DNA of 64,000 bases from the NCBI GenBank assembly GCA_018303855.1, contig JAGVXI010000006.1:1-64000 (forward strand). The letters run 5' to 3'. The notes below the pieces were generated by a model, which did no database searches, had not been told where the DNA came from, and saw only the letters and a program-made list of their open reading frames with translations. Position 1 is the stretch's first letter; every line of letters starts with the position of its first letter. The stretch comes from Candidatus Pacearchaeota archaeon (GTDB lineage: Archaea > Nanobdellota > Nanobdellia > Pacearchaeales > GW2011-AR1). A program made the translations under genes and the position numbers. Below are positions 1 to 64,000 of this stretch, one piece after another.

Positions 1-243
1 GTAGCCCAATTTGTAAAGATATGCACAAGCCATATAAAACATAGAATAATAACTTGATACAACAACCCATAAAGAGGAAGTTTTATTTTCAAATAATTGA
101 TTGGCTACATTCAAGCTTTCTCTGGCATTTCTTAAATAAGTTTCATAAATGAGATTGTCAAATTTATCTGTTTTTTTTATCTTGCCCTCATTCAGATAAT
201 TTCTAAAATTATTTTCCGCCTGCTTTATTCTTTTTTCATCCAT
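1..243 (-). CDS. HEPN-domain protein, C-terminus cut by window start
   Basis: Own translation from ATG at 243: MDEKRIKQAENNFRNYLNEGKIKKTDKFDNLIYETYLRNARESLNVANQLFENKTSSLWVVVSSYYSMFYMACAYLYKLGY; HEPN-like helical pattern, directly downstream of an MNT gene. Confidence 0.7.
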   Translation of the reverse strand, partial: MDEKRIKQAENNFRNYLNEGKIKKTDKFDNLIYETYLRNARESLNVANQLFENKTSSLWVVVSSYYSMFYMACAYLYKLGY

Positions 244-278
244 TTTGATACTGAGAAAACCTTTGGTTTTCGAGGTAC

Positions 279-905
279 TCAAGAACCAAGGGTTCTTGAT
301 ATAAGATTGTAATAGTTCTCTGTTCCATAAAGAATAATATTATTTTTAACTATTTCGTGACCAAGATTATTTTGTGTTTTTTCTATCATCGAACCAAATT
401 CATATGTTGTAAATTCATGAACTTCAAGTTTTAAAGATAGTAAGTTTAATTTATTTATTAACTCTTTTGATTTCTCCTTATTGTCTGAAATTATGCAAAT
501 ATCAATATCTGAACTTTCTGTTTTGGTATTTTTAACATAAGAACCAAATATTAAGACAATCATAAATGGGTATCCAATTTCTCCAATATCATTTTTAATT
601 AACATTAATTTTGGATTTTTAGATAAAAACTCTTCTGTTCTCTTATTTTCAACATTATATATTTCTTGGTTTGGCACGAGATTTAGCTTTATTAGATTTG
701 TATTTCCTATTTTTTGTTTAGATATAATACCTACTAGTTCATCCACTATGTTATAAGTGTTCTTGTAATCAACAACAATCGCCCCCGAAGCTCCCATAAT
801 TGAATGGGGTTCTTTATGTTCTATAAGATATTTCAAGAGCTTTTCTTTTGGCTTTAGCTTAATACCTGCTTTGCCTTCATTTTTAGTTTTCTTATTTTTT
901 ACCAT
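279..905 (-). CDS. MNT-type nucleotidyltransferase (antitoxin-like partner of the HEPN protein)
   Basis: GSYVKNTKTESSDIDICII matches the GSxxxG/DxD minimal nucleotidyltransferase motif; paired with HEPN ORF. Confidence 0.75.
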   Translation of the reverse strand: MVKNKKTKNEGKAGIKLKPKEKLLKYLIEHKEPHSIMGASGAIVVDYKNTYNIVDELVGIISKQKIGNTNLIKLNLVPNQEIYNVENKRTEEFLSKNPKLMLIKNDIGEIGYPFMIVLIFGSYVKNTKTESSDIDICIISDNKEKSKELINKLNLLSLKLEVHEFTTYEFGSMIEKTQNNLGHEIVKNNIILYGTENYYNLISRTLGS

Positions 906-910
906 GGTAT

Positions 911-928
911 TATGGTATTTTTACCATA
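911..928. promoter_or_regulatory. Inverted-repeat operator candidate TATGGTA-TTTT-TACCATA
   Basis: Perfect 7-bp arms, 4-nt spacer, immediately upstream of the MNT start at 905. Confidence 0.5.
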
Positions 929-1164
929 TTTAAGTTTATCGGTTTTGTAGTTTATGTTTGAAGTTATAATTGAGGTTGCCTTGTCGAGATATTGGGAGAT
1001 TTGGATTTGTTCGAGTTTTGGAGGGAATAGCAGTTTAATATTACTTAGCTGAATTTGGGGGGTTATTTATAAAAATGATATCAGTGGTATAAACTCTCCT
1101 TTTGAAAAAAAATTAATGAAACACTCTCTTCATTAGGCTACAAATTAAAAGAAAGCTTGTAGCT

Positions 1165-2499
1165 TTAAACCTTTTCAATCATCCCTGCAATCTGCAACAT
1201 CTTTGCGTCTTGGAACTTATCGCACATAATTTGCATTCCAACAGGAACATTATCAACTTTTCCAGCAGGAATACTTACAGCACAATTGCCGGCTAAATTT
1301 GCAGGAATTGTTAAAGCGTCTGCAGAATAAATATCTTGTACAGACATTTTTTTAACATCGCCTATTTTCCAAGGCAGAATAGGATAAACAGGCATAACTA
1401 TTGCGTCAAATTTTTTAAAAGCTTTGGAAAATTCTTCTTCTATAAGCTTTTTTGCCTTTAAAGCTAAATAATAATATCTTCCCTTGAATTCCGCTTTTGT
1501 TATTTCACTTCCACCAAGAATCCTTCTTAAAACTTCCACTCCTGCACTATTCTCTATTCTCTTACCATATCTTCTTCCATCAAATTTTCTAGTTCCAGAA
1601 AAAAATTCAACATAAACTAAAGGATAATATGTTTGAACAGCTAAATCAATATAATTCAACTTAATTTTTTCCAACTTCCAGCCATATTTCTTAACAACTT
1701 TTTCAATTTTATCATTAATTAAATTTTGAATTCTATCATCGCTGATTTTAATGTCTAATACTCCTACTTTTAATTTATTTATATCTAACCTTGCGGATTT
1801 ACTATTAACACTTTTTATTTCCTGACTAATACTATCTTTTTCATCTTTTCCTTGGATAACACTTAATAATAAAGCAGCATCTTCAACATTTCGCGCTAAT
1901 GGTCCTATCTGATCCAAACTCATACTTAAATCAATCAAACCATATCTTGAAACAGAAGAATAACTTGGCTTTAATCCAATAATTCCACAATGTGAAGCAG
2001 GATTTCTTATACTCCCTCCTGTATCACTTCCTAAAGCTACGTCACAAAAACCAGCAGCAACAGCAGCTGCACTTCCACTACTACTCCCACCAGGAATTAA
2101 TTCCAAAACTTGCGGATTTTTTGTTGGCCCAAATGCACTTGTTTCTCCACTAGCTCCGCAAGCAAACTCATCCATATTTGTCATGCCGATAATTAAACCA
2201 TCTTCTTGCTTTATTTTTTTAATAACAGTTGCATTATAAGGAGCTTTGTAATTTTCAAGTGTCCTACTAGCGCAACTTGCATTTAAACCTTTAACATTAA
2301 TATTTGCCTTAACAGCAATTATCTTTCCCGCCAACTTTCCAGCTTTGCCATTTTTAATCTTTTCGTCAATAATTTTTGCTTCTCGTATCAATTCCTCTTC
2401 GCCTCGTACTTGCAAAAATGCATTTATCTTTTTGCCCTGCTTGTCATTTTTTGCAATTTCTACGAGATATTTTTGGAGATTTGAAAGTGTGGTTGTCAT
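1165..2499 (-). CDS. gatA: Asp-tRNA(Asn)/Glu-tRNA(Gln) amidotransferase subunit A
   Basis: Amidase signature PGGSSSGSAAAVAAGFCDVALGSDTGGSIRNPA. Confidence 0.95.
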   Translation of the reverse strand: MTTTLSNLQKYLVEIAKNDKQGKKINAFLQVRGEEELIREAKIIDEKIKNGKAGKLAGKIIAVKANINVKGLNASCASRTLENYKAPYNATVIKKIKQEDGLIIGMTNMDEFACGASGETSAFGPTKNPQVLELIPGGSSSGSAAAVAAGFCDVALGSDTGGSIRNPASHCGIIGLKPSYSSVSRYGLIDLSMSLDQIGPLARNVEDAALLLSVIQGKDEKDSISQEIKSVNSKSARLDINKLKVGVLDIKISDDRIQNLINDKIEKVVKKYGWKLEKIKLNYIDLAVQTYYPLVYVEFFSGTRKFDGRRYGKRIENSAGVEVLRRILGGSEITKAEFKGRYYYLALKAKKLIEEEFSKAFKKFDAIVMPVYPILPWKIGDVKKMSVQDIYSADALTIPANLAGNCAVSIPAGKVDNVPVGMQIMCDKFQDAKMLQIAGMIEKV

Positions 2500-2858
2500 T
2501 TTAGAGTCTTTATTAAATTTATATCCGGTAATTTTAGTTTATGAAATCTATCCCAGAAACTTGGGAATTTTTTTCGGTAATTATTATTCGCTTGACAAAT
2601 AGCAAAATATAAATCGTGTGTTAGTTGAGTTAAAATTGTATGGCTATTTTTTAATTCTTCATTATACATAAATTTATCCCATTCATTAAGATAATCCATA
2701 ACTAAATTATAAGCTTGCTTATTATCAAGATTAACATTTTTAATTTCTTTAATTTTTTCTATCCATCTCTTAATAAAATACTTTAAATTTTCTAAGTCAT
2801 TTTTTGATTCTTTAATTTTACCGTTCATTAAATTCGTTTTGTTCCAATCTTCTACCAT
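2496..2858 (-). CDS. Uncharacterised helical protein between gatC and gatA
   Basis: 120-aa ORF overlapping both neighbours by a few bases. Confidence 0.65.
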   Translation of the reverse strand: MVEDWNKTNLMNGKIKESKNDLENLKYFIKRWIEKIKEIKNVNLDNKQAYNLVMDYLNEWDKFMYNEELKNSHTILTQLTHDLYFAICQANNNYRKKFPSFWDRFHKLKLPDINLIKTLK

Positions 2859-3112
2859 TTCTTCTTCTCCGCAATAATAAAACCTTCTTGTTTATTTGGA
2901 GCATTGTTGAACATTAAATCTCTAAATTCCTCATTTCCTTCACTTCCTTCTCCCTCTTGCCTTTCACTTTCTTTTCTTTCAATTAAAGGTTCTTTTATTT
3001 TTACTTTAATCTTAGAAAGTTTTTCATAAAAAGAATTCATAATTTGCTTTGCTTCTTTCTTAATTTCTTCTTTTTCTTTTTCAGAAACCTGGTGAAACAA
3101 AAAGTCGCTCAT
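2852..3112 (-). CDS. gatC: Asp-tRNA(Asn)/Glu-tRNA(Gln) amidotransferase subunit C-like
   Basis: Short protein ending FRDLMFNNAPNKQEGFIIAEKKKW, matching the NAP...F.V tail of GatC; upstream of gatA. Confidence 0.7.
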   Translation of the reverse strand: MSDFLFHQVSEKEKEEIKKEAKQIMNSFYEKLSKIKVKIKEPLIERKESERQEGEGSEGNEEFRDLMFNNAPNKQEGFIIAEKKKW

Positions 3113-3528
3113 TTTAATCCTTTAATGGCATTATTTAGTCTAATTTTAATATTTAAATAGAATTCGTTTAAGTCTTGTGCATCACTTTCAGTTATAGGCT
3201 CACCATAATATTTTGACCTGTTCCTTTTGTATCTAAAAAAATCAAGCTTATTAACGCTAATAAAGTCAAAACCCTTTTTTGATAAATAAGATATAGAAGC
3301 TTCATGAGAATAAGACTTATAACCGTCAATAAAAAGAATAGCATCGCAAAAATCCCTGATAATATCATATAATTGCTCAAAGAAGATTTTAGAAAATTCT
3401 TTAATTTTTATTTGTTTTAAAAATTTTTCTCTTAACACAATATCATTAATTAATGATTTAGCCCTCCATTGGTTTGGAGATACTTTCCTAGCAAGTTTTG
3501 CCTTCAAATAGTATTCAAAAGGTTCCAT
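3109..3528 (-). CDS. HEPN-like protein paired with MNT nucleotidyltransferase
   Basis: 139-aa helical protein with HEPN-like layout and RNRSKYY motif; starts next to the end of an MNT gene. Confidence 0.6.
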   Translation of the reverse strand: MEPFEYYLKAKLARKVSPNQWRAKSLINDIVLREKFLKQIKIKEFSKIFFEQLYDIIRDFCDAILFIDGYKSYSHEASISYLSKKGFDFISVNKLDFFRYKRNRSKYYGEPITESDAQDLNEFYLNIKIRLNNAIKGLK

Positions 3529-3529
3529 C

Positions 3530-4048
3530 TTATTTTTTATCTAAATATCCATGCAAAATAATTCCATTTATTAAATTTATATAAAATTCTTTAGATATTG
3601 AATTATAATTAGTAACAATTAAATGAATTTTTCTTGAGAGGACTTTCTCAAATTTGGATAAATCAATTTGTTTATCATTTTCAGATATGGCTACTAAATC
3701 AATATCACTATTCTCTATGTCCTCGCCAAATGAATAGCTACCAACAACTGAAATAGATTTAGGAGAAAGTTCTTTGATTAATAAGTCAATAACTCCTGAA
3801 TTGCATATACTCTTAAGATTATAGATTCTCTTTTCCCTTTTAAATTTTTCATTAATTTTAGCAGCAACTTCTACAATATGTTTTTTTCTCTCTTTTGTAA
3901 TTAAATCCTCATTGCTTAATTCTTTGATTAAATTTATAATAGTATTGGGGTTCAAATTTGTAAGCCTTGCTAATTCCCTTACATGAAAAGCTTCAGTTGG
4001 TTTTTTGAAGAAAACTTCTAGCACCTTGTTTTTATTTGAACTCAACAT
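3530..4048 (-). CDS. wHTH-MNT nucleotidyltransferase
   Basis: N-terminal HTH (HVRELARLTNLNPNTIINLIKEL) plus VVGSYSFGEDIENSDIDLV; likely ATG at 4048 (ORF track start at 4057 uses TTG). Confidence 0.8.
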   Translation of the reverse strand: MLSSNKNKVLEVFFKKPTEAFHVRELARLTNLNPNTIINLIKELSNEDLITKERKKHIVEVAAKINEKFKREKRIYNLKSICNSGVIDLLIKELSPKSISVVGSYSFGEDIENSDIDLVAISENDKQIDLSKFEKVLSRKIHLIVTNYNSISKEFYINLINGIILHGYLDKK

Positions 4049-4050
4049 TT

Positions 4051-4084
4051 TATACAATTGTATTTTTATTTATACACTTGTATA
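4051..4084. promoter_or_regulatory. Two operator-like palindromes TATACAATTGTATT and TATACACTTGTATA, 20 bp apart
   Basis: Read directly at 4051-4064 and 4071-4084; flank the start of the MNT gene. Confidence 0.55.
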
Positions 4085-4214
4085 ATTTTTTATGTTTATA
4101 AACTTTTCTTTTTATCTTTAAATCTTTTTTCAGAAACCGCACGCCACAAAAAGTCTTCTGCCATGATTTAAATAAGAATAAGGAATTTTTAAAGTTAGTT
4201 ATTATTAATGAAAA

Positions 4215-5015
4215 TCAAACATTAACTATTTTCCAACCACAAACACCAAGGTTATAAACTTCTGTTTTTCCTATTTTTGCCTTACCTTCTCCTTCATGAA
4301 TATGCCCACAAAAAACATATCTTGGTTGTTTCTCTTTAATGTAATTAAGGATAACTTTACTTCCTGCATGTTTCCCTCTCCACTTTTTTGGTGCTCCATA
4401 CTTCCCACTTACTTTGTCCAAATAACCGTAAGGGGGCTGATGGCATACTAAAATATCAACTCCCTTAAAACGTTCCAAAATTTTCTTTGCTTTATTTGTT
4501 TGTTTTTTAGCTTTTTTTAAACTTTTATGATAATCAGATGGTTTAAAATCCATAACCCAATTAGTATCTACAAAATATTCAAGAAAACCTATTCTTAAAC
4601 CTTCAATCATTTTTAATCTGTTTTTTATCAATGTAACATCTTTAATTTTATTAATTTCTTTTCGTGTACTTTTTAGGTTTAAATTGTATTTTTCATTATC
4701 TTTTTTTACATTAGATATACTTGGAATTCCTACGTTCCCTTGAATTGTATAAACAGGAGCATATTTTGATAGATATTTTAGTATATTAATTGTAGAGAAA
4801 TGTATTTCATTATGAACAGATTTTATACTCTTGGCACTGTCTTTTAATTTCTTAAGTCCTTTTCTTTTTCTTTCAATATTTTCAAATGCCCTTTTTCTTG
4901 CTAAATCGGCTTTACCTAAATCTCCTGTTATTAAAATTAAATCAACATCGTTTAGTGGGATTTTCTTCAATGTTTTTAAATTTCCGTGCGGATCCCCAAT
5001 AGCCAATATTTTCAT
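4215..5015 (-). CDS. Metallophosphoesterase
   Basis: GDPHGN, GDLGKADLA, QGNVG, CHQPPYG, CGHIHEGEG motifs. Confidence 0.9.
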   Translation of the reverse strand: MKILAIGDPHGNLKTLKKIPLNDVDLILITGDLGKADLARKRAFENIERKRKGLKKLKDSAKSIKSVHNEIHFSTINILKYLSKYAPVYTIQGNVGIPSISNVKKDNEKYNLNLKSTRKEINKIKDVTLIKNRLKMIEGLRIGFLEYFVDTNWVMDFKPSDYHKSLKKAKKQTNKAKKILERFKGVDILVCHQPPYGYLDKVSGKYGAPKKWRGKHAGSKVILNYIKEKQPRYVFCGHIHEGEGKAKIGKTEVYNLGVCGWKIVNV

Positions 5016-5071
5016 TTTAATATTTTTAAGAACAGAAACAACTTTTTAAAACATCTCAAAAATCAAAAACC

Positions 5072-6394
5072 TCACGGCACTAATCTATCCCTGTCTCTTG
5101 GAAACAAAACAGCTTCTCTTATATTTGACAAATTCAAAATTAGCATAGTTAACCTTTCTACACCTATCCCAAACCCCCCATGTGGCGGCGCTCCATATCT
5201 AAAAGAATCAACATATTTCTTAAAATCCTTGGGATTTAATCCTTTTGCTTTAAGCCTCTCAATTAACAATCCAGGAAGATGAATTCTTTGTCCGCCAGAT
5301 GAAATCTCCATTCCATTATAAATTGCATCAAAACCGCAAGAAAGCTCTTTTCCTTTTGGCATAATATAAAATGGCTTGCCGCTTAATGGCCAGTCATGAA
5401 CAAATATTACATTATCTGGGAACAATTCACTCAGTTTTTTTTCTGCATCTCCGCTTAAATCATCTTTACCGACATGGACTTTATATTTTTTAGCAATCAC
5501 AGCAGCTTCTTTAAATGTCATGTATTTCACTCCAGGAACTTTTAACTTAACATCTAAAGACTCCAATTCTGATTTATTCTCTTCTATAACTTTTTTCACA
5601 ATATACTGAACACATCTGCCAAGAACATCCATAACCACAAATTCATCTGCAAATGCCTGCTCATAATCAAACTGCCTTGATTCATTCAAATGCCTGATTG
5701 TATTATGCTTCTCTGCTCTCCAGACAGTAAAAATAGCAAAAACTTTTTCCATAGAACAAGCAAGCATCTGCTTGTAAAGCTGACAGCTCTGGCTTAAATA
5801 AGCTTTTTGCTCAAAATATTTAGCTTCAAATAATTCTGTTCCACCTTCACTGCTGGAACTAATTATTGACGGAAACTGAGCAAAAACAGCCCCTTCTTTT
5901 TCCATAAACTCCACATAAGCTTCTTGAATAGTGCTTTGCACTTTAAAAATTGCCTGAATCTTTTTTCTATGCAAATCTAAAAACCTATAGTCTAGTCTTT
6001 TTGGCAGCTCTGTTTTACTGAAATCAGAAACATCAATTGGCAAAGGCATTTCTGCCTGAGCAAGAATTATTATCTTCTCTGGAACTATTTCTTTTCCTCC
6101 AGGAGCCTGCTTTGACTGCTTAACCTCACCTTTAACATAAATAACGCTCTCTCCAGAAACACTTCCCATTGCCTTAAAAACCCCTTCATCAACTTTTCCT
6201 TTTATAGCAGTTACCTGGATTATACCGGTTTTGTCTCTTAAAAGAATAAACCTTATTTTTCCTAAATCTCTTTTATCATGAACCCATCCTGCAACCTCAA
6301 CCTTTCCGGATTTTATATCATTAATATAAGTCCTTTCCTTATAGAACTCCATTAAATCCAGCTCATTCACATTTCCCTTGCTTGTTTTAGACAT
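5072..6394 (-). CDS. aspS: Aspartyl-tRNA synthetase, archaeal type
   Basis: GWVHDKRDLGKIRFILLRD OB-fold; class II motifs FRYGAPPHGGFGIGVERLTML. Confidence 0.93.
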   Translation of the reverse strand: MSKTSKGNVNELDLMEFYKERTYINDIKSGKVEVAGWVHDKRDLGKIRFILLRDKTGIIQVTAIKGKVDEGVFKAMGSVSGESVIYVKGEVKQSKQAPGGKEIVPEKIIILAQAEMPLPIDVSDFSKTELPKRLDYRFLDLHRKKIQAIFKVQSTIQEAYVEFMEKEGAVFAQFPSIISSSSEGGTELFEAKYFEQKAYLSQSCQLYKQMLACSMEKVFAIFTVWRAEKHNTIRHLNESRQFDYEQAFADEFVVMDVLGRCVQYIVKKVIEENKSELESLDVKLKVPGVKYMTFKEAAVIAKKYKVHVGKDDLSGDAEKKLSELFPDNVIFVHDWPLSGKPFYIMPKGKELSCGFDAIYNGMEISSGGQRIHLPGLLIERLKAKGLNPKDFKKYVDSFRYGAPPHGGFGIGVERLTMLILNLSNIREAVLFPRDRDRLVP

Positions 6395-6494
6395 GATATA
6401 CCAATAAGAAATTAATATTTAAAGTTAATTGTTGGATATTTAGAGGAAAAGGGAAAAAATCAAGGAATAAAAACAATTAAAGCATAATAATCCT

Positions 6495-6812
6495 ATGACT
6501 TATGCTGTTTATGCTCTTAATGTTTTTGACAAAGAGATGAATAAACTTCCAGAATTTGAGAGGAGTATTATCCAAAAAATATTTTTACAGCTTAAAGAAA
6601 ATCCATATGTTGGGCAACAGATGAGATATAGATTTTTTCGTGAGAAGAGAATAAGAGAAAAAAGAATTTATTATCTTGTTTATGATAATCTAAAAATTGT
6701 TTTGATAGTAGCTATTGGCGGAAAAAAATTTCAAGAAGAAACTATTGATAAGATTGTAATTTATTTTGAAGAATATAGAAGATATGCAGAGAGATTAAGC
6801 AACTCTTCTTAG
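6495..6812 (+). CDS. RelE/ParE-like toxin
   Basis: VYALNVFDKEMNKLPEFERSIIQKIF...YYLVYDNLKIVLIVAIGGKK, RelE-fold pattern. Confidence 0.75.
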   Translation: MTYAVYALNVFDKEMNKLPEFERSIIQKIFLQLKENPYVGQQMRYRFFREKRIREKRIYYLVYDNLKIVLIVAIGGKKFQEETIDKIVIYFEEYRRYAERLSNSS

Positions 6813-7001
6813 TCTTCTGGCTTTTAAGTCCGCTAATCCCTCTTCAAATTGTCTTACTAAATCAACATCTATTTTTTTAAGAACTACCATGTCTTTTGCA
6901 GTGTCTACAGCTAAAATGCTCCCTTCATCTATCTTTAACTGATTTCTTATTTTAAGGGGAATTACTATCTGCCCTTTTGAGCTTATTTTTGTTATTTCCA
7001 T
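6795..7001 (-). CDS. AbrB/SpoVT-family antitoxin-like protein
   Basis: MEITKISSKGQIVIPLKIRNQLKIDEGSILAV. Confidence 0.85.
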   Translation of the reverse strand: MEITKISSKGQIVIPLKIRNQLKIDEGSILAVDTAKDMVVLKKIDVDLVRQFEEGLADLKARRLRRVA

Positions 7002-7120
7002 TTTTCAATATTTCTTAATGCATTTACTTCTTGTAAGAAAGTAAGAATTTCCTATTTTTAAATGTTTCGTTAGAAGCAGAATTTAAAGTTAATTGTATAC
7101 CAAACTGCAATATAAAACTA

Positions 7121-8575
7121 TCACCTCACATACTTTTTAATTATCTCCATAGCTTCCCTTCCAGAAATTTTGCTTTTAAATTCAGGGCTTTGCATAATTA
7201 AGCCCATATAGGCATTAACATTTAAACCGGGTTTACCCTTAATCACTTTCATTATTCTCTCCTCAATTCCAGAAACATCTGCTTTTTCCAATTTAATTGC
7301 ATTTTCTACTGCAGTGCCTTTTGCTATTAATCTCATTACTTCTTTAACATCTCCTTCACTAATTTTACTGTCTTTTAAAGCTTCAACAATAAAAAGCAAG
7401 GCATCTATATTGAGATTTTCTTCAATTTGCTCTTCACTAATCTTTTCATGACTTGCAATTTCCTTTGGGTAAACCAAAAGAATTTTAGCAATCAAACTAG
7501 GAATTTTTAAAATTGAGCTCATTTCTTTAAACTCCTCTATTTTTCCTTTTTTCATAAGCAATCCTGCCATTTCTTCATTTAACCCTCCTCTTTGCAATTC
7601 TTCTTTAATATCTGCTCTTAATCTTGGCAAGGTTTTTTTAGCTTCATTGATTTTTTCGCGAGAAATTTTTAACAGAGGCAGATCTGTTTCAGGATACATT
7701 CGAGCGCTTCCAGGCATTGGCCTTAAGAATTCAGTACCTCCATTTGGCAAAGCATTTCTCACTTCTGGTTCCAATTTTTTTCCAGATTTTGCCAGTTCAA
7801 GCTGTCTTTGGATTTCTTTGTTTACAGTTATAACCATCATTTTTGGTTCTTGAAAACCTTTTATCTCAACCCGATGCCCGTTTTTTATAGATAAGTTTAG
7901 ATCTTGCCTTATTGTACCTATGCCCCTTTTAACTTTACATGCCCGCAGGATATCTCCAATATGCAATGCAACTTCTTTAACCTGCTCAGCAGTTTTTATA
8001 TCTGGTTCTGTAGCTATCTCCACCAAAGGTATGCCAAGCCTGTCAAGTCTGTAAACAATTTCACCTTTTTGTTTGCTGACAGGTCTTGCAGCATCTTCTT
8101 CAAGAAAAATTCCTTTTATACCAACTCTTCCCTGACTTGTTTCAACATAACCATCCCTGGCGATAAGCACTGTTCTCTGAAAACCTCCTGTATTAGAACC
8201 ATCAATAACTGTCTTTCTCATAATTTGCGTAGCAGAAAGAATTTTGCAATTAAGCAACAAAGAGATATGCAAAGCAATTTGAAATGCCTCCTTATTTATT
8301 TGATGAGGGGGCTCTTCATCTAACTCAACAAGGCAAGTAGTGTCATATCCTTGGTAGACAAACTCTTTGCCAAGACTTGCCTCATGAGCAGCAGCAACAT
8401 CTACTTTTCCAGCTTCTCCAGCAACAACATGCAATTTTCTTTTGACTATAAAATCAGGTTCATCATTTCTAAGCAAACTTGGACAATTGCAAAATAGTTT
8501 TTTAGTATCTAACTGCTGGTGTATTTCCAAGCCAGCTTTAAACTCTAATTTTTGATAATTAATCTCTTCTGGCAT
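7121..8575 (-). CDS. gatE: Glu-tRNA(Gln) amidotransferase subunit E, short form
   Basis: KAGLEIHQQLDTKKLFCNCPS, TTCLVELDEEPPH, FLRPMPGSARMYPETDLP are GatE hallmarks; AspRS-like insertion not seen. Confidence 0.88.
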   Translation of the reverse strand: MPEEINYQKLEFKAGLEIHQQLDTKKLFCNCPSLLRNDEPDFIVKRKLHVVAGEAGKVDVAAAHEASLGKEFVYQGYDTTCLVELDEEPPHQINKEAFQIALHISLLLNCKILSATQIMRKTVIDGSNTGGFQRTVLIARDGYVETSQGRVGIKGIFLEEDAARPVSKQKGEIVYRLDRLGIPLVEIATEPDIKTAEQVKEVALHIGDILRACKVKRGIGTIRQDLNLSIKNGHRVEIKGFQEPKMMVITVNKEIQRQLELAKSGKKLEPEVRNALPNGGTEFLRPMPGSARMYPETDLPLLKISREKINEAKKTLPRLRADIKEELQRGGLNEEMAGLLMKKGKIEEFKEMSSILKIPSLIAKILLVYPKEIASHEKISEEQIEENLNIDALLFIVEALKDSKISEGDVKEVMRLIAKGTAVENAIKLEKADVSGIEERIMKVIKGKPGLNVNAYMGLIMQSPEFKSKISGREAMEIIKKYVR

Positions 8576-8599
8576 GAAATCAAGAAAGAAATAGGATTA

Positions 8600-9406
8600 T
8601 TAAAATTTGCTATGGTATCCAATCATCTTGTCTAAAGATGAATTAATCTTTCCAGCAATAAAAGTGTAGAACATCTGTTCACCACTTGTTGCTCCATTTA
8701 TTTTTTTATCACTTGCGCCTTTTTCTTTCCATCCTTCAACTGCTTGTTCAAGACATTGATAATAAGTCATTCTTTCACCAGCTTCAATTAAAGGTATTGG
8801 TAAGTGATAGTGATCTAAAATTACGTCCTGTAATGTCCTAGCAGTTCTTCCATTACCATCTGTAAAGGGATGTATTCTTACCAAATGGAAATGAGCATAA
8901 ATTGCGACCATCAATTGGGCTATAACATCCTCTTCAGTATTTTTAAATTGGTATCTTAAACAGTCTACAAATCTTGGCATTTCTACTTCTCTTACTTTGG
9001 CGGGGTAAGGGGGTAGGAATTTTGATCCACTTATCCTAACCCCTTCATGCATCTGTCTATAGTTCATAGGGCTTTCACAATACAATTCAGGCAATATTTT
9101 GCCGGCTAATTTTTTTATAAAAGACTCATCAAATTTTTTAATATCAAAGTTTTCCTTTCCCCAATTAAATGCGTTTTCAATACATTTTATACCCCTTTTA
9201 ACAGAACCATTTTTTTTAGGAACAGAATAAGGAACTCCCCCATCTGGATTTTCTATTCTATAAGAGTGTATTTGTGCATTTTTTCTTATTTCTTTTATTC
9301 TTCTTTTTCTACAAAAAAAATCAAATAGGGGGCTATTTTTAGGATTTTTAGCAACAGCTACCTTTTTTCTAATTTCTTCTGTTAATCCTTTTGGTATATA
9401 GTTCAT
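8600..9406 (-). CDS. Fic-family protein
   Basis: HPFTDGNGRTAR core motif; N-terminal HSYRIENPDGG resembles the inhibitory (S/T)xxxE(G/N) motif. Confidence 0.9.
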   Translation of the reverse strand: MNYIPKGLTEEIRKKVAVAKNPKNSPLFDFFCRKRRIKEIRKNAQIHSYRIENPDGGVPYSVPKKNGSVKRGIKCIENAFNWGKENFDIKKFDESFIKKLAGKILPELYCESPMNYRQMHEGVRISGSKFLPPYPAKVREVEMPRFVDCLRYQFKNTEEDVIAQLMVAIYAHFHLVRIHPFTDGNGRTARTLQDVILDHYHLPIPLIEAGERMTYYQCLEQAVEGWKEKGASDKKINGATSGEQMFYTFIAGKINSSLDKMIGYHSKF

Positions 9407-9477
9407 ATGGAATAATCCTCTTAAGGATTTTTAAACCTTACTATTTTGTAGCCCCTATAAAGTTATAACTTAAAAGA

Positions 9478-9825
9478 CTAAACAAGCCTCACAATTTTCC
9501 CGTCTTTATCCAGCTCAATAAAATGCCCGACTTTTCCGTTTCTATAACTTTCGCATTGGTTCTCAGATTTATTATCCTCGTCGGTGCGAGGAACATGAAC
9601 AATATCAACAGCAAAATCCATGCAAGTCCCTAAACACTGGCTGTTAAACTCCGCATTATTTTCTTTTTCCTGCTGATAAATATTATTGGCGCATATTACT
9701 GCTTCTTGCTGCTCTTTAACATATTCTGAGGTTGAAGCAGAAACTCCTTGCTCATCAAACCCAACTCTAAAAATTACAATCGCACTTATTAAAATAATAA
9801 ATAATAGACTCAACAAAAATATCAA
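9478..9825 (-). CDS. Small membrane-anchored/secreted protein
   Basis: N-terminal hydrophobic segment followed by Cys-containing domain. Confidence 0.5.
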   Translation of the reverse strand: MIFLLSLLFIILISAIVIFRVGFDEQGVSASTSEYVKEQQEAVICANNIYQQEKENNAEFNSQCLGTCMDFAVDIVHVPRTDEDNKSENQCESYRNGKVGHFIELDKDGKIVRLV

Positions 9826-9834
9826 ATTTTTTTC

Positions 9835-11133
9835 TCATTCTTCTTCAAATTCTAGCCGGTTGTTTAACTCATGGCTGAAATTTTTCAGCATCATCTCTTT
9901 AATTTTCTCTTTTCCTTGCTTAACCCATTCTTTATGCCCTAATACCCAGCCAAGTTTTACAAAAGCTGTTTCAGAAAGCATATCTTCAAGATAAATAATC
10001 CCTGTTTCTAAAAATTCTCTTCCGTTGCTATATACTAATGGGTTTAATCTGCCAAAAATTGTTTGACTAGCAGCACAGATAATCATGCCTTTGTCTTGAA
10101 CCTGTTTTAATTTTTTTGTCCAACCTTTTCTTGCTCTTTTTGTTGGCCCGTGCCCTAAACCAGCTAACTCCAACACAATCCCCTTGTATTTATTTTTTAT
10201 GTAATAATCTAAAATAGACGAATCATGTCCAGGATAAACCTTGACCAAAGCAACTTTTTCTTCAAATTTGTCTTCCACAACTACTTTATTATTGTTGAGC
10301 GTCCTATAATCTGAAACTTTAACAATTTTATCAGGATAAACTTTAGCAAATGGTTTTGCATTCACAGGCTTGAAAGCATCTCTTCTTGAAGAATGAAGCT
10401 TTCTAACTTTTGTTCCTGATATAGCATTGCAAAAATCATCATTGCTTGAAGCGTGTCCAACAATCATCACTTCAGCCATGTCACTTATTGCAGCCAAAGC
10501 AGAGCATTGCAAATTTAAATTTGCGTCACTTGAAGCTCTATCAACACTTCGCTGGCTGTATGTAAACACAACTGGTTTGTTTAAATTTCTTAAAAAGAAG
10601 CTCAAAGCAGCAGCAGTATAATGCAAAAAATCAGTTCCATGTGTGATTATAATTCCCTTGATGTTTGAGTCATTAAGCAACTTTTGCGCAGTCTTTGCTA
10701 TTTTTTTCCAGTCTTTATAATCCATATCTTCACTTGCCTTCATAAAAGGAGCTTCAATCTTTACAATATTAACTTTATCAAAGACTCTTGGATAAAATTT
10801 TAAAAGCTGAGAGGGAGATGTGAGCCAATCAACCCCTCCTCTTTTTGGATTTAAGCGGGCAGCAATAGTTCCACCAGTTATAATCATCCCAATATTTGGT
10901 TTTTCTTTATCTCTTTTTAACTCAATCTCCTCGTCTTCAATTTTTGTTTTACTTAAAACTTGAACATTAACAATCTCCTTTTTACTTATCCCAATATTAT
11001 AACCAGAATCTAATTTCAACAGCACAAGCCCTTTTTCTTCTTCAGGACTCTCTAAGAATACACCTTTATATTCATATTTTATAAGTGAGATTTTTACATA
11101 GTCCCCAGGTTTTGCGCTAATCTTTTCTGCCAT
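9835..11133 (-). CDS. gatD: Glu-tRNA(Gln) amidotransferase subunit D
   Basis: Asparaginase-like MIITGGTIAARLNP and THGTDFLHYTAAALSF with GatD N-terminal domain. Confidence 0.93.
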   Translation of the reverse strand: MAEKISAKPGDYVKISLIKYEYKGVFLESPEEEKGLVLLKLDSGYNIGISKKEIVNVQVLSKTKIEDEEIELKRDKEKPNIGMIITGGTIAARLNPKRGGVDWLTSPSQLLKFYPRVFDKVNIVKIEAPFMKASEDMDYKDWKKIAKTAQKLLNDSNIKGIIITHGTDFLHYTAAALSFFLRNLNKPVVFTYSQRSVDRASSDANLNLQCSALAAISDMAEVMIVGHASSNDDFCNAISGTKVRKLHSSRRDAFKPVNAKPFAKVYPDKIVKVSDYRTLNNNKVVVEDKFEEKVALVKVYPGHDSSILDYYIKNKYKGIVLELAGLGHGPTKRARKGWTKKLKQVQDKGMIICAASQTIFGRLNPLVYSNGREFLETGIIYLEDMLSETAFVKLGWVLGHKEWVKQGKEKIKEMMLKNFSHELNNRLEFEEE

Positions 11134-11277
11134 AAAAAAGAGAAATCAATCACATATAAAAACCTTTTCAAGTTTTATTATAATAATGCATAATGAGTGA
11201 ATAATAAAAAGGATATATCAATAAATTAATAAACAACTTTCTCTTATATTGATTAATCAAATATAAATATAACAAAC

Positions 11278-12648
11278 ATGGCAAAAATTGGATTAGAAAT
11301 CCATGGATATGTTCAAACAAAAGAAAAATTGTTTTGTAAATGCAAGGCAGAACATGGATTAAAATTTTTCAAGCCAAATATAAACATCTGCCCTATTTGC
11401 ACAGGACAGCCAGGCGCAAAACCACTATTGCCCAACAATGAAGCTATATCTAAAATAATTCAAATAGCCTTGGTTCTAAGCTGTAAAATAAATAATAGAT
11501 TAGTATGGCAAAGAAAACATTATAATTGGCCTGATTTGCCAAAGGGATACCAGAATACAATCTCAGGAGCATATGCTATTCCTATTGGAGTGAATGGGAA
11601 ATTTGAAAATATAAGAGTTAAAGAAGTTCATTTAGAAGAAGATCCTGCTGCTTGGAATCCTTTAACAGGAGAAATAGACTATAATCGTTCAGGTTCTCCT
11701 TTAGTGGAAATTGTAACAGAACCTGATTTCAAATCTTCAGAACAAGTAACAGATTGGCTCAAGCAGTTAATTCATGCTTTAAGTTATATAAAATCATTGG
11801 ATAAATCTTCTGGAATAAAAGCAGATGTAAATGTTTCTGTATCAAAAGGTAAAAGAGTTGAAGTAAAAAATGTTAACAGCCTCACAAATATCAAAACTGC
11901 AATTGATTATGAGATTTCAAGACAGGGAAAATCCACGCCAAAAATACAAGAAACAAGAGCATTTGATGAAAAAACAGGCATAACAATTATGATGAGGGCA
12001 AAAGAACAGGCAGAAGATTATAGATTTATATCAGAACCAGACTTGCCTGTCGTTAATATAAAAAGAAAAGAGATTCAAAGCATAAAAAATTCTCTACCTG
12101 AGACTCCCAAATCAAAACTTCAAAAGCTGATAAAAAGGCATAAAATTTCAAAAAAACATGCAGAAGTTTTAACTAAAAAATTAGAGATTGTTGAATTTTT
12201 TGAAAAAGTAATAGACAAAATTCCTGCACACATTGCTGTGCCCTGGACAACTGTAGAGCTATTAAGAGTTTTAAACTATAATAAAAAAGAACTTAATGAA
12301 GTCGAAATTAAAGTTGAACATTTTATTGAACTTCTTAAACTCATAAAAAACAAAGTTATAACAGAATTAAAAGCCAAAGAAATTCTTAATAAGTTTGTTC
12401 CAAAATCATTTTCCCCTAAAAATCATGCAAAAGAACACCAAAAAATATCTGGGAAAATAGAAATAGAAAACATCTGTAAGCAGGTTATTAAACAAAATGC
12501 GCAAGCTGTTCAAGATTATAAATCAGGAAAACAAGAAGCTTTAAACTTTTTAATTGGGCAAGTTATGAAACAATCAAATAAAAGAGCAGATTACGAGACA
12601 TCAAAGATTATATTAGAAAGATTATTAAAAAACAATTTAACAGGCTAA
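11278..12648 (+). CDS. gatB: Asp-tRNA(Asn)/Glu-tRNA(Gln) amidotransferase subunit B
   Basis: GLEIHGYVQTKEKLFCKC, VHLEEDPAAW, C-terminal AVQDYKSGKQEALNFLIGQVMK. Confidence 0.93.
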   Translation: MAKIGLEIHGYVQTKEKLFCKCKAEHGLKFFKPNINICPICTGQPGAKPLLPNNEAISKIIQIALVLSCKINNRLVWQRKHYNWPDLPKGYQNTISGAYAIPIGVNGKFENIRVKEVHLEEDPAAWNPLTGEIDYNRSGSPLVEIVTEPDFKSSEQVTDWLKQLIHALSYIKSLDKSSGIKADVNVSVSKGKRVEVKNVNSLTNIKTAIDYEISRQGKSTPKIQETRAFDEKTGITIMMRAKEQAEDYRFISEPDLPVVNIKRKEIQSIKNSLPETPKSKLQKLIKRHKISKKHAEVLTKKLEIVEFFEKVIDKIPAHIAVPWTTVELLRVLNYNKKELNEVEIKVEHFIELLKLIKNKVITELKAKEILNKFVPKSFSPKNHAKEHQKISGKIEIENICKQVIKQNAQAVQDYKSGKQEALNFLIGQVMKQSNKRADYETSKIILERLLKNNLTG

Positions 12649-12775
12649 CACTATAATTAAATATTCATAAAATTAAATTAAGCTAATTTATAGACTATTT
12701 ACCTTTAAAACTAAATTTCCAGTTATTTTTAAGATGTCTAATTAACTTCAGTTTGGTTATGCCACTTGCCTAAAA

Positions 12776-13111
12776 TTACTGACATCTACCTTCATCGCAA
12801 TCAGCTGGGCATTTTTGTTCTACGCTTTTAACAACACCATCTTCACAATAATACTCTACAACACTTTCCAGATTACAATGGTCAAAAAACGCACTTTTGC
12901 CTTTCGTGGTAGATGATGCCTCGCCGAAATTCTTTCCATCTGGGAATCTGTCATTTGCGTCATAATCTTTGCACTCAGCACTACCTGTATACCCGTAAAT
13001 AATCTTTCCAATAATGTTGTTCCCTGAAATCACAAGCAATGTAGATACAAGCACTACGGCAATTAAAACTACCCAAGCTAACTGATTTGTATTCAACTCT
13101 TTCTTTGCCAT
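12776..13111 (-). CDS. Small secreted Cys-rich protein (paralog of 13289..13621)
   Basis: N-terminal TM; CKDYDANDRFPDGKNF...CPADCDEGRC. Confidence 0.65.
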   Translation of the reverse strand: MAKKELNTNQLAWVVLIAVVLVSTLLVISGNNIIGKIIYGYTGSAECKDYDANDRFPDGKNFGEASSTTKGKSAFFDHCNLESVVEYYCEDGVVKSVEQKCPADCDEGRCQ

Positions 13112-13288
13112 ACATTAGTTAGATAATCTTATTTTATAAATATTGCTATACCATATATTAAGCATCATTAGACTATATAGCATGCAAATCCTCTTATAAT
13201 CATACGAGTTTAACACCCTGCACTTATTTTATTTTTTATGATATATCTAGACATAAATAACTACTCTCTAAAACCCCAAAGAATTAAT

Positions 13289-13621
13289 CTACTGGAAGGG
13301 AAAATCTCTGCATCTACCAGTAGTACAACCAAACCCGCAAGTTCTCTCCACACTATCAATTAATCCGTCACTAGTGCAGTAATATTCGACAAGATTTCCG
13401 CTTCCTGCATTACAATTATCCCTAAATACTGCTTTGCCTAATTTAGTAGTGCCTCTCACTTCGGAATTTATTCCATCTGGAAATTTATCATTCACATCAT
13501 CATCAGTACATTCTTTCACTTCATAAAAGATGGTATTACCGCTAAAAAATCCTCCTGCATAAGAAATAACTAAAACTAATAATAAAGTCAAAACAAGAGC
13601 TACAACCATCTTTGTTTCCAT
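13289..13621 (-). CDS. Small secreted Cys-rich protein (paralog of 12776..13111)
   Basis: N-terminal TM; CTDDDVNDKFPDGINS...CGFGCTTGRC. Confidence 0.65.
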   Translation of the reverse strand: METKMVVALVLTLLLVLVISYAGGFFSGNTIFYEVKECTDDDVNDKFPDGINSEVRGTTKLGKAVFRDNCNAGSGNLVEYYCTSDGLIDSVERTCGFGCTTGRCRDFPFQ

Positions 13622-13712
13622 TAATTAATTGAAATGACCATAGTTTTTAAATATTCCTAAACAAATAATTTAACCATTACTAAAAAGAGTTCAATGAATA
13701 ATTAGATAATTA

Positions 13713-13800
13713 TGGGCCTGCAGGGATTTGAACCCCGATTTCCCGGTTTCTTCAACAAAATCACCGAAGCCGGGGAGTCTATCCATTGACTTACAAGCCC
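13713..13800 (-). tRNA. tRNA-Arg(TCG) with ~16-nt intron at 37/38
   Basis: Acceptor GGGCTTG/CAGGCCC; anticodon stem CCCGG/CCGGG; CTTC/GAAG central helix with AAA bulge, BHB-like; T-arm GGGGTTCAAATCCC. Confidence 0.88.
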
Positions 13801-13863
13801 TGATTTTATAATGCATGCTTAGTTTTTAATGATTACGATTAAGCTGAAAACATTGATAATTTT

Positions 13864-14304
13864 TTAAGAAAGAGTTACTGCTTGAATCTCATGGTTTTCA
13901 AACATTCTTTGCCCTAAATAAATCGGAATCATCGCAAGCACAGTTTCTTTAGTATGATAACCTTCATCTTGCAAATCTCTTGTAACATCCTCAACTACTA
14001 GCAATAATTTATCCAATGATTTTACTTCTAAATCAGTTGCCTTAGCTACTTCACATTTTTCATAAGGATTATTTGCAAAAGCAGTACAAGTATCATCTAA
14101 TCTGTAACCATTATCTTTAAAAAAAATTGCAATATATTGCTTAAAGAAATCAGAAGACACAAAATCAAAAACCTTCCTAATAGGAAAAAAATCAGTTACA
14201 GGAACATTAACCATTAGCGGGAAAATTTCACCTGTTCCAATAATTTGTAAGAATTCACTATTGGCATTAACTCTTAATACTTTTGTAAAATTTACCTTTC
14301 CCAT
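13864..14304 (-). CDS. Uncharacterised protein
   Basis: 146-aa ORF, no antisense competitor. Confidence 0.55.
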   Translation of the reverse strand: MGKVNFTKVLRVNANSEFLQIIGTGEIFPLMVNVPVTDFFPIRKVFDFVSSDFFKQYIAIFFKDNGYRLDDTCTAFANNPYEKCEVAKATDLEVKSLDKLLLVVEDVTRDLQDEGYHTKETVLAMIPIYLGQRMFENHEIQAVTLS

Positions 14305-14413
14305 TATTTTATTAAGATAAAGCAGGTTTTTAATATTTACTACACTCTAGGCTCTATGCAAACTTTAATAAATAATCTTAACTAACCACATGACATAACA
14401 GAGTTTAAATAAA

Positions 14414-15265
14414 ATGCCATTGCAAAGACATCACAAAATCCTTATTGGGGGACTTAGTAGCTTAGTCATAATTTACATGATAATTAATGGCATTTTTCTT
14501 TATATGCTATACCTTCAACTTGATGCAAATTATAATGCATTAAACAAAAAAATCACAGAAATGCAGGCAGAAACAGAAAATAAGATAATTGAGCTCTCTG
14601 AAAATGTTTTGCAGACTAGAGAAGATCTTGGCACAACAATAAGCTCATTAAATAAACAGATTGACCAGGTAAAAGCGCAAACAAGTGCTGACTTTTCTGA
14701 TATTATTGAAGAATCAATTCCAAGCGTTGTAACAATAAAAACAGATGTTGCCCAGGGAACAGGGTTTATAATTCACAAAGATGGATACATTGTTACAAAT
14801 GCTCATGTTTTAGCAGGAGGAAGAGAAATATATGCAGTTACTTCAGATCAAAAGGTGTATGAAGCTAAATTTTATGGATACAGCCTGGATTTAGATGTGG
14901 CGCTTCTAAAAATTTTAGGCACATACTCTGCTTTGGAACTAAGTGACTCCAATGAAGTCCAGGTTGGAGAGAAAGTTATTGCCATTGGAAATCCTCTTGG
15001 ATTGCAATTTTCTGTGACAGAAGGAATTGTTTCTAACTTGCACATGAAAGGAACAAATAATTTAGATGCTTACATACAAACTGATGCTGCCCTTAATCCA
15101 GGCAATTCAGGGGGGCCATTAATTAATAAACAAGGGGAAGTTATTGGAATGAATAACTTTAAAATAGGCGGAAGCGAGGGCTTGGGATTTGCATTAGAAT
15201 CAAATTATATAAAGCAGGTTATCAATGAAATAGCCAATGACGTATTAGCTACAGACATTACTTAA
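14414..15265 (+). CDS. HtrA/DegP-like (S1C) trypsin-like serine protease without PDZ, membrane-anchored
   Basis: N-terminal TM and coiled coil; VTNAHVLAGG, DLDVALLKI, GNSGGPL; ends shortly after protease domain. Confidence 0.9.
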   Translation: MPLQRHHKILIGGLSSLVIIYMIINGIFLYMLYLQLDANYNALNKKITEMQAETENKIIELSENVLQTREDLGTTISSLNKQIDQVKAQTSADFSDIIEESIPSVVTIKTDVAQGTGFIIHKDGYIVTNAHVLAGGREIYAVTSDQKVYEAKFYGYSLDLDVALLKILGTYSALELSDSNEVQVGEKVIAIGNPLGLQFSVTEGIVSNLHMKGTNNLDAYIQTDAALNPGNSGGPLINKQGEVIGMNNFKIGGSEGLGFALESNYIKQVINEIANDVLATDIT

Positions 15266-15283
15266 AACCTGAATAAAGTCAAA

Positions 15284-16795
15284 ATGGCGAACAGAAAAAA
15301 GGATAAAGACAACAGCAAAAGAATAAACCAGGAAAAAAATGATAGTGTAAATCAGGATAAAGCAACATTTAACATTTCAAAATATAAAAATTTTAGCGAG
15401 TGGTACACTGAAATTCTTAAAAAAGCAGAGATTGTAGATATAAGATATAATATCAAAGGTTTTCTTGTTCACCAACCATGGAGTGTTTTGGCTGTTGAAA
15501 AAATGTATAGGCAAATAGAAAAGGCACTTCAGAAAAAAGGGCATCTGCCATATTTTTTTCCAACACTAATTCCTGAATCCAACTTAAAAAAAGAAGCATC
15601 GCATATAAGCAAATTTACCCCAGAGGTCTTTTGGGTAACGCATGGAGGTAACACAAAATTCGAAGAGAGATTAGCATTAAGGCCGACTAGTGAAACAGCC
15701 TTTTACCAGATGTTTTCTTTATGGATTAGAAGTTATAAAGATTTGCCGTTTAAAACTTATCAAAGAGCGCAAGTGTTCAGGCATGATACAAAAGCAACGC
15801 GCCCATTATTAAGGGACAGGGAATTTTACTGGATAGAGTCGCATTGCGCACATGCAACAGAAAAAGATGCTATTAACCAGGTTAGAGAGGATATGGAAAC
15901 AACAAAAGAAGTTTTGCATGATATTTTTGGTTTGCCATTTATATTTTTTGAAAGACCTATTTGGGATAAATTTCCAGGAGCAGCAAGAACATTCGCTGCA
16001 GATGTGCTAAACCCAGATGGAAAATTAGTACAACAACCTTCAACTCACTTAATAAGCAGAGAATTTTCAAAAGCCTTCGATGTAAAATTTAAAGACAAAG
16101 ACAGCAAAGAGAAATATGCATTTCTAACCTGTTATGGTCCTGCAATTTCAAGAATACTTGCGTCTGTAATAATTGTTCATGGAGATAATAAGGGGCTTAA
16201 ATTTCCCTGGCACATAGCCCCAAAGCAAGTTGTAATAACAACTATTGGAAATGATAAATTAACAAAAAACAAGGCAGAACAATTAAAACAAAGATTAGAA
16301 GAAGCTGGAGTAGATACCATCATAGATAACTCTGACGCACGACCTGGGGAGAAATTTTATTTTTGGGAGATGAAAGGAGTCCCATTAAGGATAGAGCTGG
16401 GTAAAAACGAAATTAAAAGCAAAACTTTAATGATATTTAGGCGGGACATTAATAAGAAAGATAAAATAAACGAGTCAGAATTAATAGAGTATATCAAAAA
16501 AACTTCCAAACAATATAATGATAACCTATTCAAGTCCGCAGATGATTTATTTAAGGATAGGATAGTTGATGCAAAATCTCCTGAAGAAGCAAAAGCTGCA
16601 ATAGAAACCGGCAAAATTGCAAGATGTAATTTTTGTTCAACAAATAGCGATGGAATTCAATGCGCAGAGATTGTTGAAAAAGAAATTAACGCTGAGGTGC
16701 GTGGAACAAAATTTGAAAAAGAAAAGCCAAAGGGGAATTGTGTGTTCTGTAAAAAACCAGCAAAAGAGGTTGTGTACATAGGCAGAAGTTATTAA
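15284..16795 (+). CDS. proS: Prolyl-tRNA synthetase, archaeal/eukaryotic type
   Basis: RPTSETAFYQMFSLWIRSYKDLP; C-terminal CNFC...CVFCKK and terminal ...GRSY. Confidence 0.94.
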   Translation: MANRKKDKDNSKRINQEKNDSVNQDKATFNISKYKNFSEWYTEILKKAEIVDIRYNIKGFLVHQPWSVLAVEKMYRQIEKALQKKGHLPYFFPTLIPESNLKKEASHISKFTPEVFWVTHGGNTKFEERLALRPTSETAFYQMFSLWIRSYKDLPFKTYQRAQVFRHDTKATRPLLRDREFYWIESHCAHATEKDAINQVREDMETTKEVLHDIFGLPFIFFERPIWDKFPGAARTFAADVLNPDGKLVQQPSTHLISREFSKAFDVKFKDKDSKEKYAFLTCYGPAISRILASVIIVHGDNKGLKFPWHIAPKQVVITTIGNDKLTKNKAEQLKQRLEEAGVDTIIDNSDARPGEKFYFWEMKGVPLRIELGKNEIKSKTLMIFRRDINKKDKINESELIEYIKKTSKQYNDNLFKSADDLFKDRIVDAKSPEEAKAAIETGKIARCNFCSTNSDGIQCAEIVEKEINAEVRGTKFEKEKPKGNCVFCKKPAKEVVYIGRSY

Positions 16796-16852
16796 TGTTG
16801 ATTCAAAGAATTTTAAAGTAAGATTTATAAATAGGAATATTAACAAACTTTT

Positions 16853-17188
16853 ATGAAATTAGAGAATTTAACAGAAAAACATCTCATAAAAGTCATGGGG
16901 TTGTATGAAAAACATTGCGGATTAGGAAGAGATTTTGCAAATACGATGTTTCAATATCCAGAAACAGTTCTACAAGATTTAAAAAAATATGGGAGAGGGG
17001 AGTATAGAGTAGGCTCAAAATGGGACATGCATTCCAAAATATATTTTGAAACTGATTTTGAAGGTAATGTAGTAGTAAGGTTCAACTCAAATTTTGACCC
17101 AAGAGATAGAAAAGGAAGAGAATATAAAACTGCGGAAAAAGCAGGAGAAAAGTTTGTAGAATCTGTAACACAATACCTTAATCATTGA
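16853..17188 (+). CDS. Uncharacterised protein
   Basis: 111-aa ORF in intergenic context. Confidence 0.5.
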   Translation: MKLENLTEKHLIKVMGLYEKHCGLGRDFANTMFQYPETVLQDLKKYGRGEYRVGSKWDMHSKIYFETDFEGNVVVRFNSNFDPRDRKGREYKTAEKAGEKFVESVTQYLNH

Positions 17189-17665
17189 TGAATAAAATGT
17201 TGCGATTAAGCTCATACCTTTTTGAGAGCTCATGACTAAAAAATAGAACAAGCACACTTACCAATAACATGATAAGCATTACCTTTATTTTTGCTATTCT
17301 TCCTGCTTCATTTCTATATTATTTAATTCATCTTCTAAGCGAAGAGTTAATTCTATTAAAGTAGATAACTCCTGCTCAACAACTACTTTTTCCATTTTTT
17401 TCTCCTTTTGTCATTTTTTGGAAAAAGCCCGTCAATTAAAACACAAGAGAATTCTTTCAAAGCCCTAGAATTATAATCAATCACACCCTCAAAAATTCAG
17501 AGCCAAGAAAGAAAACGCTTGAATTAAATTGAGAGGCTTTTAATTGATGTAGGGTAAACACAGTTAAAAACGCAAGATGCACAATGCCATCTCCTAATAT
17601 TGTGTCTACCAATCATACAATAATAAAGAAAACAGGGTTTTAATATTTTTTGGTTAGCTAAAATA

Positions 17666-18043
17666 TTAGTGCATCCATTTTTCTTTCTGCACTTTCATAT
17701 CACATAACATTCTATTTAATCCAGATAGTATAGTAATAAGCTTACCTCTATCCTTATCAGGTATATCTGATTCATAAAGAATTAATTCTTCACTTAACCC
17801 TTTTTTTGTCCTAGTGACTCCTAACGCATTCCGTTTTTCATTGTAAACTATAGAAAACTTGTCTTCATCTGGTTGATGCGTTTCAGGAATTTCAAGTGCT
17901 TTCTTCTTCTTTAACTCTTGAAATTCGTCGAGACTAACAGGAGATAAAAAACACGGATACTCTGCATCACTATACTTTAGATTTAATGGCAACATGTTAA
18001 TATCTTTATTTCCTCGCTTAAAAAGATTATGGTTTTTTATCAC
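17666..18043 (-). CDS. Uncharacterised protein
   Basis: 125-aa ORF upstream of no recognised family. Confidence 0.45.
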   Translation of the reverse strand: MIKNHNLFKRGNKDINMLPLNLKYSDAEYPCFLSPVSLDEFQELKKKKALEIPETHQPDEDKFSIVYNEKRNALGVTRTKKGLSEELILYESDIPDKDRGKLITILSGLNRMLCDMKVQKEKWMH

Positions 18044-18087
18044 ACTCTTAACTGACGTAGAACAACCTAGATTAATCCAGCCGGAAA

Positions 18088-19137
18088 CTATTTTGCAAGT
18101 TCTTTTAAACTTTTCCTGAATTTCCCCAAATTTTCAATCCTCATCTGAACGCCAACAGCATTTTCATGCCCGCCCCCAGTAGCCCCATCAATATCCTCAA
18201 TTGATTTTAAAACAGCTTCCCTAATCTTCTCGCCCCTAACTGAAATATTAGCTTTTATTCCTGTAACATAAACAACAACTATAATCTTTTTCGGAAATCT
18301 GTAACTTAATTCATTGGATAAATCAGAGCTTATACTCAAATCCCCCCCATATTGGAAAAACAGTAATTTCCCTCCTTTCTTGTAATGATCTTCTGCCTTA
18401 ATTAAAAGCTTCATATACCTGCCATGAATCTGCCTAAATCGTTTATGCATAGTATAATTTCTTTTATCCTCTTCTAAAATTTCATACGGCATTTTAACCT
18501 GAACTAAAAATTTCAGCATGTTAACCACATTGGTAATTGAATCTTTAAGAGCAAAGCTGAATATCCTTGCAATTTTTCCAATCTGAGAAGTGTAATATAC
18601 ATCAAAAGCATTTTTACTTTCTATTGATAAATCAGCATACTTTTTCGTAAAATCTTCATAAAAATCAGGAAGATGCCTATCTGAAATACATCCTACTACA
18701 GCAAACCAGATATCTTCCTTTTTATTTGCAACCTGATAGCAAAGAAAAGTTGTGGGTTCAGTGCTTTTTTGTTCATTGAGAGTTGGATTGTAGTATTTAA
18801 CTAACTCTGAAAATCTGTTCGCATTTTGAATTTCATGATGATCAATCCACACAATTGGGATATTATATTTTTCAGCTTCTTTTAAAAATTCATCTGCTAC
18901 TAATGGTTTATCCAGAATAAAAATGTAATCAGCTTTTAATTCCTGCACTTTTCTAAAATAGCTTGCATTTAGTTCTGGAAAAGATCTTATCGGCACGCCT
19001 TTTCCTTTTCCAAAAGCTCTTCTCAATAATAAAAAAGAGCACAATCCGTCAGCATCATTGTCAAAAAAGAATAGGGGATTATGGCTCTGCTCTAAATATT
19101 CTCTAATTTCTTTAATTTGTTTTTCTGTAAAACCCAT
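18088..19137 (-). CDS. DHH/DHHA1 phosphoesterase
   Basis: FFDNDADGLCSFLLLRR, WIDHHEI, DIDGATGGGHENAVGVQ motifs. Confidence 0.88.
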   Translation of the reverse strand: MGFTEKQIKEIREYLEQSHNPLFFFDNDADGLCSFLLLRRAFGKGKGVPIRSFPELNASYFRKVQELKADYIFILDKPLVADEFLKEAEKYNIPIVWIDHHEIQNANRFSELVKYYNPTLNEQKSTEPTTFLCYQVANKKEDIWFAVVGCISDRHLPDFYEDFTKKYADLSIESKNAFDVYYTSQIGKIARIFSFALKDSITNVVNMLKFLVQVKMPYEILEEDKRNYTMHKRFRQIHGRYMKLLIKAEDHYKKGGKLLFFQYGGDLSISSDLSNELSYRFPKKIIVVVYVTGIKANISVRGEKIREAVLKSIEDIDGATGGGHENAVGVQMRIENLGKFRKSLKELAK

Positions 19138-19151
19138 TTTTAGTATAGATG

Positions 19152-20306
19152 CTATAATTTTCGTCTTGACATAATTTTATCTTTTAGGCTTTGCAATTCC
19201 TGCTGGAAATATTCTACTAATTCTTTCTTTTTTAATACCTTCATCAAAGCTTCTTCATTTGCATCCAAAAGCTTATCAAGAGTTTTGAATATATCTATTA
19301 AAGATTTTTTATTTGTAATAAGTAAGTTTGTCTTGCTCAAAATCCTCACTCCACTGGGGGATATTGGCTTGTCATGCAATTCACCAAAGAGCAACCTTGA
19401 GATATTTGATGTTTCAAGCAAAAAATCAAAATTCATATTCTTTAAAATGGTTTCAGCCCTTAAATGTTTTTTAGCAAAATAGTCCTTTAAAATTAGCTCT
19501 TTTTCTCTTGAAATATTTTTCATAAGTTCCTTAAGTCTCATGCTTACAATCGCGCCTTCTTTACCCAATTCTACCAAGTATCTTTTAACAATAGATGCAA
19601 CATTGCCAACAATTTCAATTCTCTGCAAAACATTGCTCACATCAGTAATAGTCACCAAATTATTTATTTCCATTATGTTTAGGTTTGCCAAGAGATCATC
19701 ATAAATTTCCCGTTGTTTCTCAAGTATCTGGAGGGTTTCAGCTGCCCTTCTTAAAATTTCAGAACTCTCTTCTAAAACATGGTGTTCGTCTCCATAATAA
19801 ATAGTTATCTTATTCTTTCTTTCAGAAACTGCAATTACAATTGTCTTTATTTGTTTTGCAGCTCTTTCTGCAGCTTTATGCCTTGTACCTGTTTCTCTTG
19901 TAGAAATGTCTATCTTTGGCACAAGAAGAGTGTTAACATAAAGTATTTTTTTAAAATCATTTGAGATAATTATTGCCCCATCCATTTTTGCAAATTCTAT
20001 TAGCCTTTGAGGTGAAAACTTGCAACTTATTTTAAACCCCCCTTCAACAATATCAAAAAGTTTTTCTTTTTCAACAACAATTAATGCCCCCATATTTGCC
20101 CTCAATAAATCGTCAAGTGCAACCCTAATAGCTGTTCCAGGAGCAAGCATTTTTAGTACATCAAGGAAATTAAGTTCTTTTTCTTGTTTCTGGACTTCTT
20201 TTTCCTCGTCTGCCTTTTTCTGCTCAGGCTGCTTAGTTTTTTCATTTTGCCCAGCTTTTTCAATTTGTTCAGAATTTTGAGAAACCGCCTCTGTTTTTTG
20301 TTCCAT
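19152..20306 (-). CDS. disA: DisA-like diadenylate cyclase (c-di-AMP synthase) with linker and HhH-like C-terminus
   Basis: LLRANMGALIVV, MDGAIIIS, ETGTRHKAAERAAKQIKTIVIAVSERKNKITIYYGDEHHVL, C-terminal SPSGVRILSKT. Confidence 0.88.
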   Translation of the reverse strand: MEQKTEAVSQNSEQIEKAGQNEKTKQPEQKKADEEKEVQKQEKELNFLDVLKMLAPGTAIRVALDDLLRANMGALIVVEKEKLFDIVEGGFKISCKFSPQRLIEFAKMDGAIIISNDFKKILYVNTLLVPKIDISTRETGTRHKAAERAAKQIKTIVIAVSERKNKITIYYGDEHHVLEESSEILRRAAETLQILEKQREIYDDLLANLNIMEINNLVTITDVSNVLQRIEIVGNVASIVKRYLVELGKEGAIVSMRLKELMKNISREKELILKDYFAKKHLRAETILKNMNFDFLLETSNISRLLFGELHDKPISPSGVRILSKTNLLITNKKSLIDIFKTLDKLLDANEEALMKVLKKKELVEYFQQELQSLKDKIMSRRKL

Positions 20307-20517
20307 GGTTAATAAAATACGTAAAAATATATAAATTTATAGTATTTAAAAATAACACATTTCTTGCTTTTTATATCTTTTCTATAAAAACTTTGAAAAT
20401 TCAGTTGAAGTTATAATAGATATGCGCAAGATTAGTAGGGGGTTATATGGATAAATAAAGTTACAAGCTAGAGTTTAAAACTTGCTTTTCAAGCTGTTAG
20501 ATAATTACCTCTTCCCT

Positions 20518-21432
20518 TTACAAAACTCCCGCAAAAATCAAAGGCAAAGCAATTGTTGCATCACAATAAACATCAACAAATTCAGCATCTTTGGCCATTT
20601 TTCCCCAGCTTATTCCCTCGCGTAAAGGCGCACCACTACTTCCGCCAAGCTCTTGCCTGTCTCCTGTTATTTGCACGCCATAATCAGCCCCTTTTTTTGA
20701 AAATTGCAAAGCCTGCTGAATAAAATTTTTAGGCAAACCGCCTCCAACATAAATAACCCCGTTTTTCTTTGAAGTCCATGCAACATCAATTATTTCTTTT
20801 AAATCACAAAAAACGCGGGCTTCACTTTCTCCTTTTCCGCTTGCTTCTCTACCCCACATCATCAAACCTATGCCAGAATCAGCAATTCCAGGGCAAAAGA
20901 CTGGAATATTTTTCTCCCAACATTTTTTCAAGATTCCTCTGCCAGGACACAACTCCCCGAGCTTCCATAAAAATTCTTTTATACTTCTTATATCTTTTAA
21001 CTGAGCATAATTTTCTTCAAAAAATTCTTCAAGCTCTTCATAAACTTTATTTTGCATTAAGACATTATACATTCTATCAAGCCCCTCTTCATTTAACTTA
21101 ATATCATTTGGTTCATTTTCATAACCATATTTATAATGCTTTTCACCTAAAGATTCAATTAGATCATGTGTTAAAGTAGCTCCTGTTGTAACAAAAACAT
21201 CGACTTTGTCCAGCATATCAATAATTATCTGCTTCATTCCTCCTGGAACCATTGCTCCTGCAACACCAAGAAAAACCTTGCATTCCTCATCCTTAAACAT
21301 ATTTGCCATAATATTAGACGCTTCAGCGATCTTAGATGCTCCAAATCCTACATCATGCATTTGCCCAACTAACTCAGAAACTTTCATGCCATTTTTGATA
21401 TGAATATGCTTGATTTCTTTTAGCTCTTTCAT
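20518..21432 (-). CDS. dys: Deoxyhypusine synthase
   Basis: VSELVGQMHDVGFGASKIAEA, VTTGATLTHDLIES, GISWGKMAKDAEFVDVYCDATIALPL. Confidence 0.92.
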   Translation of the reverse strand: MKELKEIKHIHIKNGMKVSELVGQMHDVGFGASKIAEASNIMANMFKDEECKVFLGVAGAMVPGGMKQIIIDMLDKVDVFVTTGATLTHDLIESLGEKHYKYGYENEPNDIKLNEEGLDRMYNVLMQNKVYEELEEFFEENYAQLKDIRSIKEFLWKLGELCPGRGILKKCWEKNIPVFCPGIADSGIGLMMWGREASGKGESEARVFCDLKEIIDVAWTSKKNGVIYVGGGLPKNFIQQALQFSKKGADYGVQITGDRQELGGSSGAPLREGISWGKMAKDAEFVDVYCDATIALPLIFAGVL

Positions 21433-21532
21433 TTCCTAAAAATTAAGAGCTTGTTTAAAAATCTATGGTTTTAAAAGTGAGTGTCTTGAATATTATAAGA
21501 ATTAATTTAACGACGTTTTTATAATAAGCTTA

Positions 21533-21889
21533 TCAGTGCCTAAAAGAATCTTTCTTCAATCTTTGTTCATGACTCTTAAACCATTTTTCTTCAATATTTT
21601 TTATTAAATCTACTTTATTGTGATTTGCAAAAAGAAGTACACAACAAACTAAATCAGCCATTTCGAATTCGAATTGTTTTCTTATTTCTTCCTCACTAAA
21701 TCTTTTTTGCCTACCTCGTTTAGTTAACATTAAATATTTTTGAGTTAATTCCCCTAATTCTTCTTGAATTTTAAAGATAAACCAATCATTATCGCGATTT
21801 ATACCAAATTCTTTAGAATAACTTTTTGAAACTTCTTCTACCTTTTTTGCTAGTTTATTAATATCCATAATAAAAAGAGTGGATACCAA
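21533..21889 (-). CDS. MazG-like nucleotide pyrophosphohydrolase
   Basis: KIQEELGELTQKYL...FEMADLVCCVLLFA. Confidence 0.8.
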   Translation of the reverse strand: MVSTLFIMDINKLAKKVEEVSKSYSKEFGINRDNDWFIFKIQEELGELTQKYLMLTKRGRQKRFSEEEIRKQFEFEMADLVCCVLLFANHNKVDLIKNIEEKWFKSHEQRLKKDSFRH

Positions 21890-22066
21890 TTTTTAAGCTT
21901 TTGCAAGTATAAACCTTTGGGTAGTATGTTCCCACGATTAATTAATATTAAGGATTAATGCCCCCACGAATCCTTTAATCCCCTAGCAACAAATCCCTTC
22001 TTTTAACCGATTTTGAGATATATATTCAAACATCAAAATCTTTTTAAAAGAAAATTACATGAAAAA

Positions 22067-22282
22067 AATATGAATAAGTGGACAGAATTGTTTGCGGGTT
22101 TAATCCTTTTAATAGGCGCAATTCTAGTAGCATGGTATTCTCAATTTTGGCCGCCAATTCTTGGCAAAGACTTTAACTTTTGGCATGCTGCATGGACTTT
22201 CCTTAAAGGTGGAATTTTCTGGTTTGTAGTTATGATTGGAGCATTATTCATCCTTTTAGGAATAAGCGATTTAAAAGATTAA
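22067..22282 (+). CDS. Small membrane protein
   Basis: Two predicted TM segments; likely start MNKWTELF near 22070 within ORF 22013..22282. Confidence 0.5.
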   Translation, partial: NMNKWTELFAGLILLIGAILVAWYSQFWPPILGKDFNFWHAAWTFLKGGIFWFVVMIGALFILLGISDLKD

Positions 22283-22355
22283 AGAAGCATATTTAATTCT
22301 AAAAGGGGTTTTATTAGCACCCTGTTAAAATTTAATAGTTTGAATAGATATTAAG

Positions 22356-22428
22356 AGTTAGCTAGTTTAATCAAATAATTTTCAGATTAAACTGCAACAG
22401 TTGCACCTTAACACATTAAAAGCTAACT
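22356..22428. other. Intergenic multi-stem element (nested/adjacent inverted repeats)
   Basis: AGTTAGCT/AGCTAACT outer arms enclosing AGTTTAATC/GATTAAACT, TGCAA-CAG-TTGCA and TTAA-CACA-TTAA. Confidence 0.5.
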
Positions 22429-22519
22429 AATAGTATACCAATTAAGATTATAACCTAGGCAGTAAATTTTGCCATTTTTCAAGTTTTCTTCTTACTAAAA
22501 TAAGAAATAATAAAAAAAT

Positions 22520-22708
22520 TTACTGAAATACTTTAATTAGAGCCCAGATACCGCAAAGCGCAACAACATAGTAAACAACTGAAACCACTGTTGCTCCTGC
22601 CCAACTACCAATCAAAGCTTCAACTGCATTCCACCCTAATTCAGCAAGTCCCCAATTAATAGCTCCAATTGCAGCTAGTACCAAAGCTGTATTCTCATAC
22701 CAACTCAT
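22520..22708 (-). CDS. DUF378-like small membrane protein
   Basis: LVLAAIGAINWGLAEL...VVSVVYYVVALCGIWAL. Confidence 0.8.
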   Translation of the reverse strand: MSWYENTALVLAAIGAINWGLAELGWNAVEALIGSWAGATVVSVVYYVVALCGIWALIKVFQ

Positions 22709-22778
22709 TTTTTAAACCTCCTTTTTATTAAGCACTTTTTGTATGCAGATTATAATAAGAAAATATCCTATATAAAGC

Positions 22779-23381
22779 TTATCCTAAATAACTAATAAAG
22801 CTAGATTCAATAATCGCAGCGATAATTAGTAATGGAAGCACAACAAACAAGAAAACTCTTATAGAATTAGAAAAATAATTCAAGAATGCTCGTTTTTTAT
22901 GCTTTGCAAAAACAAAAGTTCCTAACTTTGTTCCCATCCCCAAAGAAATAAAAACAGCTGGCAATTCAAAAATGCCATGTGGCAAAAACTGCCATAATAC
23001 TGAAAATCCCCCTTCATTAACAGCTATTAAAGAGACAAAACCCACCACATAACCGTTAAATACTGCAACAATCACTGGATAAATCCCAAATAAAATTCCA
23101 AAAAACATGCCCAAAAAAGAAGTTTGAATGTTATTCACAAAAATAAATTGTGCCAGCTCAGGGGCGTTCATTCCTTTTGTTTCTTCAATTAATTCTTTTA
23201 AAAAATTTAGGATTAAATCTGAAATCTCTTTTGGAGGGGGCAGTAAAAATGCGAATAAAACAAAAAAGAAAAAAATTCCAATAATCAAATAAAAAAAATC
23301 TTTAGACTCTTTTAAGTATACCCATGATTTAATGTAATTATCTGCAAAAAAATTCCGCTTTATTGTATTTTTTTTAATCAT
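22779..23381 (-). CDS. SpoIIM-family (stage II sporulation M-like) membrane protein
   Basis: FVNNIQTSFLGMFFGILFGIYPVIVAVFNGYVVG...PHGIFELPAVFIS. Confidence 0.85.
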   Translation of the reverse strand: MIKKNTIKRNFFADNYIKSWVYLKESKDFFYLIIGIFFFFVLFAFLLPPPKEISDLILNFLKELIEETKGMNAPELAQFIFVNNIQTSFLGMFFGILFGIYPVIVAVFNGYVVGFVSLIAVNEGGFSVLWQFLPHGIFELPAVFISLGMGTKLGTFVFAKHKKRAFLNYFSNSIRVFLFVVLPLLIIAAIIESSFISYLG

Positions 23382-23382
23382 T

Positions 23383-24066
23383 TTAGCTAAAATACCTACT
23401 TATCATTGCTGTTTTTCTTTTATATTTCTTTCTTAAGTATATTCCATACACAACTCCAATAATCAGCCCTCCAAAATGCGCAACATTTCCTATTGGAATA
23501 TTTCCTGCTAAAGATATTAGCCACAAAACCACCAAAATTCCAGGACCAGCATATTTCATTTTAATTGGTATTGGAATAAACATTACATAGACAGGCAAAT
23601 TAGGAGTTAGCAAAACAAGCAGACCAATAAGCCCGAATAAAGCACCACTTGCGCCAACAGCATAAACCCCCATGTCAGAAGGAATAAATAGAGCAGATAA
23701 AACAAAAAGAATGCCTGCAAACAAACCTGAAATTAAATAGAGAAAAAAATACCTTCGTTTACCTAAAAGTTTTTCAACTAATGAACCAATAAACAGCAAG
23801 GAGAACATATTAGCAAAGATATGAAAAAAACCTGCATGCATAAACATGCTTGTGAGAAAAGTCCATAGATATTTTCCCTGTAAAATATTTGAAGGTTTTA
23901 AGGCAATATATTCCAAAAACCGCTCATTTGTTGCAATTAAAATAAAAAAAACAATAAAAGCAAGCAGGTTCAATAAAATTAAATTAGTATTCACGCTGAG
24001 ACTATTTCTAAAATATTCAAATGATTGCTTATTCTCCATGTGGCGAGTTCTGTAAACCATAATCAA
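23383..24066 (-). CDS. Rhomboid-family intramembrane serine protease
   Basis: AVGASGALFGLIGLL, NVAHFGGLIIGVVYG, FANMFSLLFIG. Confidence 0.92.
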   Translation of the reverse strand: MIMVYRTRHMENKQSFEYFRNSLSVNTNLILLNLLAFIVFFILIATNERFLEYIALKPSNILQGKYLWTFLTSMFMHAGFFHIFANMFSLLFIGSLVEKLLGKRRYFFLYLISGLFAGILFVLSALFIPSDMGVYAVGASGALFGLIGLLVLLTPNLPVYVMFIPIPIKMKYAGPGILVVLWLISLAGNIPIGNVAHFGGLIIGVVYGIYLRKKYKRKTAMISRYFS

Positions 24067-24833
24067 ATTCTCTTCTTTTTCTTAAATTTCTTTTTAAAGG
24101 ATTTTTTTATTCTTTTTTGAATCCTGGGTTTGCTCTTGGATTTCTTTTTAGGTTTGTATTTAGCCTTTTTTTTAGAAAGCTTTTTTGGGGGTTTAATTTT
24201 TGAGCGTGCTTTTTCAGTAGCTTTTCTTTTAGCTTTTCTGGCTGCCTTTTTTTGTTTGGCTTCTTTTTTATCCTTTCTAATTTGTATTTTTTCTATTCGT
24301 ACTCTTTCTTTATTAACCTCGACATTGACTTCCTTAAGTTCACTTTCTAATCTGTTTAAATTCTTCTTATACTCTTTAACAACTTGAGCGCTATCCTTTA
24401 CATCAAAAACACCACCGCATTCTGGGCAAGTAAAATTATGGGTTAAGGCAGTTTCTTCATTAAATTCTATATTGCACCTGCTACAGATATAAAACAACTT
24501 AGTCTCTCTGCTTTTTATTTGGTGGTGCATCTCTGTTATTCTTTTATGCAAAATGTTTTCTAATAGTTCTAAAGCCTTCAAAACTTCTATTTTCCAAAAA
24601 AAAGTGTACCATCCTTTTCTCTTATCTTTCTTTTTAATGAAAGACACAACTCCCTGATCTGACAGCTTATAGAGTATATTCCTAACCTGATTAACAGTAA
24701 GGTTAATCTTTTTTGCAATAAGAAATTCGTTTATGTATTTGTTACCATCGAGGTGATTTACTATATCTTCCGAAGGTTTTCCCACAACATGAAAGACAAC
24801 TTCCTTAAGAAATTTTATTGGCATAGAATACAT
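24063..24833 (-). CDS. tfe: Transcription factor E (TFIIE-alpha-like) with basic C-terminal tail
   Basis: Winged helix then zinc ribbon CSRCNIEFNEETALTHNFTCPECGG; ~65-aa Lys/Arg-rich tail. Confidence 0.85.
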   Translation of the reverse strand: MYSMPIKFLKEVVFHVVGKPSEDIVNHLDGNKYINEFLIAKKINLTVNQVRNILYKLSDQGVVSFIKKKDKRKGWYTFFWKIEVLKALELLENILHKRITEMHHQIKSRETKLFYICSRCNIEFNEETALTHNFTCPECGGVFDVKDSAQVVKEYKKNLNRLESELKEVNVEVNKERVRIEKIQIRKDKKEAKQKKAARKAKRKATEKARSKIKPPKKLSKKKAKYKPKKKSKSKPRIQKRIKKSFKKKFKKKKRI

Positions 24834-24869
24834 AAAAAATCCTCAAATAAATACCTTTCGGTTGTGACA

Positions 24870-24972
24870 CAGAAAACAAATTGCTGTGTAATTGTTTTTT
24901 TTGTTTTCTGCCTTACAACTTTAAGAATAGTTGTAAGTACATTCTTGATAGCACCAAAGAACTTCCAGTTCT
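24870..24972. promoter_or_regulatory. Three consecutive inverted repeats in the tfe upstream region
   Basis: CAGAAAACAAA/TTTGTTTTCTG; CTTACAACT/AGTTGTAAG; AGAACT/AGTTCT. Confidence 0.45.
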
Positions 24973-25057
24973 CGGTGAATTCAAACAAACACACAAGGAT
25001 TTTGTTACATTATAACAACATTTTTAAAACCAGTAATATTGTATTATATATATCAAA

Positions 25058-25663
25058 ATGGGGTTGTTTAGTAAAAAACAAGATAAAAATAAAAAAGAGG
25101 AAGAAGAAATACCTTCTTTACCAGAATTGCCAAGTCTTCCAGAATTACCGGAATTAGAGAGCATAGAAGCCCAAGAATCTCCATATAAATTGCCAAGTTT
25201 TCCAACTACTCCGATTGGAAACAAATTCGCTCAGAACAGTATAAAAGAAGCTATCTCTGGGACTAAAAGAGGTGAAGAGGTTTTTAATGCAGATGATTTT
25301 ACATTTCCAGCAGCAGAGGAATTGCAAATGATGCAAAGGCCTCTACCAACCAGATTGACCAGAGAAATTTCAGGAGGCGAAATTCCTTTAAGAAAAACAA
25401 GAATTCCTCCGCAATTTGTAGAAGCTGAAAAAAGAATCCGAGAAATTGCGCCTGTTTTTATAAGAATTGATAAATTTCAGGAAAGCCTGCGTGCATTTGA
25501 AAAAGCAAGAGAAAAAATAAGGGAAATTGAAAAACTGCTCGGAAACGTGCAGAAGTTAAAAGAAGAGGAAGAACGCGAACTTGGGGAATGGGAAAGCGAG
25601 CTACAGGCGATTAAATCCGGTATTGAAAAAATTAACGAAGACATTTTTTCTAGAATAGAATGA
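25058..25663 (+). CDS. Coiled-coil protein
   Basis: Glu/Lys heptad-like C-terminal half; overlaps next ORF by 4 nt. Confidence 0.7.
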   Translation: MGLFSKKQDKNKKEEEEIPSLPELPSLPELPELESIEAQESPYKLPSFPTTPIGNKFAQNSIKEAISGTKRGEEVFNADDFTFPAAEELQMMQRPLPTRLTREISGGEIPLRKTRIPPQFVEAEKRIREIAPVFIRIDKFQESLRAFEKAREKIREIEKLLGNVQKLKEEEERELGEWESELQAIKSGIEKINEDIFSRIE

Positions 25664-26049
25664 ACAAAAACGAAAACCTAATTCATGTAAGACTTGATTA
25701 TGAGGAAGCCAGAGAAGCAAAAAAAGACATGCTTTCTTTGGAGCTCAGTTTAGTGAAACTAATAAGAGCAATAAAAACATTCAAATCCCTAAGGCTTGAA
25801 GAATTAAGGCTGAAAAAAAGGTTAAAAGTCCAGATAAGCGAATTTCTTAAAGATATGAGGAAATTAAAAACAGAACTGCCAGAATTAGAGATACCAAGAA
25901 TTATAAGGCATGATGAGGAAACAGGAGAGATAGAAGGTAGAAAAGAGCTTGATGAGTTGTCAAAAAAAGTTAATAAAAAGTATGATTCTGATATTGAAGA
26001 GCAATTAAGGGACATTAGGGAAAGACTTAGTGAAATGGGCAGGAGATGA
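25660..26049 (+). CDS. Coiled-coil protein
   Basis: Charged helical ORF translationally coupled to 25058..25663. Confidence 0.7.
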   Translation: MNKNENLIHVRLDYEEAREAKKDMLSLELSLVKLIRAIKTFKSLRLEELRLKKRLKVQISEFLKDMRKLKTELPELEIPRIIRHDEETGEIEGRKELDELSKKVNKKYDSDIEEQLRDIRERLSEMGRR

Positions 26050-26168
26050 TTTTTATTCTGAAGATTAGATTAAATAAGAAAATTATAAGCATTGACAGCT
26101 TACTATTAGTAGTTCATTAAATTAACAACTATCAAAACATTTTTTAATCTATTATATCTTCCTTAGAT

Positions 26169-27902
26169 ATGAAAAGTATAATCACACACGTACAACTCAT
26201 CCAAAAGTATCTTGATTTTTTTAAAACTAAAAATCATAAAGTTATCCAAAATGCCTCTTTAATCCCGCAAAATGACCCTACTGTATTGTTTACAACAGCT
26301 GGCATGCATCCTTTAGTCCCTTATTTGCTTGGGCAAAAACACCCCTTAGGAAAAAGACTTTGCAGTGTGCAAAAATGTATAAGGACAGGGGATATAGATA
26401 AAGTAGGAGATGAATCTCACCACACCTTTTTTGAAATGCTTGGCAACTGGAACTTAGGAGATTATTGGAAAAAAGAAGCTATTGAATACAGCCTAGAATT
26501 TTTAACAAAAATCCTGAAAATCCCAAAAGAAAAAATTAATATTACCTGCTTTGCTGGAGACAAAGACTCTCCAAAAGACACAGAGTCAGCAAAAATCTGG
26601 CAAAGTTTAGGCATAAAAAAAGATAAAATAAAATTTTTAGGAAAAGCAGATAACTGGTGGGGTCCTGCAGGAAAAACAGGCCCGTGTGGTCCAGATACAG
26701 AAATGTTTGTAAATGGGTTTGAAATATGGAATAATGTTTTTATGCAGTATAACAAAACAATAAACAATAGATATGAAGAGCTGAAACAAAAAAATGTTGA
26801 TACTGGAATGGGTGTTGAGAGAACTCTCTCAATTTTAAATAATATAAATGATGATTATCTTACTGACGCATTTTTGCCAATAATAACTCAAATTGAAAAA
26901 CTCTCAAAAAATAAATACGGAAAAAACAAAGATGAAACAAGAGCCATGAGAATAATTGCAGACCATATCAAAGCTTCTGTTTTTATTCTTTCTGAAAAAA
27001 TTCAACCAAGCAATACTGAACAAGGATATGTTCTAAGAAGATTAATAAGAAGAGCAGTACGCTATGGAAGGCTTATTGAAATTGAAGATTTTACATCTAA
27101 ACTTGTTGAACCAATACTCTCAATATACCAAGACGATTACTCGGAATTAAAACAAAACAAAAATTTCATTGTTACTGGGCTTAATAAAGAAGAAAATCAA
27201 TTTAAACAAACTTTGAATAAAGGCTTAAATAAATTCAAGCAATTTGCAAATGATAAAAAAATTTCAGGCAAAGAGGCTTTTTTGTTATATCAAAGCTTTG
27301 GTTTTCCATTAGAAATGATAGTAGAAGAGTGCAAAAAATACAAGATTAACTTTTCAGAAAATGATTTTCATGAAGAAGAAAAAAGGCACCAAGAATTGAG
27401 TAGAACATTTTCAGGAGGAAGATTTAAATCCGGTTTAGCAGATCAAAGCGAGCAAACAACAAAATTACATACCGCTACGCACTTATTAAATGAAGCGCTT
27501 ACAAGAATTTTGGGCAAAGGAATAAAACAACGAGGTTCAAACATTACTCAAGAAAGGTTAAGATTTGACTTTTCTTTTGACAGAAAACTCACAGAAAAAG
27601 AAATAAAGCAAATTGAACAGCTTGTTAATGAAAAAATTAAAGAAAATTTAAGTGTTGTCAGAAAAGAAATGCTTTTAGATAATGCTTTAACCTCAGGTGC
27701 TCAAGGAGAATTTGGTCATAAATACCCAAATATTGTTTCTGTTTACACAATAGAAGACCCGACAGAAAAAAGAGGATGGTTTAGCAAAGAAATTTGCACA
27801 GGTCCTCATGTTAAGCAAACAGGAGAAATTGGGGAATTTAAGATAATTAAAGAAGAATCTTCAGCTGCTGGAATAAGAAGAATCAAAGCAATTATTGGAT
27901 AA
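26169..27902 (+). CDS. alaS: Alanyl-tRNA synthetase, short form without C-Ala domain
   Basis: NDPTVLFTTAGMHPLVPYLLG, HHTFFEMLGNWNLGDYWK, GPAGKTGPCGPDTEMF, editing-domain HTATHLL and CTGPHV; terminates right after the editing domain. Confidence 0.9.
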   Translation: MKSIITHVQLIQKYLDFFKTKNHKVIQNASLIPQNDPTVLFTTAGMHPLVPYLLGQKHPLGKRLCSVQKCIRTGDIDKVGDESHHTFFEMLGNWNLGDYWKKEAIEYSLEFLTKILKIPKEKINITCFAGDKDSPKDTESAKIWQSLGIKKDKIKFLGKADNWWGPAGKTGPCGPDTEMFVNGFEIWNNVFMQYNKTINNRYEELKQKNVDTGMGVERTLSILNNINDDYLTDAFLPIITQIEKLSKNKYGKNKDETRAMRIIADHIKASVFILSEKIQPSNTEQGYVLRRLIRRAVRYGRLIEIEDFTSKLVEPILSIYQDDYSELKQNKNFIVTGLNKEENQFKQTLNKGLNKFKQFANDKKISGKEAFLLYQSFGFPLEMIVEECKKYKINFSENDFHEEEKRHQELSRTFSGGRFKSGLADQSEQTTKLHTATHLLNEALTRILGKGIKQRGSNITQERLRFDFSFDRKLTEKEIKQIEQLVNEKIKENLSVVRKEMLLDNALTSGAQGEFGHKYPNIVSVYTIEDPTEKRGWFSKEICTGPHVKQTGEIGEFKIIKEESSAAGIRRIKAIIG

Positions 27903-28058
27903 ACTTTAGGCTAATTTTTAATGTCCCTACTCACCCCAAAAAACCCAAAAATTCACAACCGAAATGCTTAAATACCCTCTTTTAGTCAATTGATTAATGT
28001 TAGAGTAGGTTAGACTTATTCTGCAGACAATATAGATAAATTAGCAGGAGGAAAGAAT

Positions 28059-28337
28059 ATGAGCGTAAAATTGTACGTTGGTAATTTGCCTTTTAGTGTT
28101 ACTAATGAAGAATTGAAAAAGCTATTTGCATCATACGGTGAAATAGAAGAATCAACAATCATTTCAGACAAGTTTTCAGGCAGATCCAAAGGATTTGGTT
28201 TTGTTACTTTTAGTGACAATGCTGATGGAAAAAAAGCTGTTTCAGAAATGAATGGCAAAGATATCCAAGGCAGACAAATCAAAGTTAGCGAAGCAAGACC
28301 ATTAGAAGACAGTCCAAAACCAAGAAGAAGATTTTAA
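28059..28337 (+). CDS. Single-RRM RNA-binding protein
   Basis: KLYVGNLPFS (RNP2) and SKGFGFVTF (RNP1); Shine-Dalgarno-like AGGAGGA upstream. Confidence 0.95.
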   Translation: MSVKLYVGNLPFSVTNEELKKLFASYGEIEESTIISDKFSGRSKGFGFVTFSDNADGKKAVSEMNGKDIQGRQIKVSEARPLEDSPKPRRRF

Positions 28338-28525
28338 TTAAAAATAGAATCTTAAACCAGTTTTTTTGTTTTTATTTTTTAGTGTTAGTTAATTAAGTTA
28401 AATGCAGTGTGCTTCCTGATTTCTATGCACATAAATTTTTTTAGCTTATTACCCAAAAAAATCCTGAAGAAGCATCTATTTTTTTATAAAAATGCTTAAA
28501 AATTGAAATTGTTTGCATTTAGACA

Positions 28526-28815
28526 TGAATCTATTAGAAAATTATGCACAAAATTTAAAGCAAATTCATGAAAAAACATATATAAAAATGCTCAAAAAAG
28601 GGCTAAGCCATTTAAGATTTCTTTACTTTACTTTAAGAGGCTATGCAAAGTTTGAGCAAGATTTTAATCAAATTGAAAACTCTTTAGAGATAATTAGAGA
28701 AATGGCACAAAGCGATGGTGTTGAAATTGATCAAACCTGTGAAAAAATTGCAAAGTTAGAAAAAAACTTTTATAATTTGCTGGATAGAAAACGAGAAAAT
28801 ATGTTCAAGTATTAA
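28526..28815 (+). CDS. Small helical protein
   Basis: ORF in isolated intergenic position; start MNLLENY. Confidence 0.45.
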
Positions 28816-28934
28816 ATTGTCAATCTGCCTAAATTAAATTACATAGCTCTGTTATAGGTTTCTAATATAAATGATAACAAATGAGTATAGATTATGTTGA
28901 AATTATATCTTTATAATTAGTTACAAAACAAAAA

Positions 28935-31775
28935 TTATTCAACATAAATCCCTGGTTTTCCAGGTTTTGCTTTATTGGCTTTTTCATTTGGGTCATATTT
29001 GTTTTTATCATTAACTGCAAAAACCTGCACTTGTATATTTGTTCTTTTTTTTATTTTTTCAAGATTGTTGTTATAATTAACAAACTCGCTTGGCAAAACG
29101 TATAAATAGCATTTTTCAGCAACTTTATTTTGTTTTTCTTTTATCAATTTAACAATGTTATTAATATCCCCAATAACTTTATCAACTAAATTATCAACAT
29201 GCTCAAGTTTATCGTCTATCTTTTTTTCGTCTGCTTTTGGCCAGTTTTCCAAACTAATTAGAGTTTTATTGCCAATTTTATGCCAAAATTCTTCTGCTAT
29301 ATACGGGCAGAATAAACTTAAGAGTTTAAGAAAATTTCCAGCATCTCCTTTACTTAAATATTTTTCAGATTCAATCACCTCAAATAACTGCCTAAGTTTA
29401 ATTACAGCAAGATTATATCTAAAATTATCTATATCATCGGTAATTTCTTTTATTGCTTTATGCAACTTACTTTCAATTCTAGCTGATGATTTACCAAATT
29501 TAATATTATTAAAATAATTTATAATTTTATTCACAAATTTTGACACGCCCTCTATTCCTTTGTCACTCCAGGCATAATCACTATCAGGGGCAGCAACAGA
29601 TATAAGATAAATTCTTAGGATGTCTGCACTGTATTTTTTAATAATGTCAAGAGGATTTATAACGTTGCCTCTTGATTTAGACATTACAAAACCATCACTG
29701 CCATGGAGCATTCCTTGATTAAACAATTTTATAAAAGGCTCATCAATTTTTCCAATTATTTTTAAATCCCTTAATACTTTTGTAAAAAATCTTGCATAGA
29801 TTAAATGCATGCAAGCATGCTCTGCTCCTCCGATATACTGATTAACTGGCATCCAATATTCAACTTTTTTCTTATCAAATGGTTGCTTTTTGTTTCTTGA
29901 ATCGCAATATCTTAAGTAATACCATGAACTGTCAAAAAAAGTATCCATTGTATCTGTTTCTCTTTGAGCTTTTCCTTTGCATTTAGGGCATTTTGCATTT
30001 ACAAATTGCTTGTTTGTCGCTAATGGATTTCCTTTGCCAAATTTAACTTTATCAGGAAGCTTTACTGGCAGCTGGCTTTCAGAAACAGGAACAATACCGC
30101 ATTCATCACAATAAACAACAGGTATTGGTGTTCCCCAATATCTTTGCCTTGAAATCAACCAGTCTTTTAATTTATATTGAATTTGTTTTTCCCCAAGTTT
30201 TTTGCTTTGCAAATGTTTTGTTATTTCTTCAATTGCCTTTCTGCTGTCTATGCTATTAAATTTGCCAGAATTAACCAAAACTCCCTCGCCAACATATGCT
30301 TTTTCATTTATGTTGCTGTTTCCTCCTTTAATAACCTCTTTAATCTTCAGGTTATACTTCTTTGCAAATTCAAAATCTCTCTGGTCATGTGCGGGAACAG
30401 CCATTACCATTCCACTTCCATAATCAGCTAACACAAAGTTTCCAACCCAAACAGGAATTTTTTCATTTGTTAGAGGATTAATTGCATAACTTCCTGTAAA
30501 AACCCCTTCTTTATCTAATTGCTCCACTTCCTCTTGTCTTATGGATTTAACCTTCTTAAAAAATTTTTCAACTTTTGATTTTTGTTCTTTTGTAACTAGC
30601 TCAAAAAGCCTTGGGTGTTGCGCGCTTACTACCATAAAAGTAACTCCGAATATAGTATCAGGGCGCGTTGTAAAGATGGACCATTTTTGATTTAAAGCAT
30701 TATTAACAAACTCCTTAACTTCTCCAACTTTATTCTGATAAAACAAGGTATTTATTCCAACGGATTTGGCAGATTCAGCACTCTCTTTATCATGCTCAAA
30801 ATAAATAACATCATTAGCACCTAAATTAAACTTCTTCAAAACTTTCTCATAATAATCCGGATTCTTCTTATTTGGTTTATTTTCAAGAGTAAATATTTCA
30901 TAATCAATGTTCTTGAAAAAAACCTTGTGATTTTCTTTTGGTGCATTTGTCAAAACTATCTTTTTATTACCTAAAACATCTAAATAAGTTCTAAGTTCTT
31001 GATTAACTTTTCCTTCTGCATCAACTAAACAATGAACAGCATCAACCAAAACGACTTTATTTTTATTTGCAACCTCAAACTCAATCTCTGTCCCATGACT
31101 TTTGCCAATCCAGTTTTTCTGCATTATCTTGATTCTTTCAGGCCAGTCAAGCTTATCTACATTGTTTAAAAGCTCATTTGCATAATCTGTTATTTTTAAA
31201 AACCACTGTTCTAATTGTTTTGTTTCAACTTCTGTATCTGTATGGCGCCAGCACTTTCCATTATGAACCTGCTCATTTGCCAACACACTATCGCATTTTT
31301 TGCACCAATTAACAGCTGCTTTTTTCCTATAAGCCAAGCCTTTTTCCAGGAATTTTAAAAAGAAATACTGATTCCACTTGTAATAATCAGTATCGTGGCT
31401 TTGAATCTTGCGTTGCCAGTCATAACTTAATCCAAGATAACTTTGCTGTTTCATAAAATTTGCAATTGCCTTGTTTGTATATTTTTTAGGGTGCTCGCCA
31501 GCTTTTATTGCAGCATTTTCAGCAGGCAATCCAAAACTATCATAACCCATTGGATACAAGACATTAAAGCCCTGCATTCTCCTAAATCTTGCTTGTATAT
31601 CTCCAATAGTATAATTTAAAGCATGCCCCATGTGCAACCCTCCTGCACTTGGATAAGGGTACATTTCAAGAACATAAAACTTTTTTTTGCCCCTTGCCTC
31701 TTTAACTTCAAATGCTTTTTTTCTTTCCCATTCCAACTGCCATTTTTGTTCAATTTTCTTAAAAGTTATAGTCAT
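28935..31775 (-). CDS. leuS: Leucyl-tRNA synthetase, bacterial-type, with inserted HAD-like domain
   Basis: MYPYPSAGGLHMGHALNYTIGDIQARFRRMQGFNVLYPMGYDSFGLPAENAA; MSKSRGNVINPLDII; start MTITFKK more likely than upstream M. Confidence 0.93.
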   Translation of the reverse strand: MTITFKKIEQKWQLEWERKKAFEVKEARGKKKFYVLEMYPYPSAGGLHMGHALNYTIGDIQARFRRMQGFNVLYPMGYDSFGLPAENAAIKAGEHPKKYTNKAIANFMKQQSYLGLSYDWQRKIQSHDTDYYKWNQYFFLKFLEKGLAYRKKAAVNWCKKCDSVLANEQVHNGKCWRHTDTEVETKQLEQWFLKITDYANELLNNVDKLDWPERIKIMQKNWIGKSHGTEIEFEVANKNKVVLVDAVHCLVDAEGKVNQELRTYLDVLGNKKIVLTNAPKENHKVFFKNIDYEIFTLENKPNKKNPDYYEKVLKKFNLGANDVIYFEHDKESAESAKSVGINTLFYQNKVGEVKEFVNNALNQKWSIFTTRPDTIFGVTFMVVSAQHPRLFELVTKEQKSKVEKFFKKVKSIRQEEVEQLDKEGVFTGSYAINPLTNEKIPVWVGNFVLADYGSGMVMAVPAHDQRDFEFAKKYNLKIKEVIKGGNSNINEKAYVGEGVLVNSGKFNSIDSRKAIEEITKHLQSKKLGEKQIQYKLKDWLISRQRYWGTPIPVVYCDECGIVPVSESQLPVKLPDKVKFGKGNPLATNKQFVNAKCPKCKGKAQRETDTMDTFFDSSWYYLRYCDSRNKKQPFDKKKVEYWMPVNQYIGGAEHACMHLIYARFFTKVLRDLKIIGKIDEPFIKLFNQGMLHGSDGFVMSKSRGNVINPLDIIKKYSADILRIYLISVAAPDSDYAWSDKGIEGVSKFVNKIINYFNNIKFGKSSARIESKLHKAIKEITDDIDNFRYNLAVIKLRQLFEVIESEKYLSKGDAGNFLKLLSLFCPYIAEEFWHKIGNKTLISLENWPKADEKKIDDKLEHVDNLVDKVIGDINNIVKLIKEKQNKVAEKCYLYVLPSEFVNYNNNLEKIKKRTNIQVQVFAVNDKNKYDPNEKANKAKPGKPGIYVE

Positions 31776-31799
31776 AAACAATACACAGCTTAACAACTT

Positions 31800-32377
31800 T
31801 TAAATATTGCTAATCTTTAAAACCTCGTTTAATAATTCAGGAAATTTATCTGTTCCCATATCCTCTAAGGTGTAATGCCCTCTTCCTTTAAGTTCAATTA
31901 CTCTACCCCCTAAAGCATTATGATAAATTTTCAGACTTTTCTTGCCCTCTTCCTCTTCATCATCTGCTGTAAACATTATTATACTTTTTACTCTTTCTTT
32001 AATTTTTTTGTCAATCCCATATTCATAAAAATTTTTATCAATTCCACCCTCTCTATATGCTATTTTCCAAGGAGCAACAAGAACTAACTTATTAATTCTA
32101 TTCTTACTATCGCCTAGCCATCTAACTAAAATGCACAGCCACAGCTATGCCCTATTAAAATTGTATTCTTTGAGACTTTATATTTTCCAAATTCTTTTTT
32201 AAACTTTTCATAATCTGGTTTCCAAGGTTCTGGCATAAGCGGAGTTTCTGTTTTTATGCCTCTGGATAATAATTCTTTTTTAATCCAAGGAATCCAGTGC
32301 TTATCATAGGTTCTGGTTTTAGGATTTATAGCTTTTTCAGCATCTGATGGGCACCCATGAATAATAATACAATTCAT
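31800..32377 (-). pseudogene. Frameshifted RBBP9/YdeN-like alpha/beta hydrolase
   Basis: ORF 32126..32377 ends at GHSCGCAF; the next frame continues LVRWLGDSKNRINKLVLVAPWKI...GRGHYTLEDMG down to 31800. Confidence 0.75.
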
Positions 32378-32427
32378 AAAATTTTAGAGTTCACAATCTT
32401 TAAATAATCTCCCCTCTTATTTTAACT

Positions 32428-32946
32428 ATGAACAAAATCCAGGCATATATCACAGGACAGATAATTTCAAGCAATGATAGCGAGGCACATTCATTGCATG
32501 CAAAAAGCTATTTTGGTGAAGTTAAACAAGGGAAAATCCAATATACTTTAACAGAAGCTCTTTACTTAGTTGAAAAAGGAAAATTAGAAGTTTTACAAAA
32601 ATCAAAGCCCTTATTAGAAAAACAGATTTTTGATGAAGCCAGAAAAATTGACAAAAAAATCCAAATAAAGTATCCTGTTTTCAAAGACTTACGTGACAGA
32701 GGTTATATTCTTAAAACAGCTTTAAAATTTGGAGCTGATTTCAGGATTTATGACAAAGGGCAAAAACCAGGAACTAGCCACGCAAAATGGGTATGTTTTG
32801 TTGAGCATGAATCTTCAAAATTAAGCTGGCATGAATTTTCAGCAAAAAACAGGGTTGCCCATAGCACAAAGAAAAACCTGCTTCTCGCAATTGTTGATGA
32901 AGAAGGAGATATATCCTATTATGAAGTTAAATGGCTGAAGCCGTGA
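32428..32946 (+). CDS. endA: tRNA-splicing endonuclease
   Basis: YPVFKDLRDRGYILKTALKFGADFRIYDKG, SHAKWVCFV, RVAHSTKKNLLLAIVD. Confidence 0.93.
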   Translation: MNKIQAYITGQIISSNDSEAHSLHAKSYFGEVKQGKIQYTLTEALYLVEKGKLEVLQKSKPLLEKQIFDEARKIDKKIQIKYPVFKDLRDRGYILKTALKFGADFRIYDKGQKPGTSHAKWVCFVEHESSKLSWHEFSAKNRVAHSTKKNLLLAIVDEEGDISYYEVKWLKP

Positions 32947-33057
32947 ATAAAAATGTTATACTTGTTTACACCGAGTATTCACCAGTCTGATTCTTTCATT
33001 ATTTACTAACCAAAAAATCATCAAAAAACTTATAACCCATGTAGTTCTTTAAATTTC

Positions 33058-33984
33058 ATGCCACAACAAGATGCCCAGGAAATAAGAAGAAAAATTCTCT
33101 TAGCTCTAAGAATAAAAGGCCCTTCACTGCCAGTGCATATTGCACATGAAGTCAGCATGAGCATGTTGTTTGCTTCTGCTTTTCTCGCAGAACTTGTTTC
33201 TGAAAAAGAAGTCAAAATGAGCCATATGAAAGTTGGAGGCTCCCCTATCTATCTTTTGTCAAACCAAGAGCCTTTATTGGAAAGATATTCGCATTTTCTA
33301 AAAAGCAAGGAACGCGATGCCTATCTTATTCTAAAGCAAAAAGGGTTTCTTTTAGATAAAGCTCAGGAGCCTGCAATCAGGGTTGCATTAAGAGCAATAA
33401 GAGATTTTGCTGCTCCATTCAAGCATGAAGAAGAAATTTATTGGAGGTTTTTTACTGTTCCGCAAACAGAATTTAAACCAGAAGAAAAGATTGAACAAAA
33501 ACAAATACAACAGGTGCAAGAGCCAGTTATAACTAAAAAGCCAATTCAACTAATTACGCCAATGCAAACACCTATCCAAAAAATGCCTCTTCAATCAACA
33601 CTACAGCCAATAGAACAGCAAAAGTCCATAATAGAAATAAAACCAAAAGCTAAAAAGCCAAAACAACCAAAAGAAAAATCAGCTTTTATAGAAAAAACCC
33701 TTAAGTTTATGCAAGCCAATGATATTGAGCTAATAACAGAATTAGAGATAAAGAAAAAAGAATTTACAGGAATTGCCAGAATCAACAGCGATTTGGGAAA
33801 AATAGAACTGTTTGTTATAGCAAAAGACAAGAAAAAAATTACTGAAGATGATATTACCTTAGCAGCTCAAAAAAGCCAGTCAAATAGACGGATAGTCTTG
33901 ATTTTATCAACAGGAGAACTCGATAAAAAAGCAGAAGCTTATATTGGAAAATATCATAATATCATAAAGTTTTTAAAGACATAA
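33058..33984 (+). CDS. wHTH protein with Q/P-rich linker and possible endonuclease-like C-terminal fold
   Basis: N-terminal helix-turn-helix; QIQQVQEP...PMQTPIQ linker; conserved-looking C-terminus. Confidence 0.55.
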   Translation: MPQQDAQEIRRKILLALRIKGPSLPVHIAHEVSMSMLFASAFLAELVSEKEVKMSHMKVGGSPIYLLSNQEPLLERYSHFLKSKERDAYLILKQKGFLLDKAQEPAIRVALRAIRDFAAPFKHEEEIYWRFFTVPQTEFKPEEKIEQKQIQQVQEPVITKKPIQLITPMQTPIQKMPLQSTLQPIEQQKSIIEIKPKAKKPKQPKEKSAFIEKTLKFMQANDIELITELEIKKKEFTGIARINSDLGKIELFVIAKDKKKITEDDITLAAQKSQSNRRIVLILSTGELDKKAEAYIGKYHNIIKFLKT

Positions 33985-34006
33985 CTATAAAATCTAACAC
34001 AGGAAC

Positions 34007-34222
34007 ATGGGAAAAATTAAGTCAAAATTAATCAAAAGAACCGCAAAAGCCCTTTTTAGAGAAGGGATTGAATTCAGCGAAAGCTTTGAAAGAAATAAGA
34101 AAATTCTTGGGGGGGATACAATGCCAAGCAAAAAACTTAGAAATCAAATTGCAGGTTATGCAATAAGATTAAAACAAGCTGAAAAAAAGGCAAAACAGCA
34201 GCTGTTAGTTGATAAGATTTAA
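34007..34222 (+). CDS. rps17e: Ribosomal protein S17e
   Basis: MGKIKSKLIKRTAKALF...SKKLRNQIAGYAIRL. Confidence 0.9.
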   Translation: MGKIKSKLIKRTAKALFREGIEFSESFERNKKILGGDTMPSKKLRNQIAGYAIRLKQAEKKAKQQLLVDKI

Positions 34223-34252
34223 CTAAGCTAAATTGCAACAGGAGTAAAAAAA

Positions 34253-34561
34253 ATGACTGGAGAACTAAAAGAAACAAAAAAAGATGATGAAAATGTCGTC
34301 TACATTGGAACTAAGCCTTTTATGAATTATGTAACAAGTGTAATAATGCAGTTTACGAAAAACGCGAACAAAGAAGTTATTGTGAAAGCCCGCGGAAAAT
34401 TTATATCCAGAGCAGTGGATGTTGTCGAGGTTGCAAGAAAGAGATTTCTTGTAAACCAAATTGAGATAAAGCACATAAAAATTGACAGTGAGGAATTTGA
34501 AAATAAAGAAGGCAGAAAGGTTAATGTTTCAACAATTGAAATAAATTTGGTTAAGAAGTAG
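34253..34561 (+). CDS. albA: Alba chromatin/RNA-binding protein
   Basis: [21 protein letters not shown]...[24 protein letters not shown]. Confidence 0.93.
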
Positions 34562-34955
34562 ATATCTAGATTTTTTATTCATTTTTGTTTTTTTATTTAT
34601 GGAAGTATTATCCACCATGTGAATAAAACAATGACAGTCTAAAAATATTTTGTGATAGATTGTATTTGCCATTTAAAGTGATATCAGAATAATTATTTCG
34701 TAGAACAACTCTCAAGAAGATTTATAAATGTGAAGTGTATAGGTAATTATATGATTATAGTACATGAGTTTAGGCTTGAAACTGAAAAATATATCGCACT
34801 AGATTTATGTACAATCAGCCTCATTAGAGTCCTATACTAAATTCATGAGGTTTCTCGGGCTTCTTTATCCTTATTTTTATTTATTCTGTTCTTGAAACCT
34901 TGCATTAATTATGTTTTATGATTCTGATGTGCAAATAAAATTACAGGAGGTTAAA

Positions 34956-35126
34956 ATGGAACAAAATGAAACCGGATTGTATGAATCCAGAGAAGAATAC
35001 CTTGACAAGCTAGACAAATACAGAGTAAAACATATGCAAGAAATCCTTAAGGAAAGTTCAAGAAAAAGAGAAGCAGAAAGAAATGTGATAAAGTATAATG
35101 AACTTGAAGCATTAACTAAAAGATAG
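34956..35126 (+). CDS. Small charged protein
   Basis: ATG at 34956 preceded by AGGAGG; ORF track extends further upstream. Confidence 0.5.
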   Translation: MEQNETGLYESREEYLDKLDKYRVKHMQEILKESSRKREAERNVIKYNELEALTKR

Positions 35127-35127
35127 A

Positions 35128-35340
35128 CTATTTATTTTTTAATAATTTTTTTATATCTTCTAGATTTTCATTTATTTTCTTAATTTCATTTACTCTTTTT
35201 CTATTTAAAATTGCATTAACTATAGTAAAGATTATATAAAAAATAGCAAGAATTCCTGCCGCCTGAAGAATGTAGACTAAAGTTTGAACAGGCCCTATAA
35301 TTACTTCGGGAATGCTGCTCACTACTTCTTCAACAACCAT
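35128..35340 (-). CDS. Small membrane protein
   Basis: One TM segment and charged helix. Confidence 0.5.
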   Translation of the reverse strand: MVVEEVVSSIPEVIIGPVQTLVYILQAAGILAIFYIIFTIVNAILNRKRVNEIKKINENLEDIKKLLKNK

Positions 35341-35546
35341 AATATACCTAACAAAAAAGTGTATATAAGAGTTTAGTTTTAATTATATGAGGGAAATAGG
35401 GCAATAACTAATTCTTTAATAACATGCAACCCCTCATAGCTTAATTATCATATTAGTTATCAGATTAGTTGTAAATAATTATCACATTTATTCACAAACC
35501 AAAAAACAACCTTAAACCTTTTAAACCTCATATATTTTGTAAACTC

Positions 35547-35618
35547 GTCTCTGTAGCTCAGCGTCAGAGCACGAGTCTCATGAGCTCGGGGTCGGGGGTT
35601 AAACTCCCCCCAGAGACA
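35547..35618 (+). tRNA. tRNA-Met(CAT)-like, elongator-type, atypical elbow
   Basis: GTCTCTG/CAGAGAC acceptor; GCTC/GAGC D stem; CGAGT-CTCATGA-GCTCG; GGGGG/CCCCC T stem. Confidence 0.8.
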
Positions 35619-35718
35619 TAGACTAAAAAGGTAGAAGTATTAAGGAATTGTTTCAATAGGGACATAAGGGGTTTAGTAATTAAACGAAACCCCTGAAAAT
35701 CACCAACGTTATAAATCA

Positions 35719-35850
35719 TTAATTTTGTTTAAATGTTTTGAGTAATTGCACTTTTAATTCTTCAATAGTCAGAGCTTCTGCAATAATGGTGTCTGTTTCT
35801 GCATCTACTACTTTCCATATCTCTGGTGCTCTTTGAATTTTCCAAGTCAT
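35719..35850 (-). CDS. Small ORF, 43 aa
   Basis: MTWKIQRAPEIWKVVDAETDTIIAEALTIEELKVQLLKTFKQN; overlaps upstream small ORF (ATGA). Confidence 0.4.
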   Translation of the reverse strand: MTWKIQRAPEIWKVVDAETDTIIAEALTIEELKVQLLKTFKQN

Positions 35851-35981
35851 TTTATTTTTTCTTTTTCCTCTACAATTTTCTTAACAATATTCTTTTCTTT
35901 GTCATCAAGTTCCAATCCCTTGCTAAGTTTGTAAATGATTTTTTCAAGTTGTTTGGTTCTAATAAGATGATATAGAGACAT
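35847..35981 (-). CDS. Small ORF, 44 aa
   Basis: MSLYHLIRTKQLEKIIYKLSKGLELDDKEKNIVKKIVEEKEKIK. Confidence 0.4.
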   Translation of the reverse strand: MSLYHLIRTKQLEKIIYKLSKGLELDDKEKNIVKKIVEEKEKIK

Positions 35982-36104
35982 TTTCTTTTATTTGGATATT
36001 CTTTAATTAAATTACAAGAAGTAATTACAGTAATTAAAACTAATTGCTTTATTAATTTAATTATTGCTAGTTAAAAGCCTTTTTCTTACCAAATGTGGTT
36101 TTAT

Positions 36105-36202
36105 ATTACTATATATACTTATAAAAATGGAAATGTGTAATTATATTACATTTATTATTTTAAATCGAGGGTAAAACCAAGAAAAGACGTGATGAGTAGA
36201 TA
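36105..36202. repeat. 98-bp perfect direct repeat, copy 1
   Basis: Base-for-base identical to 36827-36924. Confidence 0.95.
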
Positions 36203-36400
36203 TAGTTATATATTGTGTTTAGTGGGATACTCCCCCTTCAATATATTATATTACTTTACTTCGGGCAAATACATTAATACATTTATTTTTATATCTGATA
36301 AATAGTGTAATTATAAAGTAAAGTTAAACTGTAAACCTCTACTGTATACATGGTATTAAATCACAAGAATATTTAAATATAAAACCACTCTAAGTAAAAT

Positions 36401-36760
36401 ATGAGAAAAGTGTCATTTGGAGTGGTCTTGATGTTTTTTCTTCTATCTTTGTCTATATCTTTTGTTAGTGGAGTTGAAGATAGCGAAACAGAAGTTTGTT
36501 ATTATATCACTTCAATTAATGATTTTCCCCCTCCAATTAGAATGGAATATCACTTGAATATTCCTGCTATTGCTCTGGTAGAGGTTAAAGTTTCTCCGCA
36601 AGCTGGCGAAGCCTTATTAAATAGTTCAAGATATGTTTACGAGTTTGAAAATGGAAACTTAGTTGGTGTACTTGGGAATTTTGGTACTCATGGACAGTTT
36701 AGTCCAGAATATCCTTCGGGTATTAGTATCCTAAAAACAGTGGGTTATTGTTTAACTTAA
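36401..36760 (+). CDS. Small secreted protein
   Basis: Signal peptide-like N-terminus MRKVSFGVVLMFFLLSLSISFVSG; lies between the 98-bp repeats. Confidence 0.6.
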   Translation: MRKVSFGVVLMFFLLSLSISFVSGVEDSETEVCYYITSINDFPPPIRMEYHLNIPAIALVEVKVSPQAGEALLNSSRYVYEFENGNLVGVLGNFGTHGQFSPEYPSGISILKTVGYCLT

Positions 36761-36826
36761 CTTTTTTAAATCTTTCCCATTACCAAAAACTACCCCTATT
36801 AATTTAATTTAGTAAAGTCGGTTTTT

Positions 36827-36924
36827 ATTACTATATATACTTATAAAAATGGAAATGTGTAATTATATTACATTTATTATTTTAAATCGAGGGTAAAACC
36901 AAGAAAAGACGTGATGAGTAGATA
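36827..36924. repeat. 98-bp perfect direct repeat, copy 2
   Basis: Identical to 36105-36202. Confidence 0.95.
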
Positions 36925-37092
36925 CAATTATACTATATGAATTTGTGAAGAAGGTATATAATAGTAGGTAAATTAAACCAAATCAACCTTATTAACTCAA
37001 AAAAATCACTATTTAACTTAACTTACATATGGTAAGTGATTACAAAAAGGACACACGACACACATTATATTATATATAATAGGGGTAATTTA

Positions 37093-37758
37093 TTACCAAC
37101 GACCAAATTTAAGACCTATTCTATGTTGTAGGACATTATTTCTCCACCAAGCAAGTAAAACTAAAAAGCCAGCAATCATTAGCCCCAATCCTATTAAAAA
37201 ACTCCAACTCACTCCTTCTACCCAATTAAGCCAATCTATGAATACTATAGTTGAAAATCTCCAACATAATACTCCTAAGACAAATAAAACAACCCCCGTA
37301 AATATCTGTGAAGGTGCTCTTCTGAATGAACTTCTAATACCCCCCTTTCCAAACTCCATTTTTTTAATAAGTTTTATTGTAGCATAAACCACTAAACCAA
37401 CAAATAGAGCTTCAAGAAACTTGTTTGTCAAAAAAGAAAAAGCCAAATCAGTTATAAAATAATCCTTCAAAAATTCAGATAACCATAATGCAAAACCATA
37501 GGCAAAAGTCCAAAAAAAGAATACATCACTTCCTATATATATTGTATTATTGTGAATTAAAGAATGAATTATCCTTGCAGATATAGAGAAGAATAACCCA
37601 AAAATTAAAAAATAAATAAACCAAACTTGGAAAAAATGTTGGCTTCCAAAAAGTCTTGGAAGGAATATGGAAGAAATTAAGTATAAAATGGAATATATTA
37701 AAGTCCAAAGTAAAAACCATTTAAAAGTTAATAACGATTTTTTATGTTCTTTCTGCAT
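37093..37758 (-). CDS. Multi-pass membrane protein
   Basis: Several hydrophobic segments. Confidence 0.6.
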   Translation of the reverse strand: MQKEHKKSLLTFKWFLLWTLIYSILYLISSIFLPRLFGSQHFFQVWFIYFLIFGLFFSISARIIHSLIHNNTIYIGSDVFFFWTFAYGFALWLSEFLKDYFITDLAFSFLTNKFLEALFVGLVVYATIKLIKKMEFGKGGIRSSFRRAPSQIFTGVVLFVLGVLCWRFSTIVFIDWLNWVEGVSWSFLIGLGLMIAGFLVLLAWWRNNVLQHRIGLKFGRW

Positions 37759-37825
37759 ATTATTTACAACGAAACTTAGAATTTAAACCTTACTAAAAAA
37801 TTTTAAATCTTATATTCAATCAGTT

Positions 37826-38326
37826 TTACATTTTCCATAGTTTTCTCAATTCCCAAAACCCCAAAAAGATCATTAACAAAAAAGCTAAAATTTCCCAAGG
37901 ATAAGTCTTTGCAAACCCCCATAATGCAGAAGGAGTTGGTTCTTTAATTAAAGTTTCAGTAATCCCAACAACCCCTCTTAAAGGCAAAGCTAAAATATCT
38001 AATCCAAATCCAACTGCTTTTTCTGATGGCAAAAAATATCCAACATACCCTCCTTTACTTACTGGCTCTTTATAACTAATTACTTCTCCTCTATCCATTC
38101 CAAATAAACTATCGGGGCTAGTCCAACCACTTTCTTTATAATTTATGTCATTAATGCTCAAAAGCATTAAAACAAGATAAATAACCCCTACACTAATGAA
38201 AATTTTAACCCAAATGGGAATTGCAACTATTTTTTTCTGTCTTTTTTTCCACTCTCTTTTCTCTCTCTTAATTTCTTCTTCAAAATCTTCTTTTATTTCT
38301 GTGTTTAGCCACTCTTTTAAACCCAT
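37826..38326 (-). CDS. Membrane protein
   Basis: TM segments near N-terminus and C-terminus, charged N-terminus. Confidence 0.6.
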   Translation of the reverse strand: MGLKEWLNTEIKEDFEEEIKREKREWKKRQKKIVAIPIWVKIFISVGVIYLVLMLLSINDINYKESGWTSPDSLFGMDRGEVISYKEPVSKGGYVGYFLPSEKAVGFGLDILALPLRGVVGITETLIKEPTPSALWGFAKTYPWEILAFLLMIFLGFWELRKLWKM

Positions 38327-38412
38327 AAATCACACAAGTTTTATGCAATTTTATACTTTTCTGTTCAAAAGAAAAATGGGGATAAAATATTTAAAAAGTA
38401 TAAGTATAAAAA

Positions 38413-38685
38413 ATGTTAATTATTGAGAAATTTATGACAAAAAATAAATCTCCTTTGTATGTAAATATAACTCCTTCTGAAAGAGCAAGAAATTTTAGAA
38501 TTTTTATTAAAATTGTTGAAGCAATTATAGTTCCAGTATTAATAGGGATTTTAGCAGGTTATGGAAGTGGGATAACTTTAATTGTAACAATAGTCTGGTG
38601 GGGGTTTGGAATTTATGGATTATTTATTAACTGGAAAGACCTTATCATCCAAATAATTCTTAAACTTCTCGGTATCCTAAGATAA
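38413..38685 (+). CDS. Small membrane protein
   Basis: Two TM segments. Confidence 0.5.
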   Translation: MLIIEKFMTKNKSPLYVNITPSERARNFRIFIKIVEAIIVPVLIGILAGYGSGITLIVTIVWWGFGIYGLFINWKDLIIQIILKLLGILR

Positions 38686-38775
38686 CAATAAACTAATTTT
38701 AATATGTTATCGCTCATTTTATTTAATATTTTTTAATTTAATTACAGCGAATAATTACTATAATTACAAGAGGGT

Positions 38776-38786
38776 CCCAGAGACAT
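38776..38786. repeat. 11-bp copy of tRNA-Met 3' end (att-like)
   Basis: CCCAGAGACAT, identical to 35609-35619. Confidence 0.5.
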
Positions 38787-38869
38787 GATTTATTGCGTAA
38801 ATCACTATTTTAAAATAAATTATACCCAAGCATACAAATCATTAAAACCCCCTGCGTATAATCAAAACC

Positions 38870-39277
38870 ATGCTAGAAGAGCTGGAAAAAAATAGATGGC
38901 TGTCATTACTACTTGTAATTCTAATAACAATTGAGATTTTTTGGTTTTCAACGCTTACAGGAACAGGTACAGCAACAGGGGGAAGCAACTGGCCTGCAAG
39001 GATATATCACATGGTTGCATTTTTCTTGTTTGCATTTTTCTTTTTCACATTTATTAAAGGGCAAAAAGAAATAAAACCCTGGCATGTAATGATTGTTTTA
39101 ATTATTTCAATGATTCATGCAGTTTTAGATGAATTCCACCAATCTTTTACTCTTGGTAGGGATTCAAGTTTTAGAGATATTTTCACAGATACAATAGGAA
39201 TTTTCACAGCAATAATAATTTATATTTGGGCAAGGAGAAAGAGAAAAACAAATAAGAGTAATAACAAAGTTGGCTAA
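38870..39277 (+). CDS. VanZ-like membrane protein
   Basis: TM pattern with HMVAFFLFAFFF...AVLDEFHQSFTLGRDSSFRDIFTDTIGI. Confidence 0.85.
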   Translation: MLEELEKNRWLSLLLVILITIEIFWFSTLTGTGTATGGSNWPARIYHMVAFFLFAFFFFTFIKGQKEIKPWHVMIVLIISMIHAVLDEFHQSFTLGRDSSFRDIFTDTIGIFTAIIIYIWARRKRKTNKSNNKVG

Positions 39278-39375
39278 CAAAAAATTAGCCATATAGAAGT
39301 AAAATATTCATAGCTAACACCTCCATTAACTATATTCAATTATCCATATATGCTTTTACCCCCACCATAAAAAGA

Positions 39376-39723
39376 TTAAACGCCTAGCCCAAAAGCATCT
39401 TTTTCTTTCCTAGGAAGAATATGGAAATGTAAATGATTAACTAATTGTCCAGCAACTTTGCCATTATTATTCACAATGTTAAAACCTGCTGCTTTCTCTT
39501 CTTTTAACAATTTTCTAGCAGTATTTTTAAGAGCGTCCAGAAAACCTGAACTGAAGGTATCTGGTAATTCCAAAAAAGTATCAAGATGTTTTTTGCTTAT
39601 AACCAAGCTATGCCCTTTAACCTTAGGATGTATGTCTTTAATTGAAAAAAAGTTTTCATTTTCATAAATCTTCTCACTTGAAATTTCTCCTCTTGCAATC
39701 TTGCAGAAAATGCAACTTTCCAT
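39376..39723 (-). CDS. HIT-family nucleotide-binding protein
   Basis: CIFCKIARGEI and VNHLHFHILPR. Confidence 0.93.
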   Translation of the reverse strand: MESCIFCKIARGEISSEKIYENENFFSIKDIHPKVKGHSLVISKKHLDTFLELPDTFSSGFLDALKNTARKLLKEEKAAGFNIVNNNGKVAGQLVNHLHFHILPRKEKDAFGLGV

Positions 39724-39837
39724 AATATATTAATAATAAACCATTTTAAAAATCTTGTTAATCAGAAAATAAGAAAGTTAAAATTAATGATAATCTTGCA
39801 GGTTATTGGTTATTAGATGTTATCAAGTTTAAAAGAT

Positions 39838-41541
39838 CTAATTGATTAATCTGCCAGCCTTTTCAAATTTTATTCCATTGCTAATTAATTTTTTTAAAAT
39901 ATCACTTAAATCTTTTATTTTAACCCGAATTTGCTTTGTATCATCGCGATTTCTAATTGTAACATCTTTATTTTTTGCAGAATCTCCATCAATTGTTATG
40001 CAGAACGGGGTTCCGATTTCATCCTGCCTTGCATATCTTCTGCCAATGCTACCGCCTTCATCATAAAAAACACTCCAATATTTCTTTAAATTTTTATAAA
40101 TCTCTTTTGAAATTTTAACAAGTTTTTTGTCAATTTTAACCAGCGGGAAAACAGCTGCTTTTATTGGAGATAATTTTGAAGGAATTTTCAAGACAATATT
40201 CTGTCTTTGTTCATCATAAAGATAACCATTAACTAATACAGCTAAAAAAACCCTGTCAATCCCGAAAGTTGGCTCAATTACGCGAGGAATAACTTTTTGT
40301 TTTGTTTTTTCATCAAAAATATCAAGCTTTTGCCTGCTCTCTTTAATATGCTGGTTCAAATCATACTGCCCCCTGTTTGCAATGCCTGCAACTTCTCTGC
40401 TTCCAAAAGGATATGCATAATCAATATCAAAAGTAGCAGAAGAATAATGGCTTAGTTCATCTTTAGTATGCTCCCTCACCTTTATTTTATTGAGTCCAAG
40501 AGAATAAAACCACATAATTTGTTCTGCAAGCCAATAAGCATGCCACTCATCAAGTCTTTTTAGTTTTAGCATATCACTAATTGTTGTTTCTCTAATCTCT
40601 TCACTTCTTTTTAATTGTGTTTCAGCATCTAAGAACCTAAATTTTAAGTTTAGATGTTCTTTAGTTAACAAGTCGCATTTAGTTTCATCAGGATTAATAA
40701 AAAATTCAAACTCGCCAATTGTAAATTCCCTGCTTCTAAATAAGAAATCGCGGGGAGCAATCTCGTTTCTAAAACACTTTCCAATTTGAGCAATGCCAAA
40801 TGGCAACTGCAATCTTGAATTTTCCTGAATAAGTTTAAAATCCATAAACATTGCCTGGGCTGTTTCTCCTCTTAAATAAGCATCTTCTGCATCAAGTGCA
40901 CCAACTTTTGTTTTAAACAGCAGATTAAATTCGCCTTGACTTTCATATTCCCCTCCGCACTCGCATTTAATTTTTCCTAATTCAGACTTGTCTATTTTAG
41001 TTGCCTTGCCACACTTTTTACAAACAACGCCAATATCAGAAAAACTTTCTAAATGCCCAGAAGCTTTCCATGTTCGCGGATGAGAGATGACACTTGCATT
41101 AATGGATACCATATTTTCTTTTTGCTGAACAAAAAAGTTCGTCCAATCTTTAGTTATATTATCAAACAATACTGCTCCTAATGGCCCAAAATCCCAAAAA
41201 CCTGCAAATCCGCCATAAATATCACTGCTTTGAAAAACAAAACCTTTTCTCTTGCAAAATGCAGCCAAATCCTCTATTGTTATTGGTTTTTGAACCTGTT
41301 TTTGCATTGTTTGCACTGGCTTTTGTAGTTCTTTTACCCCTATAACTTCTTTTTTCACTATTTCTCCATTGCTTTTCTCTTTACTCAACATTTCTTTCAT
41401 TTTCTGTTTAGCTTGTTTTTTATTTTTTCCTAAATATCCAAGTGTTTTAGACTTTACTTTGCCTGTTGCTTTGTCTCTATGCCTTTCAACAAGATAATAA
41501 TACTCATTCCCGTGAATTTCTTTTTTAACAATAAACGCCAT
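39838..41541 (-). CDS. glyS: Glycyl-tRNA synthetase with extra N-terminal ~45-aa module
   Basis: FQSSDIYGGFAGFWDFGPLGAVL, YLRGETAQAMFMDFK, EPTFGIDRVFLAVL; start MAFIVKK at 41541. Confidence 0.92.
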   Translation of the reverse strand: MAFIVKKEIHGNEYYYLVERHRDKATGKVKSKTLGYLGKNKKQAKQKMKEMLSKEKSNGEIVKKEVIGVKELQKPVQTMQKQVQKPITIEDLAAFCKRKGFVFQSSDIYGGFAGFWDFGPLGAVLFDNITKDWTNFFVQQKENMVSINASVISHPRTWKASGHLESFSDIGVVCKKCGKATKIDKSELGKIKCECGGEYESQGEFNLLFKTKVGALDAEDAYLRGETAQAMFMDFKLIQENSRLQLPFGIAQIGKCFRNEIAPRDFLFRSREFTIGEFEFFINPDETKCDLLTKEHLNLKFRFLDAETQLKRSEEIRETTISDMLKLKRLDEWHAYWLAEQIMWFYSLGLNKIKVREHTKDELSHYSSATFDIDYAYPFGSREVAGIANRGQYDLNQHIKESRQKLDIFDEKTKQKVIPRVIEPTFGIDRVFLAVLVNGYLYDEQRQNIVLKIPSKLSPIKAAVFPLVKIDKKLVKISKEIYKNLKKYWSVFYDEGGSIGRRYARQDEIGTPFCITIDGDSAKNKDVTIRNRDDTKQIRVKIKDLSDILKKLISNGIKFEKAGRLIN

Positions 41542-41556
41542 TTTGATTTTATACAA

Positions 41557-41817
41557 GTAGGCACTACATTAAGATATTTAAACTTTTCGGTAGGCACTGC
41601 AATCTCTCTTGTCAAGATACCACCCACTGAAGTAGGTGGCGTGTTTGGTATCTTGAGTACACTCAAGATTTGCATTTACTTTCTCATGAACTAAAGTAGG
41701 GAGTTTGCATAAAATACAAATCTTAATGTATCAAAACTTCTTAGGTACTGCAATAAATCATCTTAATCCTTTGTTAGGCACTATCACTTGCTATATCGAA
41801 AACTTATTAGGTACTAC
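41557..41817. repeat. Five ~11-bp [GT]TAGG[CT]ACT[GA][CT] repeats in 33-bp register, interrupted by hairpin-rich block
   Basis: Starts at 41557, 41590, 41741, 41774, 41807. Confidence 0.7.
41612..41669. other. Overlapping hairpins
   Basis: TCAAGATACC...GGTATCTTGA enclosing CCACC/GGTGG, and overlapping ATCTTGAGT-AC-ACTCAAGAT. Confidence 0.6.
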
Positions 41818-41942
41818 GAATTAAATTATTTTTTTTAGAGTTGGTAGTTCCTAAATTATCCTAAAATTCTTAATACATATATAGTAAGTATTTTTAGTAT
41901 TTATAATAACATTTATAAGTATAATTACATACTTAATAAGTA

Positions 41943-44900
41943 ATGGGAAGGGCTTTATTAGCAGATGCAAGTATAAATGAGTTAAAGAATAGATTAGAGG
42001 AATGCGAAAAGAAAAAGCAATTTCTTAGGAATTATTTAAAAAAACTTCATTTAAACTATACATCAGGTAAAATTACTTATGCAACATATATTGAAACAGG
42101 ACTTAAAAAGAGAGATGACAGAGATATAAAAGAATGGATTGAATTTTATGACAAAGAAATAAAAAAATGTGAAAATGAGATAAAGAAAAAAACCCTTAAA
42201 AAAAATATCCCAATAGTCTTTATTTCTTCAATTATATTGATTATATTAGTAACAATGCTTTTTAATATCCAACCAAGATTTATTGGTTTTGCGATTAAAG
42301 GAGTTGAAAATGAACAAACATTTGTAAAAGAAGTTGCTCTTAAAATAACAGAATCAAGTGAATATGAATTTATCCCTCAAGCCCAAGGAATTTTATCCTC
42401 TTTAAGAGTCTCCGGCTCTTTTAAAAGTTCAGATGAGAAAGGCTCTGTTAAAATTTATCTCGATGATATTTTAATACTTAATACATTACAAAAACAAAAA
42501 CCAGGAATAACAGGAAGCGCAATAAGTTCTGGTGGTTTTTTTTCTAATCTTGGCAAAAAATTAACAATTACTGGTTTATCTGTTGATGAAAGCGATACCG
42601 GAAGTGAAAGTTCCTTAGATTCATCATCAACTGAAAGTTCACCTGATTCATCAGATATTTCATCAGAAGAATCATATTCAGAAGAACCACCAGAATCAAG
42701 TCCAGAAGCATCAGCAGAATCAGATTTAGCGGGTGAATCATCACAAGAATCATATTCAGAAGAAACAAGCGAGGAGACTTCTCAAATTTCTGAACAGGAA
42801 GAAAGCCCTTCCCAAGAACAAGAGATGTCTCCTCCAACTTCTGAAACTCCTCAACCAGAAATGCAAGAAGAAATAGAGCAAACAACTGAAGAAGAATTTT
42901 CAGCAAATGAAACAGAGCAAGAGTCAACTGAAGAAAAACCAGATGAAAAACCTGAGCAAAAACCAAAGCCTGAACCAGAAATTTTAGAGATTTCATTTAC
43001 AGATTTTTGCGATGAAACATGCGACTTAACAAAATTTGATTTAAACAAATCCTTTTATAAAATTAGAATTGAAATTGATGGCGCCACACTCTACCTTGAC
43101 AAAATTGCATACAGCATGATAATTGCGCCACTTGAAGAACCAAAAGAAATTCCAGCAAACATAACAAGACCTGAAGTCAACGCAACAGGCCCTGAAATTA
43201 ACATAACAAAACCAGAACTTCAAATGAATATAACAAAAGAAAATAAAACCTTAATCTCAGGTTACCCAATACACACAAAAACAATTCCAAATATATTCAT
43301 ACAAAAAAACAGCTTTAGAGAAATAAACTTAAATGAATATTTCTCAAATGCAGAACAATTTTTTGTCCTGCAGATAAAAGACATATCAACAACAACTTAT
43401 GACTACACAATAAGATTCCAACCAAATCAAGAATTTACAGGCATTAGAGAAACAACAATAATTGCAGAAAATGTATACGGGCAAATAGAAAGCAATGCTT
43501 TTAACATAATCGTAACAGAAGAAGCAATAGAAAAACTTCCTGAACCAGAAATAGCCCCAGAAATAAACATTACAAAACCAGAACAAAACATAACACCAAT
43601 ACTGCCTGAACCTAACATAACCATTTCTCCTGAAATAAATATGACAATTCCAAAAGCAAACATAACTATTCTGCCTAATATAACTCAAATAGAAAATATA
43701 ACAGAAATAAACATAACCTCCATTGAAAATATAACACAAGAAAATTTAACAATAACAACAGAGCAATACCAGGCTGTTCTCGGACAGCCGGTTAAATGGA
43801 AAAAAATTTTAGATCCAGAACAAAAAGGCATAGCCAAAGTTAAACTTCCAAAAGAAGCAGAAAACATTGAAATAACAAAGATAAAAAACCAAACACAAGA
43901 AGATATAACACAAACATCTGAAATAACAACAATAACAGGCGGAGTTATTGGAGGAGGAAATCAAGAAAGCCTAATGGCAAGATTGTTCAAAAGACTTGTA
44001 GGAGCAATAACAGGGGCAGTAATTGGAGCAGAAGAACCTTTATCTGAAAAACCAACAAATGAAACCACTGAACAAGAAAAAGAAGTTGAAATAGAAATTG
44101 ACGATGCTGAATCAGATTATGAAATTAAATATGAAACTCCTGCACCTTATGCAGTTGAAGAAGAAATTGAAAGAGGCAAAAGAATAACAATTACTGGCCC
44201 AGAAACAATTCATTATGAAAATGTTTTGGTATTTGCTAATTTATCAGAAAACTTTAACATAAAAGACACCTCTCGTATAAAAATTAAGTGGCTGGAAAAT
44301 GAAAGCTATATCAAGCCGTTATTAGTCAATGATACCAACAACAATGGAATTTACGATTATATTGAGTTTATTGTTCCAAGATTATCAAACCAAACATTTG
44401 AGATTATTATTGAAATAAGCAAAGCAGAACATCTCAATAGTAACAGGGAATTTATTTCAGATATTTACGAGCAGGTTAAGGCTCTTGACAATACCTGGAG
44501 TGAGACAATAAACAACAAGGAGTATATCAGGGTTACTTTTAATCAAAATTTAACATCCAACAAAGATATAACCCTATATCCACGAATCACATCTGGCAAT
44601 CCAAAAATAGAAGTTTATGAAGTTGATGGAACAAACAAAATAGCAGAATTTTCTTCTTTAATTTCAAATCAATACAGTACTATCTATCTCACAAATTTAA
44701 TTTCTGAATCACAAGATGTTTTTGACTTAAAGATTATTTCTGGCTCTTTGCAAATCAACCATATTATTGACCCAGACATTGAAAGAATAAATGCAACAAC
44801 CGCCTCATATGGCAGTACAGACATTTCTGATACTGCTTGCGGTGCAGGAAGCTTAGATGTAGATGACACAACTTATTGCGGGAATTCAATGAGCATTGAA

Positions 44901-47588
44901 GGAAGCGAAGCAGGATATGTAAATTCTACACATACTTATGCAATTCCTTCTGATGCAACAATTACAAGCACCTGGATATGCTCAAGATTCTCGCTTTCAG
45001 GCAAGCTTGACGATGACGCAGGAGATACAGTAAATATACAAGTAGCAGAAAATGATTCTTCTGGAACAGGAACTTGGACTTACACTTCATTAGACAGTTG
45101 CACATCTACTGGTTGCACTGCATGGGAAACAGAAGCAACCCGTTGTTATAATGTTTTTAGTGTAATAAACAACATTGCAAGGGCGAGTGCAGTTCAAATA
45201 TCAATTAGAGCTTATCAAGCAGATGCAGATGCAAATCAAAACGTTGCAGTAGACCTAAATTATGTTAATATAACTTACACCCAGCCAGTTGATGAAGAAT
45301 ACCCAATTTTCTCTAATTTGCGGGCAAATCCCTCTAATGCAACAACATACTCATCAACAGCCCTTTACAGATTTAATTCAACAATTATTTCAACAAATGG
45401 AACAGTTGGAATAGAATTTAAGGCAGTAAATTATACAGCATCAAATCAAACAGCGGGAGGAAATGCAACTGAGTTCAATGTTTCTATTTCAGATCTTTCT
45501 GCAGGAGTTCATCCATATTACTGGCTTTCTTGGGGAAATGGCACAGCAAAAAAGTATAATGTAACTGCTTTACAATATTACACAATTGCAAATGCCTCTC
45601 TTTCAGCTTCAACTTCAAGCTCTGCCGGTTTCACATTAACTTATCCGACAGAAACAATAATATCTATAAGTGAATCAAATGCAGGAGACAATGATGTAAT
45701 CTATACACTTTACAGAGACAATGTTTCTATTGGAACCGGTGAAACAGTAACATTGGGAGCTGGAAGCTACCATTACTTATTAAATGCTTCTGGCGGGCAA
45801 AACTATTCCTATCCTTCATCTGGATTTTTAGACAGCGATTTGTTGGTAGTTTCGCAGGTGGCAGGAAAAGTAATTGTTTATGTAAATAATACCCTGACAA
45901 ATGGAACAATAAACTCAGGGCAAAGCATTTTGCTAAATGCCAGCTTAACAACAGGTGACAACTCTGGGAATATCACCCTATATAATAATGGAACTTCAAT
46001 TAATATCGGAACAAATGCCTCAACAATTTCTAACTTAACAACTTATGCTGATTTAGGCTCATTTAACATAACAGCATATTATTCAGGAAGCCAAAACTAT
46101 ACATCTGATTGGGCAGATTCAGCAGACCAATTATGGGTTGATGTTAGTGCTCAATTAACTTCAGCTCCTCAAATTATTAATCTAACAGTTTCAGAGGGTC
46201 CAGCAATAACATTAAATGAAGCAGGCAATATTAATGTAACAATAAATTTTACAGTAGAAGACGCCAATGGTGTTTCAAATCTTAAACCATTAGCAAATGT
46301 AAGTTTCTTTAAACCAAGTGAAGATTCAAGAATCAATACAACATGCTTTAGAGAAACAGCAGCATCTGGGAATAATGCAAATTTTTCATGCCAGGTTGAT
46401 TTATGGTGGTTTGATGACGACGGAGAATGGGTTATTAATGCAACTATTTCAGATGCAGATGGATTAAGAGCAGAAAATAGCACCAAGAATATTACAGTAA
46501 ATCCTTTAACAGGATTTAATCTTGGGCCAGGAAACATAACATTTGCCACATTAAATCCAGGAAGCCAAAACCAAACAGCAAACAATATCTTAATATTAAA
46601 CAACACAGGAAACCAGGATTTTTTAAATGGAAGCATTACAATTAATGCAACAACACTATGGGGCGAAACAATTAATACAATTGGCATTTATGCTGGAAAC
46701 TTTACTGTTTCAAACACATCAACTGGGGGGAATGCCCAATGTGATATATCTGGAAAATGGGCATCAAGAATGAACGAAAGTATGTCATCATGGAGATATG
46801 TTGAGAGTGCAAACATCTCAAGAGGCAATTATACAAAAAATGATGGATTATCAGGGCAAGAGCAATTATACCTGTGTATTTATCAAATTGGAGCAGAATT
46901 AACTCAGCAGTCATATTCTATTAACAGAGCAGGCTCATGGACAATTCAAGCATTAAATATTTTGTCGCTTATTAAGGAATTTGTTGGATTATTTGAAACC
47001 TCACTAACAATAAGAATTTTGTTGGTTGCTGTTGTTGTCAAGAAGAAAAAGCAGAAGAAAAAACAACAGGATAAAAAACAGGGGCTTGAAATTGAAACCA
47101 AGCTTAAAGGCGACAAACTTGCCAAAGCAATAACACTATTAATGGAAGAATTAAAAGAAAAACATAAATTAAAAGAAAATGAAGTTGCACAGTTTTTAGA
47201 AATAAGCCAAAAAGAAAACATTCCAATAACCATCTTCAACAAAAATCTTGGAGCATTAGAAGCTCTGACAAAATACATGAAAGAAAATCTTAATATGACT
47301 TATAAAGAAATTGCAGATGCTCTTGAAAGAGACCAAAGAACAATCTGGACTTCTTATAAAAAAGCAAAAGAAAAACAACCAGAAGCATTAGAAATAAAAG
47401 CCACACAATTTTATCTGCCGATTGAAATATTAAAGAACAGGAAATTTACAATTTTAGAATCAGTAATACTTTATTTAAGAGAAAAACAAATGAAGCATAA
47501 GGAAATTGCTAAAATGCTTAATAGGGATGCAAGAAATATTCAAACAACTTATTCAAGAGCAATAAAAAAATTAGCAAATGAAAAGTAA
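41943..47588 (+). CDS. 1881-aa membrane-anchored surface protein with C-terminal tandem HTH-like modules
   Basis: N-terminal coiled coil and TM (IPIVFISSIILIILVTMLF), S/E/P-rich stretch, Asn/Thr-rich beta ectodomain, basic stretch, then YKEIADALERDQRTIWTSYKKAKEK and HKEIAKMLNRDARNIQTTYSRAIKK. Confidence 0.85.
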   Translation: MGRALLADASINELKNRLEECEKKKQFLRNYLKKLHLNYTSGKITYATYIETGLKKRDDRDIKEWIEFYDKEIKKCENEIKKKTLKKNIPIVFISSIILIILVTMLFNIQPRFIGFAIKGVENEQTFVKEVALKITESSEYEFIPQAQGILSSLRVSGSFKSSDEKGSVKIYLDDILILNTLQKQKPGITGSAISSGGFFSNLGKKLTITGLSVDESDTGSESSLDSSSTESSPDSSDISSEESYSEEPPESSPEASAESDLAGESSQESYSEETSEETSQISEQEESPSQEQEMSPPTSETPQPEMQEEIEQTTEEEFSANETEQESTEEKPDEKPEQKPKPEPEILEISFTDFCDETCDLTKFDLNKSFYKIRIEIDGATLYLDKIAYSMIIAPLEEPKEIPANITRPEVNATGPEINITKPELQMNITKENKTLISGYPIHTKTIPNIFIQKNSFREINLNEYFSNAEQFFVLQIKDISTTTYDYTIRFQPNQEFTGIRETTIIAENVYGQIESNAFNIIVTEEAIEKLPEPEIAPEINITKPEQNITPILPEPNITISPEINMTIPKANITILPNITQIENITEINITSIENITQENLTITTEQYQAVLGQPVKWKKILDPEQKGIAKVKLPKEAENIEITKIKNQTQEDITQTSEITTITGGVIGGGNQESLMARLFKRLVGAITGAVIGAEEPLSEKPTNETTEQEKEVEIEIDDAESDYEIKYETPAPYAVEEEIERGKRITITGPETIHYENVLVFANLSENFNIKDTSRIKIKWLENESYIKPLLVNDTNNNGIYDYIEFIVPRLSNQTFEIIIEISKAEHLNSNREFISDIYEQVKALDNTWSETINNKEYIRVTFNQNLTSNKDITLYPRITSGNPKIEVYEVDGTNKIAEFSSLISNQYSTIYLTNLISESQDVFDLKIISGSLQINHIIDPDIERINATTASYGSTDISDTACGAGSLDVDDTTYCGNSMSIEGSEAGYVNSTHTYAIPSDATITSTWICSRFSLSGKLDDDAGDTVNIQVAENDSSGTGTWTYTSLDSCTSTGCTAWETEATRCYNVFSVINNIARASAVQISIRAYQADADANQNVAVDLNYVNITYTQPVDEEYPIFSNLRANPSNATTYSSTALYRFNSTIISTNGTVGIEFKAVNYTASNQTAGGNATEFNVSISDLSAGVHPYYWLSWGNGTAKKYNVTALQYYTIANASLSASTSSSAGFTLTYPTETIISISESNAGDNDVIYTLYRDNVSIGTGETVTLGAGSYHYLLNASGGQNYSYPSSGFLDSDLLVVSQVAGKVIVYVNNTLTNGTINSGQSILLNASLTTGDNSGNITLYNNGTSINIGTNASTISNLTTYADLGSFNITAYYSGSQNYTSDWADSADQLWVDVSAQLTSAPQIINLTVSEGPAITLNEAGNINVTINFTVEDANGVSNLKPLANVSFFKPSEDSRINTTCFRETAASGNNANFSCQVDLWWFDDDGEWVINATISDADGLRAENSTKNITVNPLTGFNLGPGNITFATLNPGSQNQTANNILILNNTGNQDFLNGSITINATTLWGETINTIGIYAGNFTVSNTSTGGNAQCDISGKWASRMNESMSSWRYVESANISRGNYTKNDGLSGQEQLYLCIYQIGAELTQQSYSINRAGSWTIQALNILSLIKEFVGLFETSLTIRILLVAVVVKKKKQKKKQQDKKQGLEIETKLKGDKLAKAITLLMEELKEKHKLKENEVAQFLEISQKENIPITIFNKNLGALEALTKYMKENLNMTYKEIADALERDQRTIWTSYKKAKEKQPEALEIKATQFYLPIEILKNRKFTILESVILYLREKQMKHKEIAKMLNRDARNIQTTYSRAIKKLANEK

Positions 47589-47853
47589 AAGTCTAAAAAA
47601 TAAGCTGGCAGAAAAAATAAGCAGATAAAAAAGATACCTAAAGAACAGACAAATTAATGTTAACAGCTAATAAACATATCAGCCCCTAATTTATAGCATA
47701 TTAGAGTTTTAGCATTCTATACAAATTTTAAACTAAAAATTAATATCAAAACCATAAAATCCACAAAAAAACCCATAAACCATTATAGATTTAAAACAAA
47801 AGAAATATTTAAAAGCGGAATAATCCTCTATAGATTATTAAAAAGGGTGTAAA

Positions 47854-48849
47854 ATGAATAAAAAAGGTAAGCAATTCTTAATTGCTCTATTTTTAATTAT
47901 CATCTTATTATCAACATTATCTTTTGCGTCTGCAGGGTTTGCTGACTGGATTAGAGGAAAATTAACACCAACAGGAAAAGCAACAACTTATACTGGTATT
48001 AATATCACAGTTGGGGCTGGAAACGCACCGCAAATTATACAAATAGGGGGGGTTTTTTTAAATCATAGCATTTCAGATGTAACTCTAAATGAAGCAGGAA
48101 ACGTAAATGTAACAGTAAATTTTTCAGTTACTGATGCAGATGGAATTTCAAATTTAAGGACTATTGCTAATGTGAGTTTTTTCAGGGTAGGTGAAACACA
48201 AAGAATTAATACCACATGCGGAAGATATGAATCATCAGGAAATAATGCGAACTATTCATGTCGAGTTGATTTATGGTGGTTTGACCAAGGTGGAACCTGG
48301 ACAATAAATGCTACAATATCAGATGTCAGCGGGAATAGGGCTGAAAATAGCACTATAAATGTAACTATTGGAACTTTAACAGGATTTAATCTTGGGCCAG
48401 GAAACATAACATTTGCAACTTTAAATCCAGGAGCAGCAAACTCAACACCTACTACAAATATGAGATTAAATAATACAGGAAACCAGGATTTTGCCTCTGA
48501 TAGCATTAGTGTTAATGCAACAACATTATGGGGTGAAACAACCACAACAATAGGGCTTTATTCTGGAAACTTTACAATAAGTAATACAACAAGCGGGGGC
48601 AATATTCAGTGTGATTTATCAAGATCAACATTTAATGCTTCAGCAACATCATCTCGAATGAATGTTACTTCAGGAGCAAGTTATGTAATAATTAACGGAG
48701 CAAATTTATCAAGAGGAAATTCCACGATTAATAATGGCGCTGCAGGACAAACAAATTTGTATCTTTGCTTGACAATTGTTGGTTCAGAATTAAGCCAACA
48801 ATCATATTCAACTTCCTTAGGAAAATCATGGACAATCCAAGCTGTATAA
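47854..48849 (+). CDS. Secreted surface protein, paralogous to the C-terminal ectodomain of the 1881-aa protein
   Basis: Signal peptide; LTGFNLGPGNITFATLNPG...SWTIQA shared with residues encoded near 46500-46950. Confidence 0.8.
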   Translation: MNKKGKQFLIALFLIIILLSTLSFASAGFADWIRGKLTPTGKATTYTGINITVGAGNAPQIIQIGGVFLNHSISDVTLNEAGNVNVTVNFSVTDADGISNLRTIANVSFFRVGETQRINTTCGRYESSGNNANYSCRVDLWWFDQGGTWTINATISDVSGNRAENSTINVTIGTLTGFNLGPGNITFATLNPGAANSTPTTNMRLNNTGNQDFASDSISVNATTLWGETTTTIGLYSGNFTISNTTSGGNIQCDLSRSTFNASATSSRMNVTSGASYVIINGANLSRGNSTINNGAAGQTNLYLCLTIVGSELSQQSYSTSLGKSWTIQAV

Positions 48850-48869
48850 ATATGAAATGACGAATAAAA

Positions 48870-49445
48870 ATGGTTGATAAAAAAATGTGTATAAGGAAAA
48901 AATTTGTAATTTTGACAGCATTTGCTTTTACACTAACAATTATTTTATTTATTAACTCTATTCTTGCTTTTGCAATTTCAGCTCCTTATATGGGTGAAGA
49001 AAAACAAATTAAATTAATGCCAGGAGATTCAAGGAATATTGAGTTCACAGTCCAAGATGCAGGTGCAACAGCAGAAACTAATGTAGCAGTTCAAATTCAA
49101 GAAGGCACTGAAATAATACAGATAACTGATGCATTTGATTCATATACTATCCCAGTTGGAGATAAAACTTCAGTAAATACAAGAATAACTATCCCAAGTA
49201 ATGCGCAGATAGGAGATGTATATAAAATAAAATTGGCATTTGCAGTAGCTGCTCCTGATGGAGGATTTGCATTTGGAACAAGCATAGTGCAAGAGTTTAG
49301 TGTTATTGTAGGCAAAGAAGAAACACCAGCTCCTGCTGTGCAACCAGAGAAAAAAGAGCCCAATACTCTTCTTTATGCAATAGGAATTTTAACAATAATT
49401 ATAATCTTGCTCATACTTTTTGTAATTAAAAAAAGAAGTCAGTAA
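48870..49445 (+). CDS. Secreted membrane-anchored protein
   Basis: N-terminal signal, beta-rich domain, C-terminal TM plus KKRSQ. Confidence 0.7.
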   Translation: MVDKKMCIRKKFVILTAFAFTLTIILFINSILAFAISAPYMGEEKQIKLMPGDSRNIEFTVQDAGATAETNVAVQIQEGTEIIQITDAFDSYTIPVGDKTSVNTRITIPSNAQIGDVYKIKLAFAVAAPDGGFAFGTSIVQEFSVIVGKEETPAPAVQPEKKEPNTLLYAIGILTIIIILLILFVIKKRSQ

Positions 49446-49682
49446 GCAATATATAAATAATATTAATTATTTTCCAGCTAAAGCTGAAGTTCCTTTATTA
49501 ATTTCTAACATAGGCAACAACAATATATAACTGAATATAACCAGCAAGCTAATAAGTGTTTGGCATTATTCATAAAATCCACAAAGGTTACTAACCAAAG
49601 TTAGCAGGTATAAACAAAACGCTTATAAAAAATACTTCTAAAAAAGATATAATTTTAAATACTTTTATTCTATCTTAGTAAT

Positions 49683-51419
49683 ATGGAGTGTAAACTTGTT
49701 TTGATAATGACATTATTTTTAATAACTGCAGTAATTATATCAGGCAATATATCAGCTTCATTTACAATAACAGGAAAAAGAATAGGAAATGCGTCAGTTA
49801 CAGGAGATGTAACACAGCAAGCAAGTTTAAAAATAGTTCTTGATGCCAACCCTCCTAATATAACCTTAGTTGAACCGAAAAACAAAACCTACAATTACAA
49901 AAAAATTAGCCTAAATTTCTCAATTGTTGATGATTTATCACCTGTAAACAAAGTCTGGTATACTGTAAATAATGGGACCACAAATACAACTATAACAGAA
50001 AATACAACAATAAATTTAAATGATAAAGCAAGCTACACCATTATCCTTTACGCGAATGATAGTTTAGGGCAATTAAATAGCACAAGAGTAACATTTTTTA
50101 TAAATGAAAGTTATGGATGGACTATTACTTCAGATAAATACTCTTTCAATGATGACAGTTATAATAATGATAGTAGCCAGAATTATACGGCATGGTATGA
50201 AAATATGGGAAAAGAATATATGCAAAACATATCTGGCTTTACTCTTGAAATCCCAAATTACGGGAAAATTGTTTTCAATACTCCATTAAATATAAGCCGC
50301 TGGCTGGATGATTTGGACGATAATTCTAATATTAATAATAATACTATTCTAATCAATTCCACTAATTTACCAGAGTTTAATATGTCAGCAACCCTTTATT
50401 TATATAGTTTAAATTTCACAAATCCACGAATGTTAAGAGATGGTGTTGTATGCCCTTCAACAATCTGCACACAACAAAGTTATTCAGGAGGAAGCTTAAT
50501 AGTTAATGTAACTGGATTTAGCGAATATCAAGCAGATGAGACTCCTTCTGAAGGTGGGGGAAGCGATGACAGCGGGACAGGCGGAGTTAGTGAAAGTGGA
50601 GGAGTAACAACTGTCATAACCCTGGATGAAATAAGTGTAGACAAACAAATGATTAATATAAAATTAAAGCAGGGTGAAACAACAACAATAAAAAAAATAA
50701 TAACCAATAAGTTAGATAGGAACCTGATTGTTGAAATAAAAACAAGCAGTTTGAGTGATTTCGTAATAATATCAAATGAAAAAATCAAATTAACTCCAAA
50801 AGAATCAAAAGAGGTTATTTTTGAAATAACTATTAAACCAGATACAACTCCTAATTTGTACCAAGGAGAACTAATTATTACTACTGAAAAAACCCAGGAA
50901 AAAATACCAATAACAATAGAAGTTGAATCAACAAAATCCCTATTTGATATTGATGTAACAATCCCAACACAATCTTTAAGGGTTCTTCCTGGGCAAGAAT
51001 TAATTGCTAACATAAATCTTTTTAATATAGGAGCTCCTAAAGGAGTTGATGTTTTGATTAATTATGATATAAGAAGTTATGAAGGAAAAAGTATATATCA
51101 GTCATCAGAAAGTGTTGGCATAGAAACAAGAACAAGCCTTTCAAAAAATTTTCAAATACCAGAAGATGCTGATTTTGGAGATTATATATTATATATTAAA
51201 GTTACATACGATGGGGAAGTAGCAAGCGCAAGCACATGGTTTTCTATTGGAAAAAAGCCACTGGAGAATATAACAATAGTGCTCTACCTTATAATTGCTA
51301 TATTAATGGTTATGATCTTAATTGTTTTATATGAAATACAAAAGATTAAAAAATATCTAAAACATCATTATAAAGTAAATGACAGCATGTTATCAGGGGA
51401 AATAACAATAAAAAAATAA
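49683..51419 (+). CDS. Surface protein with Ig-like/NEW3-like domains and C-terminal TM
   Basis: Signal peptide, NITLVEPKNKTYNYKKISLNFSI Ig-like start, C-terminal TM. Confidence 0.75.
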   Translation: MECKLVLIMTLFLITAVIISGNISASFTITGKRIGNASVTGDVTQQASLKIVLDANPPNITLVEPKNKTYNYKKISLNFSIVDDLSPVNKVWYTVNNGTTNTTITENTTINLNDKASYTIILYANDSLGQLNSTRVTFFINESYGWTITSDKYSFNDDSYNNDSSQNYTAWYENMGKEYMQNISGFTLEIPNYGKIVFNTPLNISRWLDDLDDNSNINNNTILINSTNLPEFNMSATLYLYSLNFTNPRMLRDGVVCPSTICTQQSYSGGSLIVNVTGFSEYQADETPSEGGGSDDSGTGGVSESGGVTTVITLDEISVDKQMINIKLKQGETTTIKKIITNKLDRNLIVEIKTSSLSDFVIISNEKIKLTPKESKEVIFEITIKPDTTPNLYQGELIITTEKTQEKIPITIEVESTKSLFDIDVTIPTQSLRVLPGQELIANINLFNIGAPKGVDVLINYDIRSYEGKSIYQSSESVGIETRTSLSKNFQIPEDADFGDYILYIKVTYDGEVASASTWFSIGKKPLENITIVLYLIIAILMVMILIVLYEIQKIKKYLKHHYKVNDSMLSGEITIKK

Positions 51420-51428
51420 AAACTTAAA

Positions 51429-51758
51429 ATGATTGACTCAATAATAATAATAAGCATTATTTTCGGATTAGCAAGTATTTTAGCTGGAATTTGGGTAATT
51501 GGTAGATGTGAAGGAAAACTTAGGACCACGGCAATTATTTTGGTTACTGCTGCAATTGTTCTTACTATAAAAACAGCCATAACAGGTGCTTATACCTTAA
51601 CCGGTTCTGCAATTAATTTAACTATATTAAGGGAAATTGGTTATTCAAGAACCGTGGACATTTTTCTGTATTTCTTTATAACATTGTTTATATTAATTGC
51701 ATTAGTAATCATGAACAAAATGATTTCTGAGATTGCAAACCAATATGGGAAAAAATAG
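51429..51758 (+). CDS. Small multi-pass membrane protein
   Basis: Three hydrophobic segments. Confidence 0.6.
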   Translation: MIDSIIIISIIFGLASILAGIWVIGRCEGKLRTTAIILVTAAIVLTIKTAITGAYTLTGSAINLTILREIGYSRTVDIFLYFFITLFILIALVIMNKMISEIANQYGKK

Positions 51759-51768
51759 AAGTGCTATC

Positions 51769-52305
51769 TCATAAGTCCAGTTTAACCATTATCTCATTAA
51801 CAACTTCTTCAGGGATTTTTTCTTCTGTATTAATAACAAAATCTGCCTTTTTTTCCTGCTCACGATAATCTATTCCATAAACTGCTTTAAAGAGATTTAT
51901 TTCAAGCTCTTCTTTTTCTTTAAGCTTTTTCCTTGCTTTTTCAATATTCCATGCCTCTCTTTTAGCTATTCTTTTTGCGCGAGTTTCAAAAGAAGCTGTA
52001 ATCCATATGCACTTGTCAGCAATATCTTTCAAGAAATGAATTCCAAGTTTAGAGTCTATAACAATGCCTCCTTTTTTAGCCAATTCAACTTGCAGATTAT
52101 CTAAATAATCATGAAAATTTTTATCTTTGGCTTCTTTGGTTTTTGTAAAGTTGATGTTTTTATCTGTTTCTCCTGCTCCTTCTCCTCTTTTTTTAAATTC
52201 TTTGCCTATTGAAAAATATTTTAGTGCGAGTTTATCAGCCAGCAATTTTCCGATAGTTGAACTTCCACAGCTCGTTAACCCAGAGATAACAAATGTTTTC
52301 ATCAA
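51769..52305 (-). CDS. cmk: Cytidylate kinase, archaeal type
   Basis: ISGLTSCGSSTIGKLLADKLALKYFSIGKEFK, VIDSKLG, RAKRIAKRE. Confidence 0.85.
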   Translation of the reverse strand: MMKTFVISGLTSCGSSTIGKLLADKLALKYFSIGKEFKKRGEGAGETDKNINFTKTKEAKDKNFHDYLDNLQVELAKKGGIVIDSKLGIHFLKDIADKCIWITASFETRAKRIAKREAWNIEKARKKLKEKEELEINLFKAVYGIDYREQEKKADFVINTEEKIPEEVVNEIMVKLDL

Positions 52306-52319
52306 AAATAAAATTATAG

Positions 52320-54989
52320 TTACTTCTTAAACCTTTTTCTATTGACAATCCCCAATTTTGCAAGATGATATCTCCTTAATTTCAAAATCCTTCTAATCAT
52401 AAAAAATGCAAAGATAACAAACACTAAAATTATCACTCCAGTTATAAATGTATCCCTTGTGCCTACTTCACCGCCAAAGATTGCAAGCCCAGTGGGAGTT
52501 AAAAAAATGTTTTCCTGGATAAATGTTGAATAAATTTCTGAGTTTAAATTAATCAGCAGATTAAAATCCCCTTTCAAATTAGAAGCAATAGGAAGAAGGG
52601 TTTCAAATTCAGCCAAAGAATTTGCTGAAATTGTTCTTTGCTCTATCATCTCTGCAACTTTTTCATCATCAGAATTATATAATAAAAACTGCAATTCAAC
52701 AGTTTGATCAGTTCCTGAGAGTTCTTCCAAAGAATAAACAATCCTAACCATATCTGCCCCTGCTCTTTTTACATCAATAAGTTTAAGCCCTATCTTTTGC
52801 TCAATAATCTCTGCATTAAAACTCACGCCATCACTTATTTCTTTGCATGTTAAAGCAACCCCCAATTCATATTCATCTGCACGTGCATTATCAGGCACTT
52901 TTAAGTCAAATACAAAATTATATTCTTCCCCCGCAGATAAACTTTTGGTACCTGAAACAGAAAGCCAATCAGCATAAGAACCAGTTGACTCTATTTTACA
53001 ATCATTCAAAAAGACAGTTCCAGTATTTTTGGCACTTAGAGTAATTTTCTTTGAATCTCCTGGGTTAACAATTAAATCATAAATTGATGCAAGAGTTAAA
53101 GAGATTGTTGCTTCTGGAGTCTGCTGGATTATTGTGGTGCTTCCTCCGCCCCCACCTCCTCCGCCGCCTCCACCAGAAGTTCCGCTAGAAGTTGAAACAC
53201 TAAAACTTGAGCTTGCATTATCTTTAGAACCAAAAGTATTATTTGCATAAACATTAAACACAAAATCGGCGTCAATAGTAACACCAAAATCTCCACTTAT
53301 AGAGCCATTAGAGCAACTTATGCTTGTGTTTGCCACTTCAAGGTTTGTTCCTCTGTAAACATTATAAATACAACTCACATTGTCACCAACCACCCCAACA
53401 TTAATTGGAATTCCTGTCCTGCTTAATTTTGCTCCAGAAGGTTCGTTTATTGTTATAGCAACGCCAGTGGCATCTATATCAAAGCTCACATTATCACTTC
53501 CAAGCTTCCCATATGTATCATTTGTGTAAATTTTTAAATTGTGACTTCCTTGAGAAGTACTAAATGTTGTATTCACGCAACCTGTTAAACTTATATTTAA
53601 GCCATTATCTAACCAATACCAGCATGCATCTAAATTACCATCGCTATCGCTTACAGTATATGTTAAATTCAAAGATTCATTAGCTAAATATAAAGTATTT
53701 TGTGGTTCAATAAGTGTAATTGCCGGAGCAGAATTTAGCAATGCATATCCAATTGAAACATTATAAACTGAGGGGGTTATAGAAGAGCTAGGAGTTGTAA
53801 AATCTACTTTATACTGGAAATATCTTCCCTGCAGGCTGAAACTGGCCTGATTAACGCCCTGCCAACCCCCATCGCTACAATCTACCTGGGTGCAATTTTT
53901 AACCTGAAATGATAAATTCGTATAGTCTAAAACCGAGTTAAGTCCAAAAACATTTCCGTTGCCCCCATTAAAATTAGTGTCATTTACTTTTATAAATATT
54001 ACTCCCCCATTAACAGACCTTAAAACATCTTCGCTTCCATCAACTACATAAATATTATTCTGCTCATCAATATAAGCGACAAGTCCATCGTTGCTGTCTC
54101 CTGCTCCATTAATATCATCATTAACCAATGTCCAACTAACCCCATTATCAGTAGAGCTCCAGAAATCCTGCCTATCAATAATATAAAGATTGTTATTTGA
54201 GTCCATAGCCATATCATCTGCATTATTTCCTATGCCTCCATTAAAATCATCTTTAACAAGATTCCATGTAACACCCTGATCAAGAGAATTCCAAACATCA
54301 GATGCTCCATCTACTACAGAAATAGCACCAGAATTATTTATAACAAGTCCAAATACAACCCCATTCCCACCATTAAAATTAGAAATTAATTTTGAAAAAG
54401 TTACCCCCCCGTCAGTGGATCTCCAAACATCTTGGTCTCCTTCTATAATATAAATATAATTATTGCTATCAATTCCTAAAACATCCCCGTTCTGTCCTTC
54501 TGCCCCATTATAATCATCATTAATCTTGACCCATGTTAAACCCCTGTCTAAAGATGTCCACAAATCCTGATTAAAAAGCAAAAATAATCGCGTTGAGTTT
54601 TTCTCAAGATCAGTGGCCCCATTTCCTTCTCCTCCATTATAATCATCTTTAACAAGATTCCAACTAATCCCAGAATCAGAAGATTTCCAAAAATCTGATT
54701 GAACATCCACTGCATAAAGGACCGGTAATGAGAGGGTTACGCCAAGGTAACTTAAATTATTCCAAACAGCATCAGTTCCAGCATCAAAAATCCTGCTTAT
54801 ATAAGTTCCAGTTAAATTGCTTCCAGAGAGAACAACCGCACTTCCATTGTAAGTCGTATTTGAATATGTTCCTAAATCAAAATTATCTTGATTTAAATCT
54901 GAGAACATCGCAGCATAAATTAATGCTATTAACAGAACTAAAACAAAACAAAATATAAGACTAACTAATACAAAATTCCCCTTTTTCAT
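52320..54989 (-). CDS. Surface protein with BNR/Asp-box beta-propeller repeats, Ig-like domain, poly-Gly linker and C-terminal TM
   Basis: Six Asp-box-like motifs: SSDSGISW, SLDRGLTW, STDGGVTF, SLDQGVTW, STDNGVSW, SVNGGVIF; GTSGGGGGGGGGGGS. Confidence 0.85.
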   Translation of the reverse strand: MKKGNFVLVSLIFCFVLVLLIALIYAAMFSDLNQDNFDLGTYSNTTYNGSAVVLSGSNLTGTYISRIFDAGTDAVWNNLSYLGVTLSLPVLYAVDVQSDFWKSSDSGISWNLVKDDYNGGEGNGATDLEKNSTRLFLLFNQDLWTSLDRGLTWVKINDDYNGAEGQNGDVLGIDSNNYIYIIEGDQDVWRSTDGGVTFSKLISNFNGGNGVVFGLVINNSGAISVVDGASDVWNSLDQGVTWNLVKDDFNGGIGNNADDMAMDSNNNLYIIDRQDFWSSTDNGVSWTLVNDDINGAGDSNDGLVAYIDEQNNIYVVDGSEDVLRSVNGGVIFIKVNDTNFNGGNGNVFGLNSVLDYTNLSFQVKNCTQVDCSDGGWQGVNQASFSLQGRYFQYKVDFTTPSSSITPSVYNVSIGYALLNSAPAITLIEPQNTLYLANESLNLTYTVSDSDGNLDACWYWLDNGLNISLTGCVNTTFSTSQGSHNLKIYTNDTYGKLGSDNVSFDIDATGVAITINEPSGAKLSRTGIPINVGVVGDNVSCIYNVYRGTNLEVANTSISCSNGSISGDFGVTIDADFVFNVYANNTFGSKDNASSSFSVSTSSGTSGGGGGGGGGGGSTTIIQQTPEATISLTLASIYDLIVNPGDSKKITLSAKNTGTVFLNDCKIESTGSYADWLSVSGTKSLSAGEEYNFVFDLKVPDNARADEYELGVALTCKEISDGVSFNAEIIEQKIGLKLIDVKRAGADMVRIVYSLEELSGTDQTVELQFLLYNSDDEKVAEMIEQRTISANSLAEFETLLPIASNLKGDFNLLINLNSEIYSTFIQENIFLTPTGLAIFGGEVGTRDTFITGVIILVFVIFAFFMIRRILKLRRYHLAKLGIVNRKRFKK

Positions 54990-55078
54990 ATCTCCCCTAA
55001 TACAATCTCTTTTTTAAATATTATCACAAAACAAGGAATAAAAGAAATCTTTAAATAACTCTTTTAATTAAGTTAAAT

Positions 55079-55855
55079 ATGGCAAAAAAGAGCTATGCAT
55101 TTATAATCCTCTTATCATTAACAATTATTTTGTTATCCTCTTCTGTTTTAGCCCAGACTAAGATAAGTGTTTCAACAATAAAAGAAACTTTTGATGCAGG
55201 TGAGCTAGTAACACTAAAGGTTTCTTTATTCGATACTAACAATGCCCCAATTAATACTGAAGTAAACATCGTATTAGAAGACGCAGAAAAAAGAGTAAAA
55301 ATAGAAAAAACAATCCAGTCAAATAAATTTGTTGATATCAGCCTTGGAGAAGGAGCTACACATGGTTATTGGGAAATAACTGCTAACTACCAAGGACAAG
55401 AAGCAAAAACAATTTTTATTGTAGAAATTAAAGAATTAGCCAAATTTGAATTAAATAAAGATATTTTAAAAATAACAAATATTGGTAACACAAAATATAC
55501 TAAAACTGTCCAGATTATCATTGGGGGCACAATTGGTATAAAAGAACCAAAGCTCAATATTGGGCAAAGTGTGGGATACCGGTTAATTGCGCCTGATGGA
55601 ACATACAACATAAGAATAACAGACGGGAAAACAACTTTAGAAAAAGGAAATATCCAATTAACAGGAAAAACTATTGGCATTCTTAATGAAAATATTGGCA
55701 AGGGTTCTGTATTAACAGGAGGCATCAAACCAGAAGATGAAACAACAGATGTAAGTGTCTTCCAAAATAAGTTTGTTTATGCTTTTATACTTGTTATATT
55801 TGGGGCAATGATTTTGCTTGCAATTGAAAGAAGATACAGGAAAAGGGCGGAATAA
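55079..55855 (+). CDS. Secreted membrane-anchored protein
   Basis: Signal peptide, beta-rich domain, C-terminal TM plus RRYRKRAE. Confidence 0.7.
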   Translation: MAKKSYAFIILLSLTIILLSSSVLAQTKISVSTIKETFDAGELVTLKVSLFDTNNAPINTEVNIVLEDAEKRVKIEKTIQSNKFVDISLGEGATHGYWEITANYQGQEAKTIFIVEIKELAKFELNKDILKITNIGNTKYTKTVQIIIGGTIGIKEPKLNIGQSVGYRLIAPDGTYNIRITDGKTTLEKGNIQLTGKTIGILNENIGKGSVLTGGIKPEDETTDVSVFQNKFVYAFILVIFGAMILLAIERRYRKRAE

Positions 55856-56006
55856 TTTCTTGTTAAAAAAATTTCTATTAAGATAAAAGTTAATGATAAA
55901 ACGCGATTATAAACAAGTTATTTATTAATTAGACCCAAAATTCAGTTAACACATTTTTTATTAATTAAAAATTATTTTTTAAGCACGAAATCTCGCATTA
56001 AAATAA

Positions 56007-56309
56007 CTAAATAGTCATGGGTTCCCTCAAACCTTTCCAAAAACTGCTCTTATATTCTATCTCTTCTTGAGTTAAAAGCCTTTCATAAGTTGTCCAACAA
56101 TAATCACAATGGACTGTAACTGAACTGCCATATCCACGAGCAAGCTGAAGTTGAGAGGAAAAATAATCTCGCGGTTGTTTGTGTCCGTCTCTTGCACAAT
56201 CTTTTCTTCTTTCCGGGATAACTTCTTTACACATATAATCAAGCCATTTAGCAGTTGAGCTTGTTTTGTTAGCAAGTTCAACCCTTATTTGTTCTTGAAA
56301 TATCCCCAT
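56007..56309 (-). CDS. Small protein, possible metal-binding CDYC
   Basis: 100-aa ORF with HCDYCWTTYERLL. Confidence 0.45.
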   Translation of the reverse strand: MGIFQEQIRVELANKTSSTAKWLDYMCKEVIPERRKDCARDGHKQPRDYFSSQLQLARGYGSSVTVHCDYCWTTYERLLTQEEIEYKSSFWKGLREPMTI

Positions 56310-56462
56310 GAGTTTTACAACTGAATGAGATATTTAAAGATTGTTGTGAAGATGCAAGAAAAATATTGATTTGTTAATTTTAACTATTTTTATTTTAAAT
56401 AGCTGACTTTTCCGTGATAAAAGCCAGCCTGCCATCTTGACTTTAAGATAACTATAAACAAA

Positions 56463-56535
56463 AGCGGAGGGTGGGACTCGAACCCACGAAAAACCGGGCT
56501 GCAGCCGATTGCAGTAGCCGCTGTGCCACCTCCGC
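56463..56535 (-). tRNA. tRNA-Cys(GCA)
   Basis: GCGGAGG/CCTCCGC acceptor; ATCGG-CTGCAGC-CCGGT; GTGGGTTCGAGTCCCAC. Confidence 0.93.
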
Positions 56536-56559
56536 ATGCAAAAAGTAGGAAACCCGCAT

Positions 56560-56958
56560 TTAAAGGCTTTTTGTTAGCGCTTTAACTTTCTTTTCAATTT
56601 TATCAATAATCCTACTTATCTCTTGTTTATCCAAAGAAATAGCGTCTTTGATTTCCCATTTAATTATTTTTCCAGAAAAATCATGAAAAAACTCTTTGGA
56701 AACATTGTCTGCAACAATAACAATCATCTCAAATTTATCAGCCAGCTGTCTTGTTAATTGCCTTGGAGTTCCTGCAACATCATATCCTTTTTCTTTCATT
56801 AAAGAAACAACAACTGGTTCAACATAAGGTCTTGACTCATCTAAAATTAAACCAGCACTTTCTATTTGAATTTCTTTATTTTTATTCAGCTTGTTAAAAA
56901 TTGCTTCAGCAACTTTGCTTCTGAACCTATTATGCCTGCAAACAAAAAGAATTTTCAT
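56560..56958 (-). CDS. Low-molecular-weight protein tyrosine phosphatase-like
   Basis: ILFVCRHNRFRSKVAEAIF, a CX5R(S) P-loop. Confidence 0.88.
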   Translation of the reverse strand: MKILFVCRHNRFRSKVAEAIFNKLNKNKEIQIESAGLILDESRPYVEPVVVSLMKEKGYDVAGTPRQLTRQLADKFEMIVIVADNVSKEFFHDFSGKIIKWEIKDAISLDKQEISRIIDKIEKKVKALTKSL

Positions 56959-57509
56959 TTTATGAATTTTAAAATCTCTGGAATCTCATTAACTTCATTA
57001 AAATGTTCCAATCCTCTTTTTATAATTATTCTCGCGTCAAGTCTAGACTTAAATTTATTAACTTCATCTAAATGCACATAAGGATCATTATTTGAAAAAA
57101 TCGTTAAAAAATTATTACAATGATCTAAAACTCTTTCGAAATCAATTTTTTCGTGAATCCAAGGATGTGCAATTTCTAATTCTTCTTCACTTTGATTAAT
57201 TAAATCAAACCACGGGGCAACAAAAACACATCCTGCAATTTTTTTATGCTTATGTAACTTCTCCAAAAACCTCATTATTGTTTGACAGCCAATACTGTGC
57301 CCTACAAAATATGTTTCTTCATCGACATCTTTTATATTTTTTTCAAAATATGAAACCCATTCTTCAATTTTTGGGTGATCTGTATTTGGCATATTAAATA
57401 TCTCAACATGAAACCTTTTTTTAACCAATTCTTTTTTCAACCAATCAAACCAAGGTTCACTGGAAGAACTTCCCCCCCAACCATGAATTATGCATACCTT
57501 TTTAACCAT
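56955..57509 (-). CDS. RBBP9/YdeN-family alpha/beta hydrolase
   Basis: IIHGWGGSSSSEPWFDWLKKEL, FVGHSIGCQTIMRFL. Confidence 0.87.
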   Translation of the reverse strand: MVKKVCIIHGWGGSSSSEPWFDWLKKELVKKRFHVEIFNMPNTDHPKIEEWVSYFEKNIKDVDEETYFVGHSIGCQTIMRFLEKLHKHKKIAGCVFVAPWFDLINQSEEELEIAHPWIHEKIDFERVLDHCNNFLTIFSNNDPYVHLDEVNKFKSRLDARIIIKRGLEHFNEVNEIPEILKFIK

Positions 57510-57524
57510 CTTACAAATCCCAAA

Positions 57525-57640
57525 TGCCCCCGACAGGATTTGAACCTGCGACCCCTAGCTTTCTTCCTTTTTCGTGTCTCGCGAAACCTATGCATAATGG
57601 CTAGAAGGCTAGTGCTCTATCCAGGCTGAGCTACAGGGGC
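57525..57640 (-). tRNA. tRNA-Arg(TCT) with ~41-nt intron at 37/38
   Basis: GCCCCTG/CGGGGGC acceptor; CTAGC/GCTAG anticodon stem; CTTC/GAAG central helix with AAA bulge; GCAGGTTCAAATCCTGT. Confidence 0.88.
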
Positions 57641-57733
57641 TCATAATAATAAATAAAAAAGTCTATTTAAAAGTGTTTGTCTTACTAAAACAACAAAATT
57701 TAAAAGGTTCATACACCCAATAAAAAAGGCAAA

Positions 57734-58006
57734 ATGAATAGGATTAATTTAGAAATCGAGATGATTACTGAACAAGAAATCAAAGAAGCTGGTTCAAGAC
57801 TAATTGAATCTATGGTACAAATCCACAAAAATTCTGGCGGACAAAATTTAGATAGCCTGAAAAAAGGAGGATCATATGCAAAAGAAGCAATTGACAAAGG
57901 GTATCATGACGGAGAAAGCGATACTCTTGATAACATAAATTATTTTAATTTACATATAATGCCTTTAATAACTAAAATTAAACCCTTAAAACATCTAAAT
58001 CATTAA
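57734..58006 (+). CDS. Small protein
   Basis: 90-aa ORF; 3' end overlaps rnz antisense by 29 bp. Confidence 0.5.
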   Translation: MNRINLEIEMITEQEIKEAGSRLIESMVQIHKNSGGQNLDSLKKGGSYAKEAIDKGYHDGESDTLDNINYFNLHIMPLITKIKPLKHLNH

Positions 58007-58871
58007 CCAAATAACTTTGTTTAAACTCTTTTCTTGCTTCATCTAAGATGACTTTGGGGTTTTTGTCATATCTCTGGCTTAAATGAGTTAACACAAGCTT
58101 CTGGACTTTAGCTTTTTTTGCAATATCTGCACACTGTTTTGAAGTCATGTGTTTGTATTCTTTTGCTTTTTCTTTAAGTTCATGGCTAAAATCCGAGGCA
58201 CAAACTAAAATATCAGCCCCTTTAGCAAAATTTGCAATACTGCTGTCAAAAGCAGTATCCAAAATCACAGAGATTTTTTTGGCTTGGGTGGTATACACTA
58301 AATTTTTAGCAAGATATTTTTTATTTTTGTATATTACATCTTTTCCCTGTTTCAGTCTGCCAATTAATGGACTATTTGGCAATTTAGCTCTCTCTAATTT
58401 TTTTTTGTCAATTCTAACCTGCCCTTTTTTAACAAAATTATATGCTAAAGTTGGGGGGCCATGAAACATGTTTTTAGCTTCAATAAAAAAATCCTGGGTT
58501 TCTAAAAACCTGCCAGAAACCTCTTGGACATTCAGATTAATCTTACCTGCAAAAACAAAGGTGTTTAATAATTGATGCATAAACTTTTTGGTGCCTGTGG
58601 GTCCATAAATACACAAAGTTTTTTTATAGTTATTTAAAGCCAATGTCTGCAATAATCCCGGTATTCCAAGCACGTGATCTCCATGCCAGTGAGTAATCAA
58701 CAATCTAGTAAGCTTCATTGTGCTTAGTTTTGCTTTTCTAAACTGCCTCTGGGTTCCTTCCCCACAATCAATTAGAATATTTTCATTTGCATAACTAAGT
58801 AAAATCGCCGGATGATTTCTACTTGCAGTTGGAATGCTGCTGCTTGTCCCTAAAAATGTCAGTTTAATCAT
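57978..58871 (-). CDS. rnz: Ribonuclease Z
   Basis: LGTSSSIPTASRNHPAI, ITHWHGDHVLGIPGLLQTL. Confidence 0.93.
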   Translation of the reverse strand: MIKLTFLGTSSSIPTASRNHPAILLSYANENILIDCGEGTQRQFRKAKLSTMKLTRLLITHWHGDHVLGIPGLLQTLALNNYKKTLCIYGPTGTKKFMHQLLNTFVFAGKINLNVQEVSGRFLETQDFFIEAKNMFHGPPTLAYNFVKKGQVRIDKKKLERAKLPNSPLIGRLKQGKDVIYKNKKYLAKNLVYTTQAKKISVILDTAFDSSIANFAKGADILVCASDFSHELKEKAKEYKHMTSKQCADIAKKAKVQKLVLTHLSQRYDKNPKVILDEARKEFKQSYLVNDLDVLRV

Positions 58872-58951
58872 ATTTTAAACAAGAGAAAATGATTTAAATA
58901 AGTTGTGAAATTAATCTCAAAAATTAACTGGGTGTTAATATCAAACTTCTA

Positions 58952-58981
58952 AGTAGGTGGATTACTAACTAATCCCCTACT
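58952..58981. other. 12-bp hairpin with single bulge between LSm and rnz genes
   Basis: AGTAGG-T-GGATTA ctaac TAATCC-CCTACT. Confidence 0.6.
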
Positions 58982-58990
58982 AAAGAAATC

Positions 58991-59242
58991 TTACTCTTTT
59001 TTCAAACTTGTTGATGCAGGAGATATAAATATAATTGTATCTCCACGTAAAAAAGTCAAGCCAATGTTTCTTTTCGCTTCTCCACTTTCCATCTCCTTAG
59101 TATTGTCTAATACAAGGTTGATGTGTATATCAAAAGCTAGCAGAGTGCCAACAAACTGCTTGTCTCCTTTCAAATGCACTAAGACTTCTTTGCCCTTTGA
59201 ATTGTTTAACAAATCAAGAGGCCTTTCAATACCGTTAACCAT
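58991..59242 (-). CDS. LSm/Sm-like RNA-binding protein
   Basis: PLDLLNNSKGKEVLVHLKGDKQFVGTLLAFDIHINLVLDNTKE and FLRGDTIIFISP. Confidence 0.93.
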   Translation of the reverse strand: MVNGIERPLDLLNNSKGKEVLVHLKGDKQFVGTLLAFDIHINLVLDNTKEMESGEAKRNIGLTFLRGDTIIFISPASTSLKKE

Positions 59243-59463
59243 TATTAATTTTTGATGAATAGCTTTTTAAATGTTTTTGTTTGACAAATGAGGGTTATTT
59301 AGTCTTTTATCACTTGTTTGGTATAATATAAGATTAATAATCATACAATATCAGGTTGAACATATAATCAGTATAAGCCACTCTGGTAGGATTTTTATCA
59401 CAATTAACAATTTCTTCAAACAAAACAGAAACCTATTTAAACCAAATTTCTCAACATTAAAAT

Positions 59464-59826
59464 ATGAAAAAAGGAAGAAAGGTATCTGGTGGAAAATATA
59501 TTCAGAGAAGGAAAAAGAAACTTTACGAGTCTGGAAAACAAAAAAAAGAAACCAAACTAGGCAAAGAAAAAAGAAAAACTAAAAAAGTGGCCGGAGGAAA
59601 TAAAAAAAGTTATTTGCTTGCGTCGAAATTTGTTAATTTAATCACTAAAGAAGGAAAATCAAAAAAAGTTGAGATAAAGAAGGTTCTTGAAACTCCTTCA
59701 AATCATTTTTTAGCCAGACAAAACATAATTACAAAAGGGACAATAATCCAAACAGAAGTCGGGAAAGCCAGGATTACATCAAGGCCAACACAAGAAGGAG
59801 TTGTAAATGGGGTTTTGATTGAATGA
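59464..59826 (+). CDS. rps8e: Ribosomal protein S8e
   Basis: GRKVSGGKYIQRRKKKLYESG...NIITKGTIIQTEVGKARITSRPTQEGVVNGVLIE. Confidence 0.93.
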   Translation: MKKGRKVSGGKYIQRRKKKLYESGKQKKETKLGKEKRKTKKVAGGNKKSYLLASKFVNLITKEGKSKKVEIKKVLETPSNHFLARQNIITKGTIIQTEVGKARITSRPTQEGVVNGVLIE

Positions 59827-59918
59827 TTATTGAAAAATCATAATTTTTAGTTATTTCAAATAATATGCTAAATCAAAACCTTTTGAATTATAGTAATTAA
59901 CCTTGATTTGCATCTGCT

Positions 59919-59947
59919 ACAATAATGCTTAATCATAACATTATTGT
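59919..59947. other. Inverted repeat ACAATAATG-11 nt-CATTATTGT downstream of rps8e
   Basis: Perfect 9-bp arms. Confidence 0.5.
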
Positions 59948-60047
59948 ACCATTTAATTGATAATCTCCTTATCTTTATTTTGAAGTGATTAATTGACAAA
60001 TCCTCAACAATAAAAACCTTTATAATGTGTAAAACCCTTTTTATTCT

Positions 60048-60344
60048 ATGGAATTAATAAAGAAATTTATTACTGTCACTGGAGTTTTAATTGCTGCTGG
60101 GGTAAGTCTTCCTTTGATTGGCTGTGAAACAATACAGAAACACCCAGACCTTGCAGGAACAATTGGCGGAGCAGGAGCAGGATATGTAATTGGTGGAAAA
60201 AAAGGAGCTGTTATTGGAGGCGCTGCTGGTTATGTAATTGGAGACAAAGTGCAAGACGAACAAAGGGATAAGGAATTAAGAGAACTTAGAGAAAGACAAG
60301 AACGCTTGGAAAGAGAGCAGCTTCCCAGAGATTTTAGATATTAA
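60048..60344 (+). CDS. Glycine-zipper lipoprotein-like protein
   Basis: Signal peptide with lipobox-like LIGC; GTIGGAGAGYVIGGKKGAVIGGAAGYVIGDKVQ. Confidence 0.8.
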   Translation: MELIKKFITVTGVLIAAGVSLPLIGCETIQKHPDLAGTIGGAGAGYVIGGKKGAVIGGAAGYVIGDKVQDEQRDKELRELRERQERLEREQLPRDFRY

Positions 60345-60434
60345 AAAAGCACAGGCAATAGCAATAATCTGAATTGAAATGCTTCTTAAAAACAGGTTTA
60401 TTCTTTAGATTGCACCAAATTTAAGCTCTTTAGA

Positions 60435-60617
60435 GGTTTAGGTGCAAAAATTCTTCTGTCACAAAAACCCCAATAGTTTATGTGCAACGCCAAACCAAGC
60501 AGCTTTGCACTTAAACCCCATTCTGTCACAAAAAGGGTATATTGCTGTCACAAAAACTATCTAAATTAGGGAGAAGAGTGGATTAAAATAGAAAAAGAGG
60601 GAAATTCTGTCACAAAA
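60435..60617. repeat. Cluster of short repeats: four (TT)CTGTCACAAAAA copies plus GTTTAGGTGCAA direct/inverted copies
   Basis: CTGTCACAAAAA near 60456, 60523, 60545, 60607; GGTTTAGGTGCAAA at 60435 versus TTTGCACTTAAACC at 60504. Confidence 0.7.
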
Positions 60618-60697
60618 AAGAATAGCATTAGTAAATAGCTATTAGAAGGAAATAGTTAAAAATTAGAAGTTCCTGTTAGTATAACTTTTTAGTGGTA

Positions 60698-60859
60698 TTA
60701 GCCTTTAAATCTAATCAAGTTTAAATAATCTTTTATAATGATTAAAACTCCAATAAAAAAAATAACCAATCCAAGAATATAAGAATTTTTAAAGAAAACA
60801 AAAACTCCCAGAATAAGCTCTAAAATTCCAACAACTAAATAAAATTTATCTTTTTTCAT
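60698..60859 (-). CDS. Small membrane protein, 53 aa
   Basis: MKKDKFYLVVGILELILGVFVFFKNSYILGLVIFFIGVLIIIKDYLNLIRFKG. Confidence 0.45.
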   Translation of the reverse strand: MKKDKFYLVVGILELILGVFVFFKNSYILGLVIFFIGVLIIIKDYLNLIRFKG

Positions 60860-60981
60860 TTTTTTCTTCCATTCTATTTCTAATAATTTAAAGTATTTAT
60901 TATTAACTGTGTCCTAAAAGTAAAGAGTTAAAAATTAGATTATTCTTAAATTATTGTTAAAGTTATTAGATTTATAGAAAA

Positions 60982-61293
60982 ATGAAAAGGTGGCTTGAAA
61001 GAGATTTTATACTTGTTTTATCATTAGGAATCCTTATCGGACTTTTGATTCCTATTTTAATATTTAATCTTAAGGAAGCACTTAAAGAAGAAGAGTGTTT
61101 TTGTGATGTTCCAGCTTTTACTGACCCCTGTTCTATTTGGAATAAAGATGCAAGAGATAAAGAAACATATGATTATTGCGAAGCTAGAAACTGGACATTT
61201 TTGACTCAAGAAGAAAGTGAGAAGATTATTGAATCATATAAACTTAAATATTGCGAGTGTTATGCTAAGTTGGCTTTATTAAATAAGTCCTGA
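60982..61293 (+). CDS. Small single-TM protein
   Basis: N-terminal TM and Cys-containing domain. Confidence 0.5.
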   Translation: MKRWLERDFILVLSLGILIGLLIPILIFNLKEALKEEECFCDVPAFTDPCSIWNKDARDKETYDYCEARNWTFLTQEESEKIIESYKLKYCECYAKLALLNKS

Positions 61294-61446
61294 TTTAAGG
61301 CGACTTTTTACACAGGATAAAATATCATAATCCATAAAAACCTCAGAAATCCTTACTTTTCATGTCTAGGGGGCTTTGTTTAATAAGTCTCCTTTTTAGG
61401 GCTTTGTTTAATAAGTCAATCAAACTCCGACTTATTAAACAAAGCC
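61272..61446. repeat. 18-bp repeat family GGCTTTGTTTAATAAGTC: one diverged and two direct copies plus one inverted copy
   Basis: 61272-61289 (2 mismatches), 61372-61389, 61400-61417, inverted 61429-61446 with 11-nt loop. Confidence 0.85.
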
Positions 61447-61551
61447 TCTCCAACCATATGGAGTTTTAACTATTCTTGTAGATTTAGCCAAAAGCTTTCC
61501 TCTCTCTTCTCTTGAAAGCTTTTTCCAGTTTGTTTTTAATGTTTGTTCCAT
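61435..61551 (-). CDS. Small ORF, 38 aa, possibly regulatory
   Basis: MEQTLKTNWKKLSREERGKLLAKSTRIVKTPYGWRGFV; promoter carries GGTACC palindromes. Confidence 0.45.
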   Translation of the reverse strand: MEQTLKTNWKKLSREERGKLLAKSTRIVKTPYGWRGFV

Positions 61552-61561
61552 TGTTTATACA

Positions 61562-61605
61562 TTATGGTACCATAAAAAGTATATAAATATTGTGGTACCA
61601 CAATA
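61562..61605. promoter_or_regulatory. Two perfect palindromes TTATGGTACCATAA and TATTGTGGTACCACAATA flanking a TATA-like box
   Basis: Read directly at 61562-61575 and 61588-61605. Confidence 0.65.
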
Positions 61606-61671
61606 AATAGATTAGTTTTGATAATCCTGAAGGGGTTTAGAACAAATACTTTTCCGAGTACTTTAGAATAA

Positions 61672-61839
61672 TCACTCTTTTTCTAAAATAATTTTACCCT
61701 TCTCTATCTTAGCTTTAAGATTTTTATTGATAAGTCCAGATTTTTCGGCGACTTCCTTTGGTATTGGAGAAATAGTGTACTTGTGATAGTACCCATTTCC
61801 ATCTGCTCTTTTTGTTGACTTTACTTTACTTAATCTCAT
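61672..61839 (-). CDS. Small AbrB-like protein, 55 aa
   Basis: MRLSKVKSTKRADGNGYYHKYTISPIPKEVAEKSGLINKNLKAKIEKGKIILEKE. Confidence 0.6.
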   Translation of the reverse strand: MRLSKVKSTKRADGNGYYHKYTISPIPKEVAEKSGLINKNLKAKIEKGKIILEKE

Positions 61840-61867
61840 AATAAATCTATTGAGACGAACTATATAA

Positions 61868-61930
61868 ATATAGTGGTACCATAATATTTAAATATACCAC
61901 TTGGTATGGTGTAGTATGACTAATCATACT
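61868..61930. promoter_or_regulatory. Divergent regulatory region with palindromes TGGTACCA, ATACCA-CT-TGGTAT and AGTATGA-CTAA-TCATACT
   Basis: Read directly; located between the AbrB-like ORF and the RHH ORF. Confidence 0.6.
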
Positions 61931-61964
61931 AAGTCTTATAAATCATACCCCCATAATTTATATT

Positions 61965-62126
61965 ATGAAAAAGGGGGTTGTGAAAGAGAAGATAACCATC
62001 TCTATCAGCCCAGAGGTTCTAAAAAATTTAGACGACTATCGGGAAAAAATAAAACCAGTTCAGCCCGACAGGTCTCCTTTAATAGAAATAGCCATAAAAG
62101 AGTATTTGGCGAGGGAGAAAAAATGA
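61965..62126 (+). CDS. Ribbon-helix-helix-like small regulator, 53 aa
   Basis: MKKGVVKEKITISISPEVLKNLDDYREKIKPVQPDRSPLIEIAIKEYLAREKK; ATGA overlap with the following methylase gene. Confidence 0.75.
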   Translation: MKKGVVKEKITISISPEVLKNLDDYREKIKPVQPDRSPLIEIAIKEYLAREKK

Positions 62127-64000
62127 TGGAGATAAATAGAGAAAGCTTGTCAAATTTTCTTAGTTTGATTGAATTTAAACTAAAAGACGGCGAAGAAGAA
62201 ACCTATTCCAAAAAATATAGAAAACATAATGCCTATGAGATTGTAATAAAAGTAAATAGAAATTTTAAGTCTTCTTTAATTGATTATGGAAATAAGATTA
62301 ATGTCGGTAGAAGAACAATTACAAACTTCTCAAAACCAGAAAACTTTGTTATTTTAGAGTGTGTTGATAGATTATTAGAAAAGGGATATTCTCCAGAAAA
62401 AATCTTTCTGGAAAAAGATTGGAGGCAGGGTCATAATGAAGGAGGAAAGTTAGATATTCAAGTATTGGATAAAAACAATAAGAGTTTCTTGATGATTGAA
62501 TGCAAGACATGGGATACTGAATATAAGAAATATGTACAAGAGACATATATGGATGGGTCACAAATATTCCCTTACTTTAATAATGATAAAAATACAAAAT
62601 TCCTCTGCCTTTACGCTTCTTACTTGGATGGGGAAAAAATTTTTTACAAAAGTTCTATAATAAAAGTAACTGAGGATATGAGAGACTCAGCAACAAGTCA
62701 AGAAGCATTTGAAAGATGGAAACCCCAAGTATTTGAAACAAACGGGTTATTTGAAGATGTTGCGGAACCATATCAACCAAAATTCACAGGGTTAAAAAAA
62801 GAAGACCTTGTATCTCTGACAAAAGATGATGGAGGAGATATTTTTAACAGATTCGCTGAGATACTTAGGAAAAATGTTGTTTCAGATAAAACAAATGCTT
62901 ACAATAAAATATTCAATTTATTCCTATGTAAAATAGTAGATGAGTATAAAACAAATGAAAAAGACAAACTTAAGTTTCAATGGGAAGAGGGTGAAACTAA
63001 TGAAGAGGTATTATTGAGACTAAATGACTTATATAAGGAGGGAATGAACGAATATCTAAACTTGAAAATTTCTTCTGTAGACATAGAAAAAATTGATAAA
63101 CAATTGAAGAATTTGGCAACTGACAAAGAAAAAGAAATAATAAAACAAATGTTTATAGAGCAAAAACTTTATACAAGTAATGATTTTGCATTTAAAGAAG
63201 TCTTTGATAAAAAGACTTTTGATTTCAATTGTGTAGTCGTAAAAGAAGTTGTTAAACTATTAGAAAGGTATAAAATAAAATATGAAACCAAGCAACAATT
63301 TTTAGGAGATTTCTTTGAAAGTTTGTTGAACACAGGAATCAAACAAGAAACTGGTCAATTTTTTACACCAGTTCCAATAACCCATTTTATATGTAGCTCC
63401 TTACCAATCTATGAAATAATAAAAGAGAAAAATGCCAATAGAGAAAATCATGTTTTACCATATGTTTTAGATTATGCTTCTGGTTCAGGGCATTTCCTCA
63501 CAGAGATAATGGAAATCATTAATTATTACATGGACAAAATTGATGATAACTTCTTCAATAATGCATATGCAAGAAAAGAATTTAATCGGAATAAAGATAA
63601 TTTTCTTTGGGCTGAAGAGTATATCTATGGAATTGAAAAAGATTATAGGTTGGCAAAAACTACTAAAATTGCTACATTTCTTAATGGGGATGGAGAAGCT
63701 CAAATAGTTTTTGGTGATGGGTTAGATTCTTTTTCAGAATCTAAAGATTATATGGGACTTCTTAAATCAGAAAGGAAGGGTAAGGATAATCAGGTCTTTG
63801 ATGTAATAGTGACTAATCCGCCTTACTCTGTAAATGGATTCAAAACGACTCTAAGAAATGGGAAAAGTAGCTTTGATTTATTTGAATTTTTATCTGAGAA
63901 ATCAGATGAGATAGAATGTTTATTTGTTGAGAGAGCAAAACAATTATTAAAAAATGGAGGCGTAGCAGGAATAGTTTTACCAAGCAGTATACTTTCTAAT
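62123..64000 (+). CDS. Restriction-modification protein: N-terminal PD-(D/E)XK-like domain plus HsdM-like N6-adenine methylase (C-terminus beyond window)
   Basis: Own translation, open to window end: GGKLDIQVLDKNNKSFLMIECKTW; QETGQFFTPVPI; VLDYASGSGHFLTEIMEII; DVIVTNPPYS. Confidence 0.9.
   Translation, partial: MMEINRESLSNFLSLIEFKLKDGEEETYSKKYRKHNAYEIVIKVNRNFKSSLIDYGNKINVGRRTITNFSKPENFVILECVDRLLEKGYSPEKIFLEKDWRQGHNEGGKLDIQVLDKNNKSFLMIECKTWDTEYKKYVQETYMDGSQIFPYFNNDKNTKFLCLYASYLDGEKIFYKSSIIKVTEDMRDSATSQEAFERWKPQVFETNGLFEDVAEPYQPKFTGLKKEDLVSLTKDDGGDIFNRFAEILRKNVVSDKTNAYNKIFNLFLCKIVDEYKTNEKDKLKFQWEEGETNEEVLLRLNDLYKEGMNEYLNLKISSVDIEKIDKQLKNLATDKEKEIIKQMFIEQKLYTSNDFAFKEVFDKKTFDFNCVVVKEVVKLLERYKIKYETKQQFLGDFFESLLNTGIKQETGQFFTPVPITHFICSSLPIYEIIKEKNANRENHVLPYVLDYASGSGHFLTEIMEIINYYMDKIDDNFFNNAYARKEFNRNKDNFLWAEEYIYGIEKDYRLAKTTKIATFLNGDGEAQIVFGDGLDSFSESKDYMGLLKSERKGKDNQVFDVIVTNPPYSVNGFKTTLRNGKSSFDLFEFLSEKSDEIECLFVERAKQLLKNGGVAGIVLPSSILSN

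Follow-up and report, generated by a model that had tools for sequence, protein, structure and literature searches.

A conserved archaeal variant of the diadenylate cyclase DisA adjoins a conserved phosphoesterase that is probably not dedicated to it

Introduction

Two neighbouring genes of a Candidatus Pacearchaeota archaeon raise the question of whether a small-genome archaeon carries a bacterial-type DisA, and whether the phosphoesterase encoded beside it makes the pair a complete c-di-AMP module, as a preliminary description of the sequence had proposed. Work on Haloferax from 2019 places the archaeal cyclases in the DacV to DacZ classes in Euryarchaeota (PMC6741144), and our literature search found no account of DisA in DPANN. 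With a DisA lineage that is stable in these small-genome, possibly symbiotic archaea, the c-di-AMP signal extends to them. In what follows, the window is the whole stretch of DNA that was analysed, 64,000 nucleotides in length.

Results and discussion

A DisA orthologue at a conserved archaeal locus

The features of the locus, by position in the window and strand, are as follows:
14414–15265 (+): trypsin-like (HtrA-type) protease, conserved outer flank.
15284–16795 (+): prolyl-tRNA synthetase (ProRS), flanking the locus in convergent orientation and conserved family-wide.
18088–19137 (−): DHH-DHHA1 phosphoesterase of 349 aa, downstream of disA; the DHH metal ligands D26, D28, D30, D76, D99-H100-H101 and D153 and the DHHA1 residues G322-G323-H324 are intact.
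19152–20306 (−): disA, encoding a 384 aa DisA-family diadenylate cyclase with Pfam and NCBIfam matches; disordered N-terminus (1–41), DAC domain (about 59–178), linker (about 179–310) and C-terminal domain (313–384) without the HhH GxG hairpin.
20518–21432 (−): deoxyhypusine synthase (DHS), upstream neighbour of disA.

The disA and DHH reading frames had both been called correctly in the preliminary description, with a gap of 15 bp between them; we count 14 bp (19138–19151). The disA product matched the NCBIfam DisA equivalog over residues 42–380 (322 bits, cut-off 201), as well as Pfam DAC (94 bits, cut-off 27) and the DisA linker PF10635 (106 bits, cut-off 25). The archaeal DacZ/CdaZ cyclases share its DAC domain and archaeal source; however, it scored 22 bits against a DacZ cut-off of 430, and it contains the DisA linker. 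Its nearest solved structures are bacterial DisAs, with T. maritima DisA the best (E = 4e-56), and an AlphaFold model built on 40 archaeal sequences (mean pLDDT 87) overlaid M. tuberculosis DisA over about 346 columns with a TM-score of up to 0.90 (normalised by target). The order of DAC, linker and C-terminal domain, the DGA and RH residues, the predicted fold and the full-length profile are all as in bacterial DisA of the T. maritima, M. tuberculosis and B. subtilis type. The archaeal protein differs in its host, in reading RHK or RHQ rather than RHR, in lacking the C-terminal GxG hairpin, in its charged, disordered N-terminus and in belonging to a clade of its own. Of the full DisA layout first described, the DAC domain and linker were borne out, while the C-terminal end has a DisA-type fold in the model but is missing the GxG hairpin. 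The charged N-terminal extension is present in the reading frame and is predicted to be the sole disordered part of the protein (residues 1–41, pLDDT <50).

Both the SSU and the LSU rRNA of the source genome are archaeal. At 860 kb (16 contigs, 91% complete) the genome is small, and this size, together with its many small-genome kin, fits a DPANN affiliation. When 380 genomes of the phylum were sampled, the DisA linker scored over its cut-off in 62: 57 of the 66 in the window's family (f1), four in the same order (f2, f3) and one in another family (f40). The phylogeny against bacterial DisA suggested at the outset separated 26 archaeal DisAs by a single branch (support 100/99) from 32 bacterial DisAs that were sampled as best matches, mostly from Bacillota and Actinomycetota. 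Rhomboid-like, SpoIIM-like, deoxyhypusine synthase, ProRS and HtrA-type protease genes, some of them named from a reading of the sequence by eye, flank disA in many family members, the flanking genes being common to 24 to 27 loci. The DisA found here is an established archaeal lineage and no stray gene. A bacterial-type DisA in an archaeon, as originally claimed, is upheld by the full-length family model, the archaeal rRNA and the conservation within the family with shared synteny.

A bacterial contig as contaminant was ruled out, because these 24–27 loci have common flanks and the rRNA of the genome is archaeal. Recent transfer from a bacterium found no support, the archaeal DisAs forming one clade against that mainly Bacillota and Actinomycetota sample of best matches. 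A tblastn search of DisA-less relatives detected no DisA pseudogene remnants.

Elsewhere in the window, two tRNA genes, at 57525–57640 (−) and 13713–13800 (−), were detected by Rfam and missed by ARAGORN; the former is 116 nt long, with an intron probably inside.

The adjoining phosphoesterase occurs throughout the phylum

The assignment of the adjoining gene to the DHH/DHHA1 phosphoesterases was confirmed. Both Pfam domains were found, with scores just over their cut-offs, and the active site is intact, all metal ligands and the DHHA1 GGH being invariant in 27 disA-linked copies. The protein model (pLDDT 94.8) is closest to archaeal RecJ-type DHH enzymes and to a methanogen PAP phosphatase (TM 0.70–0.71 by target). 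In having DHH followed by DHHA1 within about 320–350 aa, and in its metal ligands, GGGH motif and PAP phosphatase fold, the protein is like the standalone enzymes NrnA, NrnB, archaeal pApase and Rv2837c/CnpB. Unlike NrnA, CnpB and NrnB, it has no match to the models of those names and is a core gene of its phylum; its first motif, DxDxDG, is as in RecJ and differs from that of the standalone enzymes. Two assayed archaeal standalone enzymes are PyapApase, a pAp-specific phosphatase inactive on c-di-AMP and pApA, and APE_0124, a nanoRNase/pApase acting on pAp and nanoRNA, while the bacterial Rv2837c hydrolyses c-di-AMP (PMC8268124). NrnB-type enzymes degrade short RNA (PMC12709177).

If the pair were a true make-and-break module, the DHH protein would be the c-di-AMP (or pApA) hydrolase for the adjoining DisA, and its gene arrangement is consistent with this. 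Of 61 disA loci, 31 have DHH downstream in the same orientation, with a distance of at most 250 bp in 25 and of ≤3 bp or an overlap in 12; the two genes are probably co-transcribed in many relatives. The pair is kept in f1, f2 and f3 despite a changing upstream gene (DHS, AckA-like or c13), which is acetate kinase-like in f2 and f3 and deoxyhypusine synthase or others in f1; this recurrence hints at a functional link. Since a search of the genome for HD hydrolases was negative and the only other DHH protein found there is RecJ-like, the DHH protein is, by elimination, the best candidate for whatever c-di-AMP turnover exists. The activity of Rv2837c on c-di-AMP also favours a module; the inactivity of the assayed archaeal pApase on both c-di-AMP and pApA speaks against it.

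The distribution of DHH likewise argues against a dedicated hydrolase. Its family profile was matched in 347 of the 380 phylum genomes, almost always at full length (314 matches better than 1e-40, counted from the table), whereas any DAC domain was found in 107. DHH without a cyclase therefore occurs in at least 240 genomes. Assembly gaps may account for some of the missing DACs, but genome incompleteness cannot explain the genomes with DHH and no DAC, because many of them are 95–100% complete. With DisA or without it, DHH has the same catalytic residues, the one difference being an H that replaces D26 in 8 of the 59 copies not linked to disA, and the DisA-less relatives G266 and G340 have DHH at full score (569–570 bits). 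The DisA tree requires no fewer than 9 changes of adjacency, and in a second clade of the family DisA is unlinked from DHH. At L208 and L209, in whose genomes no DAC was found, and at L216–L218, whose genomes have DisA elsewhere, DHS directly precedes DHH with no disA between, as if disA had been removed or never inserted.

From its presence in DAC-free genomes, its unchanged catalytic residues and its unstable adjacency, we conclude that DHH is most likely a phylum-wide housekeeping phosphoesterase, a nanoRNase or pAp phosphatase, a role that PyapApase and APE_0124 would fit by analogy. The proposed complete c-di-AMP module is therefore retained here as a conserved pair; its completeness is difficult to reconcile with a near-universal DHH whose active site does not differ between relatives with and without DisA, and we regard a true module as unlikely. 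The reading that we favour, and hold to be reasonably probable, is a DisA orthologue that makes c-di-AMP without DNA sensing, next to a housekeeping DHH protein that is not dedicated to it. As a side activity, the DHH protein may remove c-di-AMP or pApA, though it would not owe its existence to c-di-AMP.

At L205, a 362-aa reading frame (3930–5018, +), PLP-decarboxylase-like by sequence reading, occupies the disA slot between DHS and DHH. In other families (L039, L054, L089, L213, L224 and L260), a transglutaminase-like gene (about 640 aa) comes after DHH. The DHH gene there is often close to an acetate kinase-like gene or to the gene for ribosomal protein L15e, the whole forming an older synteny block.

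The cyclase core is conserved

In all 61 archaeal DisAs, D109 and G110 of the DGA motif and the R and H of the RHR motif are invariant. The preliminary description was right that the motif reads RHK in the window protein (residues 142–144). The exact RHR is absent there, and K is usual for the clade: 52 archaeal DisAs have K as the third residue, 7 have Q and 2 have R, while all 32 bacterial DisAs have R. Judged by these residues and the model, the window DisA is most likely a c-di-AMP synthase with an intact DAC active site, at which it would join two ATP into c-di-AMP.

Alternatively, RHK could impair catalysis, with DisA retained as a structural or ATP-binding protein. This would agree with the K or Q found as third residue in 59 of the 61 proteins, and with the loss of activity of M. 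tuberculosis DisA when RHR is changed to AAA (PMC3328451). However, the AAA mutant is uninformative about K, which is a conservative change next to an invariant R and H, and conservation of the DAC domain equals that of bacteria (identity within the set of 0.585 for f1 and 0.575 for the bacterial DisAs). An impaired DisA is thus highly improbable, and we proceed with an active synthase as the preferred reading.

The C-terminal domain has lost the DNA-binding hairpin

A G[IVL]G sequence was present within the last 80 aa in 2 of 61 archaeal DisAs, compared with 31 of 32 bacterial ones, where the exception was a truncated row. At the aligned position of the hairpin, only L089 (family f2) among the 61 has GxG; the f40 protein (L084) keeps a partial hairpin motif, and the HhH GxG motif is absent from every f1 DisA. 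The C-terminal domain drifts far faster in archaeal than in bacterial DisA, its identity within the set being 0.33 for f1 and 0.515 for bacteria at equal DAC identity. This difference suggests relaxed or changed selection on the DNA-binding part of f1 DisA. With the hairpin lost, archaeal DisA is probably a synthase without branched-DNA sensing, and would be controlled in another way. Deletion of the C-terminal HhH domain sharply reduced the activity of M. tuberculosis DisA (PMC3328451), so by analogy the changed archaeal end might alter catalysis as well as sensing.

The missing hairpin also weighs against another reading, which we think very unlikely: that DHH is a DNA nuclease of the RecJ kind and forms a DNA-repair unit with DisA, the latter monitoring recombination intermediates. 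In sequence and fold the DHH protein best matches archaeal RecJ-Cdc45, RecJ2 and GAN, in their DHH domains. However, a separate RecJ-like nuclease of 439 aa (326 bits) is encoded in the genome, and the DHH protein is shorter than these archaeal enzymes by about 90 aa or more. Nor does it group firmly with RecJ/GAN, an outcome considered in the preliminary description, as its scores fall far under the family cut-offs (50 bits against 397 for TIGR00644 and 32 against 360 for RecJ_archaeal).

Other c-di-AMP components and wider meaning

One protein of the source genome has a pair of CBS domains. In some bacteria such domains bind c-di-AMP, which makes this protein a candidate receptor by analogy. 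CdaR, HD and TrkH domains were not found in the source genome, nor was RCK_C, which had 34 matches in the phylum sample, none of them from f1.

A broader picture can be drawn, though we offer it tentatively and think it doubtful: DisA would be an old inheritance of the archaeal order, since deprived of its DNA sensing, and c-di-AMP signalling would run without any of the known receptor classes, perhaps with a housekeeping nanoRNase that serves as hydrolase through operon linkage. In the archaeal DisAs the cyclase core is kept although the DNA-sensing tip has decayed, and they therefore provide a natural test of whether the essential output of DisA is c-di-AMP itself or DNA surveillance.

A second DAC protein is encoded in the same genome on contig C4 (L002:1444–2028, +). 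It has 194 aa, MDGAV and GTRHS motifs and a hydrophobic C-terminus, and no named DAC class scored over its cut-off. Short DACs like it occur in a good part of the family and are the sole DAC in other families. In one subclade (L090, L091 and L094), the unlinked disA is followed by a gene for a membrane protein of about 204 aa (cluster 72), a possible target or partner.
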